From an uncultured Saprospirales bacterium (GTDB lineage: Bacteria > Bacteroidota > Bacteroidia > Chitinophagales > Saprospiraceae): a DNA stretch of 64,000 bases. A program made the position numbers and the translations under genes. Shown piece after piece: positions 1 to 64,000 of the stretch. Position 1 is the first letter of the stretch. Each line of letters opens with the position of its first letter. Under the pieces are notes generated by a model that was not told where the DNA came from, ran no database searches, and worked only from the letters and a program-made list of their open reading frames with translations. Location: NCBI GenBank assembly GCA_937864265.1, contig CALMIR010000142.1, forward strand, positions 1-64,000, in the 5' to 3' direction.

Positions 1-252
1 GGTTTTTTACCCGGCTGATCCCGCGAAAAACGCGGGAAAAGACGGGCTGGTTTCTGGTCTCTGGTTTCAATTTCAGGATATTTCCATTGTACTTTCCCAA
101 AAAAAATATAATTTTAAGTTAAATATCAGTTTTTTGCTTATGAAAGTGTAACGCGGGGCGTTATGTTGTTGCAAGAAATCACGGGTGCTTTGCCCTGAAA
201 ACCTACAACTATGTTTCCGTTGCACTATTTAGGCCCTCACTTAGCGGCAAAG
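1..252. other. Upstream intergenic region at window edge
   Basis: No gene is visible here. A short GC hairpin (CCCGCG-AAAAA-CGCGGG, about 20-36) is followed at about 49-75 by a GGTTTCTGG/CTGGTTTC tract. That tract resembles the inverted-repeat elements at 22079-22118 and 63937-63989. The rest, to about 210, is AT-rich leader of the EAD-kinase-globin gene. The hairpin is not followed by a clear T tract on either strand, so I do not call it a terminator. Confidence 0.4.
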
Positions 253-1905
253 ATGAAAGCACTACAAGAAAGTCTGGATTATATTGAATCCCTGATTGAG
301 AACAATCACTTGGATAAAGCATTTGACGTTCTTAAGCCCCTGGTCAAATTCACGGAATACCGGGTAACGGTTTCGTTGTTGTTGAGCAATTACAATGAAT
401 TGCAAAAAGAGATTTTGGATCAAGCCATTTCCGATGACGAACGCAGCGCCCGATTGGTTCAAATCAGAAAATCGCTTTTCCAACTCATCCAACTGGTTCG
501 AGAAACTGAAAAAGCGCCCACCGAAAGGCAAAAAGATTTTTTTCGGATCACGGTTGCCCGGAATGAAGCGGAATTTCAGGAATTGCTGACGCAAAAACTC
601 ACCCCTCGTTATACCAATCTGGAAAGGATATCCTCGGGCGATAATGCCATTATTTACAAGGCCGATAAAGTAGATCCCACGACCCAAACCACCCAACGGG
701 TCGCTATAAAAGTGATCAAACCCCTTTCCGTTATTGATGATGAAAACCTGGAAAGTATCCGCGAAGACTTGGTGAAAGCCAAGCGCTTATCCAACCTGGA
801 TGGCATCATCAAAGTCATCGACGAAGAACTGGAGGAACCGCCCCGCTACATCGTTACCGAATACATCGACGGCATGCGCCTTTCAGAGCGCCTGAGCCAG
901 GGCTGGCCTTATCAGCCGGGCGAAATCAGGGAAATGCTGCTGTCCATGGGGCAGGCCCTTTATCAGGGGCATCAAGATGGCCTGGTGCACAACAACCTTT
1001 GGCCAGCCAACATATTGATCGACAAAAAAAGAGGGCCGCGCTTGTCCCCTTTCCAGGTCATCAAAGCTTCGTTTTACAAAAGAACTTTCCAGCGCATCAA
1101 GCTCTTTGCCATGTACTGGAGCCCGGAGCAAATCAACAGCGACCGGGCAACGGCGCTGTCCGACCAATATTCTTTTGCCCTCATCGCCTTTGAATTGTTC
1201 AAAGGGCGTGCTTTTTTTCGGGGCAAAACCATCCTGGATATTTTGAGCAAAAGGCTGGAATTTGATCGCAATCCGAAAATTTTGGAAGAAGAACTCAAAG
1301 ATACCCAATGCCCGCCTTCCTTTATTTTAGCCCTCAGCAAAATGCTGCGCTATTTGCCCCGCGATCGCTACACGGATATGGAAGAGGTATTGGAAGAGGT
1401 TGCCAAAATTCCGAAATCGGGCAGGCTGCCCGTCAAACCATCCGACCAACCACTGGTCAAGCGCCTGGCGCAAAGCTACAGCCGCTGCCGCCGCACCGAT
1501 GGTTTTTACAAAGCTTTTTATGATTATTTCCTCGATAAAGCACCCCACGCCAAAGACATCTTCGACCGCGCCTGGACGCAACGCATGGCTGTAGATCATT
1601 ACACGGAGGATCAAATTTGGAATTACCAATACCGTATGGTGGACTTGGCGATGGAGCGTTTGTTGCAATATACTTCCATCAGCACCAATATGGACAAACG
1701 GCTACAGGTGCTGGCCGCCCAACACAAAGCAGTGGGTGTGCGGCCAGAGGACTACACCCTGTTTTTGGAATGCCTCAAAGATACCATCCTGGCCTTTGAC
1801 GAAGCCAACTGGGTAAACACCGCCGACCTCGATAAAGCCTGGGATGTTGCCACCCGCAATGCCCAAGCCGCACTGGAAAAGCATGGGCAAAATAAAAGTG
1901 GGTAA
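253..1905 (+). CDS. EAD11-like / pseudokinase / globin fusion protein
   Basis: Three domains are visible. Numbering is from the upstream ATG at 211; I prefer the ATG at 253 (residue 15), where the conserved domain begins. Residues about 15-100 are a helical domain like effector-associated domain 11, an adaptor of bacterial conflict systems. Residues about 130-400 are a Ser/Thr kinase fold with the VAIK lysine (K167) and an SPE motif (304-306). However, the HRD motif reads H260-N-N262, so the catalytic Asp is Asn, and no DFG is visible (SPF at the expected place), so this is probably a pseudokinase. Residues about 410-564 read as a globin close to flavohaemoglobin heads: FYxxFYDYF near the start, then LAAQH with candidate proximal His H505 followed by GVRPEDY. 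I infer a haem- or ligand-sensing signalling scaffold. It stands alone, before mscS. Confidence 0.82.
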   Translation: MKALQESLDYIESLIENNHLDKAFDVLKPLVKFTEYRVTVSLLLSNYNELQKEILDQAISDDERSARLVQIRKSLFQLIQLVRETEKAPTERQKDFFRITVARNEAEFQELLTQKLTPRYTNLERISSGDNAIIYKADKVDPTTQTTQRVAIKVIKPLSVIDDENLESIREDLVKAKRLSNLDGIIKVIDEELEEPPRYIVTEYIDGMRLSERLSQGWPYQPGEIREMLLSMGQALYQGHQDGLVHNNLWPANILIDKKRGPRLSPFQVIKASFYKRTFQRIKLFAMYWSPEQINSDRATALSDQYSFALIAFELFKGRAFFRGKTILDILSKRLEFDRNPKILEEELKDTQCPPSFILALSKMLRYLPRDRYTDMEEVLEEVAKIPKSGRLPVKPSDQPLVKRLAQSYSRCRRTDGFYKAFYDYFLDKAPHAKDIFDRAWTQRMAVDHYTEDQIWNYQYRMVDLAMERLLQYTSISTNMDKRLQVLAAQHKAVGVRPEDYTLFLECLKDTILAFDEANWVNTADLDKAWDVATRNAQAALEKHGQNKSG

Positions 1906-2023
1906 TGCTACTCTTGCATTACAACCTTTTTAAACAAGAATCTTTTAATCTTAAAATGCTGACTATCAATAAATTGAAAATATTTCATTTTAAAAATCGC
2001 CGAAAAATATAGTGGAATTTTCA

Positions 2024-2031
2024 TACATTTG
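2024..2031 (+). promoter_or_regulatory. Candidate -7 element (TACATTTG) for mscS-like gene
   Basis: The octamer matches the Bacteroidota -7 consensus TAnnTTTG and is followed by CCCC. It lies 24 bases before the ATG at 2056. No good -33 TTTG is visible at the usual spacing. Confidence 0.45.
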
Positions 2032-2055
2032 CCCCACGTAGCGTGAATTCCAGAT

Positions 2056-3414
2056 ATGTCCGATTTTCTCAACCAAGTCCTGTTTCAAATTGGCGAATAC
2101 CCCATCCGTGCGGGCAATCTGCTATTCTTCCTTTTGGCATTGGGTATTCAATTGGCCGGCTATGCCTTTTTTTATCGGCGTTTAAAACCGCGCTATTTAT
2201 CCGGGGCAGAACTGGATCAAAAAGACCGTCGCAAAATCAACTTCACGGTCATTTTTTCTTTTATCCTCATTGCCCTGCTATCGGCGGTATTCATTTTGCA
2301 AATTGACCCCATCATTTTTGAATGGTCTTTACCCGATGCAGACGATACCTTCAAATCCAGCAAACTGCGCTTGTCTATCCTTATAGAAGCTTTGTTGGTC
2401 TGGCAAATTGCCCGCCTGTTGGATGTCGTGATTTCTAAAATCATCATTCAAAACTACTACCGCCAAAAGGCAGAAGAACCCATAGAAACAGACCGCTATC
2501 ACAAAGCAACCCCACAAAGAGCCAACCGCATTGTGCAATCCGTTGTATATGTGGTAGCCCTTATTTTTGTCCTACAAAGCTTTGGCATTGACTATGATTT
2601 TGGTGCTCAGGGCGAAGGAGATGTCAAGGTTGATTTTAAAATTTCCAGTCTGCTCAAAGCCGCTTTGTACGTATTGGGCGCCCGGCTGGCCGTCTGGATA
2701 CTCACCCAACTCATTCTACAGAATTACTACAAGGCCCGAAAAATCAATATCGGCTCCCAATACGCCATCAACCAACTGCTGCAATACTTCATTTATGTCA
2801 TCGCCATACTCATGGCTTTGGAGAGCCTGGGCTTTTCGCTGACGGTGCTATGGGGCGGGGCAGCAGCCCTACTGGTCGGTATTGGGCTAGGGCTACAGGA
2901 AACTTTCAAAGATTTCATCTCCGGCATTATTCTGTTGTTTGAACGCACTGTAGAGGTAGGCGATGTGCTGGAGGTGGACGACATGGTGGGTACGGTCAAA
3001 AAAATAGGCCTGCGCACCTCGCTGGTAGAAACCCGAAGCAACAAGACCGTCATTGTCCCCAATTCCAAACTCGTCGTGGACAAGGTCGTCAATTGGAGCC
3101 ACTTCGACAACAAAGTGCGCTTTGTCGTTACCGTGGGGGTTGCTTATGGCTCCGATACGGCGCTGGTTAAAAAAATACTCCTGCAAGTTGCCAAGCAGCA
3201 CCCCCAAGTGATCCGGCACCCCGCGCCTTTTGTCCGCTTCGTTGATTTCGGCAGTTCTTCTCTCGATTTTGAACTCCACTTTTGGTCGCATGAATTTATT
3301 GCGATTGATAATGTCAAAAGCGATATCCGCTTTGAGGTCGATCGCCTGTTCCGCGAGCAAAAAGTGACCATCCCATTCCCACAACAGGATGTGTGGATAC
3401 GGCAGGGGGAGTGA
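2056..3414 (+). CDS. MscS-family mechanosensitive ion channel
   Basis: Predicted inner-membrane small-conductance mechanosensitive channel that opens on hypo-osmotic shock. The 452-residue protein is longer than E. coli MscS (286), with extra N-terminal membrane helices. Hydrophobic segments lie at about 21-40, 62-83, 105-127, 158-175, 199-221 and 240-260. The pore-lining segment rich in Gly/Ala is about 266-290 (WGGAAALLVGIGLGLQ). The beta domain follows (FERTVEVGDVLEVDDMVGTV, about 295-314) and then the alpha/beta cytoplasmic vestibule. The ATG at 2056 sits just after a candidate promoter. moeA starts 21 bases downstream, so the two may be co-transcribed, though no functional link is known. 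Confidence 0.9.
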   Translation: MSDFLNQVLFQIGEYPIRAGNLLFFLLALGIQLAGYAFFYRRLKPRYLSGAELDQKDRRKINFTVIFSFILIALLSAVFILQIDPIIFEWSLPDADDTFKSSKLRLSILIEALLVWQIARLLDVVISKIIIQNYYRQKAEEPIETDRYHKATPQRANRIVQSVVYVVALIFVLQSFGIDYDFGAQGEGDVKVDFKISSLLKAALYVLGARLAVWILTQLILQNYYKARKINIGSQYAINQLLQYFIYVIAILMALESLGFSLTVLWGGAAALLVGIGLGLQETFKDFISGIILLFERTVEVGDVLEVDDMVGTVKKIGLRTSLVETRSNKTVIVPNSKLVVDKVVNWSHFDNKVRFVVTVGVAYGSDTALVKKILLQVAKQHPQVIRHPAPFVRFVDFGSSSLDFELHFWSHEFIAIDNVKSDIRFEVDRLFREQKVTIPFPQQDVWIRQGE

Positions 3415-3435
3415 TATCAATATCAAACAAATAAC

Positions 3436-4641
3436 ATGATCAGCACAACCCAAGCCACCGAGCTTATCCTGGCCCACAGCAGCGATTGGGGTACGGTATC
3501 TTTACCTTTTGAGCAATGCCTGGGCCGCATACTGGCCGAGCCCATACTGGCCGACCGCGATTTTCCGCCTTTCGATCGGGTGACGATGGATGGGATCGGT
3601 ATCGCTTTCAAGGCTTACGAAGGCGGGCAACGCCGTTTCCCTATCAGGGGCATACAGCCCGCAGGCGCAGCGGCGCTCCAACTCCCCTCGGCGGATGCTT
3701 GTCTGGAAGTAATGACGGGTGCGGTGATGCCCAGCGGGGTGGACAGCATCATCCGCTACGAAGACCTGCTGATCGAGAACCACCAAGCTGCGGTACAAAT
3801 AGAACAGGTGCAGCGGGGGCAAAATGTGCACCCAAAAGGCAGCGACCGCAAGCAAGGAGACACCATTGTACCTGCCGGAAGCCGGATAGGCGCTTCGGAA
3901 ATCGGGCTGGCAGCGACGGTGGGCAACAGCACGCTTCAAGTGCGCCGCCTGCCTCGGGTAGCCGTCATAGCCACGGGCGATGAATTGGTGGATGTACATG
4001 CCCTTCCAGCGCCCTATCAAATCCGCAGCTCCAATGGGCATCAGATTGCTGCGCAGCTCCAAGCCTGGGGACTTTCGACCGATAAACGCTTTGTGGGCGA
4101 CAGCTTAGCAGCTACGGTACAATGCCTGCGCGATAGCCTGGAACAAAGCGACGCCCTCATCCTGAGCGGAGGCGTTTCAAAAGGGAAGTTCGACTATGTG
4201 CCGGAAGCTTTAGCGCAAGTGGGGGTAAAACAGGTATTCCACCAAGTGGCACAGCGGCCTGGCAAGCCCTTTTGGTTTGGGGTCTCCCCTGCGGGAAAGC
4301 CGGTATTTGCGCTGCCGGGCAATCCGGTTTCGGCCTATATGTGTACCGTGCGCTACGTGCAACCCTGGCTGCGCAAGAGTCTGGGCGAAGCGCCTATGAC
4401 GCCCGTCTATGCTGCATTAAGCGCCCCATTTTCCTTTCAGCCTGCCCTGACTTATTTTTTGCAGGTGCATACCCATTTCGATCCGGCCAACGGCTGCCTG
4501 ATGGCCGATCCCATTTCCGGCAAAGGCTCCGGCGACCTGGCCAACCTGGGTCAAACAAATGGATTCCTGGAATTGCCCGCCGATCAATCCAATTTTGAAA
4601 AAGGGGCGGTTTATCCGGTATGGCTGTTTGGGGGAGCTTAG
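3436..4641 (+). CDS. moeA: Molybdopterin molybdenumtransferase MoeA
   Basis: MoeA inserts molybdate into adenylated molybdopterin, the last common step of molybdenum-cofactor synthesis in the cytoplasm. The 401-residue length is normal for the family. Visible signatures are PPFDRVTMDG near 44-53, VMPSGVDSIIRYED, the MPT-binding core SGGVSKGKFDYV, RPGKPFWFG and the ALPGNPVSA block. The other cofactor genes in the window, moaC and mobA, lie 2.3 kb downstream on the same strand, beyond a toxin-antitoxin pair and a repeat block. A formerly compact cofactor locus may have been split there. moaA, moaD, moaE and mogA are not in the window. Confidence 0.95.
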   Translation: MISTTQATELILAHSSDWGTVSLPFEQCLGRILAEPILADRDFPPFDRVTMDGIGIAFKAYEGGQRRFPIRGIQPAGAAALQLPSADACLEVMTGAVMPSGVDSIIRYEDLLIENHQAAVQIEQVQRGQNVHPKGSDRKQGDTIVPAGSRIGASEIGLAATVGNSTLQVRRLPRVAVIATGDELVDVHALPAPYQIRSSNGHQIAAQLQAWGLSTDKRFVGDSLAATVQCLRDSLEQSDALILSGGVSKGKFDYVPEALAQVGVKQVFHQVAQRPGKPFWFGVSPAGKPVFALPGNPVSAYMCTVRYVQPWLRKSLGEAPMTPVYAALSAPFSFQPALTYFLQVHTHFDPANGCLMADPISGKGSGDLANLGQTNGFLELPADQSNFEKGAVYPVWLFGGA

Positions 4642-4800
4642 TGGGTATGAAGCATCCGCCTGAAAACTCCTTTCTAGTCGATATAAATACTCGTCTGGTA
4701 GGTTTAGCAGATAATTAAACGGAAATATTGGATTTTCGCCATTTCTCCGTATTTTTGGGTATAGGTGTGAGCATGCTCTTATTCAAACCATTTAACATCA

Positions 4801-5100
4801 ATGAATTCATTAAATACCTTGTTTTCAAATAACCTCTTTTGGGATATAGAGGAAGACGCCCTGGATTCGGAAAAAAATGCACGTTTTATTATTGAACGGG
4901 TTCTTTCTCAGGGGCGCTTGAGAGATTGGTTCGCACTGGTTGATTTGTATGGATTAGACAAAATAAAACACGAATCATTAAAAATCAGATACTTAGATAA
5001 AGTAACACTCAATTTTTGCAGTAAACTATTCAATGTGCCAAAATCAAAATTTAGATGTTACAAACAGCCACAGTCCATCCAACAACTCTGGCAATTCTAA
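4801..5100 (+). CDS. Putative antitoxin partner of AbiEii-type toxin (DUF6922-like)
   Basis: A 99-residue protein whose start overlaps nothing and whose 3' end overlaps the next gene by 46 bases in another frame. Its sequence, with an N-terminal FWDIEEDALD-like stretch and a RLRDWFALVDLYGLDKIK segment, resembles small proteins found just upstream of AbiEii/AbiGii nucleotidyltransferases in Bacteroidota. The overlap implies translational coupling, as in toxin-antitoxin or abortive-infection pairs. I see no HTH or catalytic motif. The family name is from memory and less certain than the gene pairing. Confidence 0.65.
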   Translation: MNSLNTLFSNNLFWDIEEDALDSEKNARFIIERVLSQGRLRDWFALVDLYGLDKIKHESLKIRYLDKVTLNFCSKLFNVPKSKFRCYKQPQSIQQLWQF

Positions 5101-5675
5101 GAAAAATTATGCTAACTCCCCTTTTCGATCAATTTAACTTGGTCGGAGGTACAGCTTTAGCATTACAAATAGGTCATCGCATATCAATTGACCTTGATTT
5201 ATTTACGCTTAAGCCATATGATAGCCAGCAAATTATAAACAACCTACTCAAATTAGGAGATTTAGACATTTTGGTGGATAAGCCTCCTTTTCTACAAATT
5301 CGCCTCGATGATGTCAAAATAGATTTTCTCCAATTCCCATATCCGTTAGTTCAGGACTTTGTCAACATTGACGACATTCGCTTGGTTTCTATAGAGAATA
5401 TAGCAATAATGAAGCTTTTAGCCATAGCTCGACGTGGCGTAAAAAAAGACTTTTTTGACTTGTTTTTCATTTTGGATCAGTATACACTTTCGGAGTTGGT
5501 AGATAGCTTTGTATCTAAGCTCCCCAATATAGATATGTTTCATATTCTGAAGAGCTTAACCTATTTTGACGATGCGGAATCAGATGCCGACCCCAAAATG
5601 CTTTTAAATGTAACGTGGCCCAAAGTCAAAAATACTATCCGGCAGAAAACGCTGAATTACTTGTCTGGGAAGTGA
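5055..5675 (+). CDS. Nucleotidyltransferase, AbiEii/AbiGii toxin family
   Basis: Predicted cytoplasmic nucleotidyltransferase of the AbiEii group, the toxic partner of type IV-like toxin-antitoxin and abortive phage-infection systems. The polymerase-beta fold signature is clear near the N terminus: LVGGTALALQIGHR followed by SIDLDLF, with the GG and the DxD-like metal ligands. A third acidic strand (VKIDFLQFPYP) follows. Late in the protein, RRGVKKDFFDLFFIL resembles the K...KDxxDL motif typical of the family. The 206 residues are at the short end for AbiEii. The start overlaps the putative antitoxin gene. The pair sits between moeA and a repeat block, a common place for defence cargo. Confidence 0.82.
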   Translation: MLQTATVHPTTLAILRKIMLTPLFDQFNLVGGTALALQIGHRISIDLDLFTLKPYDSQQIINNLLKLGDLDILVDKPPFLQIRLDDVKIDFLQFPYPLVQDFVNIDDIRLVSIENIAIMKLLAIARRGVKKDFFDLFFILDQYTLSELVDSFVSKLPNIDMFHILKSLTYFDDAESDADPKMLLNVTWPKVKNTIRQKTLNYLSGK

Positions 5676-5953
5676 TCTATTGCTACCCTATTTATTCCTT
5701 CCTAATTTGTCCTGTCCGGAATATTAGGTGCTTCCAGACTTAACCTATTGTACTTGTGCTGTCGGTATTAAGTAGCGGGTAATATAAAATGAGGCTATTT
5801 TGTTGCCAGACAAGGCATTAGGAGCGAGCATAGCGGGACTATGTGAGCGACGAACAACCAAGCGTATTGATAAATGAATAGCGTTCCGCCAGAGCGCGGA
5901 GGTACAACGAAGAGATACTATATGCCCAAAGTGTCTGCTTGACCCGTCAAACA
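5676..5953. other. Intergenic sequence before the repeat block
   Basis: No convincing gene is present. The stretch contains a segment (about 5790-5930) with many GAGCGA/GCG words that reads like a dispersed intergenic sequence. I cannot identify it. A minus-strand open frame here has no recognisable protein features. Confidence 0.3.
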
Positions 5954-6182
5954 CATCCGCCTATTTCCACCACAAAAGGTACAAAGAACACAAAGACTCG
6001 CTCGTTTTGACAGAAAGATATTGTACTCCCTTTTCTGAAGGGCGATTACCCAGCTTGGTCAATCGCAGCATCCGCCTATTTCCACCACAAAAGATACAAA
6101 GAACACAAAGACTCGCTCGTTTTGACAGAAAATATTGTACTCCCTTTTCTGAATGGCGATTACCCAGCTTGGTCAATCGCAG
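5954..6182. repeat. Tandem pair of ~115-bp repeats
   Basis: Copy 1 is 5954-6068 and copy 2 is 6069-6182, abutting exactly. Each starts with CATCCGCCTATTTCC, passes through runs of ACAAAG words (resembling the ACCACAAAG-type intergenic repeats seen in many bacteria) and ends in CAATCGCAG. The copies differ at only a few bases. A third copy is at 6409-6522 inside the larger duplication. Short open frames running through these copies are repeat artefacts. Confidence 0.85.
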
Positions 6183-6338
6183 CCTTAATTGCCGAGCCTG
6201 CGCCTGGCCACTCCAGCGGAGTGTCCGAATATAACCCAGCCAATACACTCCAGCGGAGTGTCATCCTTGTTGCCTAGATATAGCCTGGCCAACGCACTCC
6301 AGCGGAGTGCTATCTTCCCACCATACAAGCAAAAAAGA
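6069..6338. repeat. 270-bp direct repeat, copy 1
   Basis: This block recurs at 6409-6678 with a constant offset of 340 bases, and I see a single difference (CCGCC against CCACC near the left end). It contains one copy of the 115-bp repeat and three copies of the 15-base palindrome CACTCCAGCGGAGTG (6209-6223, 6246-6260, 6295-6309). A 70-bp unique spacer separates the two blocks. Confidence 0.88.
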
Positions 6339-6408
6339 ACCAAGAACGCTTTTTAAAATTAGCACGACAAGTAGCCTTATGGATTCTCAGGGCTGTCTCA
6401 TAAAACCC

Positions 6409-6678
6409 CATCCACCTATTTCCACCACAAAAGATACAAAGAACACAAAGACTCGCTCGTTTTGACAGAAAATATTGTACTCCCTTTTCTGAATGGCGAT
6501 TACCCAGCTTGGTCAATCGCAGCCTTAATTGCCGAGCCTGCGCCTGGCCACTCCAGCGGAGTGTCCGAATATAACCCAGCCAATACACTCCAGCGGAGTG
6601 TCATCCTTGTTGCCTAGATATAGCCTGGCCAACGCACTCCAGCGGAGTGCTATCTTCCCACCATACAAGCAAAAAAGA
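6409..6678. repeat. 270-bp direct repeat, copy 2
   Basis: This is the second copy of the block at 6069-6338. It carries three more copies of the 15-base palindrome (6549-6563, 6586-6600, 6635-6649). Near-identity between the blocks points to recent duplication or ongoing gene conversion. Confidence 0.88.
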
Positions 6679-6712
6679 CCAAGGCTTACTTTTAAGATTA
6701 GTACTATGTAGT

Positions 6713-6928
6713 AGGAAGCGGCAATTGCGGGTATCCGCTATCGCTCAAAACCTGTTGTTGGCTACGGCTTATTCCGACCCAGAGCCTATTTTTGAAGATA
6801 CTGGTGCCAATATTCTGGGATCGGCTGTGACGGGCTTTTTGCCCAATCCTTTTGTTGCAGGCATTGATAGGCGGGCTCATTTCCTGCCTGCCAAAACTTT
6901 TTTATTGGAAATCGGCTTTGTATTTTAA
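6713..6928 (+). pseudogene. C-terminal remnant of a TonB-dependent (SusC-like) receptor
   Basis: The frame reads LRVSAIAQNLLLATAYSDPE, then a Gly-rich stretch, GIDRRAHFLPAKTF and LLEIGFVF before a TAA stop at 6926-6928. This is the layout of the last beta-strands of SusC/RagA-type receptors (AQNL...Y.G.DPE...GID...P...TF..G..F, ending in an aromatic residue). Only about 71 codons remain, with no start or signal peptide. The homologous frame begins 35 bases after the right end of the second 270-bp repeat. The repeat block probably replaced or removed the rest of the gene. Confidence 0.6.
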
Positions 6929-6988
6929 CAGGATCATCCTGTATTTTTGCCAAATGAGATACAGCGCAAGTTTACAAAACCCAAATGC

Positions 6989-7480
6989 ATGAGCGAAAAA
7001 TTCACCCATTTAGACGACAGCGGCAATCCCAGGATGGTGGACGTAGGCGCAAAAGCGCTGACCAAGCGCACGGCTACTGCCCAAAGTATCGTGGTGCTGC
7101 CAGAGGAAGTACTTGGGCTGTTGCAAAATGAGGAAATACACACCAAGAAAGGGCCTGTTTTCCAAACGGCTATTCTAGCAGGGCTTATGGCAGCTAAAAA
7201 AACCAGCGAATTGATACCGCTGTGTCATCCCTTGGCCTTGGACAATTGCAAGGTCGGCATTCGAATCAATGAGCAGCGGGAAGTGGTCGTTGATTGTACG
7301 GCCAGTATTACGGCCAAAACGGGGGTAGAAATGGAAGCCCTGACGGGGGCCAGCATAGCCGCCCTGACGATTTACGATATGTGTAAAGCGTTTTCCCACG
7401 ACATCGTCATCAAAGAAACACGCCTGATGGAAAAAACGGGTGGAAAGCAGGATTTTGTCCGCTCAACAGAAAGAATATGA
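6989..7480 (+). CDS. moaC: Cyclic pyranopterin monophosphate synthase MoaC
   Basis: MoaC, with MoaA, converts GTP to cyclic pyranopterin monophosphate, the first intermediate of molybdenum-cofactor synthesis. I take the ATG at 6989, giving 163 residues, the family length; an upstream in-frame ATG at 6947 adds 14 non-conserved residues. Visible signatures are KKTSELIPLCHPL (about 70-82), the VDCTASITAKTGVEMEALTG block (about 101-120) and YDMCK (about 129-133), which hold the active-site residues. The stop codon overlaps the start of the MobA fusion gene by four bases (ATGA), so the two are translationally coupled. Confidence 0.95.
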   Translation: MSEKFTHLDDSGNPRMVDVGAKALTKRTATAQSIVVLPEEVLGLLQNEEIHTKKGPVFQTAILAGLMAAKKTSELIPLCHPLALDNCKVGIRINEQREVVVDCTASITAKTGVEMEALTGASIAALTIYDMCKAFSHDIVIKETRLMEKTGGKQDFVRSTERI

Positions 7481-8628
7481 AAAAGCATCAAAAACACGCC
7501 GCGCTCAGTCGCCCCGCTTATGGCCATTTTCACCGCCAGGAATGGGCCATCATCGGTGCGCCTTGTGGCGAAATACAGCAATTGGCAGGTACGCTTATTC
7601 AGGCACTGAAGGGACAATTTGAACTGGCTTATGTGGACGCCAATCACAATAGTCCAGAGCATGACCCCAAAAACCCCATGACCTGGGGTAGCCGGGTGGC
7701 CTATACGGATCAAATCAGCCACCACCGCTTTGAGCACAAGCTGTCGCTAAATGACTTCCACTACCGCTATTGGTTCAATGAAGTGGATGCGGTGCTGGTC
7801 AATGGCAATCACTTCCCGGCCAAAAAGCAAATCGTTGTTATTGACCCCCGAAAAGAGGACTCGCTGAAGCGCAAACTGGATCGCCTGAACGATGTGGCGT
7901 TCCTGCTGTTGGCCGATGGCGTGGAGGCAGTATATCCCTGGTTGTACGAGGCACTGCCCCCACTAAAAGACCTTCCCCATTTTTCCATCCACCAAAGCGA
8001 GGCGATTATTGCCTTTTTGCAGCAGCAAATACAGGCTGCCATTCCGCCGCTGTATGGCTTGGTGCTGGCTGGCGGTAAAAGTACCCGCATGGGCCAGGAC
8101 AAAGGACTGATTGACTACCACGGCAAACCACAGCGCGATCATTTAAAGGACTTGCTGGCGCCCTTTTGTGCAAAAACCTATATATCCTGTCGGCCTGATC
8201 AGGTCGGCGAGGTAGCGGACCCCTTGCCCGATACCATCGAAGGTCTGGGGCCTATGGGGGCCATGCTTTCTGCGTTTCGCGCCCATCCGGATGTGGCTTG
8301 GCTGGTGCTGGCCTGCGATTTGCCTTTGCTACACAAAAAAAGTATAGAAAATTTGGTCAACAAGCGCAGCCCTTCAAAAGTGGCCAGTGCTTATAAAAGC
8401 CCTACGGACGATTTTCCGGAACCGCTGATTGCCATTTGGGAACCTCGCGCTTATCCCATCTTGCTACAATTTTTGGCGCAAGGCTATTCTTGCCCCCGCA
8501 AAGTGCTCATCAATTCCAATATCGAATTATTGCTGGCAGACCACCCGACCGCGCTGGAAAATGTCAATGATCCCGAGGAAATGGAAAGGGCGATGGAAAA
8601 AATCAAGGAGGGAGCATCGGTAACTTAA
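7477..8628 (+). CDS. mobA: MobA-type molybdenum cofactor guanylyltransferase with degenerate MobB-like N-terminal domain
   Basis: MobA attaches GMP to Mo-molybdopterin to make the guanine-dinucleotide cofactor used by DMSO-reductase-family enzymes. The C-terminal half (about 193-383) carries LAGGKSTRMGQDKG (197-210) and the metal-site ACDLPLL (Asp281). The first ~190 residues look like MobB, the partner GTPase, but the expected P-loop reads IIGAPCGEIQQLAG (25-38) without the GK[ST] lysine. This half is therefore probably structural or a binding platform, not a GTPase. Fused MobA-MobB proteins exist elsewhere; the unusual points here are the order and the lost P-loop. The start overlaps moaC (ATGA). 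Confidence 0.82.
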   Translation: MKKHQKHAALSRPAYGHFHRQEWAIIGAPCGEIQQLAGTLIQALKGQFELAYVDANHNSPEHDPKNPMTWGSRVAYTDQISHHRFEHKLSLNDFHYRYWFNEVDAVLVNGNHFPAKKQIVVIDPRKEDSLKRKLDRLNDVAFLLLADGVEAVYPWLYEALPPLKDLPHFSIHQSEAIIAFLQQQIQAAIPPLYGLVLAGGKSTRMGQDKGLIDYHGKPQRDHLKDLLAPFCAKTYISCRPDQVGEVADPLPDTIEGLGPMGAMLSAFRAHPDVAWLVLACDLPLLHKKSIENLVNKRSPSKVASAYKSPTDDFPEPLIAIWEPRAYPILLQFLAQGYSCPRKVLINSNIELLLADHPTALENVNDPEEMERAMEKIKEGASVT

Positions 8629-8659
8629 TCGCCTTGAGAGTAGTACTTACATAAAACAA

Positions 8660-8698
8660 AAAAGTGCAACTAATTGACAATCAATTAATTGCACTTTT
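8660..8698. terminator. Bidirectional hairpin terminator between mobA and tRNA-Leu
   Basis: An 18-bp stem (8660-8677 with 8681-8698) has one G-T-type mismatch and a CAA loop, with A runs on the left and TTTT on the right. It can end transcription of mobA on the plus strand and of the tRNA on the minus strand. Confidence 0.75.
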
Positions 8699-8704
8699 GA
8701 ATTG

Positions 8705-8788
8705 TGCCCAGAACAGGAGTCGAACCTGCACAGCCGTAAGGCCACTACCACCTCAAAGTAGCGCGTCTACCAATTTCGCCACCTGGGC
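8705..8788 (-). tRNA. tRNA-Leu(GAG)
   Basis: The minus strand folds as an 84-nt class II tRNA. The acceptor stem is GCCCAGG with TCTGGGC and discriminator A, the D-arm contains TTGGTAGAC, and the anticodon stem is CTACT/GGTAG. The loop TTGAGGT has anticodon GAG (8752-8754). A long variable arm typical of Leu and a GGTTCGACTCC T-arm are present. The 3' CCA is not encoded. No integrase or direct repeat marks it as an attachment site. Confidence 0.95.
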
Positions 8789-8918
8789 TGATGATGGTGC
8801 TTTTTTGAAAACCCCGCAAAGATACGCGAATTTACGGTATGCATGCAAGCTTTTTTTCCTTCTTTGACAAATCGTTTGGGAAAAAACTCAGCGGAAAGCA
8901 GGATAAAAAAGGTGTTTT

Positions 8919-9683
8919 TTAGCCGTTATTAAGCGCTGTCGAGCGCAAGCGTTGCAAGAAAGGGGAGGCGAAGATAAAATTTTCCAAAATCTCATTATCG
9001 GTGTTGAGCACTTCGGCTTTATTGCCCTGCCAAGCTATTTTACCATCATACAACAAAATGATATGATCGCCAATTTCCATCACGGAATTCATATCGTGGG
9101 TATTGATGATGGTGGTGATGTCATTTTCGATCGTAATACTCCGAATCAATTCATCAATAACGATGGCTGTTTTTGGATCGAGGCCCGAGTTGGGTTCATC
9201 GCAGAAGAGGTACTTTGGCTTCAGCACAATGGCCCGTGCAATGCCCACCCGCTTTTGCATCCCACCGCTGATCTCGGAGGGGTATTTGCTATTGGCGCCT
9301 TCCAGGCTGACCCGCTCCAGACAGTAATTCACCCGGTCTTTCTTTTCTTTGGCAGTCATATTGGTGAACATATCCAACGGAAAGCGGATATTTTGCTCTA
9401 CCGTCAGGGAATCAAACAAGGCTGAACCCTGAAACAGCATTCCTACCTTCATACGAACCGTGCGCAGATCCTTTTTCTTTAGGTGAGAAAAATCGACTTC
9501 ATCGTACCAAACGGTTCCTTCGTCGGGTTGTATCAAGCCGACCAGGATTTTCAACAACACCGTTTTTCCAGCACCGCTGCGCCCGATGATCAGGTTAGTC
9601 TGCCCCGGTAAAAAAGTGGCAGAAATATCCTTGAGTACTTCTTTATCACCAAAGGATTTGAATATGTTTTCAGCCTTTATCAT
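8919..9683 (-). CDS. mlaF: ABC transporter ATP-binding protein, MlaF-like
   Basis: ATPase of an Mla-type phospholipid transporter that moves lipids between inner and outer membranes. Walker A is GRSGAGKT (34-41). The signature is ISGGMQKR (instead of LSGGQ, as in MlaF) and Walker B with the catalytic Glu is YLFCDEPNSGLD. The 254-residue length is typical. It lies 29 bases downstream of the permease MlaE on the same strand, forming a two-gene unit. The MlaD-type MCE protein and other partners are not in the window. Confidence 0.9.
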   Translation of the reverse strand: MIKAENIFKSFGDKEVLKDISATFLPGQTNLIIGRSGAGKTVLLKILVGLIQPDEGTVWYDEVDFSHLKKKDLRTVRMKVGMLFQGSALFDSLTVEQNIRFPLDMFTNMTAKEKKDRVNYCLERVSLEGANSKYPSEISGGMQKRVGIARAIVLKPKYLFCDEPNSGLDPKTAIVIDELIRSITIENDITTIINTHDMNSVMEIGDHIILLYDGKIAWQGNKAEVLNTDNEILENFIFASPFLQRLRSTALNNG

Positions 9684-9712
9684 CAGATCATTTTCGAATC
9701 AACAATACACGA

Positions 9713-10459
9713 TCAAGTCAATAACAGCGCAATCAAGTAATCAAACAACAAAATCAAAATATCACTGAATACGACGGCGTTGGTACTCGCTTGCCCCAAT
9801 TCGATGCTGCCCCCGCGTACATGATACCCCTGATAGGCAGATACGGAGGTGAGCAAAAAAGAAAACACCAGGGCTTTGACAAACATCATCACCACATTGA
9901 ACTCGACGAAAAAAGAGCGCACCCCTTGCACATACTCCGCATCGGACATAGCACCAGACAAGACCATGGCCAAATAGCCGCCAATGATACTGACAAAAGC
10001 CGCCAATGCCACCAATATGGGGATAACAATCATAGCCGCGATGATCTTGGGCATAATCAGGTAAGCCGCTGTATTGACCCCCATGATCTCCATGGCATCG
10101 ATATGCTCTTTCTGGCGCATCCCACCGATCTCAGCCGCAATATTCGACCCTACCTTGCCCGCCAATACCAGACAAGTAATGGTAGGGGCCAATTCTATGA
10201 TGGTAGAATCACGTACAATATAGCCGATATAGTAGATGGGCACCAAGGTACCCGTCACCTGATAGGAAAACTGAACGGCCGTCACGGCTCCAATAAAAAT
10301 GGCAATAAGGGCAACGATCACTAAAGAGCCTACACCAATATCATTCATTTGGCGCATGGTCTCCCGGTAGTACATGTTGAAGCTCTCAGGACGCGATAGC
10401 GCTGTTCTCAGCATGATGACGTAACGCCCAAAATGATATAGAAAATTTTTAAAAAACAT
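9713..10459 (-). CDS. mlaE: ABC transporter permease, MlaE-like
   Basis: Inner-membrane permease of the MlaE/YrbE family that pairs with the downstream MlaF ATPase for phospholipid transport. It is about 248 residues if started at the ATG at 10457-10459 (MFFKNFLYHFGRY); an upstream in-frame ATG at 10516 adds 19 unlikely residues. Family hallmarks are VQFSYQVTG, the ELAPTITCLVLAGKVGSNIAAEIGGMR region (quoted here in part) and the following DAMEIMGVN coupling loop. Five or so hydrophobic segments are evident. mlaE precedes mlaF, the usual Bacteroidota order. Confidence 0.9.
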   Translation of the reverse strand: MFFKNFLYHFGRYVIMLRTALSRPESFNMYYRETMRQMNDIGVGSLVIVALIAIFIGAVTAVQFSYQVTGTLVPIYYIGYIVRDSTIIELAPTITCLVLAGKVGSNIAAEIGGMRQKEHIDAMEIMGVNTAAYLIMPKIIAAMIVIPILVALAAFVSIIGGYLAMVLSGAMSDAEYVQGVRSFFVEFNVVMMFVKALVFSFLLTSVSAYQGYHVRGGSIELGQASTNAVVFSDILILLFDYLIALLLT

Positions 10460-10676
10460 ATTTTCGCGGTGCCTGTTACAAAGCACATAAGCTATAAAAG
10501 GCCAAACTTTGATCAAAAGTTGAATGCGATCGCAAAATTAGTGGTTTTTTTGCCATAGCAGGTATTTTTTACCAAATAGTTGGCAGATGCCCCACGCTAA
10601 CGGACTTCTAAAAGGCAAGATTCCGCGTCAAGTGGGAGTCGGGCCAAGGCATTCAACATCAAAAACTATTTCACCC

Positions 10677-11372
10677 ATGCAAAAAAATATCCTCATCACA
10701 GGAGCCAGCCGGGGAATAGGCCATGACCTGGCTAAAATATTGAGTGACCAAGGACACCGGGTGCTCGCCATTTCGCGCAACAGCGAGCTGTTGACCCAGT
10801 TGCAACAAAGCTGCTCTGGATTCGTGGATTGCTTGGCCACCGATCTGAGTCGCCCGGAAGCGATCGAACTAATCCTGGAAAAAGTAAGTCTCTTTGGTCA
10901 CCTGGATTTGGTCGTGAATAATGCCGGGTATTTGTACAAGGAGCAATTTGAGAACATCCCAGATGAACGCTGGCAATACTTGTTTGAAGTCAATGTATTT
11001 GGACCGGTAAGGCTGCTGAGGGGCTTATTGCCCTATTTGGAAAAAAGCACTCAGGCACATGTCGTCAACATCAGCAGTATGGGGGGATTTCAGGGCAGCA
11101 GCAAATTTCCGGGCTTATCCGCGTACAGTGCATCCAAAGCTGCACTGGCCAACCTGACAGAATGCCTGGCCGAAGAATGGAAAAACAAGGGCATTGCCGT
11201 GAATTGCCTGGCATTGGGCGCGGTTCAGACAGCAATGCTGGCAGAAGCCTTTCCCGGTTACCAAGCCCCTGTGGATAGCCCAACTATGGCTCAATATATC
11301 GCCGACTTTGCGCTGGAAGGGCATCGGCTTTTCAATGGGAAAATTTTGCCGGTATCGGTTTCTACGCCCTGA
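10677..11372 (+). CDS. Short-chain dehydrogenase/reductase (SDR)
   Basis: Classical NAD(P)-dependent oxidoreductase, 231 residues from the ATG at 10677. The cofactor loop is TGASRGIG (8-15), the NNAG motif is at 81-84, and the catalytic residues are Ser133/134 (NISSMGG), Tyr150 and Lys154 (YSASK). The substrate is unknown. It stands alone, divergent from mlaE. An upstream in-frame ATG at 10587 precedes the Rossmann fold by too much sequence to be likely. Confidence 0.9.
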   Translation: MQKNILITGASRGIGHDLAKILSDQGHRVLAISRNSELLTQLQQSCSGFVDCLATDLSRPEAIELILEKVSLFGHLDLVVNNAGYLYKEQFENIPDERWQYLFEVNVFGPVRLLRGLLPYLEKSTQAHVVNISSMGGFQGSSKFPGLSAYSASKAALANLTECLAEEWKNKGIAVNCLALGAVQTAMLAEAFPGYQAPVDSPTMAQYIADFALEGHRLFNGKILPVSVSTP

Positions 11373-11452
11373 GCTTTCGGAGCAGCGACGCCGCCCCATT
11401 TCCCGAAAGCGGGGTAAAAATTCCGGGGAAGGATAAAATCCTGTATTTAGCC

Positions 11453-12532
11453 CTAGCGCTCCATGTCCTTTTCAATTTCCCTGATCTGTCGCTGGTAGGC
11501 GAATAGGCGGCGAAAAGCATCAGCTACCTCACGTGTAGGTAAATAGGCAACGCCTTGTCGGTGGTTTGCCGTAGCGATCTGGTAGATGAGGTGCCATTGA
11601 GCGGCGATGTCGCGCAGGGCGCTCCAGTAGCTGCCTTTTTCGGCATCGTAGATATGGGTTGGCTCAGAACAGATGCCATTGATTTCAATGATCTGGATGT
11701 TTTCTCCGGTATAGAGGTCGTCAAAAGACTGGCATTTTATATCAAAACGCCCATAATAAAAGCCCGGAATTTCTTTGCTAATTTGGTCGAATGTAGCAAT
11801 AATGCGCCTGTCTATGCGCTCGCTGCTGTTGATGAAGCGCGTGCCTTTGGAGTGGTTGCCGATCACGCCAAGCGGAACTTTTTCACTGATACCTGGTACG
11901 TAATCCATTAAGTGTGCATGGGTTTTTAATAAGCGCGGCAACTGTAGGATGGTTCGGTCTTTTTGCCCAATCAGTTGTTCGACGGTGTGATGCCCATCGC
12001 CAGTGACGGAGAGGAATTCTTTGGTGGTGAGGGAGGAAACGGTGCCAATCTCCTGGCCGGGCAGGCGGTGGTAAAACACCCCGATTTCACAAGGCAAGGT
12101 GATGAATTCCTGTAGGATAAAAGTAAAAGGGTAGCGCAATAGGAATAGCTCTAGCTCTGCTGCGGTTGCTATTTTTTGAACCAACAAGCCCCGGAAACCA
12201 ATATCGGGTTTGGCGATGAGAGGAAAGACGATTGAAGCTTCTTGCAGGCGATTTAATATCGACATAAAGTCCTCCCCTGGTTGAGCGAGTATGGCGTTGG
12301 GGCGATATCGGAGTGGCGTTGTCAGGATGGTATCGTATTTTGATTCCAAACCCAGGCCACCCGTATAAATGCCGGGATTGGCTGCTGTAAAATAGCAGAT
12401 ATGCCTGGCCTTTAGCATCAGCCACAAAAAATAGGGCACCAATGGGTAGTAGAAAGCGCCCGAAGGCCAGTACTCCCAATTCAGCCATTTGATCACATAC
12501 GGCGTTTGCCTAACGCGAGACCACCACTTCAC
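11453..12532 (-). CDS. ATP-grasp-fold protein of unknown function
   Basis: A 359-residue protein with features of an ATP-grasp ligase. A central FPLIAKPDIGFRG segment gives the ATP-binding lysine strand, ILQEFI the hinge, YYGRFDIKCQ a metal-ligand strand, and IIEINGICSEPTHIYD the terminal acidic/Asn motif (ExN). The N-terminal WPSGAFYYPLVPYFLWLMLK region contains a hydrophobic patch that could touch the membrane. ATP-grasp enzymes join a carboxylate to an amine or thiol, but the substrates here are unknown. Its start overlaps the NRDE gene by 23 bases, so the two are probably co-expressed. No peptide precursor lies next to it. Confidence 0.72.
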   Translation of the reverse strand: MKWWSRVRQTPYVIKWLNWEYWPSGAFYYPLVPYFLWLMLKARHICYFTAANPGIYTGGLGLESKYDTILTTPLRYRPNAILAQPGEDFMSILNRLQEASIVFPLIAKPDIGFRGLLVQKIATAAELELFLLRYPFTFILQEFITLPCEIGVFYHRLPGQEIGTVSSLTTKEFLSVTGDGHHTVEQLIGQKDRTILQLPRLLKTHAHLMDYVPGISEKVPLGVIGNHSKGTRFINSSERIDRRIIATFDQISKEIPGFYYGRFDIKCQSFDDLYTGENIQIIEINGICSEPTHIYDAEKGSYWSALRDIAAQWHLIYQIATANHRQGVAYLPTREVADAFRRLFAYQRQIREIEKDMER

Positions 12533-13238
12533 CTTTGAATCTGATTTTGGATTGGCGGGCTTGTTCCCGCAACAAATCCAGGTACAAGAGGTCTATTTCT
12601 CCATTCGTGCGCACCACGCTGCTGATACTGACTGTTCTGACCCTTTCGCGGGTCATAATGATATCGTTGCGGGGGTCGCCGTCGCCAGCGGTTTGGTGAA
12701 AATCCAGGATGGATTGCCGGTTGAAGTCGTGCTGGTTTTTTTGCCAACTTTCAAACCACTGTTCGCGTTTGAGCTGAATTTCTCGGTCGTATAAGGTCGC
12801 TGAAGACCAAATGTATCGCCCATTGGGATCGAAAAGCCGCACATGCCTTTTTTCTCCATCCCAGCGGCATTCCATGAGCTGGCCTTTTTCGCAAATGATC
12901 ATGGTGAAAGGCTCCATGCCGGTGAATTCGTACTCTCGAAAAAAATCATCCGCATCGGAATGGCCAAAAAAATCGAGCACCATCAATCCTCGGCTGCGGC
13001 GGTATTCCGGCAGGCGAGCATGTCGTTCGAAGGCGCCATTGAGCAAGCAGACCAACCGATCCGTATTGGAAACAGCTATCCAGGTACCGCCCGCTGCTGT
13101 ATCTCTTGGAAAAGTCAGCTGCTGGTCAAAGCGCTTTTCAGTCGTCAGTTGCTGCGGAGAGCGCTCAGGGGCTTCGTCCCTGTTAGATGTCAGAATATAG
13201 TTACCCGACCCATTGGGTATATAGGTTACCGTACACAT
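12510..13238 (-). CDS. NRDE/TANGO2-family protein
   Basis: A 242-residue protein that begins MCTVTY and carries the family-defining SNRDE motif near residue 18. TANGO2-family proteins have an Ntn-hydrolase-like N terminus with Cys2 as the possible nucleophile and are linked to haem or lipid handling in eukaryotes. Their bacterial role is unsettled. A late CxxVRTNGEIDLLYL segment is also typical. It is the first gene of a pair with the ATP-grasp protein, whose start it overlaps by 23 bases. Confidence 0.85.
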   Translation of the reverse strand: MCTVTYIPNGSGNYILTSNRDEAPERSPQQLTTEKRFDQQLTFPRDTAAGGTWIAVSNTDRLVCLLNGAFERHARLPEYRRSRGLMVLDFFGHSDADDFFREYEFTGMEPFTMIICEKGQLMECRWDGEKRHVRLFDPNGRYIWSSATLYDREIQLKREQWFESWQKNQHDFNRQSILDFHQTAGDGDPRNDIIMTRERVRTVSISSVVRTNGEIDLLYLDLLREQARQSKIRFKGEVVVSR

Positions 13239-13353
13239 TTACCTGTAAACTTTTTGACATTTGATATAGGCTGTGCTGCTGCAAAACTATGGAAGCTCAC
13301 CCAGTCACAAAATAGGATCAACTGCCTTGATGTAAATCAGTGAAAAATAACAT

Positions 13354-14031
13354 TCATTCGTAATATGCAATTACTTGACTTTTCGACTTTCTGGTTAAAT
13401 CGGGTATGCTGGCTTCATCGGCAGGATAACCTACCGGTATCAATAGGAAAGGGCGTTCATTTTCCGGTCTGTTGAGTATTTCCTGTAAAAAATTCATGGG
13501 GCTGGGTGTATGGGTTAGGGCTACGAGTCCGGCGTTGTGAATGGCGGCCAGCAGCATGCCGGTAGCCAGTCCGACGGATTCGGATACATAGTAATTTTTG
13601 CTTTTCTCCCCTTTAGAGTCCAGATCGTAGGCTTTTTTGAAAACGATGATCAGATAAGGTGCCATCTCCAGAAAAGGCTTGTGCCAATCGGTGCCAAATA
13701 TGGCCAGATCTTGCAGCCATTCTTCTGACATGCGGCCATTATAATTGAGGTATTCTTCTTTTTCAGCGGCCTCCCGGATCTTTTTTTTGAGGTCGGTATC
13801 TGAAACGAGGCAGAAAGTCCAGGGTTGCTTGTGGGCTCCGGATGGCGCAGTAGAAGCCGTCATGATGATGTTTTCGATCACTTCTTTGGGGACAGGTTTA
13901 TCGGAAAATTCCCGAACTGTGCGGCGTTTGTCCATAAACTGAAAAAATTCCCGACTCCTGTTCAGCATCTCTGCTTTGGTGAAGCGTATGCCTTTATAAG
14001 GGATGAACTTTTGTTCTTGCTCCTTGGTCAT
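13354..14031 (-). CDS. Iodotyrosine-deiodinase-like flavoprotein (nitroreductase superfamily)
   Basis: FMN enzyme of the nitroreductase fold. From the ATG at 14029-14031 it is 225 residues. The N-terminal RRTVREFSD gives the FMN-phosphate contacts, and APSGAHKQPWTF closely follows the animal iodotyrosine deiodinase pattern. The three residues that close the active-site lid over the zwitterion of halotyrosine in IYD appear conserved: Glu93, Tyr97 (EYLNY) and Lys118 (DWHKPFL). The later LLAAIHNAGLVALTHTP and PVGYPA segments also match IYD. I infer reductive dehalogenation of halotyrosines or a related substrate. It is flanked by a TlpA-like lipoprotein with no obvious link. Confidence 0.82.
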   Translation of the reverse strand: MTKEQEQKFIPYKGIRFTKAEMLNRSREFFQFMDKRRTVREFSDKPVPKEVIENIIMTASTAPSGAHKQPWTFCLVSDTDLKKKIREAAEKEEYLNYNGRMSEEWLQDLAIFGTDWHKPFLEMAPYLIIVFKKAYDLDSKGEKSKNYYVSESVGLATGMLLAAIHNAGLVALTHTPSPMNFLQEILNRPENERPFLLIPVGYPADEASIPDLTRKSKSQVIAYYE

Positions 14032-14133
14032 TGCTGCAATTTGAATAAAATCAGGCTGCAAAGCTACTGCAAATTGCAAACATTATTTCAGGAATTATAA
14101 TGGAGGTGTCAAGCTGGCGATGATTCAGGTAGA

Positions 14134-15306
14134 TTATTTTTCCATGTAGTGATCCACAAACTCTACCAAATCCTGGCCGTGTAGGTTTTTGGCGATGACC
14201 TTACCCCTTGCATCCAGCAAGAAATTAGCCGGAATGGTTTGTATGCGCAAGGTTGCTAACAAGGGGGCATCATCGCCTTGTAAATGGGAGGCGTGCAGCC
14301 ACCGATCGGCACCATCTGTTTCTAGGGCTTTTTTCCAAGCTTTTTCACTGGCATCTAGGGCATAGCCTACAATTTCAAAGCCTTTTTCGTGGTGTTTTTC
14401 CCATAGAGGGAGCAAAACAGCCCGGTTCTCCCGGCGGCAGGGAGCGCACCAAGATGCCCAAATATCCAGCAAAGTCAGGCGTTTGTTTGCTATGACCGCA
14501 TGCAAAGTCACGGTGTCTCCGGCCAACATCGGCAACGCAGCATCTGGCAACTGATCGTTTATTAAAATGGGCAATTGTTCCCGACTGGCTTTTTCACAAA
14601 GCTGACCCACCCAGGGATGCTCCCCTTGAATGCTTTGCCATTTTTGGCATTGGGCAAACAAAAATTCTGGTATGCGCTCGTAATCATTCACCGGGCTTAT
14701 CCAGCGAACGGCCAACAGCGCAGCCAGCAGTTCATCGGTTTGTTGGGCAAAGTCCATCATGGGTTGTTGGAAGCTCAACAGGGCGGCCTCTTCTTCTAAT
14801 AGTTGGGTCTCGTCGTGTTCCGTTGTAGGTTTTAATCGCTGAAACGCGGCTAACCGAATAGCTCTTAGCCGGAGCAAGGCAGCATTGCCCGATGACGGAT
14901 TTTCAATCGAGAAACTGCTTTGGAATTGGGCAATGGAAGCTTCGACCTGAAGCCGATCTCCGTTTTTCCAGATAATAGGAAAGTAATTGGCTGCCATTGG
15001 GTTTTCGTTTTCCAATTTATTGGCAAATCGAGTACCGTGTGGCTGCACGACCAGTTCTAACAATACCGGGTCGGGCGCATTGGGCAGTTCTTCAAAAACA
15101 AAGCTTCCATCTGCATTTATGCTTGCCGAATCGATGACTTGCCCGACAAAGCTGGTTGCTATTTCGTCCAAATGACGCGGCTGGATCAAATAAACCTGAG
15201 GAGCCCAGCCCTCGTCCAGTTGCAATTTTCCAGATAGCGGCGCTTGTCCGGTGCAATTGGTCGATAGCAGCAGGAGGACAACAGAAAAATAGCTGAGCCA
15301 TTTCAT
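14134..15306 (-). CDS. TlpA-like thioredoxin-fold lipoprotein/periplasmic oxidoreductase
   Basis: From the ATG at 15304-15306 the protein begins MKWLSYFSVVLLLLSTNC, a signal sequence with a weak lipobox ending in Cys, so it is probably exported and perhaps lipidated. The middle region (about 20-250) is a DUF4369-like/poorly conserved domain. The C-terminal region has a TlpA/ResA thioredoxin fold with the redox centre WCAPC at 286-290 and an IPANFLLDARGKV cis-Pro segment. It is likely to reduce or isomerise disulfides in the periplasm. Such proteins are numerous in Bacteroidota and the specific substrate is unknown. Confidence 0.82.
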   Translation of the reverse strand: MKWLSYFSVVLLLLSTNCTGQAPLSGKLQLDEGWAPQVYLIQPRHLDEIATSFVGQVIDSASINADGSFVFEELPNAPDPVLLELVVQPHGTRFANKLENENPMAANYFPIIWKNGDRLQVEASIAQFQSSFSIENPSSGNAALLRLRAIRLAAFQRLKPTTEHDETQLLEEEAALLSFQQPMMDFAQQTDELLAALLAVRWISPVNDYERIPEFLFAQCQKWQSIQGEHPWVGQLCEKASREQLPILINDQLPDAALPMLAGDTVTLHAVIANKRLTLLDIWASWCAPCRRENRAVLLPLWEKHHEKGFEIVGYALDASEKAWKKALETDGADRWLHASHLQGDDAPLLATLRIQTIPANFLLDARGKVIAKNLHGQDLVEFVDHYMEK

Positions 15307-15359
15307 AGGCCATGTATTCGACATGAGAGGGGGCATTCTTGAATTATTGAGATTTAGTT

Positions 15360-16319
<960 letters not shown>

Positions 16320-16465
16320 TGCTTTATTTTTTTGTTGTTTCTCAAATCAATGGATCAAAACTGTTGGCGCTTTTGAAACCCATTTTACTTGAGACAAAGT
16401 TGGGGTACAAACGGCAAAGGTACACGACCTCAATCCAATGATAAATGACCAATTTCAAAGATACG

Positions 16466-17371
16466 CTAAGTTTTTCTCGATTTTCGAAATGTGGCGGGCG
16501 ATTGTTGGGTGTGTTTTTTAAAAAAACGACTAAAATGGGTAGGTTCACTAAAACCCAATTGGTAAGCAATTTCTTTGGAGGAAAAAGCCGTGCTGATCAA
16601 TAGTGATTTGGCAACTGAAAGGGTGCGCTTTGAAATCCAATCGTTAACGGTTCTGCCGGTTTTACTTTTTATCACTGAATTCAAATAATTGGGGTGCAGG
16701 TTCATTTTTTCTGCAAGATATTGCACTTGTAATTTGACCTCGTGTCGGTCGTTTCCCAGTATTTTTTTAAACTCCGCTTCTAAAAGCCTTTTGAAAGATT
16801 TCACTATTTGGGAATCCCTATTCCCTTCTTCTATTGGATTGTATTGGGTCCAATATTTCTCCTTTATTTTGAGCAATAGCACCATCAATAGGTTGCCTAA
16901 AATTTTATTTTTATACAGCGAGGTGCTGCGGAATTCGATCAAAATTTGCTTGTATAAGGTATTAAAATCCTCAAAGTCATCGGGCGACAGTTTTTGGGGA
17001 GGAGCCTTTTCGGCAAGTAAAAAGGGAAATTCCCCGTAAATCTCTTCATGAACGTAATCGCGCAAAAACCGCTCCGTCAAGCTGATAATGTATGCCTCAC
17101 CTGATTCTACCAATTCATAAGACTTGATGTGCCCCGGATTGGTAAAATAGATGGTTTTCGAATCGAAAGGAAATTCGTGGTCGTCGAGGTAATAAACACC
17201 CGAGCCTTCTCTGGTGAGAATCAGCGAGTAGTAATCTGCACGCAAAATGGGAGATTTAAACGGTAAGTGCGGATGAATATCGGGAATGGAAAGTATCGTG
17301 AAATCTATTTCCTGCTCAACGGGTAGCCCAAGGGTTTTGTATAAATCTGAAATGTTGTGGTGGATCAGCAT
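16466..17371 (-). CDS. AraC-family transcriptional regulator
   Basis: A 301-residue regulator with an N-terminal cupin-like ligand domain (about 1-170) and a C-terminal AraC double helix-turn-helix (about 195-298). The second helix pair has the standard FSSKEIAYQLGFSEPTHFSRFFKKHTQQSP-type signature, described here by its key words AYQLGF, FSRFFK and SP.TFRK. It probably controls the aldo/keto reductase gene just downstream. The ligand is unknown. Confidence 0.9.
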   Translation of the reverse strand: MLIHHNISDLYKTLGLPVEQEIDFTILSIPDIHPHLPFKSPILRADYYSLILTREGSGVYYLDDHEFPFDSKTIYFTNPGHIKSYELVESGEAYIISLTERFLRDYVHEEIYGEFPFLLAEKAPPQKLSPDDFEDFNTLYKQILIEFRSTSLYKNKILGNLLMVLLLKIKEKYWTQYNPIEEGNRDSQIVKSFKRLLEAEFKKILGNDRHEVKLQVQYLAEKMNLHPNYLNSVIKSKTGRTVNDWISKRTLSVAKSLLISTAFSSKEIAYQLGFSEPTHFSRFFKKHTQQSPATFRKSRKT

Positions 17372-17505
17372 ATAAGCAGTAAAGGTTTTCGTGTATTAAT
17401 TTAATGCTGCTATGGCCATAGAATATTTGCAGTATATCCCAGGACCCAATCATAGCCCACTTATCCGCCATCGATCCGCCTCCTGTACCATGCATGAACA
17501 AGCAG

Positions 17506-17536
17506 GCCTCAAAGACCCTAAGTGGCTCTTTGAGGC
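17506..17536. terminator. Hairpin downstream of the tetR-like gene
   Basis: Perfect 10-bp stem GCCTCAAAGA (17506-17515) with TCTTTGAGGC (17527-17536) and an 11-base loop. It lies between the 3' end of the TetR gene and the start of the AraC gene, both on the minus strand. There is no clear T tract, so a role as terminator is only possible. Confidence 0.4.
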
Positions 17537-17598
17537 ATGAATTAACAAACCAAAGATAGGAATATTGGTGATCAAATTGATCACCCATCTACCGCTCA

Positions 17599-18294
17599 CT
17601 ATCCACTACCCAATATTCGATTGGCAAAAAACAACAGCAGTTCTTCCACCCGTTGGGGCAAGCGCTCATCGCCGGGGATATCTGTCAAGCGGGGCAAGTG
17701 TTGGGCGAAGTAGAGGTGATTATTGGCCATTTCCAATAAATTGCTGGCCAAGGCGCGGGGGTAGGGAAATTGCGGGTCGTTTTCCAGTATGATGGCGGCC
17801 AAAGCTTCGGAAAGTAATTTGTAAGACAGGAAGAAGCCTTCTGCATTTTGAGCATCAACAGCAGCATTGTGGTATGATTTCGTGCCTTCTGCTACGACTA
17901 TTCGGTGCAACACATCTTCGTCTATGAAGGCTACATCCGTATTTCTTTTAGCCGTATCCACGATGCAACTGATGGCCGTTTTTAGCTTTTCCTGTGGGTC
18001 TTTTAGGTGGTTGGTCTTCATGTCTATGCGGAAGCGCAGCCATTCCCAGTACCAATTGACGAGGTACAATAGCAGCATGTGCTTGTTTTCAAAATAGCGG
18101 TATATGGCTGGTTCTTTGCAATCGAGGCGTTCTGCCAATTTGCGGAAAGTGAAACGCTCAATGCCCATTTCATCTATCATCAGTACGCTGTGGTACAATA
18201 TTTTTCGCCCCAAAGCAGTGCGCTGAGGATTGGCTTGGTATAGTTTTTCATTGATGACCAGCTCAATGGAAAGTATAATGCCGTTCTCTTTCAT
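17599..18294 (-). CDS. TetR/AcrR-family transcriptional regulator
   Basis: A 231-residue repressor-like protein. The N-terminal DNA-binding helix-turn-helix spans about 28-72 with the typical FTFRKLAERLDCKEPAIYRYF recognition region (key residues FRKLAERL, AIYRYF). The rest is an all-helical ligand domain. It follows the sigma-factor gene by 11 bases on the same strand, so the two are likely co-transcribed. The ligand and targets are unknown. Confidence 0.9.
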   Translation of the reverse strand: MKENGIILSIELVINEKLYQANPQRTALGRKILYHSVLMIDEMGIERFTFRKLAERLDCKEPAIYRYFENKHMLLLYLVNWYWEWLRFRIDMKTNHLKDPQEKLKTAISCIVDTAKRNTDVAFIDEDVLHRIVVAEGTKSYHNAAVDAQNAEGFFLSYKLLSEALAAIILENDPQFPYPRALASNLLEMANNHLYFAQHLPRLTDIPGDERLPQRVEELLLFFANRILGSG

Positions 18295-18305
18295 GGCAAC
18301 AGATT

Positions 18306-18839
18306 TTAGTTTAACATTTGTCCCAGACTAGTAGAAGCGTAGCGTTGTCGCAATGATTCTTGCAAGCGTCTGCGCGCAAAAAAGATGCGGCTTTTGACCG
18401 TTCCTAAGGGAATGGCTAAAGTTTCGGCTATTTCTTCGTATTTGTAGCCTTCGTAGTGCATGACAAAAGGGATCTTCATCCAATCATCCAGATTTTCTAC
18501 CAACTGAATCAACTCCTCCATTGTGGTAGAGGCTTCTCCGTCGTTGCCGACCTGGATGTTGGATGAATTGATGAAATAGGTGTTATCTGTGTTATCGTTG
18601 AGGGTCTGTCGCCTTTTTTTTTGGCGGTAATTGTTGATGAATGTATTGCGCATAATGGTCATCAGCCAGGCTCGCAAGTTGGTTTGAGGTTGGTACAGGT
18701 TCTTGTACTTAAAAGCCTTATAAGCTGTCTCCTGCAACAAATCGCGGGCATCTTCTTCATCTCTGGTCAGATGGATGGCAAAATTGAGCAAACCTTTTTG
18801 GAGGCCGTCAAAAGCGGAATTGAATTCAATAGTTGACAT
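18306..18839 (-). CDS. ECF-type RNA polymerase sigma factor
   Basis: A 177-residue sigma-70 family factor with region 2 at about 12-75 (ARDLLQETAYKAFKY, LRAWLMTIMRNTFIN) and region 4 at about 110-165 (MHYEGYKYEEIAETLAIPLG, then TVKSRIFFARRRL). No anti-sigma gene is adjacent. Instead a TetR regulator follows 11 bases downstream. A TATATTTG element lies 52 bases upstream of the start codon. Its regulon is unknown. Confidence 0.92.
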   Translation of the reverse strand: MSTIEFNSAFDGLQKGLLNFAIHLTRDEEDARDLLQETAYKAFKYKNLYQPQTNLRAWLMTIMRNTFINNYRQKKRRQTLNDNTDNTYFINSSNIQVGNDGEASTTMEELIQLVENLDDWMKIPFVMHYEGYKYEEIAETLAIPLGTVKSRIFFARRRLQESLRQRYASTSLGQMLN

Positions 18840-18890
18840 AAGCTCATATTAGTTTTAGTTACAAAAATGATAGCTTTACTATCTTTAATG

Positions 18891-18898
18891 CAAATATA
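18891..18898 (-). promoter_or_regulatory. Candidate -7 element (TATATTTG) for sigma-tetR unit
   Basis: On the minus strand the sequence reads TATATTTGC, a full match to TAnnTTTG, 52 bases before the sigma-factor ATG. No convincing -33 element is seen. Confidence 0.5.
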
Positions 18899-19005
18899 AC
18901 AAACTTTTGTGTAAGTAGTTTATTTTTTTCATTTTTTTTTTGACCATTTGCAAAAGGCTGCCTACCGATAGAAAAGTGTTATATTGGCGGACGAATTTCA
19001 TAAAA

Positions 19006-19818
19006 ATGAAAGAGTTTATTTATCAAGGTGCTTCTATTGCTTATCACACCAAGGGAAAGGGGGAAGTGATTTTGCTATTGCATGGTTTTTGTGAAGACAG
19101 CGGTATTTGGGAAGAATTTCAAACCGAAATACTGGAAGAAGGCCACCGAGTCGTGCGCATAGATCTACCAGGTTTTGGCCAATCGGCTGCCATAAACCCT
19201 ATCAGCATAGAAGAAATGGCCGATTTGGTAAAAGCCTTAATGGATCATTTGCAAATAGCGCAGTTTATTTTCATAGGCCATTCTATGGGCGGTTACATTG
19301 CACTAGCCTTTGCCCAAAAATATCCCTCCTATTTGAAAGGGCTGGGCTTGTTCCATTCTCAGCCTTATGCAGACAGTGAAGAAAAAAAAGCCAATCGCAA
19401 AAAGAGCATTGAGTTTATTCAAAGGCAGGGAACCATTCTATTTGTCAAGCAATTGATTCCCAACCTCTTTGCGGAAGCCTTTGTCAAAAGCAACTCTTTC
19501 CTGCTGGATAAGTTGGTGTACCGCGCAACCCAATACCCGGCGGAAGGCATTATGGCCGCTCAGCAGGCGATGATCGACCGGGTAGATCACAGCGAAACAC
19601 TTGCTCGTGTAAACTGTCCGGTACTATTTATAGTAGGCAAGGAAGACAAAGCCATTCCTTCTGAAAATAGCATGGAACAACTGCACCTGCCTCAGGATGC
19701 CAGCATACACGTACTGGAAAAAGTAGGACACATGGGTATGTTTGAAGCGAAAAGAAGCTGCCAAACGGCTATTAAAAATTTTGCAGCCTATTGTAGGCAA
19801 AAAACCAGTGGCGCATGA
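19006..19818 (+). CDS. Alpha/beta hydrolase
   Basis: A serine hydrolase of the alpha/beta fold, 270 residues from the ATG at 19006. The oxyanion motif is LLHGFCEDSGIW (about 25-35), the nucleophile elbow GHSMGG places Ser93, and the acid and His follow in LFIVGKEDKAIP and VGHMGM. The substrate is unknown. The stop overlaps the start of the PrsW-like gene by four bases (ATGA), indicating translational coupling. An in-frame ATG at 18940 would add 22 residues before the fold begins. Confidence 0.9.
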   Translation: MKEFIYQGASIAYHTKGKGEVILLLHGFCEDSGIWEEFQTEILEEGHRVVRIDLPGFGQSAAINPISIEEMADLVKALMDHLQIAQFIFIGHSMGGYIALAFAQKYPSYLKGLGLFHSQPYADSEEKKANRKKSIEFIQRQGTILFVKQLIPNLFAEAFVKSNSFLLDKLVYRATQYPAEGIMAAQQAMIDRVDHSETLARVNCPVLFIVGKEDKAIPSENSMEQLHLPQDASIHVLEKVGHMGMFEAKRSCQTAIKNFAAYCRQKTSGA

Positions 19819-20498
19819 TCGCCCAGATTCTTATTTTGCTTTTGGCCATTGTACCCGGGTTATTGATATGCTGGTATATTTATAAACTGGACAAGTACGA
19901 GAAAGAACCCACTTGGCCCTTGATAATCGCTTTTTTCATTGGCGTGCTTCTTACACTACCAGCTTTCAAAATCGAGGCTTGGGCCAGTCAATCGGGCTGG
20001 GATGAAACCGCATATGTGGGAACTGCACTTCTGGCTTCATTTATTGTGGTTGCACTCACCGAAGAGGCGTTGAAATACCTGGCGCTAAGGATATATCCGA
20101 CCCAGCAGTCGTTTTTTAATGAGCCGATGGATGGCATTGTTTATGCCGTTATGCTTGGGATGGGATTTGCTACGGTAGAAAACATCATTTACGCTGTGCG
20201 ATACGGTATTGAGACCACCGTTTTGCGCAACCTGACTGCGGTGCCCGCCCATGCTGCATTCGCAATAATCATGGGTTATTTCATCGGTTTGGCTAAATTT
20301 TCAAAGGAAGGGCGGCAATTGAAATGGAGTTTGGGTTTGCTTATCCCCTTTCTGTTGCACGGCACCTATGACTTTTTCATCTTACAGGAAATCTACGATG
20401 GCCTGATGATTCTCGCACTTTTTACTTTGGGTTATAGTCTGTACCTGTCTCGCCGCCTGGTGCTGTTGCATCAGGAGAATTCCCCGTTTCACGACTGA
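19815..20498 (+). CDS. PrsW-family intramembrane metalloprotease
   Basis: A 227-residue multi-pass membrane protein with the PrsW motifs: EEALK (Glu83-Glu84), FATVEN (Glu122), a membrane His146 and HGTYD (182-186), which form the predicted metal site. In Bacillus PrsW cleaves the anti-sigma factor RsiW. No anti-sigma factor is nearby, but an ECF sigma gene lies about 1 kb away on the other strand. It overlaps the upstream hydrolase gene by 4 bases. Its last 77 bases are antisense to the end of the MazG-like gene. Confidence 0.88.
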   Translation: MIAQILILLLAIVPGLLICWYIYKLDKYEKEPTWPLIIAFFIGVLLTLPAFKIEAWASQSGWDETAYVGTALLASFIVVALTEEALKYLALRIYPTQQSFFNEPMDGIVYAVMLGMGFATVENIIYAVRYGIETTVLRNLTAVPAHAAFAIIMGYFIGLAKFSKEGRQLKWSLGLLIPFLLHGTYDFFILQEIYDGLMILALFTLGYSLYLSRRLVLLHQENSPFHD

Positions 20499-20829
20499 GT
20501 TTGGGGTTGTTGGCATGCCGCTCAGCATCGCGTTGCGTCTTTTTTTCAAGGTTGCGCTGTAGGGCCGTTGTCAGATCAACACCCGTTTGATTGGCCAGGC
20601 AGATCAAAACGAACAACACATCGGCCATCTCGTCGGCCAGATTTTCGGAAGCACGGGCTTCATCATCGCTGGCTTTGAAGGATTGCTCACCGTACAGCCG
20701 TGACATGAGCCGGGCTACTTCGCCCACTTCTTCCATCAAAATGGCCATATTGGTCAATTCGCTGTAATAGCGCACTCCTATGGTGTTTATCCACTGGTCA
20801 ACCGTTTTTTGTGCATCTGTCAGCGTCAT
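20422..20829 (-). CDS. MazG-like nucleotide pyrophosphohydrolase
   Basis: A 135-residue protein of the MazG/iMazG superfamily, which hydrolyses non-canonical or surplus NTPs to NMPs. The metal motif is EEVGE (about 33-37) with the partner helix ENLADEMADVL. The family core ends near residue 110. The remaining ~25 residues (rich in N, T, G, P) are encoded antisense to the last codons of the PrsW gene. Its start overlaps the dtd stop by one base, so dtd and this gene form a unit. Confidence 0.85.
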   Translation of the reverse strand: MTLTDAQKTVDQWINTIGVRYYSELTNMAILMEEVGEVARLMSRLYGEQSFKASDDEARASENLADEMADVLFVLICLANQTGVDLTTALQRNLEKKTQRDAERHANNPKLSRETGNSPDATAPGGETGTDYNPK

Positions 20830-21281
20830 TATTCTTTGTTTTTGGAATCCATTAAAATGGTTACCGGGCCGTCGTTGAGCAACTGCACTTTCATATCGGC
20901 ACCAAAGACCCCCGTTTTTACAGATAGGCCGCTGATGGCTTCCAGGCGTTTTACGAAAGTTTCATACATCGGTATGGCAAAGTCAGGTTTGGCAGCTCGT
21001 ATGTACGAGGGTCGATTGCCCTTTTTGGTGCTGGCATGCAAGGTAAATTGGCTCACCACCAGCAATTCACCGTCAATATCTTGCACCGAGCGATTCATCA
21101 CGCCCTGCTCATCGTTGAATACCCGTAACTGGCTGATTTTTTTGCACAACCAGTCGATGTCTTCTTCCTGGTCGGCATCTTCTATGCCTAGCAAAATGAG
21201 GAGTCCCGACCCAATGGCCGAGTGGATATGGCCATCGATGGTGACGGATGCCTGGGTAACTCGCTGTAAGACAGTTCTCAT
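20829..21281 (-). CDS. dtd: D-aminoacyl-tRNA deacylase Dtd
   Basis: Cytoplasmic proofreading enzyme that removes D-amino acids (and Gly from tRNA-Ala) wrongly loaded on tRNA. The 150-residue length is standard. Both family motifs are visible: SQFTL (about 76-80) and the cross-subunit Gly-cisPro motif as NDGPVT near the C terminus. It overlaps the MazG-like gene by one base; the two act as housekeeping sanitation enzymes. Confidence 0.95.
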   Translation of the reverse strand: MRTVLQRVTQASVTIDGHIHSAIGSGLLILLGIEDADQEEDIDWLCKKISQLRVFNDEQGVMNRSVQDIDGELLVVSQFTLHASTKKGNRPSYIRAAKPDFAIPMYETFVKRLEAISGLSVKTGVFGADMKVQLLNDGPVTILMDSKNKE

Positions 21282-21446
21282 TTTTTCCCGATATTATTTT
21301 GCGTCAAGCTGGCCAAAGATAGGCAAATTGGGATTTCTTTAATAACTTTTGCGCAAGCGGGCAACAGCTCCATTGGGCAATATTACACTGACAAAAATCA
21401 ACCCACCCACTGACTTTCCTCATCTATGTTGCATGCAAGTAAGGAT

Positions 21447-21559
21447 TAAATTTGTGGTCTAATGCTAGGTCAATTGGGTGTTCAATCGTAGTTGTCGATC
21501 CACTTTTTTAGGATCGACTATGCTGTCGCCTCGAATTATCGGGGCGACAGTTTTTTTTT
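21447..21559 (+). ncRNA. Candidate short RNA or leader upstream of yjbQ
   Basis: A TAAATTTG -7-like element (21447-21454) is followed by about 40 bases and then by two adjacent perfect 8-bp hairpins. The first is GTCGATCC/GGATCGAC (21494-21501, 21511-21518). The second is CTGTCGCC/GGCGACAG (21523-21530, 21543-21550), with nine Ts at 21551-21559. This could be a ~100-nt small RNA, or an attenuator in front of the yjbQ ATG at 21602. No open frame is present. The call rests on promoter-like and terminator-like signals only. Confidence 0.45.
21523..21559 (+). terminator. Intrinsic terminator upstream of yjbQ
   Basis: An 8-bp GC-rich stem with a 12-base loop is followed directly by nine Ts. It is oriented for the plus strand, although no plus-strand protein gene ends nearby (PrsW ends a kilobase upstream). 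See the candidate RNA at 21447-21559. Confidence 0.8.
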
Positions 21560-21601
21560 GGAACTAATGGATAACTCATGGGTTATATCAGAAAATAGAC
21601 G

Positions 21602-22012
21602 ATGATTGTTCAAACAGAATTCACCCTACCCCCCTACCCGCGAGGCTACCATATTGTTACTGCTATCGTTATGCGTCAGTTGCCCAATTTACCCGAAACG
21701 GGCTTGCTGCACTTGTTCATCAAACACACCTCCGCCGCCTTGGCGATCAATGAGAATGCCGATCCAGATGTCCTGACCGATTTTGAAAGCATCTTCAACC
21801 ACATCGTGCCAGAAAACCTGCCTTTTTTGCAACATACCATCGAAGGCACAGACGATATGCCTGCTCATATCAAAGCAGCCATGATTGGTTCGTCTATTTC
21901 GATTCCAATTACCAATGGCCGTTTAAACCTGGGTACCTGGCAAGGTATTTACTTGTGCGAATTCCGCAATCGGGCGAGCGGGCGAACGCTGGTGGCGACA
22001 ATTTGGGGGTAA
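21602..22012 (+). CDS. YjbQ family protein (UPF0047)
   Basis: A 136-residue protein of the YjbQ/UPF0047 family, described as a secondary thiamine-phosphate synthase activity. Typical motifs are LFIKHTSAAL (His42) with INENAD, HIVPEN, IEGTDDMPAHIKA and the terminal GTWQGIYLCEFRN. The physiological role is unclear. It starts 42 bases after a strong terminator-like hairpin, so read-through or its own promoter must supply expression. Confidence 0.9.
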   Translation: MIVQTEFTLPPYPRGYHIVTAIVMRQLPNLPETGLLHLFIKHTSAALAINENADPDVLTDFESIFNHIVPENLPFLQHTIEGTDDMPAHIKAAMIGSSISIPITNGRLNLGTWQGIYLCEFRNRASGRTLVATIWG

Positions 22013-22078
22013 AAGTTAGAGAAAAGCGAGGCAAAGTTTGTGGTTTCAAGTTTCAAACGAGGTTAAAGCTATGTTTTG

Positions 22079-22118
22079 TTTCTGGTTTCTGGTTTCATAT
22101 GAAACTAGAAACCAGAAA
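22079..22118. repeat. 20-bp-arm inverted repeat of GTTTCTGG/CCAGAAAC type
   Basis: The arms 22079-22098 and 22099-22118 pair with one mismatch and no loop (centre CATATG). It lies between the convergent yjbQ and T9SS-protein genes. It shares the GGTTTCTGGTTTC theme with the window start (about 49-75) and the element after fabG (63937-63989). It may act as a terminator-like structure or as a dispersed repeat. Confidence 0.75.
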
Positions 22119-22130
22119 CCCGATTCACAT

Positions 22131-25040
22131 CTACTCTACCACCAACTTTACCCTACCAATCAGCCCTTCGTTGACCACCACTTGCAACCAATAGATACCG
22201 GAAGGCAGTGCTTCTACATCTATAGCGAACGTATTGTCCGACACAAGCCTTTCCTCGAGCAAACGGCTATTGGCATCGTAAAGGCGCATTCGGCCCTGCC
22301 ATACTTCTAAATCCTGTACGGCCAACCATATTACTTTATTGGAAGGGTTGGGATAGGCGGCCAATGATATTTTTTTCAATTGAAAAGGTGGATTCCCTTC
22401 ATTGCTCACTGCAATGAAATTTTCCGCTACTTCGTGCCAGGTAGTATTGGTGATGACCGGCTTGTTGAAATCGAAATAAATAGCGGCATTGTTAAATATT
22501 CGGCTGCCTAAGTCCACTTCGGGTTGCTGATCGATACGGAAACTGACAAAGCCATGAGAGGCCGCTTCGTTGGCGTTGCTGTCGGGTAGCATGATGTTGT
22601 CGAAATAGAAATGGAGTACATTCGCCTCGCTCAGTGTCCAACGGTAGGGATGGCTGGCAGCACCGGGTTGAACACTGGCCGGGTTGAGCAAAGCGGAAAG
22701 GGTATCGCGAATGACTACATTAAAGGCCGTATCTGTACCTGTATTTTGGAAGCGGATCAGGTATTCCAGCGAGGTATGGGGTTTGATGAAATGATCCGCT
22801 CCGTAGCCCATAGGGAAGGCCTGCTTGTCGTTGGGGTCGTATGCCCCGATACTAGCGTGGCAATCGATATCGGTGAATTCATTGGGCGGATAAATTGGAA
22901 ATTGATTAAAAAAGCCTGTGCTGAAGGGTTCGCCCTGACTTTCTACACAGCCTTCCAGGGTAACACTCACATAAGGGCTGTTGATCAGATCGGGTAAGCG
23001 CTTTGCTTCCATGCGGAAAGTGGCCCCATCGGTTGGATAGACCTGCTGCAGAGAGTCCCCGGCATTCAATTGGAAGGGGGCCAACAAATACATCACATCA
23101 TCTTCGATGACGATAAAATTGGAATTGCCCTGCATGTTGGAGCTGCCGATGTTTTTCAAGGTAAAAACGGCAGAATCACCAGCGCATCGGGCATGCAAGT
23201 CTATTTGCGCCAGCGATTGACTGCTACCGATACATAACGTATCGGGAAAAACATGGGCTTCGGTGCAATGGGTCTGCCCAAGCACGGTATTGTCGCAATC
23301 CAGGTAGGCCACGATTTGAAAACTGCCACAGGCCAAAGGCGCCACATCTCCTACGGAAAAACGGTAACTCTGACCTCCAATTGGCTCATAAGGCAAGGTG
23401 GCCGATTGGATGGATAGATAGTCGTCCAATTGTACATCTACGTAAGCATTTTCTGCCGTTTGCGTACCTGTATTGCAATAAGTGATGGTGTAAGTATTGT
23501 CAAAACAGCGGCGCAGAAAGGGCATAGCTATATCAACTTGCATCAGCGGACAAAGCTGCTGTGTCTGTATGGGCATCGACAGGGCTACCGAATCATACGG
23601 CACGGCTAAGTCAAAGCTATATTCCGGCACACAAGGCACCCAAAGATCGTTGGGCAGTATGACAGCAACCGTGTAAGCGCCGGTGTCCACAAGCAAGGAA
23701 AAATATCCTGCCGAGTCAGAGGTCGTATATTGCACCCCGTCATCACTAGTAACCTGGATGATCCATTCGGGTATCCCGGCTTCGAGCAGATCCGGTTGGC
23801 AATTGGTATTTTCATCCAGAAAAATTTGTCCATTGATCCTGTTCGTGCGGGAAAAACCCAGGCCGTCTGTTTTGATGACGAAAGCGGAGAAATCATTCAC
23901 CCCTGTTGCGATATAACCGCCATCTGGGCTTAGCTCAATTTGTCCAAACAGCATCATTTCTCCAGATATAAGCGGATCAAAAAGCCTTTCCCAAATAATA
24001 GCCCCATCGGGTGCAATTTTTGTAATGAAAGCGGTGCTGCTAGTGGGATAATAGAGGGTATATTCATCAAAAGAACCGACCATCACAAAATTGCCGTCAC
24101 TAGTCGCTTGGATGTCGCTGATTTTTGCCTGAAAATAGGCATAAAATAAATCAAAGACCAGATTGCCGTTTTCGTCTAATTCTGCCAGATAAGGACTCAA
24201 CCCGGCAAAGCCATTGACACCACCCCCGATTAAGAAATGGCCATCTGTTTTTTCTTGCACAGTCCACAATTCGTCAGAGATGCTGACCATCGTATTGTTC
24301 GTCCACAAGGTATCCAAATTGTCATCGAACCGGGTCACTTGTGCCCATGAAGCGGAGCCGTTTGTCGTTCGGCCAACTGCAATAAATCCACCGGCATTTG
24401 CGGCTTCTATGTCTTCTAATGGCGGATAAGCGGCTTCTCCCTCGAGCGCAGCTAGTTTTTCCCACAACAACTCGCCTGCGTCGGTAACTTTGATAAAATA
24501 ATTATATCGGGCGCTTGTTTCTGATTCAATGGCCAAACCGCTGATCAAAAAAGAGCCATCCGGGCAGGGTGTAAACGCTCCGGCAGAGGCTGTTTTCCCG
24601 GCAGGGTGATAGACCTGTTGCCAAAGGGTATTTCCCAAAGCATCCAGCCGCATAGCTATGATGCCAGAGGTATCCGCTCCAATATCATACAACTCATTGT
24701 AAGAGCCAACTACCAAATAATCACCATTTGTCAGCACATGAATCCCCTCCGGACGATCATTGCGAATATCGCCTTCATTGAACACCCGTTCCCATTGAAT
24801 TTGGCCGCCTGCATCGAGCTTTAGTACCCGCATGTAATTCCGAATGGCACCGGTAGGCAAATCCACCCTGCTCAATAAAACATAACCGCCATCTGGCGTG
24901 GGCTGAATTTCCCTGCCATAGCCATAACTGCCTAAACCATTGGCATCATAAGGATAGGAACGCTCCCAACCCTGGCCAAAAAGACAGGAATTACTACCAA
25001 AAACAAGTACAGAAACAATGAAAAGGTAAGCATATCTCAT
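22131..25040 (-). CDS. Secreted T9SS-sorted repeat protein (969 aa)
   Basis: Starts with a signal peptide (MRYAYLFIVSVLVFGSNS...). Residues about 25-400 contain repeated blade-like units (DGGYVLLSR, DGNFVMVGSF, DGGYIATG) like beta-propeller or delta-60 repeats. An SdrD-B-like domain follows (GQIFLDENTNCQPDLLEAGI, about 410-500), then DUF11-type immunoglobulin-like modules (FQNTGTDTAFNVVIRDTLS). The C terminus is a T9SS type A sorting domain beginning YPNPSNK and ending in VKLVVE. It is thus probably exported and anchored at or released from the cell surface. It is paralogous in architecture to the 1013-aa protein at 42276-45233. In both cases the upstream divergent neighbour is a ~470-aa helical protein. 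Confidence 0.85.
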   Translation of the reverse strand: MRYAYLFIVSVLVFGSNSCLFGQGWERSYPYDANGLGSYGYGREIQPTPDGGYVLLSRVDLPTGAIRNYMRVLKLDAGGQIQWERVFNEGDIRNDRPEGIHVLTNGDYLVVGSYNELYDIGADTSGIIAMRLDALGNTLWQQVYHPAGKTASAGAFTPCPDGSFLISGLAIESETSARYNYFIKVTDAGELLWEKLAALEGEAAYPPLEDIEAANAGGFIAVGRTTNGSASWAQVTRFDDNLDTLWTNNTMVSISDELWTVQEKTDGHFLIGGGVNGFAGLSPYLAELDENGNLVFDLFYAYFQAKISDIQATSDGNFVMVGSFDEYTLYYPTSSTAFITKIAPDGAIIWERLFDPLISGEMMLFGQIELSPDGGYIATGVNDFSAFVIKTDGLGFSRTNRINGQIFLDENTNCQPDLLEAGIPEWIIQVTSDDGVQYTTSDSAGYFSLLVDTGAYTVAVILPNDLWVPCVPEYSFDLAVPYDSVALSMPIQTQQLCPLMQVDIAMPFLRRCFDNTYTITYCNTGTQTAENAYVDVQLDDYLSIQSATLPYEPIGGQSYRFSVGDVAPLACGSFQIVAYLDCDNTVLGQTHCTEAHVFPDTLCIGSSQSLAQIDLHARCAGDSAVFTLKNIGSSNMQGNSNFIVIEDDVMYLLAPFQLNAGDSLQQVYPTDGATFRMEAKRLPDLINSPYVSVTLEGCVESQGEPFSTGFFNQFPIYPPNEFTDIDCHASIGAYDPNDKQAFPMGYGADHFIKPHTSLEYLIRFQNTGTDTAFNVVIRDTLSALLNPASVQPGAASHPYRWTLSEANVLHFYFDNIMLPDSNANEAASHGFVSFRIDQQPEVDLGSRIFNNAAIYFDFNKPVITNTTWHEVAENFIAVSNEGNPPFQLKKISLAAYPNPSNKVIWLAVQDLEVWQGRMRLYDANSRLLEERLVSDNTFAIDVEALPSGIYWLQVVVNEGLIGRVKLVVE

Positions 25041-25200
25041 GGGTAAATATTTTGATGCTACAAATATTCGCTATTATTCCTGCGGTTTCAAAGACAAAAA
25101 AGCGGATTCATCAAATGAAATGGTTTGATTTTCCCTTAAAATGCCTTTAATTTAAAGTTTCTCCAAAAAAATCATCAATCAAATTAAAATTTTAAATAAT

Positions 25201-26601
25201 TTGAAAAACAGCAAACTTCTGCAAGTTATTGAACATTTGGATAAGCGGGAATTGCGGGAATTGAAGCCATTCCTTCGCTCCCCTTTTTTCAATCAGCGGG
25301 AGGAAGTCGCTCAATTATTCGATTACATCGTAGACTGCCTCTATCTGCTCGACATAGAACCAAGTAAAACAGGCGCTCACCGCTATCTGAAGCGCCCTGA
25401 ACCTTTTGAGCCGCAGCAAATTCGCTATTTGATGAGTTGGTTGTTGCAACTCATTGAAAAATACCTGAGCCTTTCGGCCTTTTTGGAGGATGACGTAGGT
25501 CAAAAAATTGCCTTGAGCCGGGTTTATCGATCAAAAGGGCTGCAAAAGCATTTTGAACAGAATTATCAAAAGCTGCTAAATCAACAGCAACAACAACCCT
25601 TTCGACATGCCGAGTTCTACGAAAGCCAGTATCGAACCGAATTGGAGCGCTATCAGTTTCGCGCAGCACAGCAGCGTTTTGTCGAACAAAACCTGCAAGT
25701 CATTTCGGATAATATTGACTTGGCTTATATTTCACGCAAGTTGAGGCAAACTTGCCTGTCGATATCGCATCAGACGGTTTACAACACCGCTTATCAATTT
25801 GGCCTATTGGAAGAAGTACTCCAGTATGTTGAAAAAAACAATTTGCTCCCCATCCCCGCTGTTGGTATTTACTACCATTGTTTTTTAGCTTTGCGAACAA
25901 CTGAAGAGGCGCATTTCAACGCTTTCAAAAAAGGCATTTTAGACCACGAAGCCCTATTCCCGGCTGAAGAGCTACGCGATTTGTACCTCCTGGCACTCAA
26001 TTATTGCATCCGGCGGCTCAACGACGGCCTCCAACATTATGCCGGCGAAGGGCTTGATCTTTATAAAGCGGGGCTGGCTAATGGCGTTTTGTTGTCCGAT
26101 AACCGCCACCTCTCGCGATTTACTTACCGCAACATCGTGGCAATGGCTTTAAAGGTAGGCGACCTGGAGTGGGTAGCCACTTTTATCCGGGATTATAAAT
26201 CGTTTCTAAAAAGTGAGTTTCGCGAAAGCATGTATTCTTTCAGTTTGGCCAGGCTGGCTTACCAGAAAAAAGACTACGGACAGGTGCTAGAGCTCTTACA
26301 GCGTTCGGAATACAGCGACCTGCTGCTCAACCTGGCAGCCAAAACCCTAATGCTGAAAACGTTTTACGAACTCCGCGAGTATGACCTGCTGGATGCCCAT
26401 CTACAGGCTATGAAGGCTTTCATCCGCCGCAAAGACCTCATCGGCTACCACAAAATCAATTACAACAACATCATCCGCTTCACGCAAAAACTATTGAACC
26501 TCAACTTCAACGCCCCCTCGGAAAAAGCAGTGCTGATGCGTCAAATACAAGCAGAAGAACACCTGACCGAAAGGGAATGGCTATTGGAGCAACTGGAATG
26601 A
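25201..26601 (+). CDS. Helical protein of unknown function, paralogue 1 (TTG start)
   Basis: I do not recognise a named family. The 466 residues look all-helical and rich in charged and aromatic residues, with no signal peptide or membrane segment. It is clearly paralogous to the protein at 45434-46849. Shared segments include NQREEVAQLFDY/NQREDVVHLFDY, GLLEEVLQY/GMLEEVLQY, AVGIYYHC/AIAIYYNC and the terminus LTEREWLLEQL/LTEKQWFLQQL. The only start consistent with the paralogue is TTG at 25201: LKNS aligns with the paralogue's MENS, and there is no in-frame ATG until about 25432. It is divergent from the T9SS protein gene, as is its paralogue. Confidence 0.82.
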   Translation: MKNSKLLQVIEHLDKRELRELKPFLRSPFFNQREEVAQLFDYIVDCLYLLDIEPSKTGAHRYLKRPEPFEPQQIRYLMSWLLQLIEKYLSLSAFLEDDVGQKIALSRVYRSKGLQKHFEQNYQKLLNQQQQQPFRHAEFYESQYRTELERYQFRAAQQRFVEQNLQVISDNIDLAYISRKLRQTCLSISHQTVYNTAYQFGLLEEVLQYVEKNNLLPIPAVGIYYHCFLALRTTEEAHFNAFKKGILDHEALFPAEELRDLYLLALNYCIRRLNDGLQHYAGEGLDLYKAGLANGVLLSDNRHLSRFTYRNIVAMALKVGDLEWVATFIRDYKSFLKSEFRESMYSFSLARLAYQKKDYGQVLELLQRSEYSDLLLNLAAKTLMLKTFYELREYDLLDAHLQAMKAFIRRKDLIGYHKINYNNIIRFTQKLLNLNFNAPSEKAVLMRQIQAEEHLTEREWLLEQLE

Positions 26602-26615
26602 GTACTTTTGCCTCA

Positions 26616-26975
26616 TTAGGTGGCAGGTTCATCATGCTGGATCCCGAAGTCCTCCATCAATTCAATGCCGTAACTGCGGATCACCTCTATGATTTCAATG
26701 GCTCTTTTTCCCCGTTCTGTGATGGAATATTCCACCTTTGGCGGCACCACCGGATAAGCCTCCCGGTGGATAAAGCCTTCTTCTTCCAATTCCCTGAGCT
26801 GGGTGGTCAGCATTTTATGGGTAATGTGCGGGATGTCTTTTTTCAATTGTCCATAGCGCATCACCCGGTTTCTCAAACGCCACAGAATGGGCATTTTCCA
26901 GGTACCCCCAATTCGGCCCATCGCAAATTCTACCGGATTGTAGTACAACTTGTTTTTAAAAATAAATTCTGGCAT
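26616..26975 (-). CDS. HxlR-family transcriptional regulator
   Basis: A 119-residue winged-helix regulator of the HxlR/MarR-like group. Typical features are GGTWKMPILWRL near the start, RYGQLKKDIPHITHKMLTTQL (key words LKKDIP, KMLT.QL) and the wing VEYSITERGKR. It lacks the N-terminal cysteine used by some redox-sensing relatives; I see no Cys at all. It is divergent from a DJ-1/PfpI gene, which it probably controls through the shared ~195-bp intergenic region. Confidence 0.9.
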   Translation of the reverse strand: MPEFIFKNKLYYNPVEFAMGRIGGTWKMPILWRLRNRVMRYGQLKKDIPHITHKMLTTQLRELEEEGFIHREAYPVVPPKVEYSITERGKRAIEIIEVIRSYGIELMEDFGIQHDEPAT

Positions 26976-27013
26976 AGCCTTACTTTCCTAAAAGTGTGTA
27001 TCGGAGTAAAAAG

Positions 27014-27046
27014 TGAGTATATTGACAAAAGTAATATATCTACTCA
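27014..27046. promoter_or_regulatory. Candidate HxlR operator and promoter
   Basis: The dyad TGAGTA (27014-27019) / TACTCA (27041-27046), with TATAT-rich inner flanks, overlaps a minus-strand TACTTTTG -7-like element (27026-27033). That element is about 50 bases upstream of the hxlR start. This fits autoregulation and control of the divergent DJ-1 gene. Confidence 0.45.
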
Positions 27047-27169
27047 TTTTTGTTGTGTCAATTTTATCTGCTCATTAATGCAGAAAAATTGTAAAACCAT
27101 ACTGCCAGCCTTAGGCAACACCGATGGCATGGGCAGCAAATTCATTAACAAAAGTCAAAGCACAACAAA

Positions 27170-27931
27170 ATGGAAAAGGTGATAGAAAAAAACACGTATG
27201 TTCATGCACATGGCATGCCTTCAAAAGGAAAAATTTTAATGGTAGCCAGTTCCCCCGCTGTTTCTCAGCAAACTGGCTGGCCGATTGGCTTCTGGGCTGC
27301 CGAGCTAACCCACCCGCTGCGGGTTTTTCAGGAAGCAGGATATGACGTAGAACTGGTTTCTACCGAAGGCGGCAAACTGGAAATGGATGCCTACTCCAGC
27401 CCAACTGATGCCAGCGGCTATTCTGCCCACGATGTTATTTCGCTGGGCTATCTGCAACAGGAACGCTTCAAGGCGATGCTGGAAAACACCAGAAAACTCA
27501 GCGAAGTGGATCCGCAGGACTACGATGCCATTTTTCTGGTAGGCGGGCAAGGCCCGATGTACACCTTCCGGGGCAATAAAGCACTAGAACGCCTGTTTGC
27601 CAGTTTTTACGAAGCGGGTAAGCCAAGTGCCGCAGTATGTCATTCTACCACTTTACTGCTGGAGGCCAAAAAATCGAACGGCGAATTGCTGGTTGCAGGA
27701 AAAACCTGGACGGGCTTTGCCGATGCTGAAGAGGAATACGCCGATCAAGCCGTGGGGATGAAAATACAACCTTACCGCATAGAATCGGAAGCCCAAAAAA
27801 TACCAGGTACCCACTTCAAGGTAGCGGCTCCTTTTTCTTCCTATGCCATTAAAGATGGTAACCTGATTACTGGGCAACAGCAAAATAGTGGTGCTGCTGC
27901 TGCGGAAATGGTGGTTGAATTACTTGGCTAA
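27170..27931 (+). CDS. DJ-1/PfpI family protein (Hsp31-like)
   Basis: Type 1 glutamine-amidotransferase-like protein, 253 residues. The nucleophile elbow is AAVCHSTT with Cys157-His158, and the conserved Glu45 (FWAAEL) orients the cysteine. The size and the FWAAELTHPLRVFQEAGYDV opening match Hsp31/YhbO-like glyoxalase III or chaperone members acting on reactive carbonyls. It is divergent from HxlR, a common pairing for electrophile stress. It ends at a strong hairpin (27940-27973). Confidence 0.88.
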   Translation: MEKVIEKNTYVHAHGMPSKGKILMVASSPAVSQQTGWPIGFWAAELTHPLRVFQEAGYDVELVSTEGGKLEMDAYSSPTDASGYSAHDVISLGYLQQERFKAMLENTRKLSEVDPQDYDAIFLVGGQGPMYTFRGNKALERLFASFYEAGKPSAAVCHSTTLLLEAKKSNGELLVAGKTWTGFADAEEEYADQAVGMKIQPYRIESEAQKIPGTHFKVAAPFSSYAIKDGNLITGQQQNSGAAAAEMVVELLG

Positions 27932-27939
27932 TAATACGT

Positions 27940-27973
27940 GGATCAAAGCAGGTGCAAGTCCCTGCTTTGATCC
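27940..27973 (+). terminator. 13-bp perfect hairpin after the DJ-1 gene
   Basis: GGATCAAAGCAGG (27940-27952) pairs fully with CCTGCTTTGATCC (27961-27973) around an 8-base loop, followed by TTATT. It lies 8 bases past the DJ-1 stop and before the next start codon (27990). It probably terminates or stabilises the upstream mRNA. Confidence 0.65.
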
Positions 27974-27989
27974 TTATTCCACAATACAC

Positions 27990-28652
27990 ATGAAGCAATT
28001 ATTTCTTTTGTTGCTGCTTTGGGTCAGCCCAAGGGTCGGGCAATCCCAAATACCCGTTGAAGTTTTTGTGGGGCACGAAAAAACGACGCTTGATGTCTTG
28101 TTTTTCAAATTTTTCCAAACCAAACAGGCGGATACTGGTAGTCAGCCCACTCGCTGGCTTTTTTTCAACCGGAATCGGGCAAGCGTGGATTACCGGATGA
28201 GTACTAACCAATATTTGCCCCTCTTTGGCTTCACCGAAGCTGTTTCTTACAACCACCCAAAGCTGAAAGGGCTTGCCCCGGTAGCTGTTGTGCAAATACT
28301 TAGTTGGGGCGTTTTCCCAAAAGCAGGCCTGCAATACGCGCATACCCAAAAGTCGTTCACGCTGTTCAGTTGGTTGGTTACAGAAACCACCTCAAAACCA
28401 GCAATTGACTATTTCCTATTGATGCGCTATACCCCAAAGCTCAACGACAAGTGGCACCTTTTTACTCAACTTGAAAGTGTCAGTGCTTTTCCCACCAATG
28501 CCAACGAAGACTTCAACTTTACCCAGCGCTTTCGTTTGGGCCTCAAAAAGGGTCAATGGCAGTGGGGCGCGGGTGTCGATTGGCAGCAGACAGGCAGAAA
28601 CACCTGGATAAATAACGAAAATATAGGCAGTTTTTTAAGGCACGAATTCTAA
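27990..28652 (+). CDS. Predicted outer-membrane or secreted protein of unknown function
   Basis: From the ATG at 27990 the protein is 220 residues and starts with a signal peptide (MKQLFLLLLLWVSPRVGQSQ). The rest alternates aromatic and polar residues in beta-strand fashion (FTLFSWLVTET, WHLFTQLESV, FRLGLKKGQWQWGAGVDWQQ), ending in Phe (RHEF). This fits a small outer-membrane barrel, but I do not recognise the family. The bestrophin gene starts 4 bases after its stop, so the two are co-transcribed. Confidence 0.7.
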   Translation: MKQLFLLLLLWVSPRVGQSQIPVEVFVGHEKTTLDVLFFKFFQTKQADTGSQPTRWLFFNRNRASVDYRMSTNQYLPLFGFTEAVSYNHPKLKGLAPVAVVQILSWGVFPKAGLQYAHTQKSFTLFSWLVTETTSKPAIDYFLLMRYTPKLNDKWHLFTQLESVSAFPTNANEDFNFTQRFRLGLKKGQWQWGAGVDWQQTGRNTWINNENIGSFLRHEF

Positions 28653-28656
28653 ATCT

Positions 28657-29592
28657 ATGATTCTCAAACGCAATTTCAACCCCATCAAGGTAATCCAGTA
28701 TGTCAAACTGGAACTGGGCTTTTCGCTAGCCATTGGGCTGGCCGTGTATTTTTTACACCGCAGCCAGCTTTTCCAGGCTAGCCTGCCTTTCTCCGTAGCG
28801 GCTATCCTAGGTAGTGCCCTGGCCATATTCATCGCCTTTCGCAACAACAGTGCTTATAGCCGTTGGTGGGAAGCCCGCACCCTTTGGGGCGGTATTGTCA
28901 ATTCCAGCCGGGTTTTGGCCAGGCTAATCATCACCTTTACCGATAGTCACGCCCATCAGGCCAATTTTGATCTTGCCAGGAGTGATCTTTTTAAAAAAGA
29001 AATGGTTTATACCTGCATAGCTTGGGTGCATGCCTTGCGCCTGCATTTGCGCAAAGCATCCGTTTGGGACGAGCTGCGCCCGTTTTTATCTCAGCAGGCA
29101 TTTGAAGCCATGCATGCTTCGCAAAACAAACCCAATTATTTGCACCTGCTCATGGGGCAAAACATATATAAAGCGATGGCCAATGGCACACTAGGCGGCT
29201 TCGACAGCTTTCAGATGGAAGGGCAGTTGCTGGCATTGGCCAATTACCAAGGCGGATGCGAACGAATAAAAAACACGCCATTGCTTCGGCATTACGACTA
29301 TTTTACCCGCTTGTTCCTGTATGTGTTTATGCTTCTATTGCCGTTTTCTCTGATCGGCGATTTCAGCAAGCTGGGCATTGAATGGTGGATGGTTCCCGTT
29401 TCGGTAATCATTGCTTTTGTATTTGCCATCATTGGGAAAGTAGGAGAAGTGAATGAAGATCCCTTTGAAAACCGCATCACGGATGTGCCCCTATCGGCGC
29501 TTTGCAATACCATAGAGCGGGATTTGAAAGAAATGCTGGGCGAAAAAGATTTACCACCTAAAGCAGAATCAGAAAAAGGATACCTTTATTAA
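28657..29592 (+). CDS. Bestrophin-family ion channel (YneE/UPF0187)
   Basis: Inner-membrane chloride/cation channel of the bacterial bestrophin family, 311 residues. The N-terminal hydrophobic segment (LELGFSLAIGLAVYFL) is followed by FRNNSAYSRWWEARTLWGG, the hallmark region. Two late helices (LFLYVFMLLLPFSLIGD and WWMVPVSVIIAFVFAIIG) precede the conserved acidic DPFE. It follows the putative outer-membrane protein by 4 bases. Confidence 0.9.
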   Translation: MILKRNFNPIKVIQYVKLELGFSLAIGLAVYFLHRSQLFQASLPFSVAAILGSALAIFIAFRNNSAYSRWWEARTLWGGIVNSSRVLARLIITFTDSHAHQANFDLARSDLFKKEMVYTCIAWVHALRLHLRKASVWDELRPFLSQQAFEAMHASQNKPNYLHLLMGQNIYKAMANGTLGGFDSFQMEGQLLALANYQGGCERIKNTPLLRHYDYFTRLFLYVFMLLLPFSLIGDFSKLGIEWWMVPVSVIIAFVFAIIGKVGEVNEDPFENRITDVPLSALCNTIERDLKEMLGEKDLPPKAESEKGYLY

Positions 29593-29609
29593 CCTATAAA
29601 ACGCAGTCT

Positions 29610-30230
29610 ATGAAAATTGCTATCATCGGCACAGGCAACGTTGGCAGCGCTCTGGCCACCCATTGGGCCAACAAAGGCCACGAAATCTATTTGGGTGTTC
29701 GCAACACCGCCGAATTCAAGGGGAAAAATTTGCTGGAAAACCCTCAAACCTCTGTTTTCGAAATAGCCGAAGCCGTGAGCCTATCGGAGGTGATATTGCT
29801 TTCCACCCCCGCAACAGCTGCTATTGAGGTGGTGCAATCTCTTGGCGATACTAGCGGCAAAGTAATCATCGATGCCATGAATATCGTCATGGGCCGAGGG
29901 CCACAGGGTTACAAAAACACGGCTGATGCGATATTGGATCATACCTCAACCCGCGATGTGGTTAAATGTTTCAATACAACGGGCTTCAACAACATGGTCA
30001 ACCCGGTTTACCACGACATCCCGGTAGATGTTTTTGTAGCGGGCGACAGCGAAAAAGGTAAGGCCGTTGCTATGCAACTCGCCAAAGATGCCGGTTTTGG
30101 CGCGTGTTACGATATAGGAGGCAACGACAAGTTTGAGTTGATGGAACAGTTTGCCTGGTTTTGGATCAATTTGGCGATGTTTCGCGGTCAAGGCAGAGAA
30201 ATCGCTTTCAAGCTAATGAAAAGAACCTGA
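29610..30230 (+). CDS. NADPH-dependent F420-reductase-like oxidoreductase
   Basis: A 206-residue Rossmann protein of the NpdG/FNO-like group. The dinucleotide loop is IIGTGNVGSALA (5-16). KCFNTTGFNNM matches the family's conserved substrate-side segment. Organisms of this phylum generally lack F420, so the true substrate may be another flavin or ketone; that is inference. It is 17 bases downstream of the bestrophin gene on the same strand. Confidence 0.82.
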   Translation: MKIAIIGTGNVGSALATHWANKGHEIYLGVRNTAEFKGKNLLENPQTSVFEIAEAVSLSEVILLSTPATAAIEVVQSLGDTSGKVIIDAMNIVMGRGPQGYKNTADAILDHTSTRDVVKCFNTTGFNNMVNPVYHDIPVDVFVAGDSEKGKAVAMQLAKDAGFGACYDIGGNDKFELMEQFAWFWINLAMFRGQGREIAFKLMKRT

Positions 30231-30233
30231 AAA

Positions 30234-30746
30234 TCAGGCCCGCGATCCAAAGCTTTTTTTCCAGCCGTAGCGAATCAATAACAATAAGCCAATAAAAATG
30301 AGGATCACCTGGGTAAAGGGCAGATAAGAAAATACAATGATCCGGGTGCGATCGATGAACCACATAATAGCAAAAACGGCCAGGATCATGGTCAACAAAC
30401 CTGATATTTTGTCAAACCCTGGGATATGATCCAAATCAACGTTGCGGCGAATGATCAGCAGCGTGACGACCATGGAGAAAATGGGCAATACCTGCATCAG
30501 CACATCTGCATTCAATATGCTGCCCCGGCCAAACAAAAATTGATAGACGCTGATCACAATTGCGAATAGGCCTGGTACACACACCAAATAAATCAAAATG
30601 CCATATAAGTATTTCCAGGGGCTTAAATGACCTTCGTTTTTGCCCAAAATGCCTGCCAGAAAAGCCGCTACGGGTATGATACTGAAATAAAAAAGCACGT
30701 AAGCCGGATTGTTGCCCAATAGTTCAAAAAATTCTTGTAAGGTCAT
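30234..30746 (-). CDS. Multi-pass membrane protein of unknown function
   Basis: From the ATG at 30744-30746 the protein is 170 residues with about five hydrophobic segments (VLFYFSIIPVAAFLAGILG, YGILIYLVCVPGLFAIVI, VLPIFSMVVTLLII, LLTMILAVFAIMWFI, VILIFIGLLLLI). No known motif is seen. An upstream in-frame ATG at 30794 adds 16 residues and is less likely. It is convergent with the F420-reductase-like gene. Confidence 0.72.
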   Translation of the reverse strand: MTLQEFFELLGNNPAYVLFYFSIIPVAAFLAGILGKNEGHLSPWKYLYGILIYLVCVPGLFAIVISVYQFLFGRGSILNADVLMQVLPIFSMVVTLLIIRRNVDLDHIPGFDKISGLLTMILAVFAIMWFIDRTRIIVFSYLPFTQVILIFIGLLLLIRYGWKKSFGSRA

Positions 30747-30853
30747 GTTGTAATAAAATAATGTGGTTTGGATGATGCCGGGCAAATATAACATTTATAA
30801 ATTTGGCTGCTCTGAAATCCATTTTTAAATCTGCTGCGCATAAAAACCATAAC

Positions 30854-31624
30854 ATGTCATCCAAACCATACCTCCTCGCCGAATCCACCTGGAAGACAGT
30901 AAAAGACAGCGATTACCAAGTGGCGCTACTGCCTTGGGGCGCTACGGAAGCGCATAATTTTCACTTGCCGTATGCGACCGATTGCTACGAAGCGGAGTAT
31001 GTTGCCGCTGAGGCTGCTCGTCAAGCTTGGGAAATGGGCGCTAAGACCATTGTGTTGCCCTGCATCCCTTTCGGCGTGAACACCGGACAGCTCGATGTAA
31101 AACTGTGCATGAACATGTTGCCCAGCACCCAATATGCTATCTTAAAAGATGTGGCGGATGTATTGCTCCGGCACCACATTCAAAAACTGGTGATCATCAA
31201 TTCGCATGGCGGCAACAATTTTAAAAACATGATTCGAGAAATGTCTATTGACTTTCCTGAGGTGTTCATGTGCAGTGTGGATTGGTGGCGAATCGGTGAG
31301 GCCAGACAATATTTTGATGAACCAGGCGATCATGCCGGCGAGCTTGAAACTAGTGTGATCATGTATATTCAACCTGAACTTGTCCGTCCATTGGAAGAAG
31401 CCGGCCCAGGCATAGGTCGAAATTTCAAAGTGAAAGCATTGAGGGAAGGATGGGTAACGACCCAACGCCAATGGACCAAAGTGACTGATGATACAGGAGT
31501 GGGCAATCCTTCAAAGTCAAGCGCTGAAAAAGGGCGTCATTTTCTGGAAATGACAACCCGCGAAATCGCTATTTTCCTTTCCGAGTTGGCAGCAACGGAT
31601 TTGGAGGATTTGTATGAAAATTGA
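30854..31624 (+). CDS. Creatininase-family amidohydrolase
   Basis: Metal-dependent amidohydrolase, about 256 residues from the ATG at 30854. Metal ligands appear in LLPWGATEAHNFHLPYATD (Glu, His, Asp), NSHGGNN and the DHAGELETS motif, all diagnostic for the creatininase family. Family members act on creatinine or on cyclic amides in cofactor or toxin metabolism; the substrate here is unknown. A succinylglutamate-desuccinylase-like gene follows 51 bases downstream. Confidence 0.9.
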   Translation: MSSKPYLLAESTWKTVKDSDYQVALLPWGATEAHNFHLPYATDCYEAEYVAAEAARQAWEMGAKTIVLPCIPFGVNTGQLDVKLCMNMLPSTQYAILKDVADVLLRHHIQKLVIINSHGGNNFKNMIREMSIDFPEVFMCSVDWWRIGEARQYFDEPGDHAGELETSVIMYIQPELVRPLEEAGPGIGRNFKVKALREGWVTTQRQWTKVTDDTGVGNPSKSSAEKGRHFLEMTTREIAIFLSELAATDLEDLYEN

Positions 31625-31675
31625 ACGGTATATCCCAAATAAAAAGGCGGATTACATAAGCACTACCAATAAAAA

Positions 31676-32659
31676 ATGGAAGAAAATCTATTGACCATAC
31701 ACAACATCGCGATTGCCGCAGGGCAAAAAGAAATTGTCAAAATTCCGGTTGGCAGGCTGCCTTCGGGCAATCAGATCAGGATACAGGCACACGTATTTCG
31801 AGCAGTACAACCAGGCCCTACGATGTTGGTATTGGCCGGAGTGCACGGCGATGAAATCAATGGGGTGGAAATTGTACGCCGTGCCCTGCAACAAGATTAT
31901 TTCGAGCACCTCACAGCAGGTTCTGTCATCGTGATCCCCATTCTCAATCTGTATGGTTTTTTGAATTATTCCCGCGATGTGCCGGATGGGAAGGATGTGA
32001 ACCGCAGTTTTCCCGGCAGTTTGAATGGTTCCCTGGCTTCAAGGGTAGCGCGCACCCTGGTCAATAAAATATTGCCCCATATCGATTTCTGCATTGATTT
32101 TCACACAGGAGGCAACGGCCATTACAATTATCCGCAAATCCGGTTCTCTAAAGGCGATACGGCATCCGAAGAATTGGCCCGTGCCTTTGGCGCACCCTTT
32201 TTAATAGAAAAGCCGCCTCTCCCGCATTCCTTGCGGAAAACGTGTTTGGAAATGCACAAGCCCATCATCGTTTTCGAGGGCGGCGAAAATTTTCGCTACG
32301 ATGGCTTGTCTATTGAAAAAGGTCTGCTGGGACTGAAGCGAATCCTATTGCACAAAGGGATGATCAGCCAACCCGTGGATATCGTTAGCCAGCCCGTTGT
32401 TTTCAGAAAATCCAGTTGGATTCGCACCCCTCGGGCAGGCATGTTTTTATGGATCAAAAACTCTGGCCACCAAATACACAAAGGGGAAGTATTGGGCATC
32501 ATTAACGACCCTTACGGGCAGGAATATACCAAGGTAAAAGCCTCCCGCGACGCCTACATAATAGGACACAATAATGCCCCCTTAGTCAATCAGGGCGATG
32601 CGCTATTTCATATTGCCTGGCACGCTGATGATGACGGCAGTTCGGAAGCAGAGGAATAG
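31676..32659 (+). CDS. Succinylglutamate desuccinylase/aspartoacylase family zinc hydrolase
   Basis: A 327-residue carboxypeptidase-A-like amidohydrolase. The zinc ligands are in AGVHGDEINGVE (His and Glu), and the third His is in DFHTGG; VNRSFPG carries the substrate Arg. The catalytic Glu lies in IIVFEGGE. The C-terminal ~80 residues form a barrel-like domain (RAGMFLWI..G..I.KG). The substrate is unknown. It follows the creatininase gene and may act in the same small-molecule pathway. Confidence 0.88.
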   Translation: MEENLLTIHNIAIAAGQKEIVKIPVGRLPSGNQIRIQAHVFRAVQPGPTMLVLAGVHGDEINGVEIVRRALQQDYFEHLTAGSVIVIPILNLYGFLNYSRDVPDGKDVNRSFPGSLNGSLASRVARTLVNKILPHIDFCIDFHTGGNGHYNYPQIRFSKGDTASEELARAFGAPFLIEKPPLPHSLRKTCLEMHKPIIVFEGGENFRYDGLSIEKGLLGLKRILLHKGMISQPVDIVSQPVVFRKSSWIRTPRAGMFLWIKNSGHQIHKGEVLGIINDPYGQEYTKVKASRDAYIIGHNNAPLVNQGDALFHIAWHADDDGSSEAEE

Positions 32660-32674
32660 TTTTGTAAGTGCCAA

Positions 32675-34051
32675 TCACTCAAAAAGCGCCCGGTACAATT
32701 CTTCAATCTTACCAATGGTCTTCACCTGGATGTCATACCGCTCTTGGCTGATCCCTTTTGTATTGTATTTTGAGATATAAATTTCGCGGAAGCCCAAGCG
32801 GTTAGCCTCCTGGATGCGCTGCTCTATGCGGTTGACCGCTCGAATTTCGCCAGATAAACCGACCTCGCCTGCCAGACAAATATTAGCGGGAATCGCCACA
32901 TCTTCCAAAGAAGAAATCAATGCCGCTACAATAGCCAAATCTATAGCAGGGTCGTCCACCCGTATGCCGCCAGCGATGTTCAGGAAAACATCATTCTGAG
33001 CAAAAGGCAGCCCCCCTCGCTTTTCCAACACAGCCAATAGCATGCTCAATCGGCGCAGGTCAAAACCAGTGGCCGAGCGCTGCGGACTGCTATACACCGA
33101 CTTACTGACTAGCGCCTGGGTTTCGATCAGCATGGGCCGAAGGCCTTCAATAGTTGCCGCGACAGCACTTCCACTGAGGTCTTCGTCTTTTTGCGAAAGC
33201 AGCAATTCAGAAGGATTAGATACCTCTCTCAAGCCATTGGACTGCATCTCATATATGCCTAGTTCATCTGTTGAGCCAAATCGGTTTTTAAGCGTCCGCA
33301 GTATCCGGTAAGTGTAGTTGCGGTCGCCCTCAAACTGCAACACAGCGTCCACGATATGCTCCAGCAGTTTGGGTCCAGCAATAGAACCTTCTTTGGTGAT
33401 GTGGCCAATGATGAAAATGGGTATATGGCTTTCTTTGGCAAATCGCTGCAATTCGCCTGTGCTTTCCCTCACCTGGGATATACTGCCGGGCATGGATTCT
33501 ATAAAAGGACTGGACAAGGTTTGGATGGAGTCAATGATCACCAGATCGGGTTGTAGTTGCTGGGCAAACTGCAATATTTTTTGGGTATTGGTTTCCGTAA
33601 GGATATAACAATCGGAGCGTTGGTTGCCAATCCGATCGGCCCGCATTTTGATCTGTTCCTCGCTCTCCTCACCCGATATATATAGCACCTTAGCGGGCAG
33701 GCTCATGGTCAATTGGAGGAGTAAAGTTGATTTGCCAATACCGGGCTGTCCGCCTATCAGTACGAGAGAACCAGGGACAATGCCTCCCCCCAATACGCGA
33801 TTCAATTCTTCATCCGGGCTTTGCAATCGCCAGGTATTGCCCGTTTGGATTTCTGCCAGAGGAATAGGCCGTGGAGTTGTTTTATCGGACTCTGGTCGCC
33901 AGTTTTTGCGCTGTGCCTCTTGTATCGTATCTTTGGAGATGACTTCCTCTGTGTAGGTGTTCCATTCATTACACTGGGGGCATTTCCCAACCCACTTAGG
34001 AGACTCTGCACCACAATGGTTGCAAACAAATATTACTTTTGATTTTGACAA
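32675..34051 (-). CDS. radA: DNA repair protein RadA
   Basis: RecA-like ATPase that promotes branch migration in recombination. The 458-residue protein has the N-terminal zinc finger with Cys10, Cys13, Cys24 and Cys27, Walker A GGQPGIGKST, the RadA-specific KNRFGSTDE motif and a C-terminal Lon-like domain (GLSGEIRAVNRIEQRI). It lies alone on the minus strand, converging with the aspartoacylase-family gene. Confidence 0.96.
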   Translation of the reverse strand: MSKSKVIFVCNHCGAESPKWVGKCPQCNEWNTYTEEVISKDTIQEAQRKNWRPESDKTTPRPIPLAEIQTGNTWRLQSPDEELNRVLGGGIVPGSLVLIGGQPGIGKSTLLLQLTMSLPAKVLYISGEESEEQIKMRADRIGNQRSDCYILTETNTQKILQFAQQLQPDLVIIDSIQTLSSPFIESMPGSISQVRESTGELQRFAKESHIPIFIIGHITKEGSIAGPKLLEHIVDAVLQFEGDRNYTYRILRTLKNRFGSTDELGIYEMQSNGLREVSNPSELLLSQKDEDLSGSAVAATIEGLRPMLIETQALVSKSVYSSPQRSATGFDLRRLSMLLAVLEKRGGLPFAQNDVFLNIAGGIRVDDPAIDLAIVAALISSLEDVAIPANICLAGEVGLSGEIRAVNRIEQRIQEANRLGFREIYISKYNTKGISQERYDIQVKTIGKIEELYRALFE

Positions 34052-34271
34052 ACTTTTTCGGTTTTTATTTGTTGGTATAAAAGTTTTCCAAACTTATCTT
34101 TTGAAATTTTAATTCAAAAAAAGTTGGAAAATTCAAAAAAAAGCATTTAATTTGCTTAACAAAATCTTTGAAACAGCAGGAAAGTAACTTCAAACCATTT
34201 CAAAAAGTCGAAATGTGTGTTTTTTTTAAAAAAAAAATAGTTAAGCTTGTCACAAATTTAAAAAATACTGT

Positions 34272-34449
34272 TAACTTTGCGTTAAACTTACAATAAGTTG
34301 AACCAAAAGATTTTACGACTGTTGTATGTTAGTTTAAAATTCTGATTTCAATTTCTCTTGAAGAAGAGTATTCATATGTAGATTGTTTTCATTTGGTTTT
34401 TTGGGGTTATACAGGGTGCTGCGTTCGCGTAGTTACCCTGTTTTTTTTT
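34272..34449 (+). ncRNA. Candidate small RNA with promoter and terminator
   Basis: In a 660-bp AT-rich gap, a TAACTTTG element (34272-34279) with TTG 22 bases upstream (34247-34249) could start a transcript near 34286. The first 50 bases can fold: TAAACT-TACAA (34283-34293) against TTGTA...AGTTTA (34322-34336). The transcript would end at a terminator (34410-34449). No plausible open frame lies within. Expected length is about 160 nt. I cannot assign it to a known RNA family by eye. Confidence 0.5.
34410..34449 (+). terminator. Strong intrinsic terminator in the radA-MBOAT gap
   Basis: ACAGGGT pairs with ACCCTGT, continued by an inner GCTGCG/CGTAGT stem with a TTCG loop and one bulge, followed by nine Ts. 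It points to the plus strand, yet no protein gene precedes it on that strand for 1.7 kb. This supports an RNA gene upstream. Confidence 0.82.
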
Positions 34450-34712
34450 CTCATCCGCAATAGTTGTCCAACAACTATAATTCCCGTTTTCATACTTTTT
34501 TTTCTTTTAAAAAAAAGATGCTATCTTGCCCCCGTTTTTATTCCCTCTATCATTACTCGGTTCATATAGCCCCCTTTATCCTCTCTTTCTTCCATTAGTT
34601 TGGATTGAAGAAGGCTCCAAGTGGCCGTTTTCAAAAATAGATTGCATAGTTTACATTCTGACCATTCTAAAACCAGAAAAAGGTTATTGTAACACTTTCA
34701 TCATAAAGACAT

Positions 34713-37208
34713 ATGTCACAGCCTAAAACAACGTCTAAACCCATCCCTTTTTGGCTAACGACCATAGCTAATACAGGCACACTGGGAAAAATCACACTCA
34801 GCCTCTTGCAACTCATCCTGCTGACGCTGGCGGTCATTCAACTGGACATTGAGAAGGATTTGCAGCTGCCCAGGCTGATGCCTTTTGTCGTAGTTGTATT
34901 CCTGGTACATGCCATCACTCCAATTAAATACAGGTTACATGTATTTTTAACCGCCACCATCGCAGCGGCTTTTTACCTGTTTCGATGGCTGGATGCTTCC
35001 TTAATTTTGGTCTTTTCCCTGGGTTTATTCGCCATTTGTCACCTGCCTATTCGTATCAATATCAGGAAGTTGTTATTGTTGGGGTGTGGTCTTGTGCTCG
35101 CATTTGCTCGTACGCCGTACTCCCCCATTCCCATGCCTTCACTGGTGGTTTCTACTGTAGGTACGCTTTTCATGTTTCGCGCCATAATCTATCTGTACGA
35201 GCTGAAATTTGAAAAAGAACAGCTCACTTGGGTAAAACGCCTTTCCTATTTCATGCTATTTCCCAATTTCTGCTTTCCCATCTATCCTATTGTCGATTAT
35301 AAGGTGTTCAAAAAAACGTATTACGATGCAGAAGAAAGTGTCATTTATCAGCGCGGCCTTAATTTAATGGTACGTGGCATCGTACAACTTTTGCTTTACC
35401 GCTTTTTGTACTTGTACGTTTTGCCACCGGTGAATAGCGTCACCAATATGTGGGATTTTCTGCACTATGCGATTGTATCTTATCTATTGGTATTGCGCCT
35501 GGCTGGTTTGCTCAATTTTTCCGTTGGCTTGTTGCGCATGTTTGGTTTTAACCTGCCCGATATTTTCAATCACTTTTTGTTTGCCACTGGTTTCAACGAT
35601 TATTGGCGCAGGGTCAACATTTACTGGAAAGACTTTTTGTTAAAGATCATTTACTACCCCGCTTATTTCCGCTTCAAAAAAATGAAGGGCAATACGCCTA
35701 TCATACTCGCTACCGCGGTGACTTTTGTCATGAACTGGTTTTTCCACGCTTATCAATGGTTTTGGGTACTGGGCGGTTTTTTAATCAAGGCAACCGATAT
35801 ATTATTCTGGAGTATTTTCGGTATTCTGGTGCTCATCGCGATGATCCGCCAAACCACTCAGCCAAAAGGCAAAAAAGAGCCCACTGGCTGGAAAGGCTCC
35901 TTCAAAACAGTGCTCAATATTTTTGCCACTTTCAGTACCATTACCATTTTGTGGAGCCTTTGGATGAGCCCTACTTTCAAAGATTGGTTCAATTTGCTGA
36001 AAGCAGCAGTAAATACCGACTTAAAAGGGGTAGCCCTTTTGTTGTTGATCATTGCAGCGATCATTGGTATTGGAACGTGGATTCATTACCAACTCAATCA
36101 TACCTGGAAGGATAAGCTTCCTGGGTATTCCCGTATTGCCATTCCCGCCAATCTGGCTGTATTGGGACTGCTGGGGCTTTCTACTACCAGCTTTATACTG
36201 AATCAACTTCCGGAAGGAAGCCGGTCAAAATATACCATGTTCATCCACAATGACCTTAATGAAGAAGATGAAGATGCGCAATTTGAAGGCTACTACGATG
36301 AGATATTACAATCGAATAATTTAAGCTCCCAACTTTGGTCAAAAGACCGCAACAAGGATAATGTGGACTGGGAGATTATGGGGGAAACGGCCATTGCTCA
36401 GCAATTGGACAACATGCTGATTGACGGCATGAAACCTTCTGAATCCATTGAGTTTAAAAATGAGCAATTGACCTCTAACCAGTGGGGTATGCGGGATAAG
36501 CATTACGAATTGCTGCCTCCTGAAGGCGCCAGCCGGTTTGTATTGCTGGGTGGTTCTGTTGAAATGGGTTCTGGTGTTGGCGATGGAGAAACCTTCGAAC
36601 AACTCACAGAAAATGAACTAAACCAGGAAGGCATAAATGTTGAAATACTGAACTGCTCCTTTGCCAGCCGACATGTGGCTCAGCATGTTTACAGTTTGGA
36701 AAATGAAGTTTTGCAGTTCAAACCTCAATACGCCATTTATGTGGCACATTATTTTGAGTACAAAAAAGCCTATAAAAACATTGAGCGCATGCTCGAACAC
36801 GGTGTCACTTCAACGCCCTATCCCTTCGTCAATGAACTTTTGGCAGAAGCCCAGACAAAGGGCAAAAAAATGAAGGATGGCGAAAAGAATAAGCGTGGAA
36901 AAGAAATTGTGGAATGGGGCTATCAGCAGTTCGCCGAAATCGCTAGGAAAAATGGGGTTCAGCCGGTATGGGTTTATGTCCCTGCCGTACACGAACGGGG
37001 CAACCAGTTTGACGACCAAGAGCTAGAAGCCATAGCCCGTAGCGCTGGTTTTACTTGCATTAGTCTGCGAGATGCCTACAATGGATACACTGCCGAGGAG
37101 CTGTATTTGGCTGAATGGGACAACCATCCCAACAAACAGGGGCATGCTTTGCTGAGCAAAGCACTAACGCCCGCTTTGCGCGATTTGATTCAACAACAAC
37201 CAAAATAA
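34713..37208 (+). CDS. MBOAT-like O-acyltransferase fused to SGNH hydrolase domain
   Basis: An 831-residue membrane protein. Residues about 20-520 hold many hydrophobic segments and an MBOAT-like core: FNDYWRRVNIYWKDFL corresponds to the EFWRRWH-type motif, and NWFFHAYQWF supplies the candidate catalytic His345. Residues about 590-831 form an SGNH esterase-type domain with LLGGSVEMG (Ser615), an NCSFASRH block and DNH (Asp803, His805). DltB (MBOAT) and DltD (SGNH) of the D-alanylation system carry these two functions as separate proteins. It is the first gene of a five-gene operon with carrier, ligase, dehydrogenase and halogenase-like genes. I infer transfer of a carrier-bound acyl group to an envelope or small-molecule hydroxyl. 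Confidence 0.75.
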   Translation: MSQPKTTSKPIPFWLTTIANTGTLGKITLSLLQLILLTLAVIQLDIEKDLQLPRLMPFVVVVFLVHAITPIKYRLHVFLTATIAAAFYLFRWLDASLILVFSLGLFAICHLPIRINIRKLLLLGCGLVLAFARTPYSPIPMPSLVVSTVGTLFMFRAIIYLYELKFEKEQLTWVKRLSYFMLFPNFCFPIYPIVDYKVFKKTYYDAEESVIYQRGLNLMVRGIVQLLLYRFLYLYVLPPVNSVTNMWDFLHYAIVSYLLVLRLAGLLNFSVGLLRMFGFNLPDIFNHFLFATGFNDYWRRVNIYWKDFLLKIIYYPAYFRFKKMKGNTPIILATAVTFVMNWFFHAYQWFWVLGGFLIKATDILFWSIFGILVLIAMIRQTTQPKGKKEPTGWKGSFKTVLNIFATFSTITILWSLWMSPTFKDWFNLLKAAVNTDLKGVALLLLIIAAIIGIGTWIHYQLNHTWKDKLPGYSRIAIPANLAVLGLLGLSTTSFILNQLPEGSRSKYTMFIHNDLNEEDEDAQFEGYYDEILQSNNLSSQLWSKDRNKDNVDWEIMGETAIAQQLDNMLIDGMKPSESIEFKNEQLTSNQWGMRDKHYELLPPEGASRFVLLGGSVEMGSGVGDGETFEQLTENELNQEGINVEILNCSFASRHVAQHVYSLENEVLQFKPQYAIYVAHYFEYKKAYKNIERMLEHGVTSTPYPFVNELLAEAQTKGKKMKDGEKNKRGKEIVEWGYQQFAEIARKNGVQPVWVYVPAVHERGNQFDDQELEAIARSAGFTCISLRDAYNGYTAEELYLAEWDNHPNKQGHALLSKALTPALRDLIQQQPK

Positions 37209-37225
37209 ACAAAAAACTGCTTTAA

Positions 37226-37471
37226 ATGGAAAGTATTAAACAAGCCATCAGGGCTTACATTGAGGAAAATTTTTTCCAGGGCCAAACTGGAGTGCTTCAA
37301 GACGATCAGGCTTTGTTGTCATCTGGTATTATCGACTCTGTATCGGCGTTGCAACTGGTTTCCTTTATTGAAGAACAATTTGGTATTGAGTTTCAAGCCC
37401 ACGAAGTGGACGAAGAAAACTTGAATACAGTGGATACTATCGTTAATTTTATCAATTCCAAGCGGGCATAA
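37226..37471 (+). CDS. Acyl/peptidyl carrier protein
   Basis: An 81-residue carrier protein. The phosphopantetheine attachment serine is Ser38 in GIIDSVSALQLVSFIE, and the rest matches the short four-helix fold (acidic helix EEQFGIEF, then a TVDTIVNFI helix). It lies 17 bases after the MBOAT-SGNH gene and 2 bases before the adenylating ligase gene, so it should be that ligase's partner, like DltC or PltL. The matching phosphopantetheinyl transferase is not in the window. Confidence 0.93.
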   Translation: MESIKQAIRAYIEENFFQGQTGVLQDDQALLSSGIIDSVSALQLVSFIEEQFGIEFQAHEVDEENLNTVDTIVNFINSKRA

Positions 37472-37473
37472 TA

Positions 37474-38982
37474 ATGCAGGCTTTACACGAAATTTTAGTG
37501 CATTCGGCTGATCTACACGCCGAAAGAACGGCTCTTATTGAAGAAGGAGGGGCGTCGATTACCTATAGTGGTCTGCATACGTCAGCAGTATCTTATGCGG
37601 CCATTTTAAACCAACATGGATTGGGACAGCATAAACGCATAGGTGTATTGTTGCCCAAATCCATCCACAGCATCATGGCTTTTCTGGGTGCCTCTATGAA
37701 TGGTGCTACCTATATTCCATTGGATATCGACTCTCCATCAGCGCGCAACCTCCTGATTTTGAAAGATTGCGAATTCCATGCCTTGCTGACTAATCCGGAA
37801 ACAGCCGCCGAATACGCAACGGAGTTGCCGGAAAACCACCAGCGCATCGAGTTGGAAGCTTTCGGGTTGGTATTGTTTCTCTTGCGGGATGTAACTGAAG
37901 TAGAAGCACACCTGGAAGGTACGACTCCTTTGGCCTTTTTGTTATACACATCTGGCTCAACGGGTATTCCTAAAGGCGTTCCTTTTACCCATGCCAATGC
38001 GCTGAGTTTCGTCGAATGGGGCAGCCAAGCCTTCCATTTTCACGAGAATGACAAACTGGGTTCCATAGCACCTTTTCATTTCGATCTTTCTGTTTTCGAT
38101 ATCTATGTCACACTGAAGCATGGGGCTTGCCTGTATATTTTCAGCAGGAAGTCCGCACAAAATCCCATGCTCATTGCCAAATTGTTGGATACGGAAAAGA
38201 TCACGGCTTGCTATTGTACGCCTACGATGCTCACGTTGTTGCTCAATTATGGCAAGCTGGATCGCCTCGATCACAGTGCCTTGCGCTATGTCTTTTTTGC
38301 CGGAGAAGTCTTTCCCGTCAAGCACTTGCGCAAATTGATGGCAGCTTGGCCTCAGGCAGAATATGCCAACCTGTACGGGCCTACGGAAACCAATGTATGT
38401 ACTTATTACCGGGTGCCCAATCCATTACCGGAAGCAATTGAAAACCTGCCCATAGGCTTCACCTGCGAGCATTTACAAAGTAAGGTGCTGTCGGAGGGTG
38501 ACAACAGCAGTGGCGAGCTGCTGATCAGCGGGCCTGCCGTGATGCAGGGCTATTGGAAACGCCCAGAAGTCAACGAAAAGGCCTTCTTGATAGCAGACAA
38601 TGGGACAAAGTGGTACAAAACTGGCGACCTGGTAGATCTGAATGAACAAGGAGAGTATTTATTCCTAGGCCGTAAAGATCGAATGGTCAAGAGAAGGGGC
38701 TATCGAATTGAATTGGATGAAGTGGAAAACGCGATGCGGAAGCACAGCGCGATCGAAGCCAGCGCCGTTGTCGCTACGAAGGGAGATGATCAAAACGTGG
38801 CCATCATTGCCTTTTTCAAACTCTTTCCCGGAAAAGAAGTGCCGCCTGCCTTGGAACTTAAAACCCATTGCCTGGATTATGTGCCTTCTTATATGTTGCC
38901 GGATAAGTTTTTGGAAATTGAGGCCATTCCTATGACCAGCACCCAAAAGGTAAATTATCAACAGCTGTTGCAATCGGTATGA
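37474..38982 (+). CDS. Amino-acid adenylating ligase (stand-alone A domain)
   Basis: A 502-residue adenylation enzyme that should activate an amino acid and load it on the adjacent carrier. The core motifs are LLYTSGSTGIPKG (157-169), APFHFDLSVFDIY (199-211), NLYGPTETNVCTYYR (299-313), the YKTGDLV and GRKDRMVKRRGYRIE hinge and the terminal TSTQKVNY with the catalytic Lys. The HFDLSVFD and GPTETNVCT wording resembles prolyl-AMP ligases of pyrrole pathways (PltF, RedM, CloN4) and also DltA. Substrate prediction as proline is inference from operon context. It overlaps the dehydrogenase gene by four bases (ATGA). Confidence 0.88.
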   Translation: MQALHEILVHSADLHAERTALIEEGGASITYSGLHTSAVSYAAILNQHGLGQHKRIGVLLPKSIHSIMAFLGASMNGATYIPLDIDSPSARNLLILKDCEFHALLTNPETAAEYATELPENHQRIELEAFGLVLFLLRDVTEVEAHLEGTTPLAFLLYTSGSTGIPKGVPFTHANALSFVEWGSQAFHFHENDKLGSIAPFHFDLSVFDIYVTLKHGACLYIFSRKSAQNPMLIAKLLDTEKITACYCTPTMLTLLLNYGKLDRLDHSALRYVFFAGEVFPVKHLRKLMAAWPQAEYANLYGPTETNVCTYYRVPNPLPEAIENLPIGFTCEHLQSKVLSEGDNSSGELLISGPAVMQGYWKRPEVNEKAFLIADNGTKWYKTGDLVDLNEQGEYLFLGRKDRMVKRRGYRIELDEVENAMRKHSAIEASAVVATKGDDQNVAIIAFFKLFPGKEVPPALELKTHCLDYVPSYMLPDKFLEIEAIPMTSTQKVNYQQLLQSV

Positions 38983-40127
38983 CCACCAACTTTTTAAATA
39001 GCGATCAAAAACTGTTGCAGCAAGAAATCATTGCCTTTGCTGCCGAGCACCTCAATCAAGGGGTAGCAAGAAGGGATGTTGAGCAGATTTTCGATCGCCA
39101 TTTATGGGAAAAATGCGGTCAATTGCAACTCCCGGGTCTAGCCGTAGCAAAAGAATACGGAGGTCGCGGACTAGATGTTGTAACGACCACAGCGGCTTTG
39201 GAAGCATTGGGCTATGGCTGTATGGACAATGGTCTGAGTTTTTCTTTGGGCGCTCATTTGCTGGCTTGCGTGATTCCCATTTGGTTGTATGGCAGCGAAG
39301 AACAAAAGCAGCGCTTGTTGCCGGGTTTGTGCAATGGCCAATTGATTGCTGCCAATGCAATTACCGAAGCTTCCAGCGGATCGGATACTTTTGAAATGCA
39401 GACCGTCGCTACTGAAGAGGGCGGTCATTACTTGTTGAACGGCGAGAAAAACTTTTGTTCCAATTCTCCTGTGGCAGACATTGGTCTGGTCTATGGTTTA
39501 ACCAATAAGGCCAAAAAAGCTATGGGTGGTGTGACGGCCTTCATTCTGGAAAGGCAGGCCGGGCATTTTCTGACCGGCGGTAGCTTGAATAAAGCCGGAC
39601 TTCGATCTTGTCTGACTGGTAGCTTATCCATCACGGATGCCCGTGTACCCGAATCTGCCGTTTTGGGAAAAAAAGGAAGTGGTACTATCATTTTCCTCCA
39701 TTCCATGACTTGGGAACGCATCGGACTCAGCGCGGTACATTTGGGTACTTTGGCTCGACTAAGCGACAAAGCGCTTGCCTTGCATAATCCACATTTGGAC
39801 AATGGCAGCTACAATCCGCTGATCGCTCACAGGCTGGCAAAAGTGCATGCCGAGTTGGAAGCGGCTCGTATGCTGGTTTATCAGGCTGCTTATTTGTTGC
39901 AAACGGGCAACCGGCAGGCAAGCACCAGAGCTTCTCAAGCCAAATTGTTGGCCAGTGAAACTTATAAGCGAAATACCGGGGTATTGCTTGAATTACTGCC
40001 AGAGAAGGCCCTACATGGGGATAGCGATTTTGCCCGCTGCTATCGCGATGCAGTGGGAAGTACCATTTATTCCGGCACCTCGGAGATTCAGAAAAATGTG
40101 ATTGCGAAATATTTAGGCTTTGGATAA
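38979..40127 (+). CDS. Acyl-CoA-dehydrogenase-like flavoprotein acting on carrier-bound substrate
   Basis: A 382-residue FAD enzyme of the acyl-CoA dehydrogenase fold. Features are AITEASSGSD (127-136), a TWERIGLSA segment with Glu246 at the place of the base used by isovaleryl-CoA- and prolyl-carrier-type dehydrogenases, and the terminal GSTIYSGTSEIQKNVIA. Next to a carrier protein and adenylating ligase, it resembles PltE/RedW/CloN3, which oxidise prolyl-S-carrier to pyrrolyl-S-carrier. An ordinary beta-oxidation role is less likely, as no CoA-pathway gene is adjacent. Its start overlaps the ligase stop by four bases. Confidence 0.82.
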   Translation: MTTNFLNSDQKLLQQEIIAFAAEHLNQGVARRDVEQIFDRHLWEKCGQLQLPGLAVAKEYGGRGLDVVTTTAALEALGYGCMDNGLSFSLGAHLLACVIPIWLYGSEEQKQRLLPGLCNGQLIAANAITEASSGSDTFEMQTVATEEGGHYLLNGEKNFCSNSPVADIGLVYGLTNKAKKAMGGVTAFILERQAGHFLTGGSLNKAGLRSCLTGSLSITDARVPESAVLGKKGSGTIIFLHSMTWERIGLSAVHLGTLARLSDKALALHNPHLDNGSYNPLIAHRLAKVHAELEAARMLVYQAAYLLQTGNRQASTRASQAKLLASETYKRNTGVLLELLPEKALHGDSDFARCYRDAVGSTIYSGTSEIQKNVIAKYLGFG

Positions 40128-40145
40128 TTTTAAAAAACAGCTATC

Positions 40146-41450
40146 ATGAAAAATACTTACGATGTAATTGTAGTTGGTGGCGGTCCTGCAGGCTCCACGG
40201 CAGCAGCGTTATTGGCCAAAGACGGGGTAGATGTCTTGCTCGTGGACAAAGAGCAATTTCCTCGTTACACGGTTGGAGAAAGCTTGATTCCTCATTTTTG
40301 GAAATTTACGGATCTACTCGGCGTTACTCAGGAAATTGAGGATGCCGGATTCATTCGCAAATCGGGTGGGGTCGTTTATTGGGACAATATGGTGCGCAAA
40401 ATCCAGTTCAAGGATTTCGGTTATACCCGTCCGGGGTTGCACGTCGAGCGAGATGAGTTCGATAATATCCTTCTGAACAATGCCAAGCGCTTAGGGGTAG
40501 AAGTGGTAGAAAAAATGATGGCATTGCAGGTAGCCGACCTGGAAGGCGAGGTGTCTCGCGTATTGCTCCAACCCGTAGGTGGTACAGAAGCTGACCAACA
40601 GTGGGTGAGTGCTAAAGCGATCATAGATGCGACAGGCCAGCAGTGTATGATTTCCAAGCAGGAGGAAATCAAGAATTATGATTCTGCTTTCCGCTTCCAG
40701 TCTATTTGGGGCTATTACGATAAAGCCGACTATTACTATGCTATTGATGAAAAAACCGATTTTGAAAACCGACACAGTATTCCCCCATTAACCCTGGTTT
40801 CGTCGGTAGGTGAAAACTGGGGCTGGTGCTGGCATATCGTCATGAAGGAAAAAGTAAGTATCGGTTTGGTTTTGCCCAAATCAAGTTTGCAAAAATTCAA
40901 AGAATCCGGGGATAACATCGAGGAACGTTTTGTCAACATGGTAAAAACGGTGCCTATTATCAATGAAACGCTGGCCAATTCCAATTTTATACCCAATTCT
41001 ATTTATAGCATCCGCGATTACTCCTATCGCTCTGAAAAACTGCGGGTAGGCAATTGTTACCTGGTGGGCGATGCCGCAGCTTTTGTTGATCCCATTAGCT
41101 CTGCAGGAGTGCCGATGGGCATGTATGCTGGTATTTTGGCCAGTTGGTGCGTTTCGAACACCTTGCGCAGGCCGCACCGCAAGCCTTTTTTCTCTGAATT
41201 TTATGAAAAGACCCTTGGCATGCGCCTGGATTTGTTCCGCTTGCTGGCTTATCCAAGTAGTATTCTACCACCAGAACTCATGCAACAGGGACGCGACGTC
41301 ATCCGCATGTCCAGTGTTTCAGAAAACCAATTGGTACTGGCACAGTCCATGGTGACTAACCGGGGGCAGAATTTCCCGGATTTGTTGGAAGAAATGGGAT
41401 ACGAAGCGCAAAAGCTGTTTGAAGAGCGCGTGCACCATGCTGCCTATTAA
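40146..41450 (+). CDS. Flavin-dependent halogenase-like monooxygenase
   Basis: A 434-residue FAD protein. The dinucleotide motif is VGGGPAGS (10-17), followed by VGESLIPHFW, a hallmark of flavin-dependent halogenases and related reductases. The GFIRKSGG segment (69-75) carries Lys72 at the position of the haloamine-forming lysine. The WxWxIP region reads W227-C-W-H-I-V232, so the final Pro is Val. GDAAAFVDPISSAG (308-321) matches the FxDPxxSxG block. In operon context it resembles PltA-type halogenases that chlorinate pyrrolyl-carrier substrates. A hydroxylase or geranylgeranyl-reductase-like role remains possible, as this fold covers all of these. Confidence 0.75.
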   Translation: MKNTYDVIVVGGGPAGSTAAALLAKDGVDVLLVDKEQFPRYTVGESLIPHFWKFTDLLGVTQEIEDAGFIRKSGGVVYWDNMVRKIQFKDFGYTRPGLHVERDEFDNILLNNAKRLGVEVVEKMMALQVADLEGEVSRVLLQPVGGTEADQQWVSAKAIIDATGQQCMISKQEEIKNYDSAFRFQSIWGYYDKADYYYAIDEKTDFENRHSIPPLTLVSSVGENWGWCWHIVMKEKVSIGLVLPKSSLQKFKESGDNIEERFVNMVKTVPIINETLANSNFIPNSIYSIRDYSYRSEKLRVGNCYLVGDAAAFVDPISSAGVPMGMYAGILASWCVSNTLRRPHRKPFFSEFYEKTLGMRLDLFRLLAYPSSILPPELMQQGRDVIRMSSVSENQLVLAQSMVTNRGQNFPDLLEEMGYEAQKLFEERVHHAAY

Positions 41451-41457
41451 AAAGTTT

Positions 41458-41970
41458 TTATAACCATTTATACTGCCCCATGATTTGAAAGGCTATGGTT
41501 CGACAAAATTCCTGCTCTACCCCTGTTATGACCAAAGTTGGCCCAACAGCGGGGAGTACTACTAGTGTTGAGGGGTAGGTTTTATACTCGCCCGGAAACC
41601 AAGCCATCAGGTACTTCGAATTGGGCAATATTTCATAATTAACGCCACCATAGCGTTCCTTCCATTGATCCGCGATCTGGCTCAACGCAGCCTGATCGCG
41701 AATCGCCGGGGGGCTTAATACGTATAACTCCAAGTTAGCATCCCAGTCCCGGCCAGGCAATGCAAAAGTACAAGCTGAAAGCTCTCCAACTCCAGCATTG
41801 GTAGGCACCCCTTTCCGCACAGGTTCCAGCAAAATTTCCATGTATTGTTCTATTGTTTGCAAGTCGCAAGCATTGGGAATAGCTTTTGTAGAACTGGTGT
41901 TGCTACCACTGTTCTCCGAACAATGGCTGAAAAGCAAAACCATTCCGACTAAAAAAAGTACACGATTCAT
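41458..41970 (-). CDS. Predicted lipoprotein of unknown function
   Basis: From the ATG at 41968-41970 the protein is 170 residues and begins MNRVLFLVGMVLLFSHC, a signal with a lipobox-like end, then SENSGSNTSS linker. I do not recognise the mature domain (a CDLQTIEQYMEILLEPV helix and later beta strands). Its stop is 7 bases from the halogenase stop on the other strand, so the genes converge. It is probably anchored in the inner or outer membrane. Confidence 0.75.
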   Translation of the reverse strand: MNRVLFLVGMVLLFSHCSENSGSNTSSTKAIPNACDLQTIEQYMEILLEPVRKGVPTNAGVGELSACTFALPGRDWDANLELYVLSPPAIRDQAALSQIADQWKERYGGVNYEILPNSKYLMAWFPGEYKTYPSTLVVLPAVGPTLVITGVEQEFCRTIAFQIMGQYKWL

Positions 41971-42033
41971 ATCTCGGTTGATTGTTTCTACAAAAGTAAG
42001 CCATGCTTTCATCTTCGCCTTTTTATTTGGGGC

Positions 42034-42065
42034 AAAAAAAAATCCCTGCCTGGGAGCAGAGATTT
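42034..42065 (-). terminator. Intrinsic terminator after the second T9SS gene (minus strand)
   Basis: On the minus strand a stem AAATCTCTGC/GCAGGGATTT (42056-42065 with 42040-42049, one mismatch) is followed by a run of nine Ts (42034-42042). It lies in a ~305-bp gap between the T9SS gene and the lipoprotein gene. A second, longer-looped dyad GGTGGGGAG/CTCCCCACC (42216-42224, 42258-42266) sits just past the T9SS stop. Confidence 0.7.
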
Positions 42066-42275
42066 TCGGAAGGGAATGTAAATGGGATTATGAAAGTTTC
42101 AAATAGTATGCGTATGAAATAGATAGACAAATACTCTTTAGTTTCAAGTTTTCCTGCCCGGCTCAGACGGGTGGTTGACCTGTCCTGCTCAAAACCTGGA
42201 ACTTAAAAACTGGTTGGTGGGGAGCATGATTAACCACGTTTTCCAATTGGGTTTACCCTCCCCACCGAACCATTA

Positions 42276-45233
42276 CTAACGCACGACCAGCTTGCCGCTG
42301 GCCACTAGCTTACCCTCCATTTGAAGTTGGTACAAGTACAATCCGGCAGATAGCTTGCGACGGTTATAAATGATCTGATCTTCTCTCACCTGCATGGCAT
42401 CTACCAATTGTCCTTGTTGGTTGTATAATGAAAATTGAATGGGTCTGTTATTGGTCCGTCCTTCGATTTCAAAAATGACGTAGTCGAAGGAAGGGTTGGG
42501 ATAGGCTTTTACTTGTACAGGATCAAAGCCTTCCGGGGTATCCACATCTACTGGGATAATCTCTAGCAGCTCTACCAGTGTAGGTGCTGCTATGACATGT
42601 ACTACCTCGTTGGTCATTACGGGTTCAAAATAATCAAAAGTGATGGCAGCACGGTTGACAATCACTGTCCCTACCTCATTATTGGCCTTTTGGGCAATTC
42701 GGAATTCAACAAAGCCATAGGACGATGCGTCAGCTGCGCTGCCATCAGGCGGTAGTGTAATTTCCTCAAATGTAATTTTTAGTACTCCTGTATGATAAAC
42801 TTCTATGTTGTAAGGATGACTACTGGCACCAGGTAGGATGGAACTTGGATCCAAACCTTCGGGCAGCGTATCCCTGATAACAACGCGATTGACGGCCTCC
42901 GTCCCCAAATTGCGGAATGCTATTTTGTAGGTTATGTCTGTCGTAGCAGAAATCTTTGAACCTTGATAACCTTTTGGATGGCCTTGTAATTCCACTTGGT
43001 TGATGGAATCGCTCACCGTACTTACATCTATCGATACAAACGGATCCGCATCATCTTCTGGAAACTGCCCCAAATAGGTAACAGAATAACCACTGCCATC
43101 TTCTGTGCAACCTTCAACGGCTACCGTTGGGAGGCTATTGCCAGGATGCCCTTCTTCTTGCTCTGCAACTAAGCGATAAGTAGCGCCTCCGCCCGGAATG
43201 CTCTTGACCACTTGTTCGCCCACGTCCAGATTGAAATTGCCATCGTCTATCAGGAAGATAAGATCATTTTCAATAACAACATAATTTTTATCTACCTGCA
43301 TGGGCGCAATCCCCACGTTCTCAATGGTAAAAACAATGGTATCATTGACGCATTTGCCGTCCACTTGTACACTGGCACCGCCCCAACCCGGTGTTTCTAC
43401 ACAAAGTGTATCGGGAGTCAGATAGACCTTATTGACTATGGCCTGGGCATCAGCAACTCCGTCGCAATCCAGTTGGGTATTGATGAGGAAACTCCCACCT
43501 CCATTGAAAGGGACATCGCCCAAATCGAAAGCGAATACATTATTACCTTCATCCACAAAAGGCAATCCCGCATCAATGAGGGTCAATTCTTGATCAAGGG
43601 TGACCCTAAGTGTTGCAGCCTCTGCTACGTCTGTACCTGTATTCAGGTAGCTGACCGTATAAGGCACATTACCACATGTGAAAGTCGTAGGCGCGCTGAT
43701 ATCTGCTTCCCAATAAGGGCAAAGGATGCTTGCTTGTACCGGAAAGTCGCGGTACAACGTATCATAAGCTTCACTAAAATCTATATCCGTATAGGTATTC
43801 TGAGGGACGCAACTGTTCCAATAAACATTGGGTGGAATGAGTTCCAGGCTGTAATTGCCCGTATCCACCCGAACAGAATAAAAGCCATTTTCATCCGTAG
43901 AACCAAAATAGGTTTTGCCTTCTCCCTGCACGCGAACCAACCAGTTGTGGAAGGGGTTTTCGCCTACGTCTGCCAAACAGTTATCATTGTCGTCAAAAAC
44001 CACTTTGCCCTGAACGTAGTTGGTAAAAACATTACCCCCACCATCTGTAATCACCAGTGTAATATCATTGGCCAAAACCGAGAACAAAGCATTGTATCCA
44101 GCCAAAGCAAATCCCCCATTAGCTGTTAGGGCAATATCTTGGGCAAAATCTAGCAGAACCACATCGCCCCCCTGCTGAGTCCAAAGGATATTTCCGGCAG
44201 GGTCATATTTGACAATCAAAAAATTGATATCTATGGCATCCAACTCTGTATAACCCCCAATCACTAAATCGCCATCTGGTAACTCAATAATGGAATTGGC
44301 TCCATCACCAAGACCAAATATATCCTGCGAGCGCGACCAGGTTTCATCGCCATCTGCATCATATTTCCAAAGCCCTACATTATTAGAAGAAGTACCTGCT
44401 ACCACCAATTGTTGGTCTTGGGTGGCCACCAAGTCGTTCCCGATCTCTGAACCCAAGGTGGACTGCCCACGCTTCCAGATGACCTCACCATTGCTATCCA
44501 AGCGATAAATGAACATATCCGATCCAAACGCCGTGGGCGGTGGCAGTGGATTGTCTTCAGCGCCGCAAATGGCATAACCATCTAAAAATGGCACTACAGC
44601 CAAAGCTTGATCTCCTCGGTCTTCGCCGAATATCTTACGCCATTGCTCATTGCCCGTTTCATCTACTTTGATTAGGAATATATCATTTTCCTGATCGGTG
44701 TATTCTACATGGCCTGCCAGCAAATAGCCGCCATCCGGGCTTTTGGCAATATCTGCTAATTTGACTTGATTTGCCGTAGGTTCAGAAAAAGAATGACTCC
44801 ATTCCGGAGCGCCTTTATTGTCTATTTTCAGTAGGTAGCCCTGATAGGGACCTTGAATGGCAGTATAAGAAATCGATCCGACAATCAAAAAACCGCCATC
44901 AGGCGTTTGAAGCGCAGCATTGGCATATTCCGTATTGCCATCATCCACCACATTTTCCCACAACACCGTGCCATCCACATCAGTACGGATCAAGTAAATA
45001 TCAATATCCTGATCTTGTCCTTGAGGAACAGATTCGCTGAAACCAACTACTAGGTAACCGTGATCGGAAGTTTGGATGATGACCGAGCCTTGATCCTCTT
45101 TATTGCCTCCGAAGCTCGCTTCCCAGCCCTGGGCACTGGCAGGCAAAGCCCATAGAATACCCATAGCAACCACCACGGTTTGGAGGAGGCATAATGCATG
45201 GATGCGGGTTAAAGAAACAATCATACGAGTCAT
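42276..45233 (-). CDS. Secreted T9SS-sorted repeat protein (~985 aa)
   Basis: I take the ATG at 45231-45233, which gives MTRMIVSLTRIHALCLLQT and a signal peptide ending ALPASAQG; upstream ATGs at 45269 and 45317 are also in frame. The mature protein begins GWEASFGG, and blade-like repeats (DGGFLIVGS, DGGYLLAGH, DGDLVIGGY) fill the first ~400 residues. An SdrD-B-like segment (GKVVFDDNDNCLADVGENP), DUF11-like modules (FRNLGTEAVNRVVIRDTLP) and a T9SS sorting domain (YPNPSFDYVIFEI to KLVVR) follow. Architecture and order match the 969-aa protein at 22131-25040. It should be secreted and displayed or released. Confidence 0.83.
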   Translation of the reverse strand: MTRMIVSLTRIHALCLLQTVVVAMGILWALPASAQGWEASFGGNKEDQGSVIIQTSDHGYLVVGFSESVPQGQDQDIDIYLIRTDVDGTVLWENVVDDGNTEYANAALQTPDGGFLIVGSISYTAIQGPYQGYLLKIDNKGAPEWSHSFSEPTANQVKLADIAKSPDGGYLLAGHVEYTDQENDIFLIKVDETGNEQWRKIFGEDRGDQALAVVPFLDGYAICGAEDNPLPPPTAFGSDMFIYRLDSNGEVIWKRGQSTLGSEIGNDLVATQDQQLVVAGTSSNNVGLWKYDADGDETWSRSQDIFGLGDGANSIIELPDGDLVIGGYTELDAIDINFLIVKYDPAGNILWTQQGGDVVLLDFAQDIALTANGGFALAGYNALFSVLANDITLVITDGGGNVFTNYVQGKVVFDDNDNCLADVGENPFHNWLVRVQGEGKTYFGSTDENGFYSVRVDTGNYSLELIPPNVYWNSCVPQNTYTDIDFSEAYDTLYRDFPVQASILCPYWEADISAPTTFTCGNVPYTVSYLNTGTDVAEAATLRVTLDQELTLIDAGLPFVDEGNNVFAFDLGDVPFNGGGSFLINTQLDCDGVADAQAIVNKVYLTPDTLCVETPGWGGASVQVDGKCVNDTIVFTIENVGIAPMQVDKNYVVIENDLIFLIDDGNFNLDVGEQVVKSIPGGGATYRLVAEQEEGHPGNSLPTVAVEGCTEDGSGYSVTYLGQFPEDDADPFVSIDVSTVSDSINQVELQGHPKGYQGSKISATTDITYKIAFRNLGTEAVNRVVIRDTLPEGLDPSSILPGASSHPYNIEVYHTGVLKITFEEITLPPDGSAADASSYGFVEFRIAQKANNEVGTVIVNRAAITFDYFEPVMTNEVVHVIAAPTLVELLEIIPVDVDTPEGFDPVQVKAYPNPSFDYVIFEIEGRTNNRPIQFSLYNQQGQLVDAMQVREDQIIYNRRKLSAGLYLYQLQMEGKLVASGKLVVR

Positions 45234-45433
45234 TAGCGAGTGTTTAAGGCCGAAATCTTTGGATCGCATTACAAAAGTGTTTGGATTTAGAAGGAAAAAC
45301 AAATACAAAAAAAGCAATTTGTTGATAAAAAACCATTATTTTTGAACATCTATAATGTCGTTTATCCAGCTAAAAAGCTGATTTTCAAAATATCCACTAT
45401 TAAGCATTTATTAACAGCTTGTTGTTGAAAATC

Positions 45434-46849
45434 ATGGAAAATAGTACCCTCATCAGCATATTACGCACCTTCCATAAAAAAGAAATCCGGGATTTTAAAA
45501 AATGGATTCAATCTCCTATTCACAACCAACGGGAAGACGTGGTTCACCTTTTCGATTATCTTATCGCCAGTGACCATTTGAATCAGGATAAATTTTTGCA
45601 AAAGGAACGCGTTTTCTCTAAGCTATTTTCATCTGAACCCTATGATGATGCTAAATTAAGGCAAAGCATCCATTTTTTATTGAAAGCCATCGAGGAATTT
45701 CTCATTTTCCACGAAATGCGGGAAGACGAGGTTCGCTCTAAAATTACTTTGGCCAGCGTTTACCGCAAACGCAAACTAGACAAGGCTTTTGGTAAAACCG
45801 TTCAATTGATTGACACCATTCAGGAAAACTCCCCCTATCGCAACGAGCAATATCTGCGCAACGAATACCTGCTTCAAAACGAGAAATATACTTATATAGC
45901 CGATAAAAAAAGAACGGCAAATGAGGTTTATTTGCAAGAGGTTTCAGATGCCTTAGATGCGACTTATCTAGCTGACAAACTACGTCAGTGTTGCTTGATT
46001 CGAGCTCACCAAAGGGTCGTTACCATTGATTATAACATCGGGATGCTAGAAGAAGTATTACAATATATACAAAATAATCTTAAACTACTAGAATTGCCTG
46101 CTATTGCCATCTATTATAATTGTTACTATACGTTTATATATCCAGAGAATGACTCCTACTTCCAAGCATTAAAAGTAGCTATCATTAAAACCGGACATCT
46201 TTTCCCAAATGACGAGGCTAAGGATATCTTTATCATGGCTATAAGCTATTGTATAGAGCGCATCAACAAAGGCCATCTTTCCTATACCCGAGAGTTATTT
46301 GACTTTTATAAAAAAGGCTTCGAAGAAAAAATCTTGCTGGACAATAATGCCATTACTTTATACACCTTCCGGAATGTAGTAACGGTGGGGCTGAAACTGG
46401 AAGAAGACAAATGGGTATCCAACTTTATCCGCAACTACAATAAATACATTGATGAAGAATACCGCGAAAGCATCACCAACTATTGCATGGCTATGGTAAG
46501 TATCAATCAAAAAGATTACAGCGCAGCGATGCGCCTTTTGGCTACCACTGAAATCAAAGACGTACTCATCCACCTGAATGCCAAAACCATGCTACTGAAA
46601 ATGTATTACGAGTTGGACGAAATAGACGCACTAGAGTCCCTGCTCGAAAGCATGCGCACCTTTATTCAGCGCAAACAAATGATTGAATCCTACAAGGCCA
46701 ATTACCAAAATATCGTCAAATTCACTAAAAAGTTAATCCGGATAAAACCCTATGATAAAACTCAAACAGAAGGTTTGCGTAAAACTATAAGTGAGGCAAG
46801 CCCACTCACCGAAAAACAGTGGTTTTTGCAACAATTGGATAAGGTTTGA
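45434..46849 (+). CDS. Helical protein of unknown function, paralogue 2
   Basis: A 471-residue protein from the ATG at 45434 (an upstream TTG at 45419 is in frame but MENSTLISIL matches the paralogue's start). No known domain, signal peptide or membrane segment is evident; the sequence looks all-helical. It is a clear paralogue of 25201-26601 and, like it, is divergent from a T9SS repeat-protein gene. The repeated pairing suggests a functional link between a cytoplasmic helical protein and the secreted product, but the role is unknown. Confidence 0.88.
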   Translation: MENSTLISILRTFHKKEIRDFKKWIQSPIHNQREDVVHLFDYLIASDHLNQDKFLQKERVFSKLFSSEPYDDAKLRQSIHFLLKAIEEFLIFHEMREDEVRSKITLASVYRKRKLDKAFGKTVQLIDTIQENSPYRNEQYLRNEYLLQNEKYTYIADKKRTANEVYLQEVSDALDATYLADKLRQCCLIRAHQRVVTIDYNIGMLEEVLQYIQNNLKLLELPAIAIYYNCYYTFIYPENDSYFQALKVAIIKTGHLFPNDEAKDIFIMAISYCIERINKGHLSYTRELFDFYKKGFEEKILLDNNAITLYTFRNVVTVGLKLEEDKWVSNFIRNYNKYIDEEYRESITNYCMAMVSINQKDYSAAMRLLATTEIKDVLIHLNAKTMLLKMYYELDEIDALESLLESMRTFIQRKQMIESYKANYQNIVKFTKKLIRIKPYDKTQTEGLRKTISEASPLTEKQWFLQQLDKV

Positions 46850-46921
46850 GGCCTAGCCTTGAAAATGAAAGGGGAAAGAACTTGAAGTGTTATTCCCTTT
46901 TCAGAAGGCTGTTTTATTGTC

Positions 46922-47077
46922 TTAGAAAATCAAATCATCTTCTACGACAAAAAATATCAAATCATCTTCTACGATAAAATCTTCGCCTCCTTTGATCGCC
47001 AGCATGTTTTGGTTGGAAATGACTTCTGCTTTTGCTGCAAAGTCCTCAAATTTCAATGGTGCTTTTTGATTTTTCAT
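46922..47077 (-). CDS. GG-leader peptide precursor (51 aa) with tandem-repeat core
   Basis: A small minus-strand gene reads MKNQKAPLKFEDFAAKAEVI, then SNQNMLAIKGG and a 20-residue tail. The leader ends in a double glycine (Gly30-Gly31) preceded by NMLAIK, the pattern of Bacteroidota RiPP and bacteriocin precursors processed by C39 peptidase transporters. The core is ED followed by two 9-residue repeats, FIVEDDLIF and FVVEDDLIF, encoded by a 27-bp tandem DNA repeat (46952-46978 and 46925-46951). No modifying enzyme or transporter is adjacent: upstream on the plus strand is paralogue 2 and downstream metF. The gene sits alone in a ~390-bp gap; coding status is inferred from the leader and the repeat keeping the frame. 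Confidence 0.72.
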   Translation of the reverse strand: MKNQKAPLKFEDFAAKAEVISNQNMLAIKGGEDFIVEDDLIFFVVEDDLIF

Positions 47078-47180
47078 ATTGCTATATGATTAATTGGTGA
47101 GGCGTAATAATAATAATACCTTGTAATTTTTTTCAATTTTTTTTTAATTTAATCCTTTTTGCCCTTATACCCCGCTTCCC

Positions 47181-47211
47181 TTGCCCAATCCCCCCCTTAT
47201 TTGTAGCTTTG
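47181..47211 (+). promoter_or_regulatory. Candidate metF promoter (TTG - N20 - TAGCTTTG)
   Basis: TTG at 47181-47183 and TAGCTTTG at 47204-47211 are separated by 20 bases, matching the Bacteroidota -33/-7 layout. The predicted start of transcription is near 47218, giving a leader of about 24 bases before the ATG at 47242. This also argues against the in-frame TTG at 47209 as the translation start. Confidence 0.65.
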
Positions 47212-47241
47212 CCCGGTACAAAAGGCCAAAGCCAGTCTTAC

Positions 47242-48198
47242 ATGAAAGTTACCGATTATTTTGAACGCGCACAAGGAAAAACACTGATTTCATTTGAGGT
47301 ATTGCCGCCGCTGAAAGGGGGGAGTATGAAAGCTATTTTCGACACCCTCGATCCGCTGATGGAATTCAAGCCGCCCTTTATTGATGTGACTTATCACCGG
47401 GAGGAGTTTATCTACAAAAAGCGCCCGAGCGGCTATTATGAAAAAACCGCTATCCGCAAACGCCCGGGTACCGTGGGTATTTGCGCTGCCATCATGCACC
47501 GCTATGGGGTGGATGCAGTGCCTCATCTAATTTGCGGTGGTTTCACTACTGAAGATACCGAAAATGCACTGATAGACCTTAATTTTTTAAACATCAACAA
47601 TGTATTGGCACTGAGGGGCGATGCCCGCAAATTTGAGCAACACTTCGTCGCGGAAGAAGGAGGGCATCAGTTTGCCATAGATTTGGTCAAACAGATTGTG
47701 GAAATGAACCGTGGCCGCTACTTGGACGATGGCATCGAGCATGGCGAACCTACTGACTTCTGCATCGGGATAGCCGGTTACCCGGAAAAACATTTTGAAT
47801 CGCCCAATATCGATTTCGACCTGCAACGCATGAAAGACAAGATAGATGCTGGCGCCAATTACATCGTTACCCAAATGTTTTATGACAACAGTAAGTATTT
47901 TGAATACCTGGAGCACTGCAAAGCCATCGGCATTGATGTACCCATTGTACCGGGTTTAAAACCCATCACCAAGAAGTACCAATTGAATTCCATTCCCAGG
48001 CATTTTTATGTTAATTTGCCTAAGGATTTGGTCGATGAAATGGAAAAGGCTAAAACGCCGGAAGCTCGACAGGAAGTCGGCATAGAGTGGTGCATAGCTC
48101 AATCCCAAGAGTTGAAGGCCGCCGGAGTGCCTTGTTTGCATTATTACACCATGGGCGATTCGGAGACCATTAGGCGTATTGTCGAGGCTGTTTTTTAA
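47242..48198 (+). CDS. metF: Methylenetetrahydrofolate reductase MetF
   Basis: Flavoenzyme that reduces 5,10-methylene-THF to 5-methyl-THF for methionine synthesis. The 318-residue protein from ATG 47242 has the N-terminal FEVLPPLKGG segment with the catalytic Glu19. NNVLALRGDA binds FAD/substrate, and GYPEKHFESP and VTQMFYDNSKYFEYL follow as in bacterial MetF. Length and order are normal. A well-formed promoter lies just upstream. Confidence 0.95.
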   Translation: MKVTDYFERAQGKTLISFEVLPPLKGGSMKAIFDTLDPLMEFKPPFIDVTYHREEFIYKKRPSGYYEKTAIRKRPGTVGICAAIMHRYGVDAVPHLICGGFTTEDTENALIDLNFLNINNVLALRGDARKFEQHFVAEEGGHQFAIDLVKQIVEMNRGRYLDDGIEHGEPTDFCIGIAGYPEKHFESPNIDFDLQRMKDKIDAGANYIVTQMFYDNSKYFEYLEHCKAIGIDVPIVPGLKPITKKYQLNSIPRHFYVNLPKDLVDEMEKAKTPEARQEVGIEWCIAQSQELKAAGVPCLHYYTMGDSETIRRIVEAVF

Positions 48199-48369
48199 TG
48201 TTGAAATTTCTTAAAGCCCAAAAAACTTCTGAAATCGTTGATCGGAAATCTGATGTACGATGTGCGATTAGCGATAAACGCTGCCCTCCGAAACCCCATC
48301 CGAAATAGCGTGTGGGTACAAGCAGGCAGCATATCATTTTCCCAAGCGCAATATATAGATAATCGTAAA

Positions 48370-50478
48370 ATGATTAAGTACAAAAAAGACATTGACAATA
48401 TCGCTACGCTGGTTCTCGACATGAGCGGGCGAAACATCAATGTAATCAACCATGCCTTGAGCGATGCTTTCGCACAGGTAATCACCCATTTAAAAAATGA
48501 AAAAGCTAAGGGTAAACTTCGGGGAGTCATCATCACATCAGCTAAGAAGAACTTTTTAGTAGGAGGCGATCTGGAATACCTTTATCGCGATTACCGCCCT
48601 GAAGAAATTTTCAACTTTGCCCAACGCTTGAAGCGGGTTTTTCGCGACTTAGAAAGCCCCGGGGTGCCTGTAGTAGCGGCCATCAATGGCACGGCTATGG
48701 GAACGGGCTTCGAGTTGGCGCTGGCTTGTCACCACCGCATCGTACTGAATGATTCTGAAATCCGCCTGGGTTTCCCTGAAGTACAACTAGGACTGATCCC
48801 TAGCAGTGGTGGCATTGTACGTCTGATGTGGCTGTTGGGTATTGAAAAAGCTTACCCGATTCTGAGCAGTGCCCGGCGCTATACCCCCCTGGAAGCCTTA
48901 AAAGCCAATATGATAGACGAGTTAGTCACTTCTCGCCAGGAAATGATGGAAAGGGCAAAAGCCTGGCTTTTGCAAAACGAAGAAGGCCGTCGCCCTTGGG
49001 ATCGCAAACAATGCCACATACCGGGCGGTACAGCCGCCGATAACCATGTAGCCGAACACATCCGCACCTTGAGCGCCCAGCTTTCCGGCCAGACTTATAA
49101 TAATTTCCCCGCCCAACGTACCATCCTCAGCATATTGGCTGAGGGATCGAAAGTTGATTTCGATACGGCCTCGCTGATTGAAACCCGCTATTACACCAAT
49201 TTGCAAAGCAGTAAAGCTTGCAAAAACATGATGAAGGCATTTTGGGTGGACTACAACTTCATCAAACAAGGCGGCAACCGCCCAAAAGGCTTTGGTAAGT
49301 TTCGTCCGCGCAAAATCGGTATTATCGGGGCGGGGCGGATGGGTTCCGGCATTGCTTTTGCCTGCCTGCGCCACGGCATGGAAGTGGTGATGAAAGATGT
49401 GTCAAAACCGATCGCCGAACGGGGCAGGGAATACGTAAAACGCAAATTGGAGGAGCTAATTGGCAATGGCAAAATTCAGCCAGAACAAAAAGACAAGATG
49501 CTCAGCAGGATACTGACCACAGAGCAATCCAAAGATTTTGAGGGCTGCGATTTGATCATAGAAGCTGTTTTTGAAAACCAACTGGTGAAGCAGAAAGTCA
49601 TGCGCGAAGCAGAAGCTTTTTTGGACGAATATTCGCTTTTTGCCAGCAATACCGTTTCTATCCCCATTACCCAACTGGCGGATGCGGCCATGCGGCCCGA
49701 AAACTATGTGGGGCTTCATTTTTTCCCTCCGGCTGAAGAAGTGCCTTTGGTGGAAATTGTACGAGGACGAAAAACCACGGAGGAAACCATCGCCCGCGCC
49801 TTCGATTTTGTTCGAGCGATTCACAAGGTGCCCATTATTGTAAAAGACGATTGGGGCTTTTACGCAGCCAGGGTACACAATACCTATATTTTGGAAGGTA
49901 TCACCATGTTGCAAGAAGGCTATTCCCCGGCTGTCATTGAAAACCTAGGCAAACAAGCGGGCATGCCAAAAGGAGCCTTGGAACTGGCCGACGAATTGGG
50001 CTTCAATATGGTATTGAAATATGAAAACCAGGCTGCTGAACACTACGGCGCCAAATACGTCCAGCACCCGGCAGTAGCGGTGTTGAAAAAAATGTTGGAA
50101 GAACTACAGCGTCCGGGTTTGCCCAAAAGAGCAGGCTTTTATGACTATGTGGGCGAACAGAAAACGGGATTGTGGGAAGGTCTGAGCCAGCATTTTCCCG
50201 TTACAAAAACCGCGGTGAACACCCAGGAACTGATTGAACGCTTCTTGTTTGCGCAAGTGCTGGAAGCCGTTTGGTGCATGCAAGAAAACGTAATCGCTTC
50301 GATAGCGGGCGCCAATTTGGGCAGCATTTATGGCTGGGGCTTTCCAGCTTTTAAAGGTGGGGTTATTCAGTACATCCACGATTATGGTATGGAAGCCTTC
50401 AAGGTTCAATGTCATCTCTACCAACAACGGCATGGACAGCGCTTTAGTGTTCCGGCTAAGCTAGAGGGGTTGATATAA
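48370..50478 (+). CDS. fadJ: Fatty acid oxidation multifunctional protein FadJ-like (enoyl-CoA hydratase/3-hydroxyacyl-CoA dehydrogenase)
   Basis: A 702-residue beta-oxidation enzyme. I use the ATG at 48370, since the ~44 residues encoded upstream to 48238 are not conserved-looking. The N-terminal crotonase domain has an oxyanion-hole pair (VGGDLEYLY and NGTAMGTGFELALAC) and the Glu-bearing FPEVQLGLIPSSGG. The second half starts with the NAD loop GIIGAGRMGSGIA (about 316-328), followed by FFPPAEEVPLVEIVRG with the hydroxyacyl-CoA dehydrogenase Glu. It converges with the histidine-kinase gene. The matching thiolase is not in the window. Confidence 0.92.
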   Translation: MIKYKKDIDNIATLVLDMSGRNINVINHALSDAFAQVITHLKNEKAKGKLRGVIITSAKKNFLVGGDLEYLYRDYRPEEIFNFAQRLKRVFRDLESPGVPVVAAINGTAMGTGFELALACHHRIVLNDSEIRLGFPEVQLGLIPSSGGIVRLMWLLGIEKAYPILSSARRYTPLEALKANMIDELVTSRQEMMERAKAWLLQNEEGRRPWDRKQCHIPGGTAADNHVAEHIRTLSAQLSGQTYNNFPAQRTILSILAEGSKVDFDTASLIETRYYTNLQSSKACKNMMKAFWVDYNFIKQGGNRPKGFGKFRPRKIGIIGAGRMGSGIAFACLRHGMEVVMKDVSKPIAERGREYVKRKLEELIGNGKIQPEQKDKMLSRILTTEQSKDFEGCDLIIEAVFENQLVKQKVMREAEAFLDEYSLFASNTVSIPITQLADAAMRPENYVGLHFFPPAEEVPLVEIVRGRKTTEETIARAFDFVRAIHKVPIIVKDDWGFYAARVHNTYILEGITMLQEGYSPAVIENLGKQAGMPKGALELADELGFNMVLKYENQAAEHYGAKYVQHPAVAVLKKMLEELQRPGLPKRAGFYDYVGEQKTGLWEGLSQHFPVTKTAVNTQELIERFLFAQVLEAVWCMQENVIASIAGANLGSIYGWGFPAFKGGVIQYIHDYGMEAFKVQCHLYQQRHGQRFSVPAKLEGLI

Positions 50479-50497
50479 ATGAGATGCTGCATAAAAG

Positions 50498-51853
50498 CTA
50501 CAACATTATGCCGCTTCTTACAGTTGGAAAGTCCACTTCATAGTCTGTTTTTTTGTCGGGTAGTAAAATCCAAAAACAACTACCTGCTCCCTCGGCCGAT
50601 TCTACCCAAATTTTTCCCCCGTGTTCTTCCACTACTTTTTTACATATTGCCAGGCCAATTCCGGTGCCGGGGTACTGGTCTTTAGTATGTAAGCGCTTGA
50701 ACATTTGAAATATGTAGTGATGGTATTCTTCTGCAATGCCAATCCCATTGTCCTTTACTGAAAAGAGGTATCCTTTTTCTTGTTTTTCAACATTAATTTC
50801 TATGCAAATTAACGTGTTATCATTGTACTTAACTGCGTTTTCTAAAAGATTGTGGAATAACTGAAAAAGTTGTGTCTTATTGCCCAATATTGTTGGAAGC
50901 TTTGGAACATCAATACCAAATGTCTTATCAGGAAAAAGTAGCTGTACTTGTGACATACTCTGATGAATCACTTCATCAATATCAACAAAAACTACATTGC
51001 CATTAGACGCTTTACTTAATCGGGAGTAATCTAAAATATCTGTAATAAGGGTATCCATCTGGTGTGTGCCATTGATGACATAACTCAGATAATCCGCTAC
51101 ATTTTCATATTTTGCTTGGCTGATATCACGCTTGATCAGACCCGAAAAACTAGCTATGCTCCGGAGGGGCGTTTTCAAATCATGTGAGGCCAAATAAGCG
51201 AAGCTTTCGATTTCCTGATAAGCTTCCAGTAGTTTATCGTTGCGTTTTTCTAGTATAATCAACAATTCACCCAGTTTTTTTTCATTGGTCTCATTGGCGA
51301 AAAAGAAAAAACCAATTAAGGAAACGATACATAAAGCAGATGCTATAAAAACAATGATTGGATCATAAGCATTAACATATTCGGCTCTGATAGCCGGATA
51401 AAAACTCAAATATATTCGGCTGACTACATAAAGCGAGATGATATAAAAAATAATAAAAAATCGAACAAGACTACTGGAATGAAAAATAATTGCGAGGATC
51501 ATAAACACGAAATACGTATATTCTGCACGTACTTCTGCTCCATAAATCACCATGAGGATCGTCATTAACAGCGGGTAAATAAAAGTCAAAACATACCTAG
51601 CCGTTTGATGTTTTCCCAGATAAGATAGCATCAGTAGAGAGAACGTAACTACAAGTAAAAGCCATAAAAAATAACCATCAATCTTGTGATTGATAAAATC
51701 CTCCACCAGGCCAACTAGTTGAATAACAAATACCAAGAAACACATGCGATTCATCAACCAAATACGCACCCTTTCTTTGTACTCATATTGGCGATCTTCC
51801 CTTATACCAATATTGGATATAAAGTGCCAGAATTGCTGTGCATGCTGTAACAT
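50498..51853 (-). CDS. Membrane sensor histidine kinase
   Basis: A 451-residue kinase with about six hydrophobic segments in residues 38-186 and a short coiled-coil to about 215. The DHp domain has the phospho-acceptor His224 in ASHDLKTPLR, and the ATPase domain has NLLENAVKY (N box), DNGIGI (G1) and GTGIGLAICKK (G2). No response regulator is adjacent; the regulator at 62289-62924 is about 10 kb away and has no Asp acceptor. The signal is unknown, though the membrane-embedded input points to a membrane or hydrophobic cue. Confidence 0.92.
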   Translation of the reverse strand: MLQHAQQFWHFISNIGIREDRQYEYKERVRIWLMNRMCFLVFVIQLVGLVEDFINHKIDGYFLWLLLVVTFSLLMLSYLGKHQTARYVLTFIYPLLMTILMVIYGAEVRAEYTYFVFMILAIIFHSSSLVRFFIIFYIISLYVVSRIYLSFYPAIRAEYVNAYDPIIVFIASALCIVSLIGFFFFANETNEKKLGELLIILEKRNDKLLEAYQEIESFAYLASHDLKTPLRSIASFSGLIKRDISQAKYENVADYLSYVINGTHQMDTLITDILDYSRLSKASNGNVVFVDIDEVIHQSMSQVQLLFPDKTFGIDVPKLPTILGNKTQLFQLFHNLLENAVKYNDNTLICIEINVEKQEKGYLFSVKDNGIGIAEEYHHYIFQMFKRLHTKDQYPGTGIGLAICKKVVEEHGGKIWVESAEGAGSCFWILLPDKKTDYEVDFPTVRSGIML

Positions 51854-51943
51854 AGTTCTCTCCTTTCAGTATATGTACCGCAATAAGGCAGGCTTCGTAA
51901 TGAAAGTCTTCCTGTGCTAAATTTAATAATACAAGTTGCCTCT

Positions 51944-52627
51944 CTATTCTTTTGATTTTCCGTCCATTTCCTTCAGCAGCATCCGGATATCCGTCATAAA
52001 TTGATCCACTTCTTTCGGATCAGTTCCATTGCAGAAAGCGCGCAAATGCCGGTTCTCATCCACCAACAGTATCCAGCCACTGTGATTGAAACCACCTGGT
52101 GCATCGGGGTCTTCTTCTGCAACACTCATGTATTGGGGCACCATGTCATAAATGGCATCCTTATTGCCTGTGACAAACAACCATTTATCAGCACTAACCC
52201 CCAGGTTATCGGCATAGTGTTTCAGTCGGCCTACCGTGTCGCGTTTGGGATCAATGGTATGAGAAAGCAACATCAGCCTGTCTTCTGTTTTGAATTCATC
52301 GTACAGGCGCAACATCTGCTTTTTTACCTTGGGGCAAATGGTCGGACAGGAAATGAAGAAAAAATCGGCCACATAAGCCTTTCCTGCAAAAGTGGCATTG
52401 GTAATGAGTTGGCTATCCTGGCTGATGAAAGCAAAATCGGGAATTTGATGGTAAACAGAATCTTGGCCATTCCATTCATTATTCCCAAGAATGGGCAGGG
52501 TATAGTCTCCTGATGAACAGGAAGATATTAAGCATACTCCTACTATTCCAATGATTAAGTTAGCATTTACAAGCTGTTTGCAAAGCCAAAATTTATTTGC
52601 AAAAGGAATCGTACTTATTTTTTTCAT
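51944..52627 (-). CDS. SCO1/SenC-family copper chaperone-like protein
   Basis: A 227-residue exported thioredoxin-fold protein with a signal/lipobox-like N terminus (VCLISSC, Cys37). The copper or redox ligands are Cys94 and Cys98 (SCPTICP) and His182 (GGFNHSGW). SCO proteins assist CuA assembly in cytochrome oxidase. No oxidase genes are in the window. Its start overlaps the preceding lipoprotein stop by four bases, so the two form a pair seen together in other Bacteroidota. Confidence 0.92.
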   Translation of the reverse strand: MKKISTIPFANKFWLCKQLVNANLIIGIVGVCLISSCSSGDYTLPILGNNEWNGQDSVYHQIPDFAFISQDSQLITNATFAGKAYVADFFFISCPTICPKVKKQMLRLYDEFKTEDRLMLLSHTIDPKRDTVGRLKHYADNLGVSADKWLFVTGNKDAIYDMVPQYMSVAEEDPDAPGGFNHSGWILLVDENRHLRAFCNGTDPKEVDQFMTDIRMLLKEMDGKSKE

Positions 52628-53091
52628 TCTACTGCCGTTTCCGCCTGATCGCTTTCCAAACGAGCCAACATGATTTGGCCATTTTGAATGCTGCTGAGGA
52701 TTTGATCTTTTACCTTACCAATCGCTTCAGTTTCTTGTGCGATATAAGCCATGATTTCGTCATGACTTTTGCTTTCTCTCAAGACATCGATCGGATTTTG
52801 ACCTATAGCCGCCATCCATTCCATCATGCCATCCTCTGCGGTTTCCAGGTTTTTAAGGATCAGGTTGATTTCTTCTTTGAGGGCTTTGTCTTCCAGGATG
52901 CCCTCATCGAGGTAAGGGTTTAAAGCCCTAGAGATTTGGTTCATATCGCCTAGCTTAGGCATGACTTCGTCGTGTACGACCATCATCTGATCCCAGGCAT
53001 CTTCTTGTTCCTGGATCTGCTGTTCGCTGAATTTGGCGCAAGCACTGATTAAAGTAGCCATCAAAAGAATGGGAAAGAAACGTGGTAACAT
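52624..53091 (-). CDS. Small helical lipoprotein paired with SCO
   Basis: From the ATG at 53089-53091 the protein is 155 residues and begins MLPRFFPILLMATLISAC, a clean lipoprotein signal. The mature part is helical and acidic (EEINLILKNLETAEDGMMEWM). Proteins of this type are sometimes annotated misleadingly as viral A-type inclusion proteins. The function is unknown. The four-base overlap with the SCO gene suggests joint action in copper handling or periplasmic assembly, which is inference. Confidence 0.75.
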   Translation of the reverse strand: MLPRFFPILLMATLISACAKFSEQQIQEQEDAWDQMMVVHDEVMPKLGDMNQISRALNPYLDEGILEDKALKEEINLILKNLETAEDGMMEWMAAIGQNPIDVLRESKSHDEIMAYIAQETEAIGKVKDQILSSIQNGQIMLARLESDQAETAVE

Positions 53092-53222
53092 AATAGCTTT
53101 ATTTTTTGGCAAATATGGCGTTTTTGAAACGATTTACAAAAGTTAGAGGATAATACCTACATGCTAAACATCTTCCGCTGATTTTGGTTATCACTTGAAA
53201 TTTTTTCAAGATCATTTCATTT

Positions 53223-55463
53223 ATGAGAATTGTTGTTTTAAGCTCGTTCTTACTGTTGGCCATAGCCAGTATTTTTTTTGTTTTCAAATTGAAGTTTACG
53301 TTCGACTTTGAACAGTTTTTCCCACAAGGGGATCAAGACCTGATCTATTTCAAGGAATTTATTGAGGCATTCGAAACGGACGATAATTTTCTATTGGTAG
53401 CGGTGAGAAGAGAAAATGGCGTTTTTGATTCCGTGTTTTTAAATCAATTTCACGATTTTTCACTTGCTGCACGGCAGCTTCCTTTTGTGGAAAAAAGCCA
53501 ATCGCTCACGCAAATGGCTTACCCGGTAAAAACACCTTTTTCTTTAACAAGCATCCCGGTCATTCACCTTCAAGAACCGACCAGATATGCATCAGACAAG
53601 AAAAAAATTCTGGCCGATGAACGCTTCGTTCATAACCTGATTTCCGAAGATGGCACTACTTTGGTATTATTTTTAAAAACCGTTGAAAGCATCCAACTTG
53701 ATCAAGCCAACGTGCTGATGGCTGCGCTGGACCAATTGGTTGGTCAATACGATTTTGAAGAACATCACTACCTGGGTAGAGCCTATTTTCAGAAGGAGTT
53801 GGTAGATATGCAGAAGCGAGAGGTGACAGTTTCGGCTATCATTTCAGGTATTCTGGTAAGCATTATTCTTTTATTGATTTTTAGGCGCCTGCCCGGGGTA
53901 TTGATTGCATTGGTGTCGATCGGATTAGGCATGCTCTTGTTCATGGGCTTTTTGGGGGTAACTGGCCGTGAATTGAATGCCATGGCAGCGCTTTATCCTG
54001 TACTCATGATCATCGTGGGCACATCCGATGTCATTCACATCATGTCGAAATACGTGGACGAACTGCGCAAGGGCAATAACCGACGAGATGCTATTCGCAC
54101 AACTATTAGAGAAATTGGACTGGCGACCTTGCTCACTTCCCTGACTACGGCCATAGGATTTGCCACACTGTTTACCAGCAAGGTTTATCCCATTCGGGAT
54201 TTTGGGATCAACGCCGCCATTGGTGTATTGATTGCGTACCTGACGGTAATCGGCTTTACTACCTATTTGCTGACCTATTTTAAAACCCATCAGATTATTA
54301 AACTGGGAAGGGGGCAGGCTTTTTGGGAAAAGGCTATGGAAAAAACATACCAATTTACCCTCAATAACCCAAAGGGTATTTTGGTCGGGTCGGTCATCGT
54401 TCTGCTCATCAGCTTTTGGGGCATCTCCAGGATAACAACCAATTACAACATCATCAATAACATGCCTATCGGTCGAAAAATCACAGAAGATTTTTACTAT
54501 TTCGAGCGGGCATTGGCTGGCTTCAGGCCAATGGAGTTTGCTGTAACGGCTCAAAATGGGTATAAAGCCACTGATTTTGAAGTCATTAAAGAGGTAGAAA
54601 AGCTGGAGGATTACCTCCGCCAATTCTCTGCTATCCGAGCGATCGGTTCAATAACGACACTGTACAAAAGCATCAACCAAATGATGCACAACAACCGCAC
54701 TGACGCTTATGAAATAACTGATGACCCAGAGGTTTTTGAGCGGCAGCAAAAACTGGCTGAAAAAATCCCTCAATTAGATGTGAAAGTTCTGGTGAGCAAA
54801 GATGGCGAAAAAGCGCGTATCACTTCCAGAATCAACGATATAGGTGCGGATAGCATCAAAAATATTGGCCAACAAATAGACCAGTGGATTGTGGCGCATA
54901 CCGATTCCAGTATTGTGAAAATCCATCGCACCGGCACAGGTTTGATCATCGACAAAAACGCTGAATACGTTCGTCAAAGCTTGATTCAAGGTTTAGGGCT
55001 AGCCATACTCATTGTCAGCCTGCTGATGGCAATCCTTTTCAGAAATGCAACGATGCTACTCATTTCCTTGATTCCCAATATTTTTCCCCTGTTGCTGGCC
55101 GGTGCCCTATTGGGCTTTTTAGGTATCGAATTGGAGGCCGGTGTAGCCATCGTATTTGCAGTAATTTTTGGCATCGCCGTGGATGATACCATCCATTTTT
55201 TGAGCAAATATAAGTTGACTCGAAACAAAGGTCATGGGGTCGAAGAGGCGCTGCACATCACCTTTTTGGAAACAGGAAAAGCCATAGTCCTTACAACAGT
55301 GATTTTGTTTTTTGGATTTTTGGTCATGTTGTTTTCGATTCACCCACCTAGTGTGACAATTGGTCTGCTAATAAGTCTAACACTCGGCAGTGCCTTAATC
55401 AGCGATCTGCTATTGATACCGGTGCTGATTCGTTGGTGGATGCCAAAGGATAAAAAGGCGTAA
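53223..55463 (+). CDS. MMPL/RND-family transporter
   Basis: A 746-residue inner-membrane protein with the RND twin-domain layout. TM1 is at about 1-20, a periplasmic loop to ~195, and a sterol-sensing-like block follows (LLLIFRRLPGVLIALVSIGLG to about 345). A second loop and a second block at about 590-740 follow (LLISLIPNIFPLLLAGALLG, IAVDDTIHFLSKYK). The GTSDVIHIMSKYVDELRKG and AVDDTIHFLSKYK segments hold the proton-relay Asp positions. Members export lipids or hydrophobic compounds. It stands alone. Confidence 0.9.
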   Translation: MRIVVLSSFLLLAIASIFFVFKLKFTFDFEQFFPQGDQDLIYFKEFIEAFETDDNFLLVAVRRENGVFDSVFLNQFHDFSLAARQLPFVEKSQSLTQMAYPVKTPFSLTSIPVIHLQEPTRYASDKKKILADERFVHNLISEDGTTLVLFLKTVESIQLDQANVLMAALDQLVGQYDFEEHHYLGRAYFQKELVDMQKREVTVSAIISGILVSIILLLIFRRLPGVLIALVSIGLGMLLFMGFLGVTGRELNAMAALYPVLMIIVGTSDVIHIMSKYVDELRKGNNRRDAIRTTIREIGLATLLTSLTTAIGFATLFTSKVYPIRDFGINAAIGVLIAYLTVIGFTTYLLTYFKTHQIIKLGRGQAFWEKAMEKTYQFTLNNPKGILVGSVIVLLISFWGISRITTNYNIINNMPIGRKITEDFYYFERALAGFRPMEFAVTAQNGYKATDFEVIKEVEKLEDYLRQFSAIRAIGSITTLYKSINQMMHNNRTDAYEITDDPEVFERQQKLAEKIPQLDVKVLVSKDGEKARITSRINDIGADSIKNIGQQIDQWIVAHTDSSIVKIHRTGTGLIIDKNAEYVRQSLIQGLGLAILIVSLLMAILFRNATMLLISLIPNIFPLLLAGALLGFLGIELEAGVAIVFAVIFGIAVDDTIHFLSKYKLTRNKGHGVEEALHITFLETGKAIVLTTVILFFGFLVMLFSIHPPSVTIGLLISLTLGSALISDLLLIPVLIRWWMPKDKKA

Positions 55464-55494
55464 AAGCTATGGCGAGGAAGCAGTTCCGAGTCAG

Positions 55495-55533
55495 GGCGGG
55501 GTTTTCAGCCCCGCCTTCTCCTTCCGTTTTTTT
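55495..55533 (+). terminator. Terminator between convergent MMPL and Skp-like genes
   Basis: The stem GGCGGGG (55495-55501) / CCCCGCC (55509-55515) is followed after 11 bases by seven Ts (55527-55533). Orientation fits the plus-strand MMPL gene. Confidence 0.7.
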
Positions 55534-55539
55534 CAAAAT

Positions 55540-56052
55540 CTATTGTATGCCCAACTGTGCCTTTACCAAAGGCATCAAATCGTTTGTCTCTTGAGCGAAT
55601 AAGATGGCATTAAAAACACTGGTATCGAATACCAATTTGTATTGATTGGCCTTCGCTACCGCATCGATTGCACCCTGTGCTTTATCGATGATAGGTTGAA
55701 GCAATTCTTCTCGTTTGGCTTGTATTGCTTGCCCCATTTGCTGTTCAAAGGCAATTAACTCATCCCGTTCCTTTTCCAATTCACTCTGACGAGTTTGTTG
55801 TTGCACAGGAGTCATAGTCCCTTCTTGTACCGCTTTTTGAAATTCAGTAACCTTGGCGTACCAAGCTTGGGCTTTGGTTTCACCTTCCTGAGTAAGTTGT
55901 TTTTGGAGGTTTTCCAAAGTGCTATCTGCCAGAGCCGTTTCAGGCATGGAAGCAATCAGTACGGCAAAATTCAAATGGCCATATTTGTCTTGAGCAACAG
56001 TTTGGGTGAAAAAAGCAGCCAATAATGCTGCCAACAAGATTGTTTTCTTCAT
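55540..56052 (-). CDS. OmpH/Skp-family periplasmic chaperone
   Basis: From the ATG at 56050-56052 the protein is 170 residues with a signal peptide (MKKTILLAALLAAFFTQTVAQ) followed by the Skp-like core: a short beta segment (YGHLNFAVLIASMPE), long antiparallel coiled-coil arms rich in Q/E/K, and a final IDAVAKANQYKLVFDTS strand. Skp escorts unfolded outer-membrane proteins. It is separate from bamA in this window. Confidence 0.88.
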   Translation of the reverse strand: MKKTILLAALLAAFFTQTVAQDKYGHLNFAVLIASMPETALADSTLENLQKQLTQEGETKAQAWYAKVTEFQKAVQEGTMTPVQQQTRQSELEKERDELIAFEQQMGQAIQAKREELLQPIIDKAQGAIDAVAKANQYKLVFDTSVFNAILFAQETNDLMPLVKAQLGIQ

Positions 56053-56241
56053 TTTGTTTGTAAAGTTTTGAGGGCGCAAAGTTACTGCCAGCTTCTAAAC
56101 TATACTAATTTTTGTTACAAGTATTTGTTTGATAGACTGGTATAAGTTTAAAAAGCAAGCCATAAGACAAGAATAAACAAGTTTATATCAAAAAAATAAA
56201 CAAAAAATTTAAAAAATATTTTTATAAAATACAATTTGTTT

Positions 56242-56249
56242 TATATTTG
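56242..56249 (+). promoter_or_regulatory. Candidate -7 element (TATATTTG) for glucosaminidase gene
   Basis: TATATTTGC at 56242-56250 is a full match to TAnnTTTG and lies 26 bases before the ATG at 56276. The -33 region is AT-rich without a clear TTTG. Confidence 0.5.
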
Positions 56250-56275
56250 CTCTCCATACGACTCAAAACTTAGTT

Positions 56276-57148
56276 ATGAAAAACAAAATCTTGCAGCAAT
56301 ACGCTGCCCGGTTGCGCAATGCGACCTGGCATGACATTAAAAGGTGCTTGCGAAAAAATTACATCAAGATTGGGCTTGCCTTTTTGGTGATTCGCATGAT
56401 GGCTCAAAACAATTTGTCGTTCGATCTACAATTGAGCAATGCCCAGGCATCTGTTTATGAAATGGGAGAGCCAAAGGTGGCTGAATCAGAAACTGAAAGC
56501 GCTGAAATAAGGCCGATGAATACCTCACTTTTAAATGTTTCATCTTCTAGCAGGGTAGAAAAATCGGTATCCAAGCCTTCTAAAAAAAATGTAGCTGAGA
56601 AAACCGTGAACGTCAGTAACCTGGCCAATACCTATTCCAACATGGTTTACACGGATAAAGACATCAAAACCAAAGAAGGCAGCATAGCCAGGGAAGAAAA
56701 GCGCCAAAAACAGCTCAAATACGTCAAGCAATATGCAGAGGTGGCACGTGCAGAGATGAAAAAATTTGGTATTCCCGCCAGCATTACCCTGGCTCAAGGC
56801 TTATTAGAAAGCAATGTCGGTGAAAGCAAGCTGGCCACCCGCAACAACAATCATTTTGGAATGAAGTGCTTTTCAAAAAGTTGCCAAAGGGGGCACTGTA
56901 GCAACTTTGAAGACGATAGCCACAAAGATTTTTTCCGTATTTACAAGAGCTCTTGGGAAAGCTATCGTTCTCATAGTATGCTATTGAAACAGTCGAGTCG
57001 ATACCAGTCTTTGTTCAAGCTAAAACACACGGATTACAAGGCGTGGGCTTATGGATTGAAGAAGGCAGGCTATGCCACAGATAGCAAGTATGCCGAAAAA
57101 CTCATCAATTTGATTGAAGACCTAAAACTACAACAGTACGATAAGTAG
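56276..57148 (+). CDS. Peptidoglycan glucosaminidase-domain protein (GH73-like)
   Basis: A 290-residue protein with one N-terminal membrane anchor (about 31-45), a low-complexity Ser/Lys-rich linker (to ~140) and a C-terminal glucosaminidase domain (about 150-290). The domain has the catalytic Glu178 in AQGLLESNVGESKLA and the NNHFGMKC motif with a KAWAYGLKKAGYATD ending. It should cleave N-acetylglucosamine bonds in peptidoglycan. Unlike many relatives it has no LysM repeats. A TATATTTG element lies just upstream. Confidence 0.9.
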   Translation: MKNKILQQYAARLRNATWHDIKRCLRKNYIKIGLAFLVIRMMAQNNLSFDLQLSNAQASVYEMGEPKVAESETESAEIRPMNTSLLNVSSSSRVEKSVSKPSKKNVAEKTVNVSNLANTYSNMVYTDKDIKTKEGSIAREEKRQKQLKYVKQYAEVARAEMKKFGIPASITLAQGLLESNVGESKLATRNNNHFGMKCFSKSCQRGHCSNFEDDSHKDFFRIYKSSWESYRSHSMLLKQSSRYQSLFKLKHTDYKAWAYGLKKAGYATDSKYAEKLINLIEDLKLQQYDK

Positions 57149-57192
57149 TTGAATCGTAAACCACTTTTCTTTCATCACCTTAAAAATATATT

Positions 57193-57633
57193 ATGACCAC
57201 TGCTAACATTTATCTCACTTTTGATGGCAATTGTGAAGAAGCCTTTAAATTTTACCACGCTGTTTTCGGCTCAGAGACCCCTAATTTTAGTCGTTTCAAA
57301 GACATGCCCCCATCGGAAGAAGGCAAAGCGATTTCGGCTGAAGAAGGAGATAAAATTATGCACGTTTCTTTGCCCATCAGCCAAGAAACCATGATTATGG
57401 GTAGCGATACGGGAGGAGAATGGGCAGCACATCATAAGGCTGGCAATAACTTTTCCATCTCCATCAGTACCGATTCTAAAGAAGAAGCAGACCGCTTATT
57501 TAATGGTTTATCGGCTGGAGGACAAGTGACCATGCCTATGGCTGATACTTTTTGGGGAGACTATTTTGGCATGTTTACCGATAAATTTGGCATCAATTGG
57601 ATGGTCGGCTACAACAGTGGTCAACAAGCATAA
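57193..57633 (+). CDS. VOC/PhnB-like glyoxalase-fold protein
   Basis: A 146-residue vicinal-oxygen-chelate protein of the PhnB/3-demethylubiquinone-like type. The opening IYLTFDGNCEEAFKFYHAVF and the end FGMFTDKFGINWMV are typical. The metal site is not complete by eye, as in many PhnB-type members, so activity is uncertain. A GC hairpin (57656-57664 with 57678-57686) separates it from the next gene. Confidence 0.88.
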   Translation: MTTANIYLTFDGNCEEAFKFYHAVFGSETPNFSRFKDMPPSEEGKAISAEEGDKIMHVSLPISQETMIMGSDTGGEWAAHHKAGNNFSISISTDSKEEADRLFNGLSAGGQVTMPMADTFWGDYFGMFTDKFGINWMVGYNSGQQA

Positions 57634-57655
57634 AAGCTCAATTGTACAAAAAATT

Positions 57656-57686
57656 ATGCCCTGCACGATTACATTGCGCAGGGCAT
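57656..57686 (+). terminator. Hairpin after the PhnB-like gene
   Basis: ATGCCCTGC (57656-57664) pairs with GCAGGGCAT (57678-57686) around a 13-base loop. The bases after it (ATTCTATTTC) are only moderately T-rich, so termination may be partial. Confidence 0.5.
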
Positions 57687-57752
57687 ATTCTATTTCAGGG
57701 CTACATTATTCCAATTGATCCAATTATTTTTGCCTTTAAATTGGTTGAAACT

Positions 57753-58514
57753 ATGTCCACCTCTCTTCGCTTGGACGTTCGCTTGGTTCAAGAGGGCTAT
57801 TTTGAATCCCGAGAAAAGGCCAGATATGCAATCAGCTCCGGCTGCATCCGTGTAAGCGGTCATATTATCACTAAGCCTGCCTATTCTATTAGTGTGGAAG
57901 CGCCTATAGAAATACTCGATATTGCCCTGCCATATGTGAGCCGGGGCGGTTTAAAGCTCGAAAAAGCCATCCGGGAATTTAATCTGGACTTCACCGACAA
58001 AACGGTGTTAGATGTGGGCGCCTCTACCGGTGGCTTTAGCGACTGCGCTTTGCAACATGGTGCTAAACAGGTTATAGCTATTGACGTGGGCGTTGATCAA
58101 CTTCACCCCTCTTTAAGAACACATCCACAGGTGCTTTTTTTTGAAAAAACCGATTTCCGACATCTGCCAGAGCGTGTACTAAATCATGCGCCTTTTGACA
58201 TCGTATTGGCCGATTTGTCCTTTATTAGTTTGCAAGGTTTGTTTCCTATCTTCCACCCTTTTGTAAAACCAGAAGGTTTTTTACTGGTGTTAGTCAAACC
58301 TCAATTTGAATTAAAAACACGCATCAGATTAAAAAACGGTATCCTCAAGGATGAATCGGTAAGACAAAAGATTTTGAAAGAAATTATTGATTCTGCTGAA
58401 AACGCAGGACTAAATTTCCAACGAACTTGTCAGACTGATGCAGATGGCGCATCAAAAAATATAGAATATTTCATTTTGTTCACAAAAAAGAATGCGCATC
58501 AATTGCTGCTGTAA
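57753..58514 (+). CDS. TlyA-family rRNA methyltransferase
   Basis: A 253-residue protein from the ATG at 57753. An N-terminal S4 RNA-binding domain (about 5-65) is followed by an FtsJ/RrmJ-like SAM domain with DVGASTGGFSD (87-97), ADLSFISL and LVKPQFE. TlyA methylates ribose positions in 16S and 23S rRNA in mycobacteria and is often misnamed haemolysin. An in-frame ATG at 57597 overlaps the previous gene and adds 52 residues with no S4 similarity, so I reject it. Confidence 0.92.
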   Translation: MSTSLRLDVRLVQEGYFESREKARYAISSGCIRVSGHIITKPAYSISVEAPIEILDIALPYVSRGGLKLEKAIREFNLDFTDKTVLDVGASTGGFSDCALQHGAKQVIAIDVGVDQLHPSLRTHPQVLFFEKTDFRHLPERVLNHAPFDIVLADLSFISLQGLFPIFHPFVKPEGFLLVLVKPQFELKTRIRLKNGILKDESVRQKILKEIIDSAENAGLNFQRTCQTDADGASKNIEYFILFTKKNAHQLLL

Positions 58515-58625
58515 ACGTGCATTCTATCCCAATGTATGGCCGTAGAGCTAGACAAAAAAAAGTTTTGCAACTTTTCTTTTTTTCATTCGTCTTGTAAAAA
58601 CAGGGTACCACCTAAAAATTCCTTT

Positions 58626-60650
58626 ATGCGCTCCATCATATTATTCGCACTGTTATTCAGTTCTGCCTGCTTAATGGCTCAAGACTACATTACCTATTCA
58701 GGTACCATCACCGACATACAAAGCGGTGCCCCCTTGTCCTATGCCCATGTTGGTATTCCGGAAAAAGGCATCGGTGCCACCAGCGGCCAAGATGGTTCAT
58801 TCGTATTAAAAATACCCGCAGAATATGCCAACTCAACGCTTATAGTCTCCTTCATCGGTTATGCCAGTTGGAAAAAGCCCCTTCAGGATTTGAGCAATCC
58901 GATCAAAATTCAGCTCCGCCGCTCATCCACCACCCTCACAGAAATCATCGTGTTGGATGAGGGAAAAATCGAAGATATCATCCGCCGGGCTATCCGCCAA
59001 ATTCCAGCAAACTACCCAACGCACCCAACTAAAGTACTGGGGTTTTACCGCGAATCGAAAACCGATAAAGATCAGCATTACACCTACCTGGCAGAAGGCG
59101 TGCTAGATATCTACAAAACCAGTTACCGCAATACCAAAGAGGGGCAAATCGGACTGGTGCAAGGCAGACAGATGATTTTTCTGCCCCCGGAAGAATGGGA
59201 TTACAGTTCCAATTTCAGTGCCGGACATATGGCTGCCTTGCGCTTTGATTTTGTCAAAAACCGGGAAGATTTTATCAACGAAGATTATTTCGACCAGTAC
59301 AAATACTGGCTCCGAGAAGTGACCGAGTACAAGGATCGCCCCGTATATGTCATTGGTTTTGATGAAGAAGACAACGCCACCAAAGCTAAAACCAAAGGCA
59401 TTGTTTATATTGATACAACGACTTATGCTTTCTTACGTGCAGAATTTGAAGTATTACCCAATGCACAACGCAAATACTACAATGCTTACCCGCTTTATAC
59501 CGGCAACTGGCAAGCCAATCGCTTTATTGTTGACTATCAACCCTTGGATGGGAAATGGTACTTCAGCCAGGCGCTCCGCGAAGGCTTGTACAGAGACGGC
59601 GGCATCTATAGCAATGAAATCTTAATCACGGAAATCAATCCAGAATCGGCAGCCCCCATCCCCTATTTAGAACGCCTGGATCGGGAAGATGAATTTCTCG
59701 ACCTAACCGGCGAATACGATCAAAATTTTTGGCGACACTACAATACCATTCCGCTAAATGATAATTTGCAGGAAAGTGTGCAGCAAATGCGTACCGCAGA
59801 AGTGGCCACAGAGGTTTTTGACAGTACCAATATGGCAAGGGTGCAACGCCAGCGCGATTCCCTCCGCCAACTACAAACCCTGCCCGAACGTATCGAGAGC
59901 GATACGGAAGCAGCGGAAGAAGACTTAGCCATCCAGAACCCTTATCAACGCAAACGTCGCCCCTGGAAAGTGCAATGGTCAGTAGGGGGGCGATATTACG
60001 ACTTGGCAACTGAGGCCGCTCGTTATTCCATCCAATATGGCTTGGCAGAAGATGGCATACCGATACTGTCGCTAGATGAGCCTATGAAGGCTCGGAATTT
60101 TGAAGCGACCATGCACAATGATTTTGACCTGTACTTTCATAAAAACTTCTTTTTCCGTTGGGGCTTTGCCACGGACTTCACCAATAGCATTTTCAAAGAA
60201 AGAGAATTGGGCTTTGGTGCTCAATTCAACCTGCTGCCCAATAGCCGACCGCTTCGCGTGCGCTTTACCGCTCTGCACAACCGCTTGAACTATGCCCGGT
60301 ATGTTGGCCAGGCTCAGAACGACTTTGGCAAATTTGAAGTCAACAACAAAAAATACAGCGCCGATAAGGTCAATCTATATTACGGCAGCCGCATACATCA
60401 AGTGCATTTGGGCGTGTCTCTCGCTTTGGAACTCAATCCAGCAAGGGAAATTTACTTGCAAGCTGGCTATTTGCTACCCTTTGCAGAAAAACAGCACCTT
60501 TACCTCTGGGAGCGGGGGCAATTTTTCCGACAAAAGGAAAGGGCTTTTTTGAATAACAGCATTGAGGTCAATCGAAACGATGCGCCTTTTGATCAGCCGA
60601 TTACACCGGGTCAATATTTCTTTGTTGGGGTTGGGATGGTGTTTAAATAA
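58626..60650 (+). CDS. Carboxypeptidase-regulatory-like outer-membrane protein (DUF5686-like)
   Basis: From the ATG at 58626 the protein is 674 residues with a signal peptide (MRSIILFALLFSSACLMAQ). Residues about 20-105 form a CarboxypepD_reg-like domain (YSGTITDIQSGAPLSYAHVG, ..IVSFIGY..). A middle region with many charged and aromatic residues follows, and the last ~200 residues look like beta-barrel strands (FFFRWGFATDF, QFNLLPNSRPLRVRF) ending GVGMVFK. The layout resembles TonB-dependent-receptor-adjacent DUF5686 proteins of Bacteroidota. It is probably an outer-membrane protein of unknown substrate. Confidence 0.78.
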   Translation: MRSIILFALLFSSACLMAQDYITYSGTITDIQSGAPLSYAHVGIPEKGIGATSGQDGSFVLKIPAEYANSTLIVSFIGYASWKKPLQDLSNPIKIQLRRSSTTLTEIIVLDEGKIEDIIRRAIRQIPANYPTHPTKVLGFYRESKTDKDQHYTYLAEGVLDIYKTSYRNTKEGQIGLVQGRQMIFLPPEEWDYSSNFSAGHMAALRFDFVKNREDFINEDYFDQYKYWLREVTEYKDRPVYVIGFDEEDNATKAKTKGIVYIDTTTYAFLRAEFEVLPNAQRKYYNAYPLYTGNWQANRFIVDYQPLDGKWYFSQALREGLYRDGGIYSNEILITEINPESAAPIPYLERLDREDEFLDLTGEYDQNFWRHYNTIPLNDNLQESVQQMRTAEVATEVFDSTNMARVQRQRDSLRQLQTLPERIESDTEAAEEDLAIQNPYQRKRRPWKVQWSVGGRYYDLATEAARYSIQYGLAEDGIPILSLDEPMKARNFEATMHNDFDLYFHKNFFFRWGFATDFTNSIFKERELGFGAQFNLLPNSRPLRVRFTALHNRLNYARYVGQAQNDFGKFEVNNKKYSADKVNLYYGSRIHQVHLGVSLALELNPAREIYLQAGYLLPFAEKQHLYLWERGQFFRQKERAFLNNSIEVNRNDAPFDQPITPGQYFFVGVGMVFK

Positions 60651-60706
60651 ATGTAAATCACCAAATACCAGATTAGACAATGTGTACAAAGGTGCAACTT
60701 GATGCA

Positions 60707-60958
60707 TTAACCCATATATTCTTTGAACTCTTCTAATGAATCATCCCAATCTGCTGAGAGCTGAATATTTCCATTCATGGCTCCGTAAGCACTGCGATAA
60801 TTTTCAATAGGCTCTTTAATAACAGAGGCCGACATCTCCTCAACTTGAAAAGCAGTAGCTTCATCAGGAGAAGATTGTAGTTTGATTACGTTCAAGCGCT
60901 CCAGGCTTTTAAGAAAGGAAAAAGCTTCTTCACTTAAAATCTCAATAGTGATATGCAT
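60707..60958 (-). CDS. Small antitoxin-like protein, no partner
   Basis: An 83-residue protein with an N-terminal beta-alpha start (MHITIEILSEEAFSFLKSLE) and a C-terminal SADWDDSLEEFKEYMG tail. That tail resembles the toxin-wrapping tails of small Bacteroidota antitoxin-type proteins. No toxin gene lies next to it, so it may be an orphan. The function call is weak; the coding call rests on length and amino-acid usage. Confidence 0.55.
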   Translation of the reverse strand: MHITIEILSEEAFSFLKSLERLNVIKLQSSPDEATAFQVEEMSASVIKEPIENYRSAYGAMNGNIQLSADWDDSLEEFKEYMG

Positions 60959-61021
60959 TGCCTATGTGTTTTATAAAATTACAATATTTCTTTTTTTTTC
61001 GTTCTAAAAGCCTGCTTGATT

Positions 61022-61029
61022 TATATTTG
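61022..61029 (+). promoter_or_regulatory. TATATTTG element immediately upstream of the GT2 start
   Basis: A complete TAnnTTTG lies only 4 bases before the GT2 ATG (61034). If used, transcription would start at or near the A of the ATG, giving a leaderless mRNA. The -33 region is T-rich but has no TTTG. Confidence 0.4.
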
Positions 61030-61033
61030 CCCT

Positions 61034-62050
61034 ATGCAGCAGCCCAGCCCACTCATCAGCATACTCCTGCCCGTTTTCAATGCAGAAAAATACCTGGAAG
61101 CCTGTTTGGCATCCATCCTACAACAAAGCTACCTCCATTGGGAACTTTGGGCAGTAGATGATTATTCCACCGATAGGAGTTGGGAAATATTACAGCATTG
61201 GGGGGAGAAAGATACCCGGATTTTTCCTTTAAAAAATCAGGAATCCAAGGGCGTAATTGGTGCTTTGCGCACTGCTTTTGAAGCCAGTCGAGGTCACTAC
61301 CTTACCCGCATGGACGCAGATGATTTGATGCCCCCGTCAAAATTGAATCGTCTGCTCAGCTTATTGCAAAATAGTGGCCCTGGTCATGTTGCCACGGGCA
61401 AGGTTCAATATTTCGCAGAAGGGCAAGTATTTGAAGGCTACCGCAGGTACGAATCGTGGTTGAATGGACTCATGGATAGCGGCCTTCATTATCGGGATAT
61501 TTATCGGGAGTGCGTAATCCCCTCGCCGTGCTGGATGGTCGAACGCCAGGACTTCCTGCGCTGTGGCGCCTTTGATTTGGGTATTTATCCGGAGGATTAC
61601 GATTTGTGTTTTCGTTTTTATCAATCCGGACTTATTGTAAAAGCCGATCAGGATGTTTTACACTTATGGCGCGACCACAGCAGTCGAAGCTCTAGGAACT
61701 CGCCCTTGTACGCCGATAATCGGTTTTTAGCGCTCAAATGCCACTACTTTTTGGCCATTAATTATCAGGAAAATCGGCCTTTGGTGATTTGGGGAGCGGG
61801 TAAAAAAGGCAAGCTAACCGCGCAGTTGCTTCAAGAAAAGGGCATTGAATTTCATTGGGTTTGCAACACACCTAGCAAATGGGGCAAGGCCATTGCAGGG
61901 GTTGTTTTGCAAAATACAAGTTATGTGGAACAACTGACGAAGCCTCAGGTTTTGATCTTGGTGGCAAACCCGGACGAACAAAGCCATATCGGCCTCCAAC
62001 TATCGGAGAAAGGGATGTCGGCTGGTCTTGACTTTTATTTTTTTTGCTGA
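61034..62050 (+). CDS. Family 2 glycosyltransferase with C-terminal Rossmann-like domain
   Basis: A 338-residue protein from the ATG at 61034. The GT-A domain opens LISILLPVFNAEKYLEACL (7-25); the metal motif is MDADD (93-97) and a later YPEDYDLCFRF gives the ED base motif. After residue ~245, LVIWGAGKKGKLTAQLLQEKG begins a Rossmann-like domain, as in PglD-type and some sugar-transfer proteins. The fusion suggests a bound nucleotide or sugar cofactor. The acceptor is unknown; no other polysaccharide genes are nearby. Confidence 0.88.
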   Translation: MQQPSPLISILLPVFNAEKYLEACLASILQQSYLHWELWAVDDYSTDRSWEILQHWGEKDTRIFPLKNQESKGVIGALRTAFEASRGHYLTRMDADDLMPPSKLNRLLSLLQNSGPGHVATGKVQYFAEGQVFEGYRRYESWLNGLMDSGLHYRDIYRECVIPSPCWMVERQDFLRCGAFDLGIYPEDYDLCFRFYQSGLIVKADQDVLHLWRDHSSRSSRNSPLYADNRFLALKCHYFLAINYQENRPLVIWGAGKKGKLTAQLLQEKGIEFHWVCNTPSKWGKAIAGVVLQNTSYVEQLTKPQVLILVANPDEQSHIGLQLSEKGMSAGLDFYFFC

Positions 62051-62073
62051 CGAGAACACGTCCCTAAAAAAAG

Positions 62074-62238
62074 GTTGTCGTACGCAGGTGTACGACAACT
62101 TCAGGATTAGTATAAAAAAACTCTCATAAAAACTTGATTAAACCTCGCTGTAATTCTTGATTTCGGTTTTAGGTTAAAAGGTTGTCGTGCCTTTTCAGCA
62201 CGACAACAATAAACATGGATTAGTATGAAAAAAACTCT
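62074..62238. repeat. Two-copy hairpin repeat with compensatory change
   Basis: Unit 1 has the hairpin GTTGTCGTAC/GTACGACAAC (62074-62083, 62090-62099), then GGATTAGTATAAAAAAACTCT at 62104-62124 (first 20 bases GGATTAGTATAAAAAAACTC). Unit 2 has GTTGTCGTGC/GCACGACAAC (62181-62190, 62198-62207), then the same tail with one inserted base at 62217-62238. The ninth stem pair is A-T in unit 1 and G-C in unit 2, so pairing is kept. A partial third unit (TTAGGTTAGAGG) follows near 62259. The repeats lie between the 3' ends of the convergent GT2 and response-regulator genes; no open frame. Confidence 0.75.
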
Positions 62239-62288
62239 GTATGATTAGACATTGAATTTAGGTTAGAGGCTTTTAACTGCCCTAAGAC

Positions 62289-62924
62289 CTAGACCAAACT
62301 CACTTTATTCGCTTTTATCACAGCTTCATGCCTGGAATTGACATTCAACTTTTTATAAATATTTTTCAGGTGAAAGCGCACGGTGTTTGGGCTGACAAAT
62401 AGTTTTTTAGCCATAATTCGATGATTAAGCCCTTGGCACAATAGCCCCAATACTTCAGCCTCTCGATCTGAAAGCAGGTTTTCCATTTCAATAGTATGTT
62501 CATTTTTCAACATACCAACCAACTTGCGTGCAATTTTGGGTTCCATTGGAGCGCCTCCGATGTTTACCTCTCGGATGGCATTTAACAGGCGAGAAGGGAA
62601 AATAAAAGCAGATTTGGACAAATAACCCGTTGCTCCGGCTTTAAAGGCGGCAAAAACATGTTCGTCATCCAAAAGATCAGTAAAAATGATGGTTTCTATT
62701 TCCGCTTGCTGTAGTTTGAGCAATCGAATACAGTCCGAACCTGACATATCGGGCAGTTCTGCCTCCATTAATATTACATCTGGTTGGCAAATAAGCAGTC
62801 CCGCCAAGGCAGCATGCCCACTGGAGAAAGCCCCTACGCACTGGAAGCCTTCAGAAGAATTGAAGAGGTGCTGCAAACCTTCTCTGAGGTCGCGCTTGTT
62901 GTCCACAATAGCTACCGTTATCAT
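62289..62924 (-). CDS. NarL/LuxR-type response regulator with Asp-to-Glu phospho-acceptor
   Basis: A 211-residue regulator with a receiver domain (about 1-120) and a C-terminal LuxR helix-turn-helix (about 145-207, LSDREAEVLGLLCQG, KKLFVSPNTVRFHLKNIYKKL). The receiver keeps the signal Thr and Lys (ATGYLSKSA), but the acceptor position reads ILMEAELP with Glu54 instead of Asp, and the acidic pair is VDNK (only one acid). It therefore probably cannot be phosphorylated normally and may be constitutively active. No kinase is adjacent. Confidence 0.88.
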   Translation of the reverse strand: MITVAIVDNKRDLREGLQHLFNSSEGFQCVGAFSSGHAALAGLLICQPDVILMEAELPDMSGSDCIRLLKLQQAEIETIIFTDLLDDEHVFAAFKAGATGYLSKSAFIFPSRLLNAIREVNIGGAPMEPKIARKLVGMLKNEHTIEMENLLSDREAEVLGLLCQGLNHRIMAKKLFVSPNTVRFHLKNIYKKLNVNSRHEAVIKANKVSLV

Positions 62925-63180
62925 AGCAGTTTAAGTCGGGTGTAATTATTGCTATAGACAGCTTTTAAAGCCATCGGTTGCACCAGCTATCATTTTCGTC
63001 CAACGAAGGAGTCAATTTTACCTCGGTGCGGTGATTTCATCCCTGCAATTATAAGGGCATAATTTTAAGGAATATCCCACCCAAATGAGTAGTATAAAAC
63101 TTCTGTAGGCTGCCTGACAAAAACAAGGCCATTTTTATAATTATGATTCCTTGATTACCTTAGCAGCAAAAACCAACCTT

Positions 63181-63927
63181 ATGAAGTTATTAGACGGAAA
63201 AGTAGCACTGGTTACCGGTGGTTCTCGCGGCATTGGAGCCGCCATTGTACGCCGCTTTGCCGAAAACGGCGCCAACGTGGCCTTCACCTACCAATCTTCC
63301 GCTGAAAAAGCGCAGGCCTTAGCCGACGAAATCAGCCAATTGGGTGTAATGGTCAAAGCTTACCAATCCAACGCGGCATCCTACCCCGAAGCAGAAGCCT
63401 TAGTCAATGAAACGTTGAAGGATTTTGGCAAAATCGATATCCTGGTCAATAATGCCGGTATCACACGCGATAACCTGATGCTGCGCATGAGCGAAGAGCA
63501 ATGGGATGAGGTTATCCAAACTAACCTGAAATCGGTGTTCAACCTGACCAAGCACCTGATGCGCTTTATGATGAAAAATGGTGGCGGCAGCATCATCAAC
63601 CTCAGCTCGATTGTTGGCATCACTGGCAATGCCGGGCAGGCCAATTATGCCGCCTCCAAAGCAGGCATCATCGGCTTTTCCAAGTCGATTGCCAAGGAAA
63701 TGGGGTCTCGGAACATCCGTTGCAACGTCATAGCTCCAGGCTTTATCAGCACCGATATGACGGATGCCCTGGATGATAAAACAAGAGAACTTTATTTGTC
63801 GAATATTCCGCTCAAACGCTTCGGCAAGGGAGAAGAAGTGGCAGATACCTGTGTGTTCTTAGGCTCTGACTTGTCTTCCTATGTATCCGGGCAAGTGCTG
63901 AGTGTCTGTGGCGCGCTGAATACTTGA
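63181..63927 (+). CDS. fabG: 3-oxoacyl-[acyl-carrier-protein] reductase FabG
   Basis: NADPH-dependent beta-ketoacyl-ACP reductase of fatty-acid synthesis, 248 residues from the ATG at 63181. The nucleotide loop is TGGSRGIGA (12-20); catalytic residues are Asn115, Ser143, Tyr156 and Lys160 in the FabG context NAGQANYAASKAG. The length and the LSGQVLSVCGA-like end are standard, except that the usual GGM terminus reads SVCGALNT. The in-frame ATG at 63151 adds ten residues outside the fold. It stands alone, ahead of an inverted repeat. Confidence 0.94.
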   Translation: MKLLDGKVALVTGGSRGIGAAIVRRFAENGANVAFTYQSSAEKAQALADEISQLGVMVKAYQSNAASYPEAEALVNETLKDFGKIDILVNNAGITRDNLMLRMSEEQWDEVIQTNLKSVFNLTKHLMRFMMKNGGGSIINLSSIVGITGNAGQANYAASKAGIIGFSKSIAKEMGSRNIRCNVIAPGFISTDMTDALDDKTRELYLSNIPLKRFGKGEEVADTCVFLGSDLSSYVSGQVLSVCGALNT

Positions 63928-63936
63928 AAAGTTTCA

Positions 63937-63989
63937 GGTTTCTAGTTTCAGGTTTCTAGTTTCAAACTAGAAACCTGAAACTAGAGACT
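63937..63989. repeat. Inverted repeat of GTTTCAGG/CTAGTTTC type after fabG
   Basis: A perfect 21-bp stem (63942-63962 with 63964-63984) around a single C can be extended to about 63937-63989 with G-T pairs. It begins 10 bases past the fabG stop. Its words (GGTTTCTAGTTTC) are shared with the elements at 22079-22118 and near the window start. It may serve as the fabG terminator or be a dispersed repeat. Confidence 0.8.
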
Positions 63990-64000
63990 AACTCAACAAT

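Follow-up and report, generated by a model that had tools for sequence, protein, structure and literature searches.

The window, i.e., the 64,000-nucleotide stretch of DNA analysed here, encodes a 51-residue peptide that belongs to an unnamed Saprospiraceae-type family whose short GG-leader peptides number more than 50, and this family is encoded systematically in convergent orientation to the gene of a ~470-aa helical solenoid protein. The association between peptide, solenoid protein and surface protein is new and, judged from sequence comparisons, well supported. By analogy with RRNPP peptide-receptor pairs, we tentatively propose that the window peptide may be an exported ligand of the neighbouring solenoid protein, a reading to which we give nearly even weight. 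The features of the locus are collected in Table 1.

Table 1. Features of the peptide-solenoid-surface protein locus and of a second solenoid locus in the window
Feature	Position	Strand	Evidence
GG-leader peptide gene, 51 aa	46922..47077	-	Translation, family profile
Leader MKNQKAPLKFEDFAAKAEVISNQNMLAIKGG, predicted C39 cut after GG	46985..47077	-	IKGG-type site kept family-wide; cleavage predicted from it
Core repeat 1, FIVEDDLIF	46952..46978	-	Translation
Core repeat 2, FVVEDDLIF	46925..46951	-	Translation
471-aa all-helical solenoid protein, convergent partner of peptide, clade A	45434..46849	+	AlphaFold2, linkage, tree
Large T9SS-secreted protein (Por_Secre_tail, DUF7619, DUF11), divergent partner of solenoid gene	42276..45317	-	Pfam
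T9SS-protein internal segment DKNYVVIENDLIF, resembles peptide core	43254..43292	-	Motif comparison
Second solenoid gene copy, 37% identical, without GG peptide	25201..26601	+	Gene similarity
T9SS-secreted protein divergent from second solenoid copy, internal motif SNFIVIEDDVMYL (about 23091-23114)	22131..25040	-	

A GG-leader peptide gene with a duplicated core

The peptide gene lies between the 3′ end of the 471-codon solenoid gene and a plus-strand gene (47209-48198) that, from our reading of the sequence, we take to be methylenetetrahydrofolate-reductase-like. Its translation consists of a leader that ends in NMLAIKGG, with hydrophobic residues preceding the GG, and of the core EDFIVEDDLIFFVVEDDLIF, which contains no Cys, Ser, Thr or Lys. 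The two 9-residue repeats of the core abut and are in frame at 27 bp, and the three base differences between them comprise two synonymous changes and one Ile-to-Val substitution. A preliminary description of this DNA had already reported a 51-codon minus-strand gene situated in a gap, its NMLAIKGG leader, an in-frame 27-bp duplication of nine residues differing at one site and a core lacking the same four residues; the translation agrees exactly on the gene and its leader, and the remaining points were likewise found to be correct. Neither Pfam nor NCBIfam gave a match for the peptide, and the sequences upstream of the peptide genes showed no conspicuous Bacteroidota promoter signature. Elsewhere in the window, a row of genes at 37474-41447, of adenylation-domain, acyl-CoA-dehydrogenase-like and FAD-dependent oxidoreductase/halogenase-like type, resembles a prolyl-to-pyrrolyl natural-product module.

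The peptide belongs to a family with a conserved GG site

Direct searches with the peptide alone returned almost nothing close in the genomes searched. Entry to the family was through one weak match, a 46-aa ORF in a same-family genome (G049), in which ...NQLIEIKGG is followed by NDFIVIDDVNGF and then by a second, truncated copy; used as a query, this ORF led to a set of short ORFs sharing its layout. A profile built from 11 related peptides, the window peptide included, scored the window peptide at E=5e-12 within its own genome and found matches in 73 of 398 same-family genomes at E<=0.05, the weakest of which are uncertain. More than 50 peptides, each read individually, have a clear KGG-type site and a hydrophobic-acidic core following the pattern [FI][IV][IV]x[DE]D. 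The preliminary description had suggested looking for the leader in related genomes and had counted a GG site lacking conservation there as evidence against the gene; leader and GG site are both conserved across these more than 50 relatives. The duplicated core that it had reported is real and recurs in two further members of the family (AIIIEDMTIEHIIIEDMTID and NDIIIDDTTQFIIRDDIAGI).

Contig 115 of the genome from which the window comes carries a paralogue (...QIKIKGG followed by DDGIIIEDLVM); there, an MsnO8-like luciferase-type oxidoreductase gene comes after the GG peptide on the same strand, near the contig end (L155, 76-1188). At another locus (L363, G225 contig 402, 387-3457), a 3-kb stretch of the contig encodes three GG peptides that belong to the family and are nearly identical. 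A strict core pattern occurred in 2 of 298 genomes and the reversed control likewise in 2, so that this pattern proves nothing alone. Among GG peptides encoded beside C39 transporters, other peptides were found and the window-peptide family was absent. A genome-wide search with a GG pattern (30 loci read) listed the window peptide and yielded the precursor of a grasp-with-spasm cluster as the only convincing short GG leader.

The peptide gene is linked to a solenoid gene

When neighbourhoods were compared, the single recurrent neighbour of the peptides was a homologue of the 471-aa gene, which in the window is convergent with the peptide gene across a gap of 79 bp. In 30 best-per-genome peptide loci, picked by peptide score alone, a helical gene was present within 1.5 kb in 18, being convergent to the 3′ end in 17 and divergent in one. 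Chance adjacency is about 1-2%, and the linkage has a binomial p of ~1e-23 (~2% expected). We collected 36 distinct pairs of peptide and helical gene with the same layout, with gaps of mostly 3-180 bp. The helical family is present in 5-39 copies per genome in eight genomes, with 16 in the window's genome. The preliminary description had noted that no modifying enzyme is adjacent, which is true locally, and had considered the peptide a possible orphan; it missed the systematic genetic partner next door, and a family that is regularly convergent with a ~470-aa solenoid-protein gene is no orphan. At one further locus (L213, G143; 2782-3309 and 7475-7975), lipoprotein-like genes of ~165-175 aa take the convergent position of the GG peptide at two solenoid genes.

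Two clades of solenoid protein and a motif common to their partners

Scanning named genomes with the 471-aa family yielded 80 loci, which belong almost without exception to Saprospiraceae or related Bacteroidota MAGs. One record titled Thermoanaerobaculia (Acidobacteriota; L279) carries a solenoid gene nested among those of Bacteroidota, which is probably contamination of that MAG. The upstream neighbour of the helical gene is divergent in 66 of the 68 loci that have one; these divergent neighbours are long ORFs, almost all of secreted type, and usually encode a protein of ~850-1290 aa with a T9SS-type tail. Almost no GG peptides were found at the 80 loci, because, as seen from the tree, loci found by similarity of the solenoid gene are largely of clade A. 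The tree of 111 helical proteins splits into clade B, with a peptide in 32 of 37 rows, and clade A, with a peptide in only 4 of 74 rows, of which the window locus is one; the peptide label changes 9 times on this tree vs 30.6 times for shuffled labels. Upstream neighbours in clade B are varied, usually with no T9SS partner. Clade A pairs with a divergent T9SS surface protein that bears the peptides' motif internally, and the window locus has both the peptide and the T9SS protein.

The internal motif was located with a matrix trained solely on peptides from outside clade-A loci. In the clade-A T9SS partners its best matches occupy one or other of two fixed places, which lie ~137 and ~320 aa before the C-terminus. 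Against unrelated long ORFs, 62 of 67 partners scored higher than the 95th percentile; against 30 T9SS proteins of the window's genome taken as unlinked, the same held for 54 of 62 (p=2e-13). As the partners are mutually related, such p-values overstate independence. Sec/FN3-like proteins convergent to the helical gene end in SGFIIIDDINGT or SGFIVIEDVNGT, so the same motif is common to the two T9SS-partner regions, the peptides and the tails of these proteins. Where clade-A loci have a peptide, its core often resembles the T9SS segment of the same locus, e.g., FIVADELAGF in the core vs FIVADEINGF in the T9SS protein at L356 (rank 1 of 76), and FVVEDDLIF vs YVVIENDLIF in the window (shuffle p=0.035). 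The broader idea of each core being a copy of the T9SS partner at its locus was rejected, as only about half of the tested pairs show such a resemblance; among the other pairs, some of the assigned partners are probably wrong.

Predicted fold of the solenoid protein

The helical family has no Pfam or NCBIfam name and no TPR family match by sequence. The AlphaFold2 model of the 471-aa protein is an all-helical solenoid with a pLDDT of 93.5. The first nine rows returned by VIA-align were all Rap/NprR (Z 12.8-14.8, residues ~97-471), values that lie within the helical-solenoid baseline. Since generic TPR proteins reach Z 12 and helical models commonly 14, these matches point to a TPR-like solenoid and only suggest a Rap-like one. 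Foldseek gave weak TPR matches only, none with E<0.001. The N-terminal 105 residues are also all-helical in the model; the best VIA rows for this domain were DNA-binding domains with Z~5, below baseline, and are not a clear or usable match for the N-terminal ~100 residues, where absence from the list leaves other domain families possible. Two Asn residues (N271 and N314) are conserved across both helical clades and position 384 is basic, an arrangement that would suit a peptide groove. The window's protein departs from this conservation in having Ser in place of N271.

Candidate exporters

The window's genome encodes two C39 peptidase-ABC exporters (PCATs), on contigs 58 and 187, neither of which adjoins the peptide gene. 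The first is part of a grasp-with-spasm cluster (L019, G000 contig 58, 9667-15988) comprising the C39 exporter, an HlyD protein, a GG precursor, an ATP-grasp enzyme above the TIGR04192 cut-off and a SPASM protein below its cut-off. This cluster has its own, different precursor, with the leader MKNLNAFQNQAIQETEQNELKGG and the core RIVVFDTGDSVWIWSNGEDITTYVDGMNWGSDVP. The second exporter (L020, G000 contig 187, 6544-10108) is accompanied by HlyD, with no precursor or modifying enzyme recognised nearby, and is a candidate for exporting the window peptide. Short upstream reading frames (SARVRT..IN) that are nearly identical at L019 9667 and L020 10282 suggest a repeated DNA element in front of both exporter loci. 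A C39 domain was counted in about 53 of 56 peptide-bearing genomes vs 124 of 242 others (Fisher p=1e-10, from a hand tally that ignores kinship). A different family is seen at one C39 exporter locus (L060, 2218-2770), where three GG peptides arranged in tandem have a cationic core (KSVKGG followed by TDLIVIRAPRYKGDRG). The preliminary description had read the gene as encoding a GG-leader export peptide and had proposed searching the genome for C39 transporters and for an ATP-grasp partner. Its reading is supported by the leader and GG site conserved across more than 50 relatives together with the two PCATs; an ATP-grasp enzyme exists as well, but in a cluster that has its own precursor.

Proposed function and alternatives

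In the proposed scheme, in which the GG peptide is a dedicated exported form of the motif, a remotely encoded C39 peptidase-ABC exporter would cut after GG and export the 20-residue core, whose duplication would provide two copies of the active motif. This motif, whether as free peptide or within the T9SS protein, would be bound by the helical solenoid protein acting as an intracellular receptor or regulator, and the pair, Rap/Phr-like in the RRNPP sense, would possibly control the neighbouring surface protein. Several observations stand against this proposal: a GG peptide is lacking at the majority of clade-A helical genes, an internal motif in a T9SS protein is unexpected for a simple pheromone system, the helical protein matches no TPR family by sequence and its VIA scores lie within the baseline, its N-terminal part has no clear match, about half of the tested pairs lack resemblance within their own locus, and the window's protein has lost N271. 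Among the options named in the preliminary description, a bare secreted peptide fits best, with a probable protein partner now added to it. On a wider scale, sequence comparison makes it possible, if somewhat doubtful, that Bacteroidota have a hitherto undescribed system in which the solenoid protein recognises one hydrophobic-acidic motif, presented in a T9SS surface protein in one lineage, as a stand-alone GG-leader peptide in another and in both forms at a few loci including the window; such a system would link surface-protein secretion and peptide signalling.

The strongest rival to the ligand proposal, in itself rather unlikely, casts the helical protein as a dedicated chaperone in the cytosol, or as a secretion-coupled regulator, to which the motif of the T9SS partner would bind before export; the GG peptides would then serve as small decoys or titrators of it. 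The fixed place of the motif inside the T9SS partner at most clade-A loci, the divergent upstream neighbours in 66 of 68 and the predicted TPR-like solenoid would all be accounted for in this way, but clade B has the peptide usually without a T9SS partner, a peptide of 10-20 residues requires no chaperone and none of such kind was found for T9SS in the literature searched. The same distribution weighs against an extracellular role, which we consider improbable, whereby the peptide, once exported, would mimic a strand of the neighbouring T9SS surface protein and act on that protein outside the cell (by strand donation or by blocking assembly or cell-cell contact), the helical gene being linked for another reason. 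Several clade-A cores do resemble the T9SS segment of their own locus, and the Sec/FN3-like proteins have the same tail; clade B nevertheless retains peptide and helical gene and usually lacks the T9SS protein, which leaves the helical protein as the constant partner.

The preliminary description had seen in the gene the pattern of a RiPP precursor. The reading that remote enzymes, e.g., those of the contig 58 cluster, act in trans to make a modified RiPP could draw on the GG leader, on the TIGR04192 ATP-grasp and C39 exporter in the genome and on the luciferase-like oxidoreductase gene adjoining the contig 115 paralogue. It is nevertheless unlikely, because the core has no Ser, Thr or Lys for the ester or amide rings of graspetide chemistry and no Cys, and no enzyme is linked to the gene or recurs in the compared neighbourhoods. 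Furthermore, no TIGR04149 match above the curated cut-off was obtained for the peptide or anywhere in the genome, no Pfam or NCBIfam RiPP model matched, and the grasp-with-spasm cluster has a different precursor of its own and lies on another contig. A small bacteriocin with the helical gene as its immunity protein appears very unlikely: GG leader, C39 exporters in the genome, convergent neighbour and many paralogues are all compatible with it, yet the acidic core of 10-20 residues is unlike class II bacteriocins, and the putative immunity protein pairs, in its clade A, with a large surface protein instead. That the ORF is spurious, a chance reading frame in an intergenic gap, would agree with the lack of a close homologue in the genomes searched and is hardly credible given the family-level conservation, the positional linkage and the paralogue in the same genome.

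Should the motif prove to be the ligand of the solenoid protein, Gram-negative Bacteroidota would have a peptide-receptor system of the Rap/Phr kind, of which we found no description in the literature for this phylum, with 5-39 receptor-like paralogues in each of the eight genomes examined. An unannotated protein family and a peptide class easily missed by gene callers would thereby gain a function, and peptide export in environmental bacteria would be tied to surface proteins secreted by the type IX system.

Comparison with known systems

The closest parallels lie with the RRNPP/RRNPPA systems (Rap-Phr, NprR-NprX, PlcR-PapR), in which, as here, a short propeptide (51 aa in the window) is encoded beside a helical solenoid (471 aa, predicted and intracellular-looking in the window), the active part is at the propeptide C-terminus and many paralogues occur per genome. 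RRNPP receptors have a C-terminal TPR fold and, at the N-terminus, an HTH or three-helix bundle. The RRNPP signature comprises a receptor of 250-500 aa, a propeptide of 10-100 aa and a gap of -60 to 400 bp (PMC10075063), and the sizes of the two window proteins and their 79-bp gap fit these limits. Duplication of the pheromone within propeptides, as in the window propeptide, is known from Rap systems (PMC11343458). In contrast, the RRNPP systems described are from Bacillota (PMC9765709), whereas the window system is in Bacteroidota and has convergent orientation. RRNPP peptides leave the cell by Sec or PptAB and return through an oligopeptide permease, and the window peptide has a GG leader; moreover, the window protein has no sequence match to TPR or Rap models, and a T9SS protein bears the ligand-like motif. 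Because of these differences in leader type, orientation, phylum, sequence match and T9SS partner, we do not file the window locus as an RRNPP member.

The GG-leader RiPP precursors of Bacteroidota (TIGR04149, grasp-with-spasm) share with the window peptide a short precursor with a KGG-type leader and a C39 exporter in the genome; unlike them, the window peptide gives no match at the family cut-off and combines a core free of Ser, Thr, Cys and Lys with the absence of a linked modifying enzyme. In the class II chaperones of type III secretion, a TPR protein is encoded beside an exported protein that has a short binding motif. The arrangement is similar here in that the gene of a TPR-like protein adjoins that of an exported motif-bearing protein, and differs in that the partner is a T9SS protein, the solenoid is larger and, in one clade, a stand-alone peptide replaces the partner.
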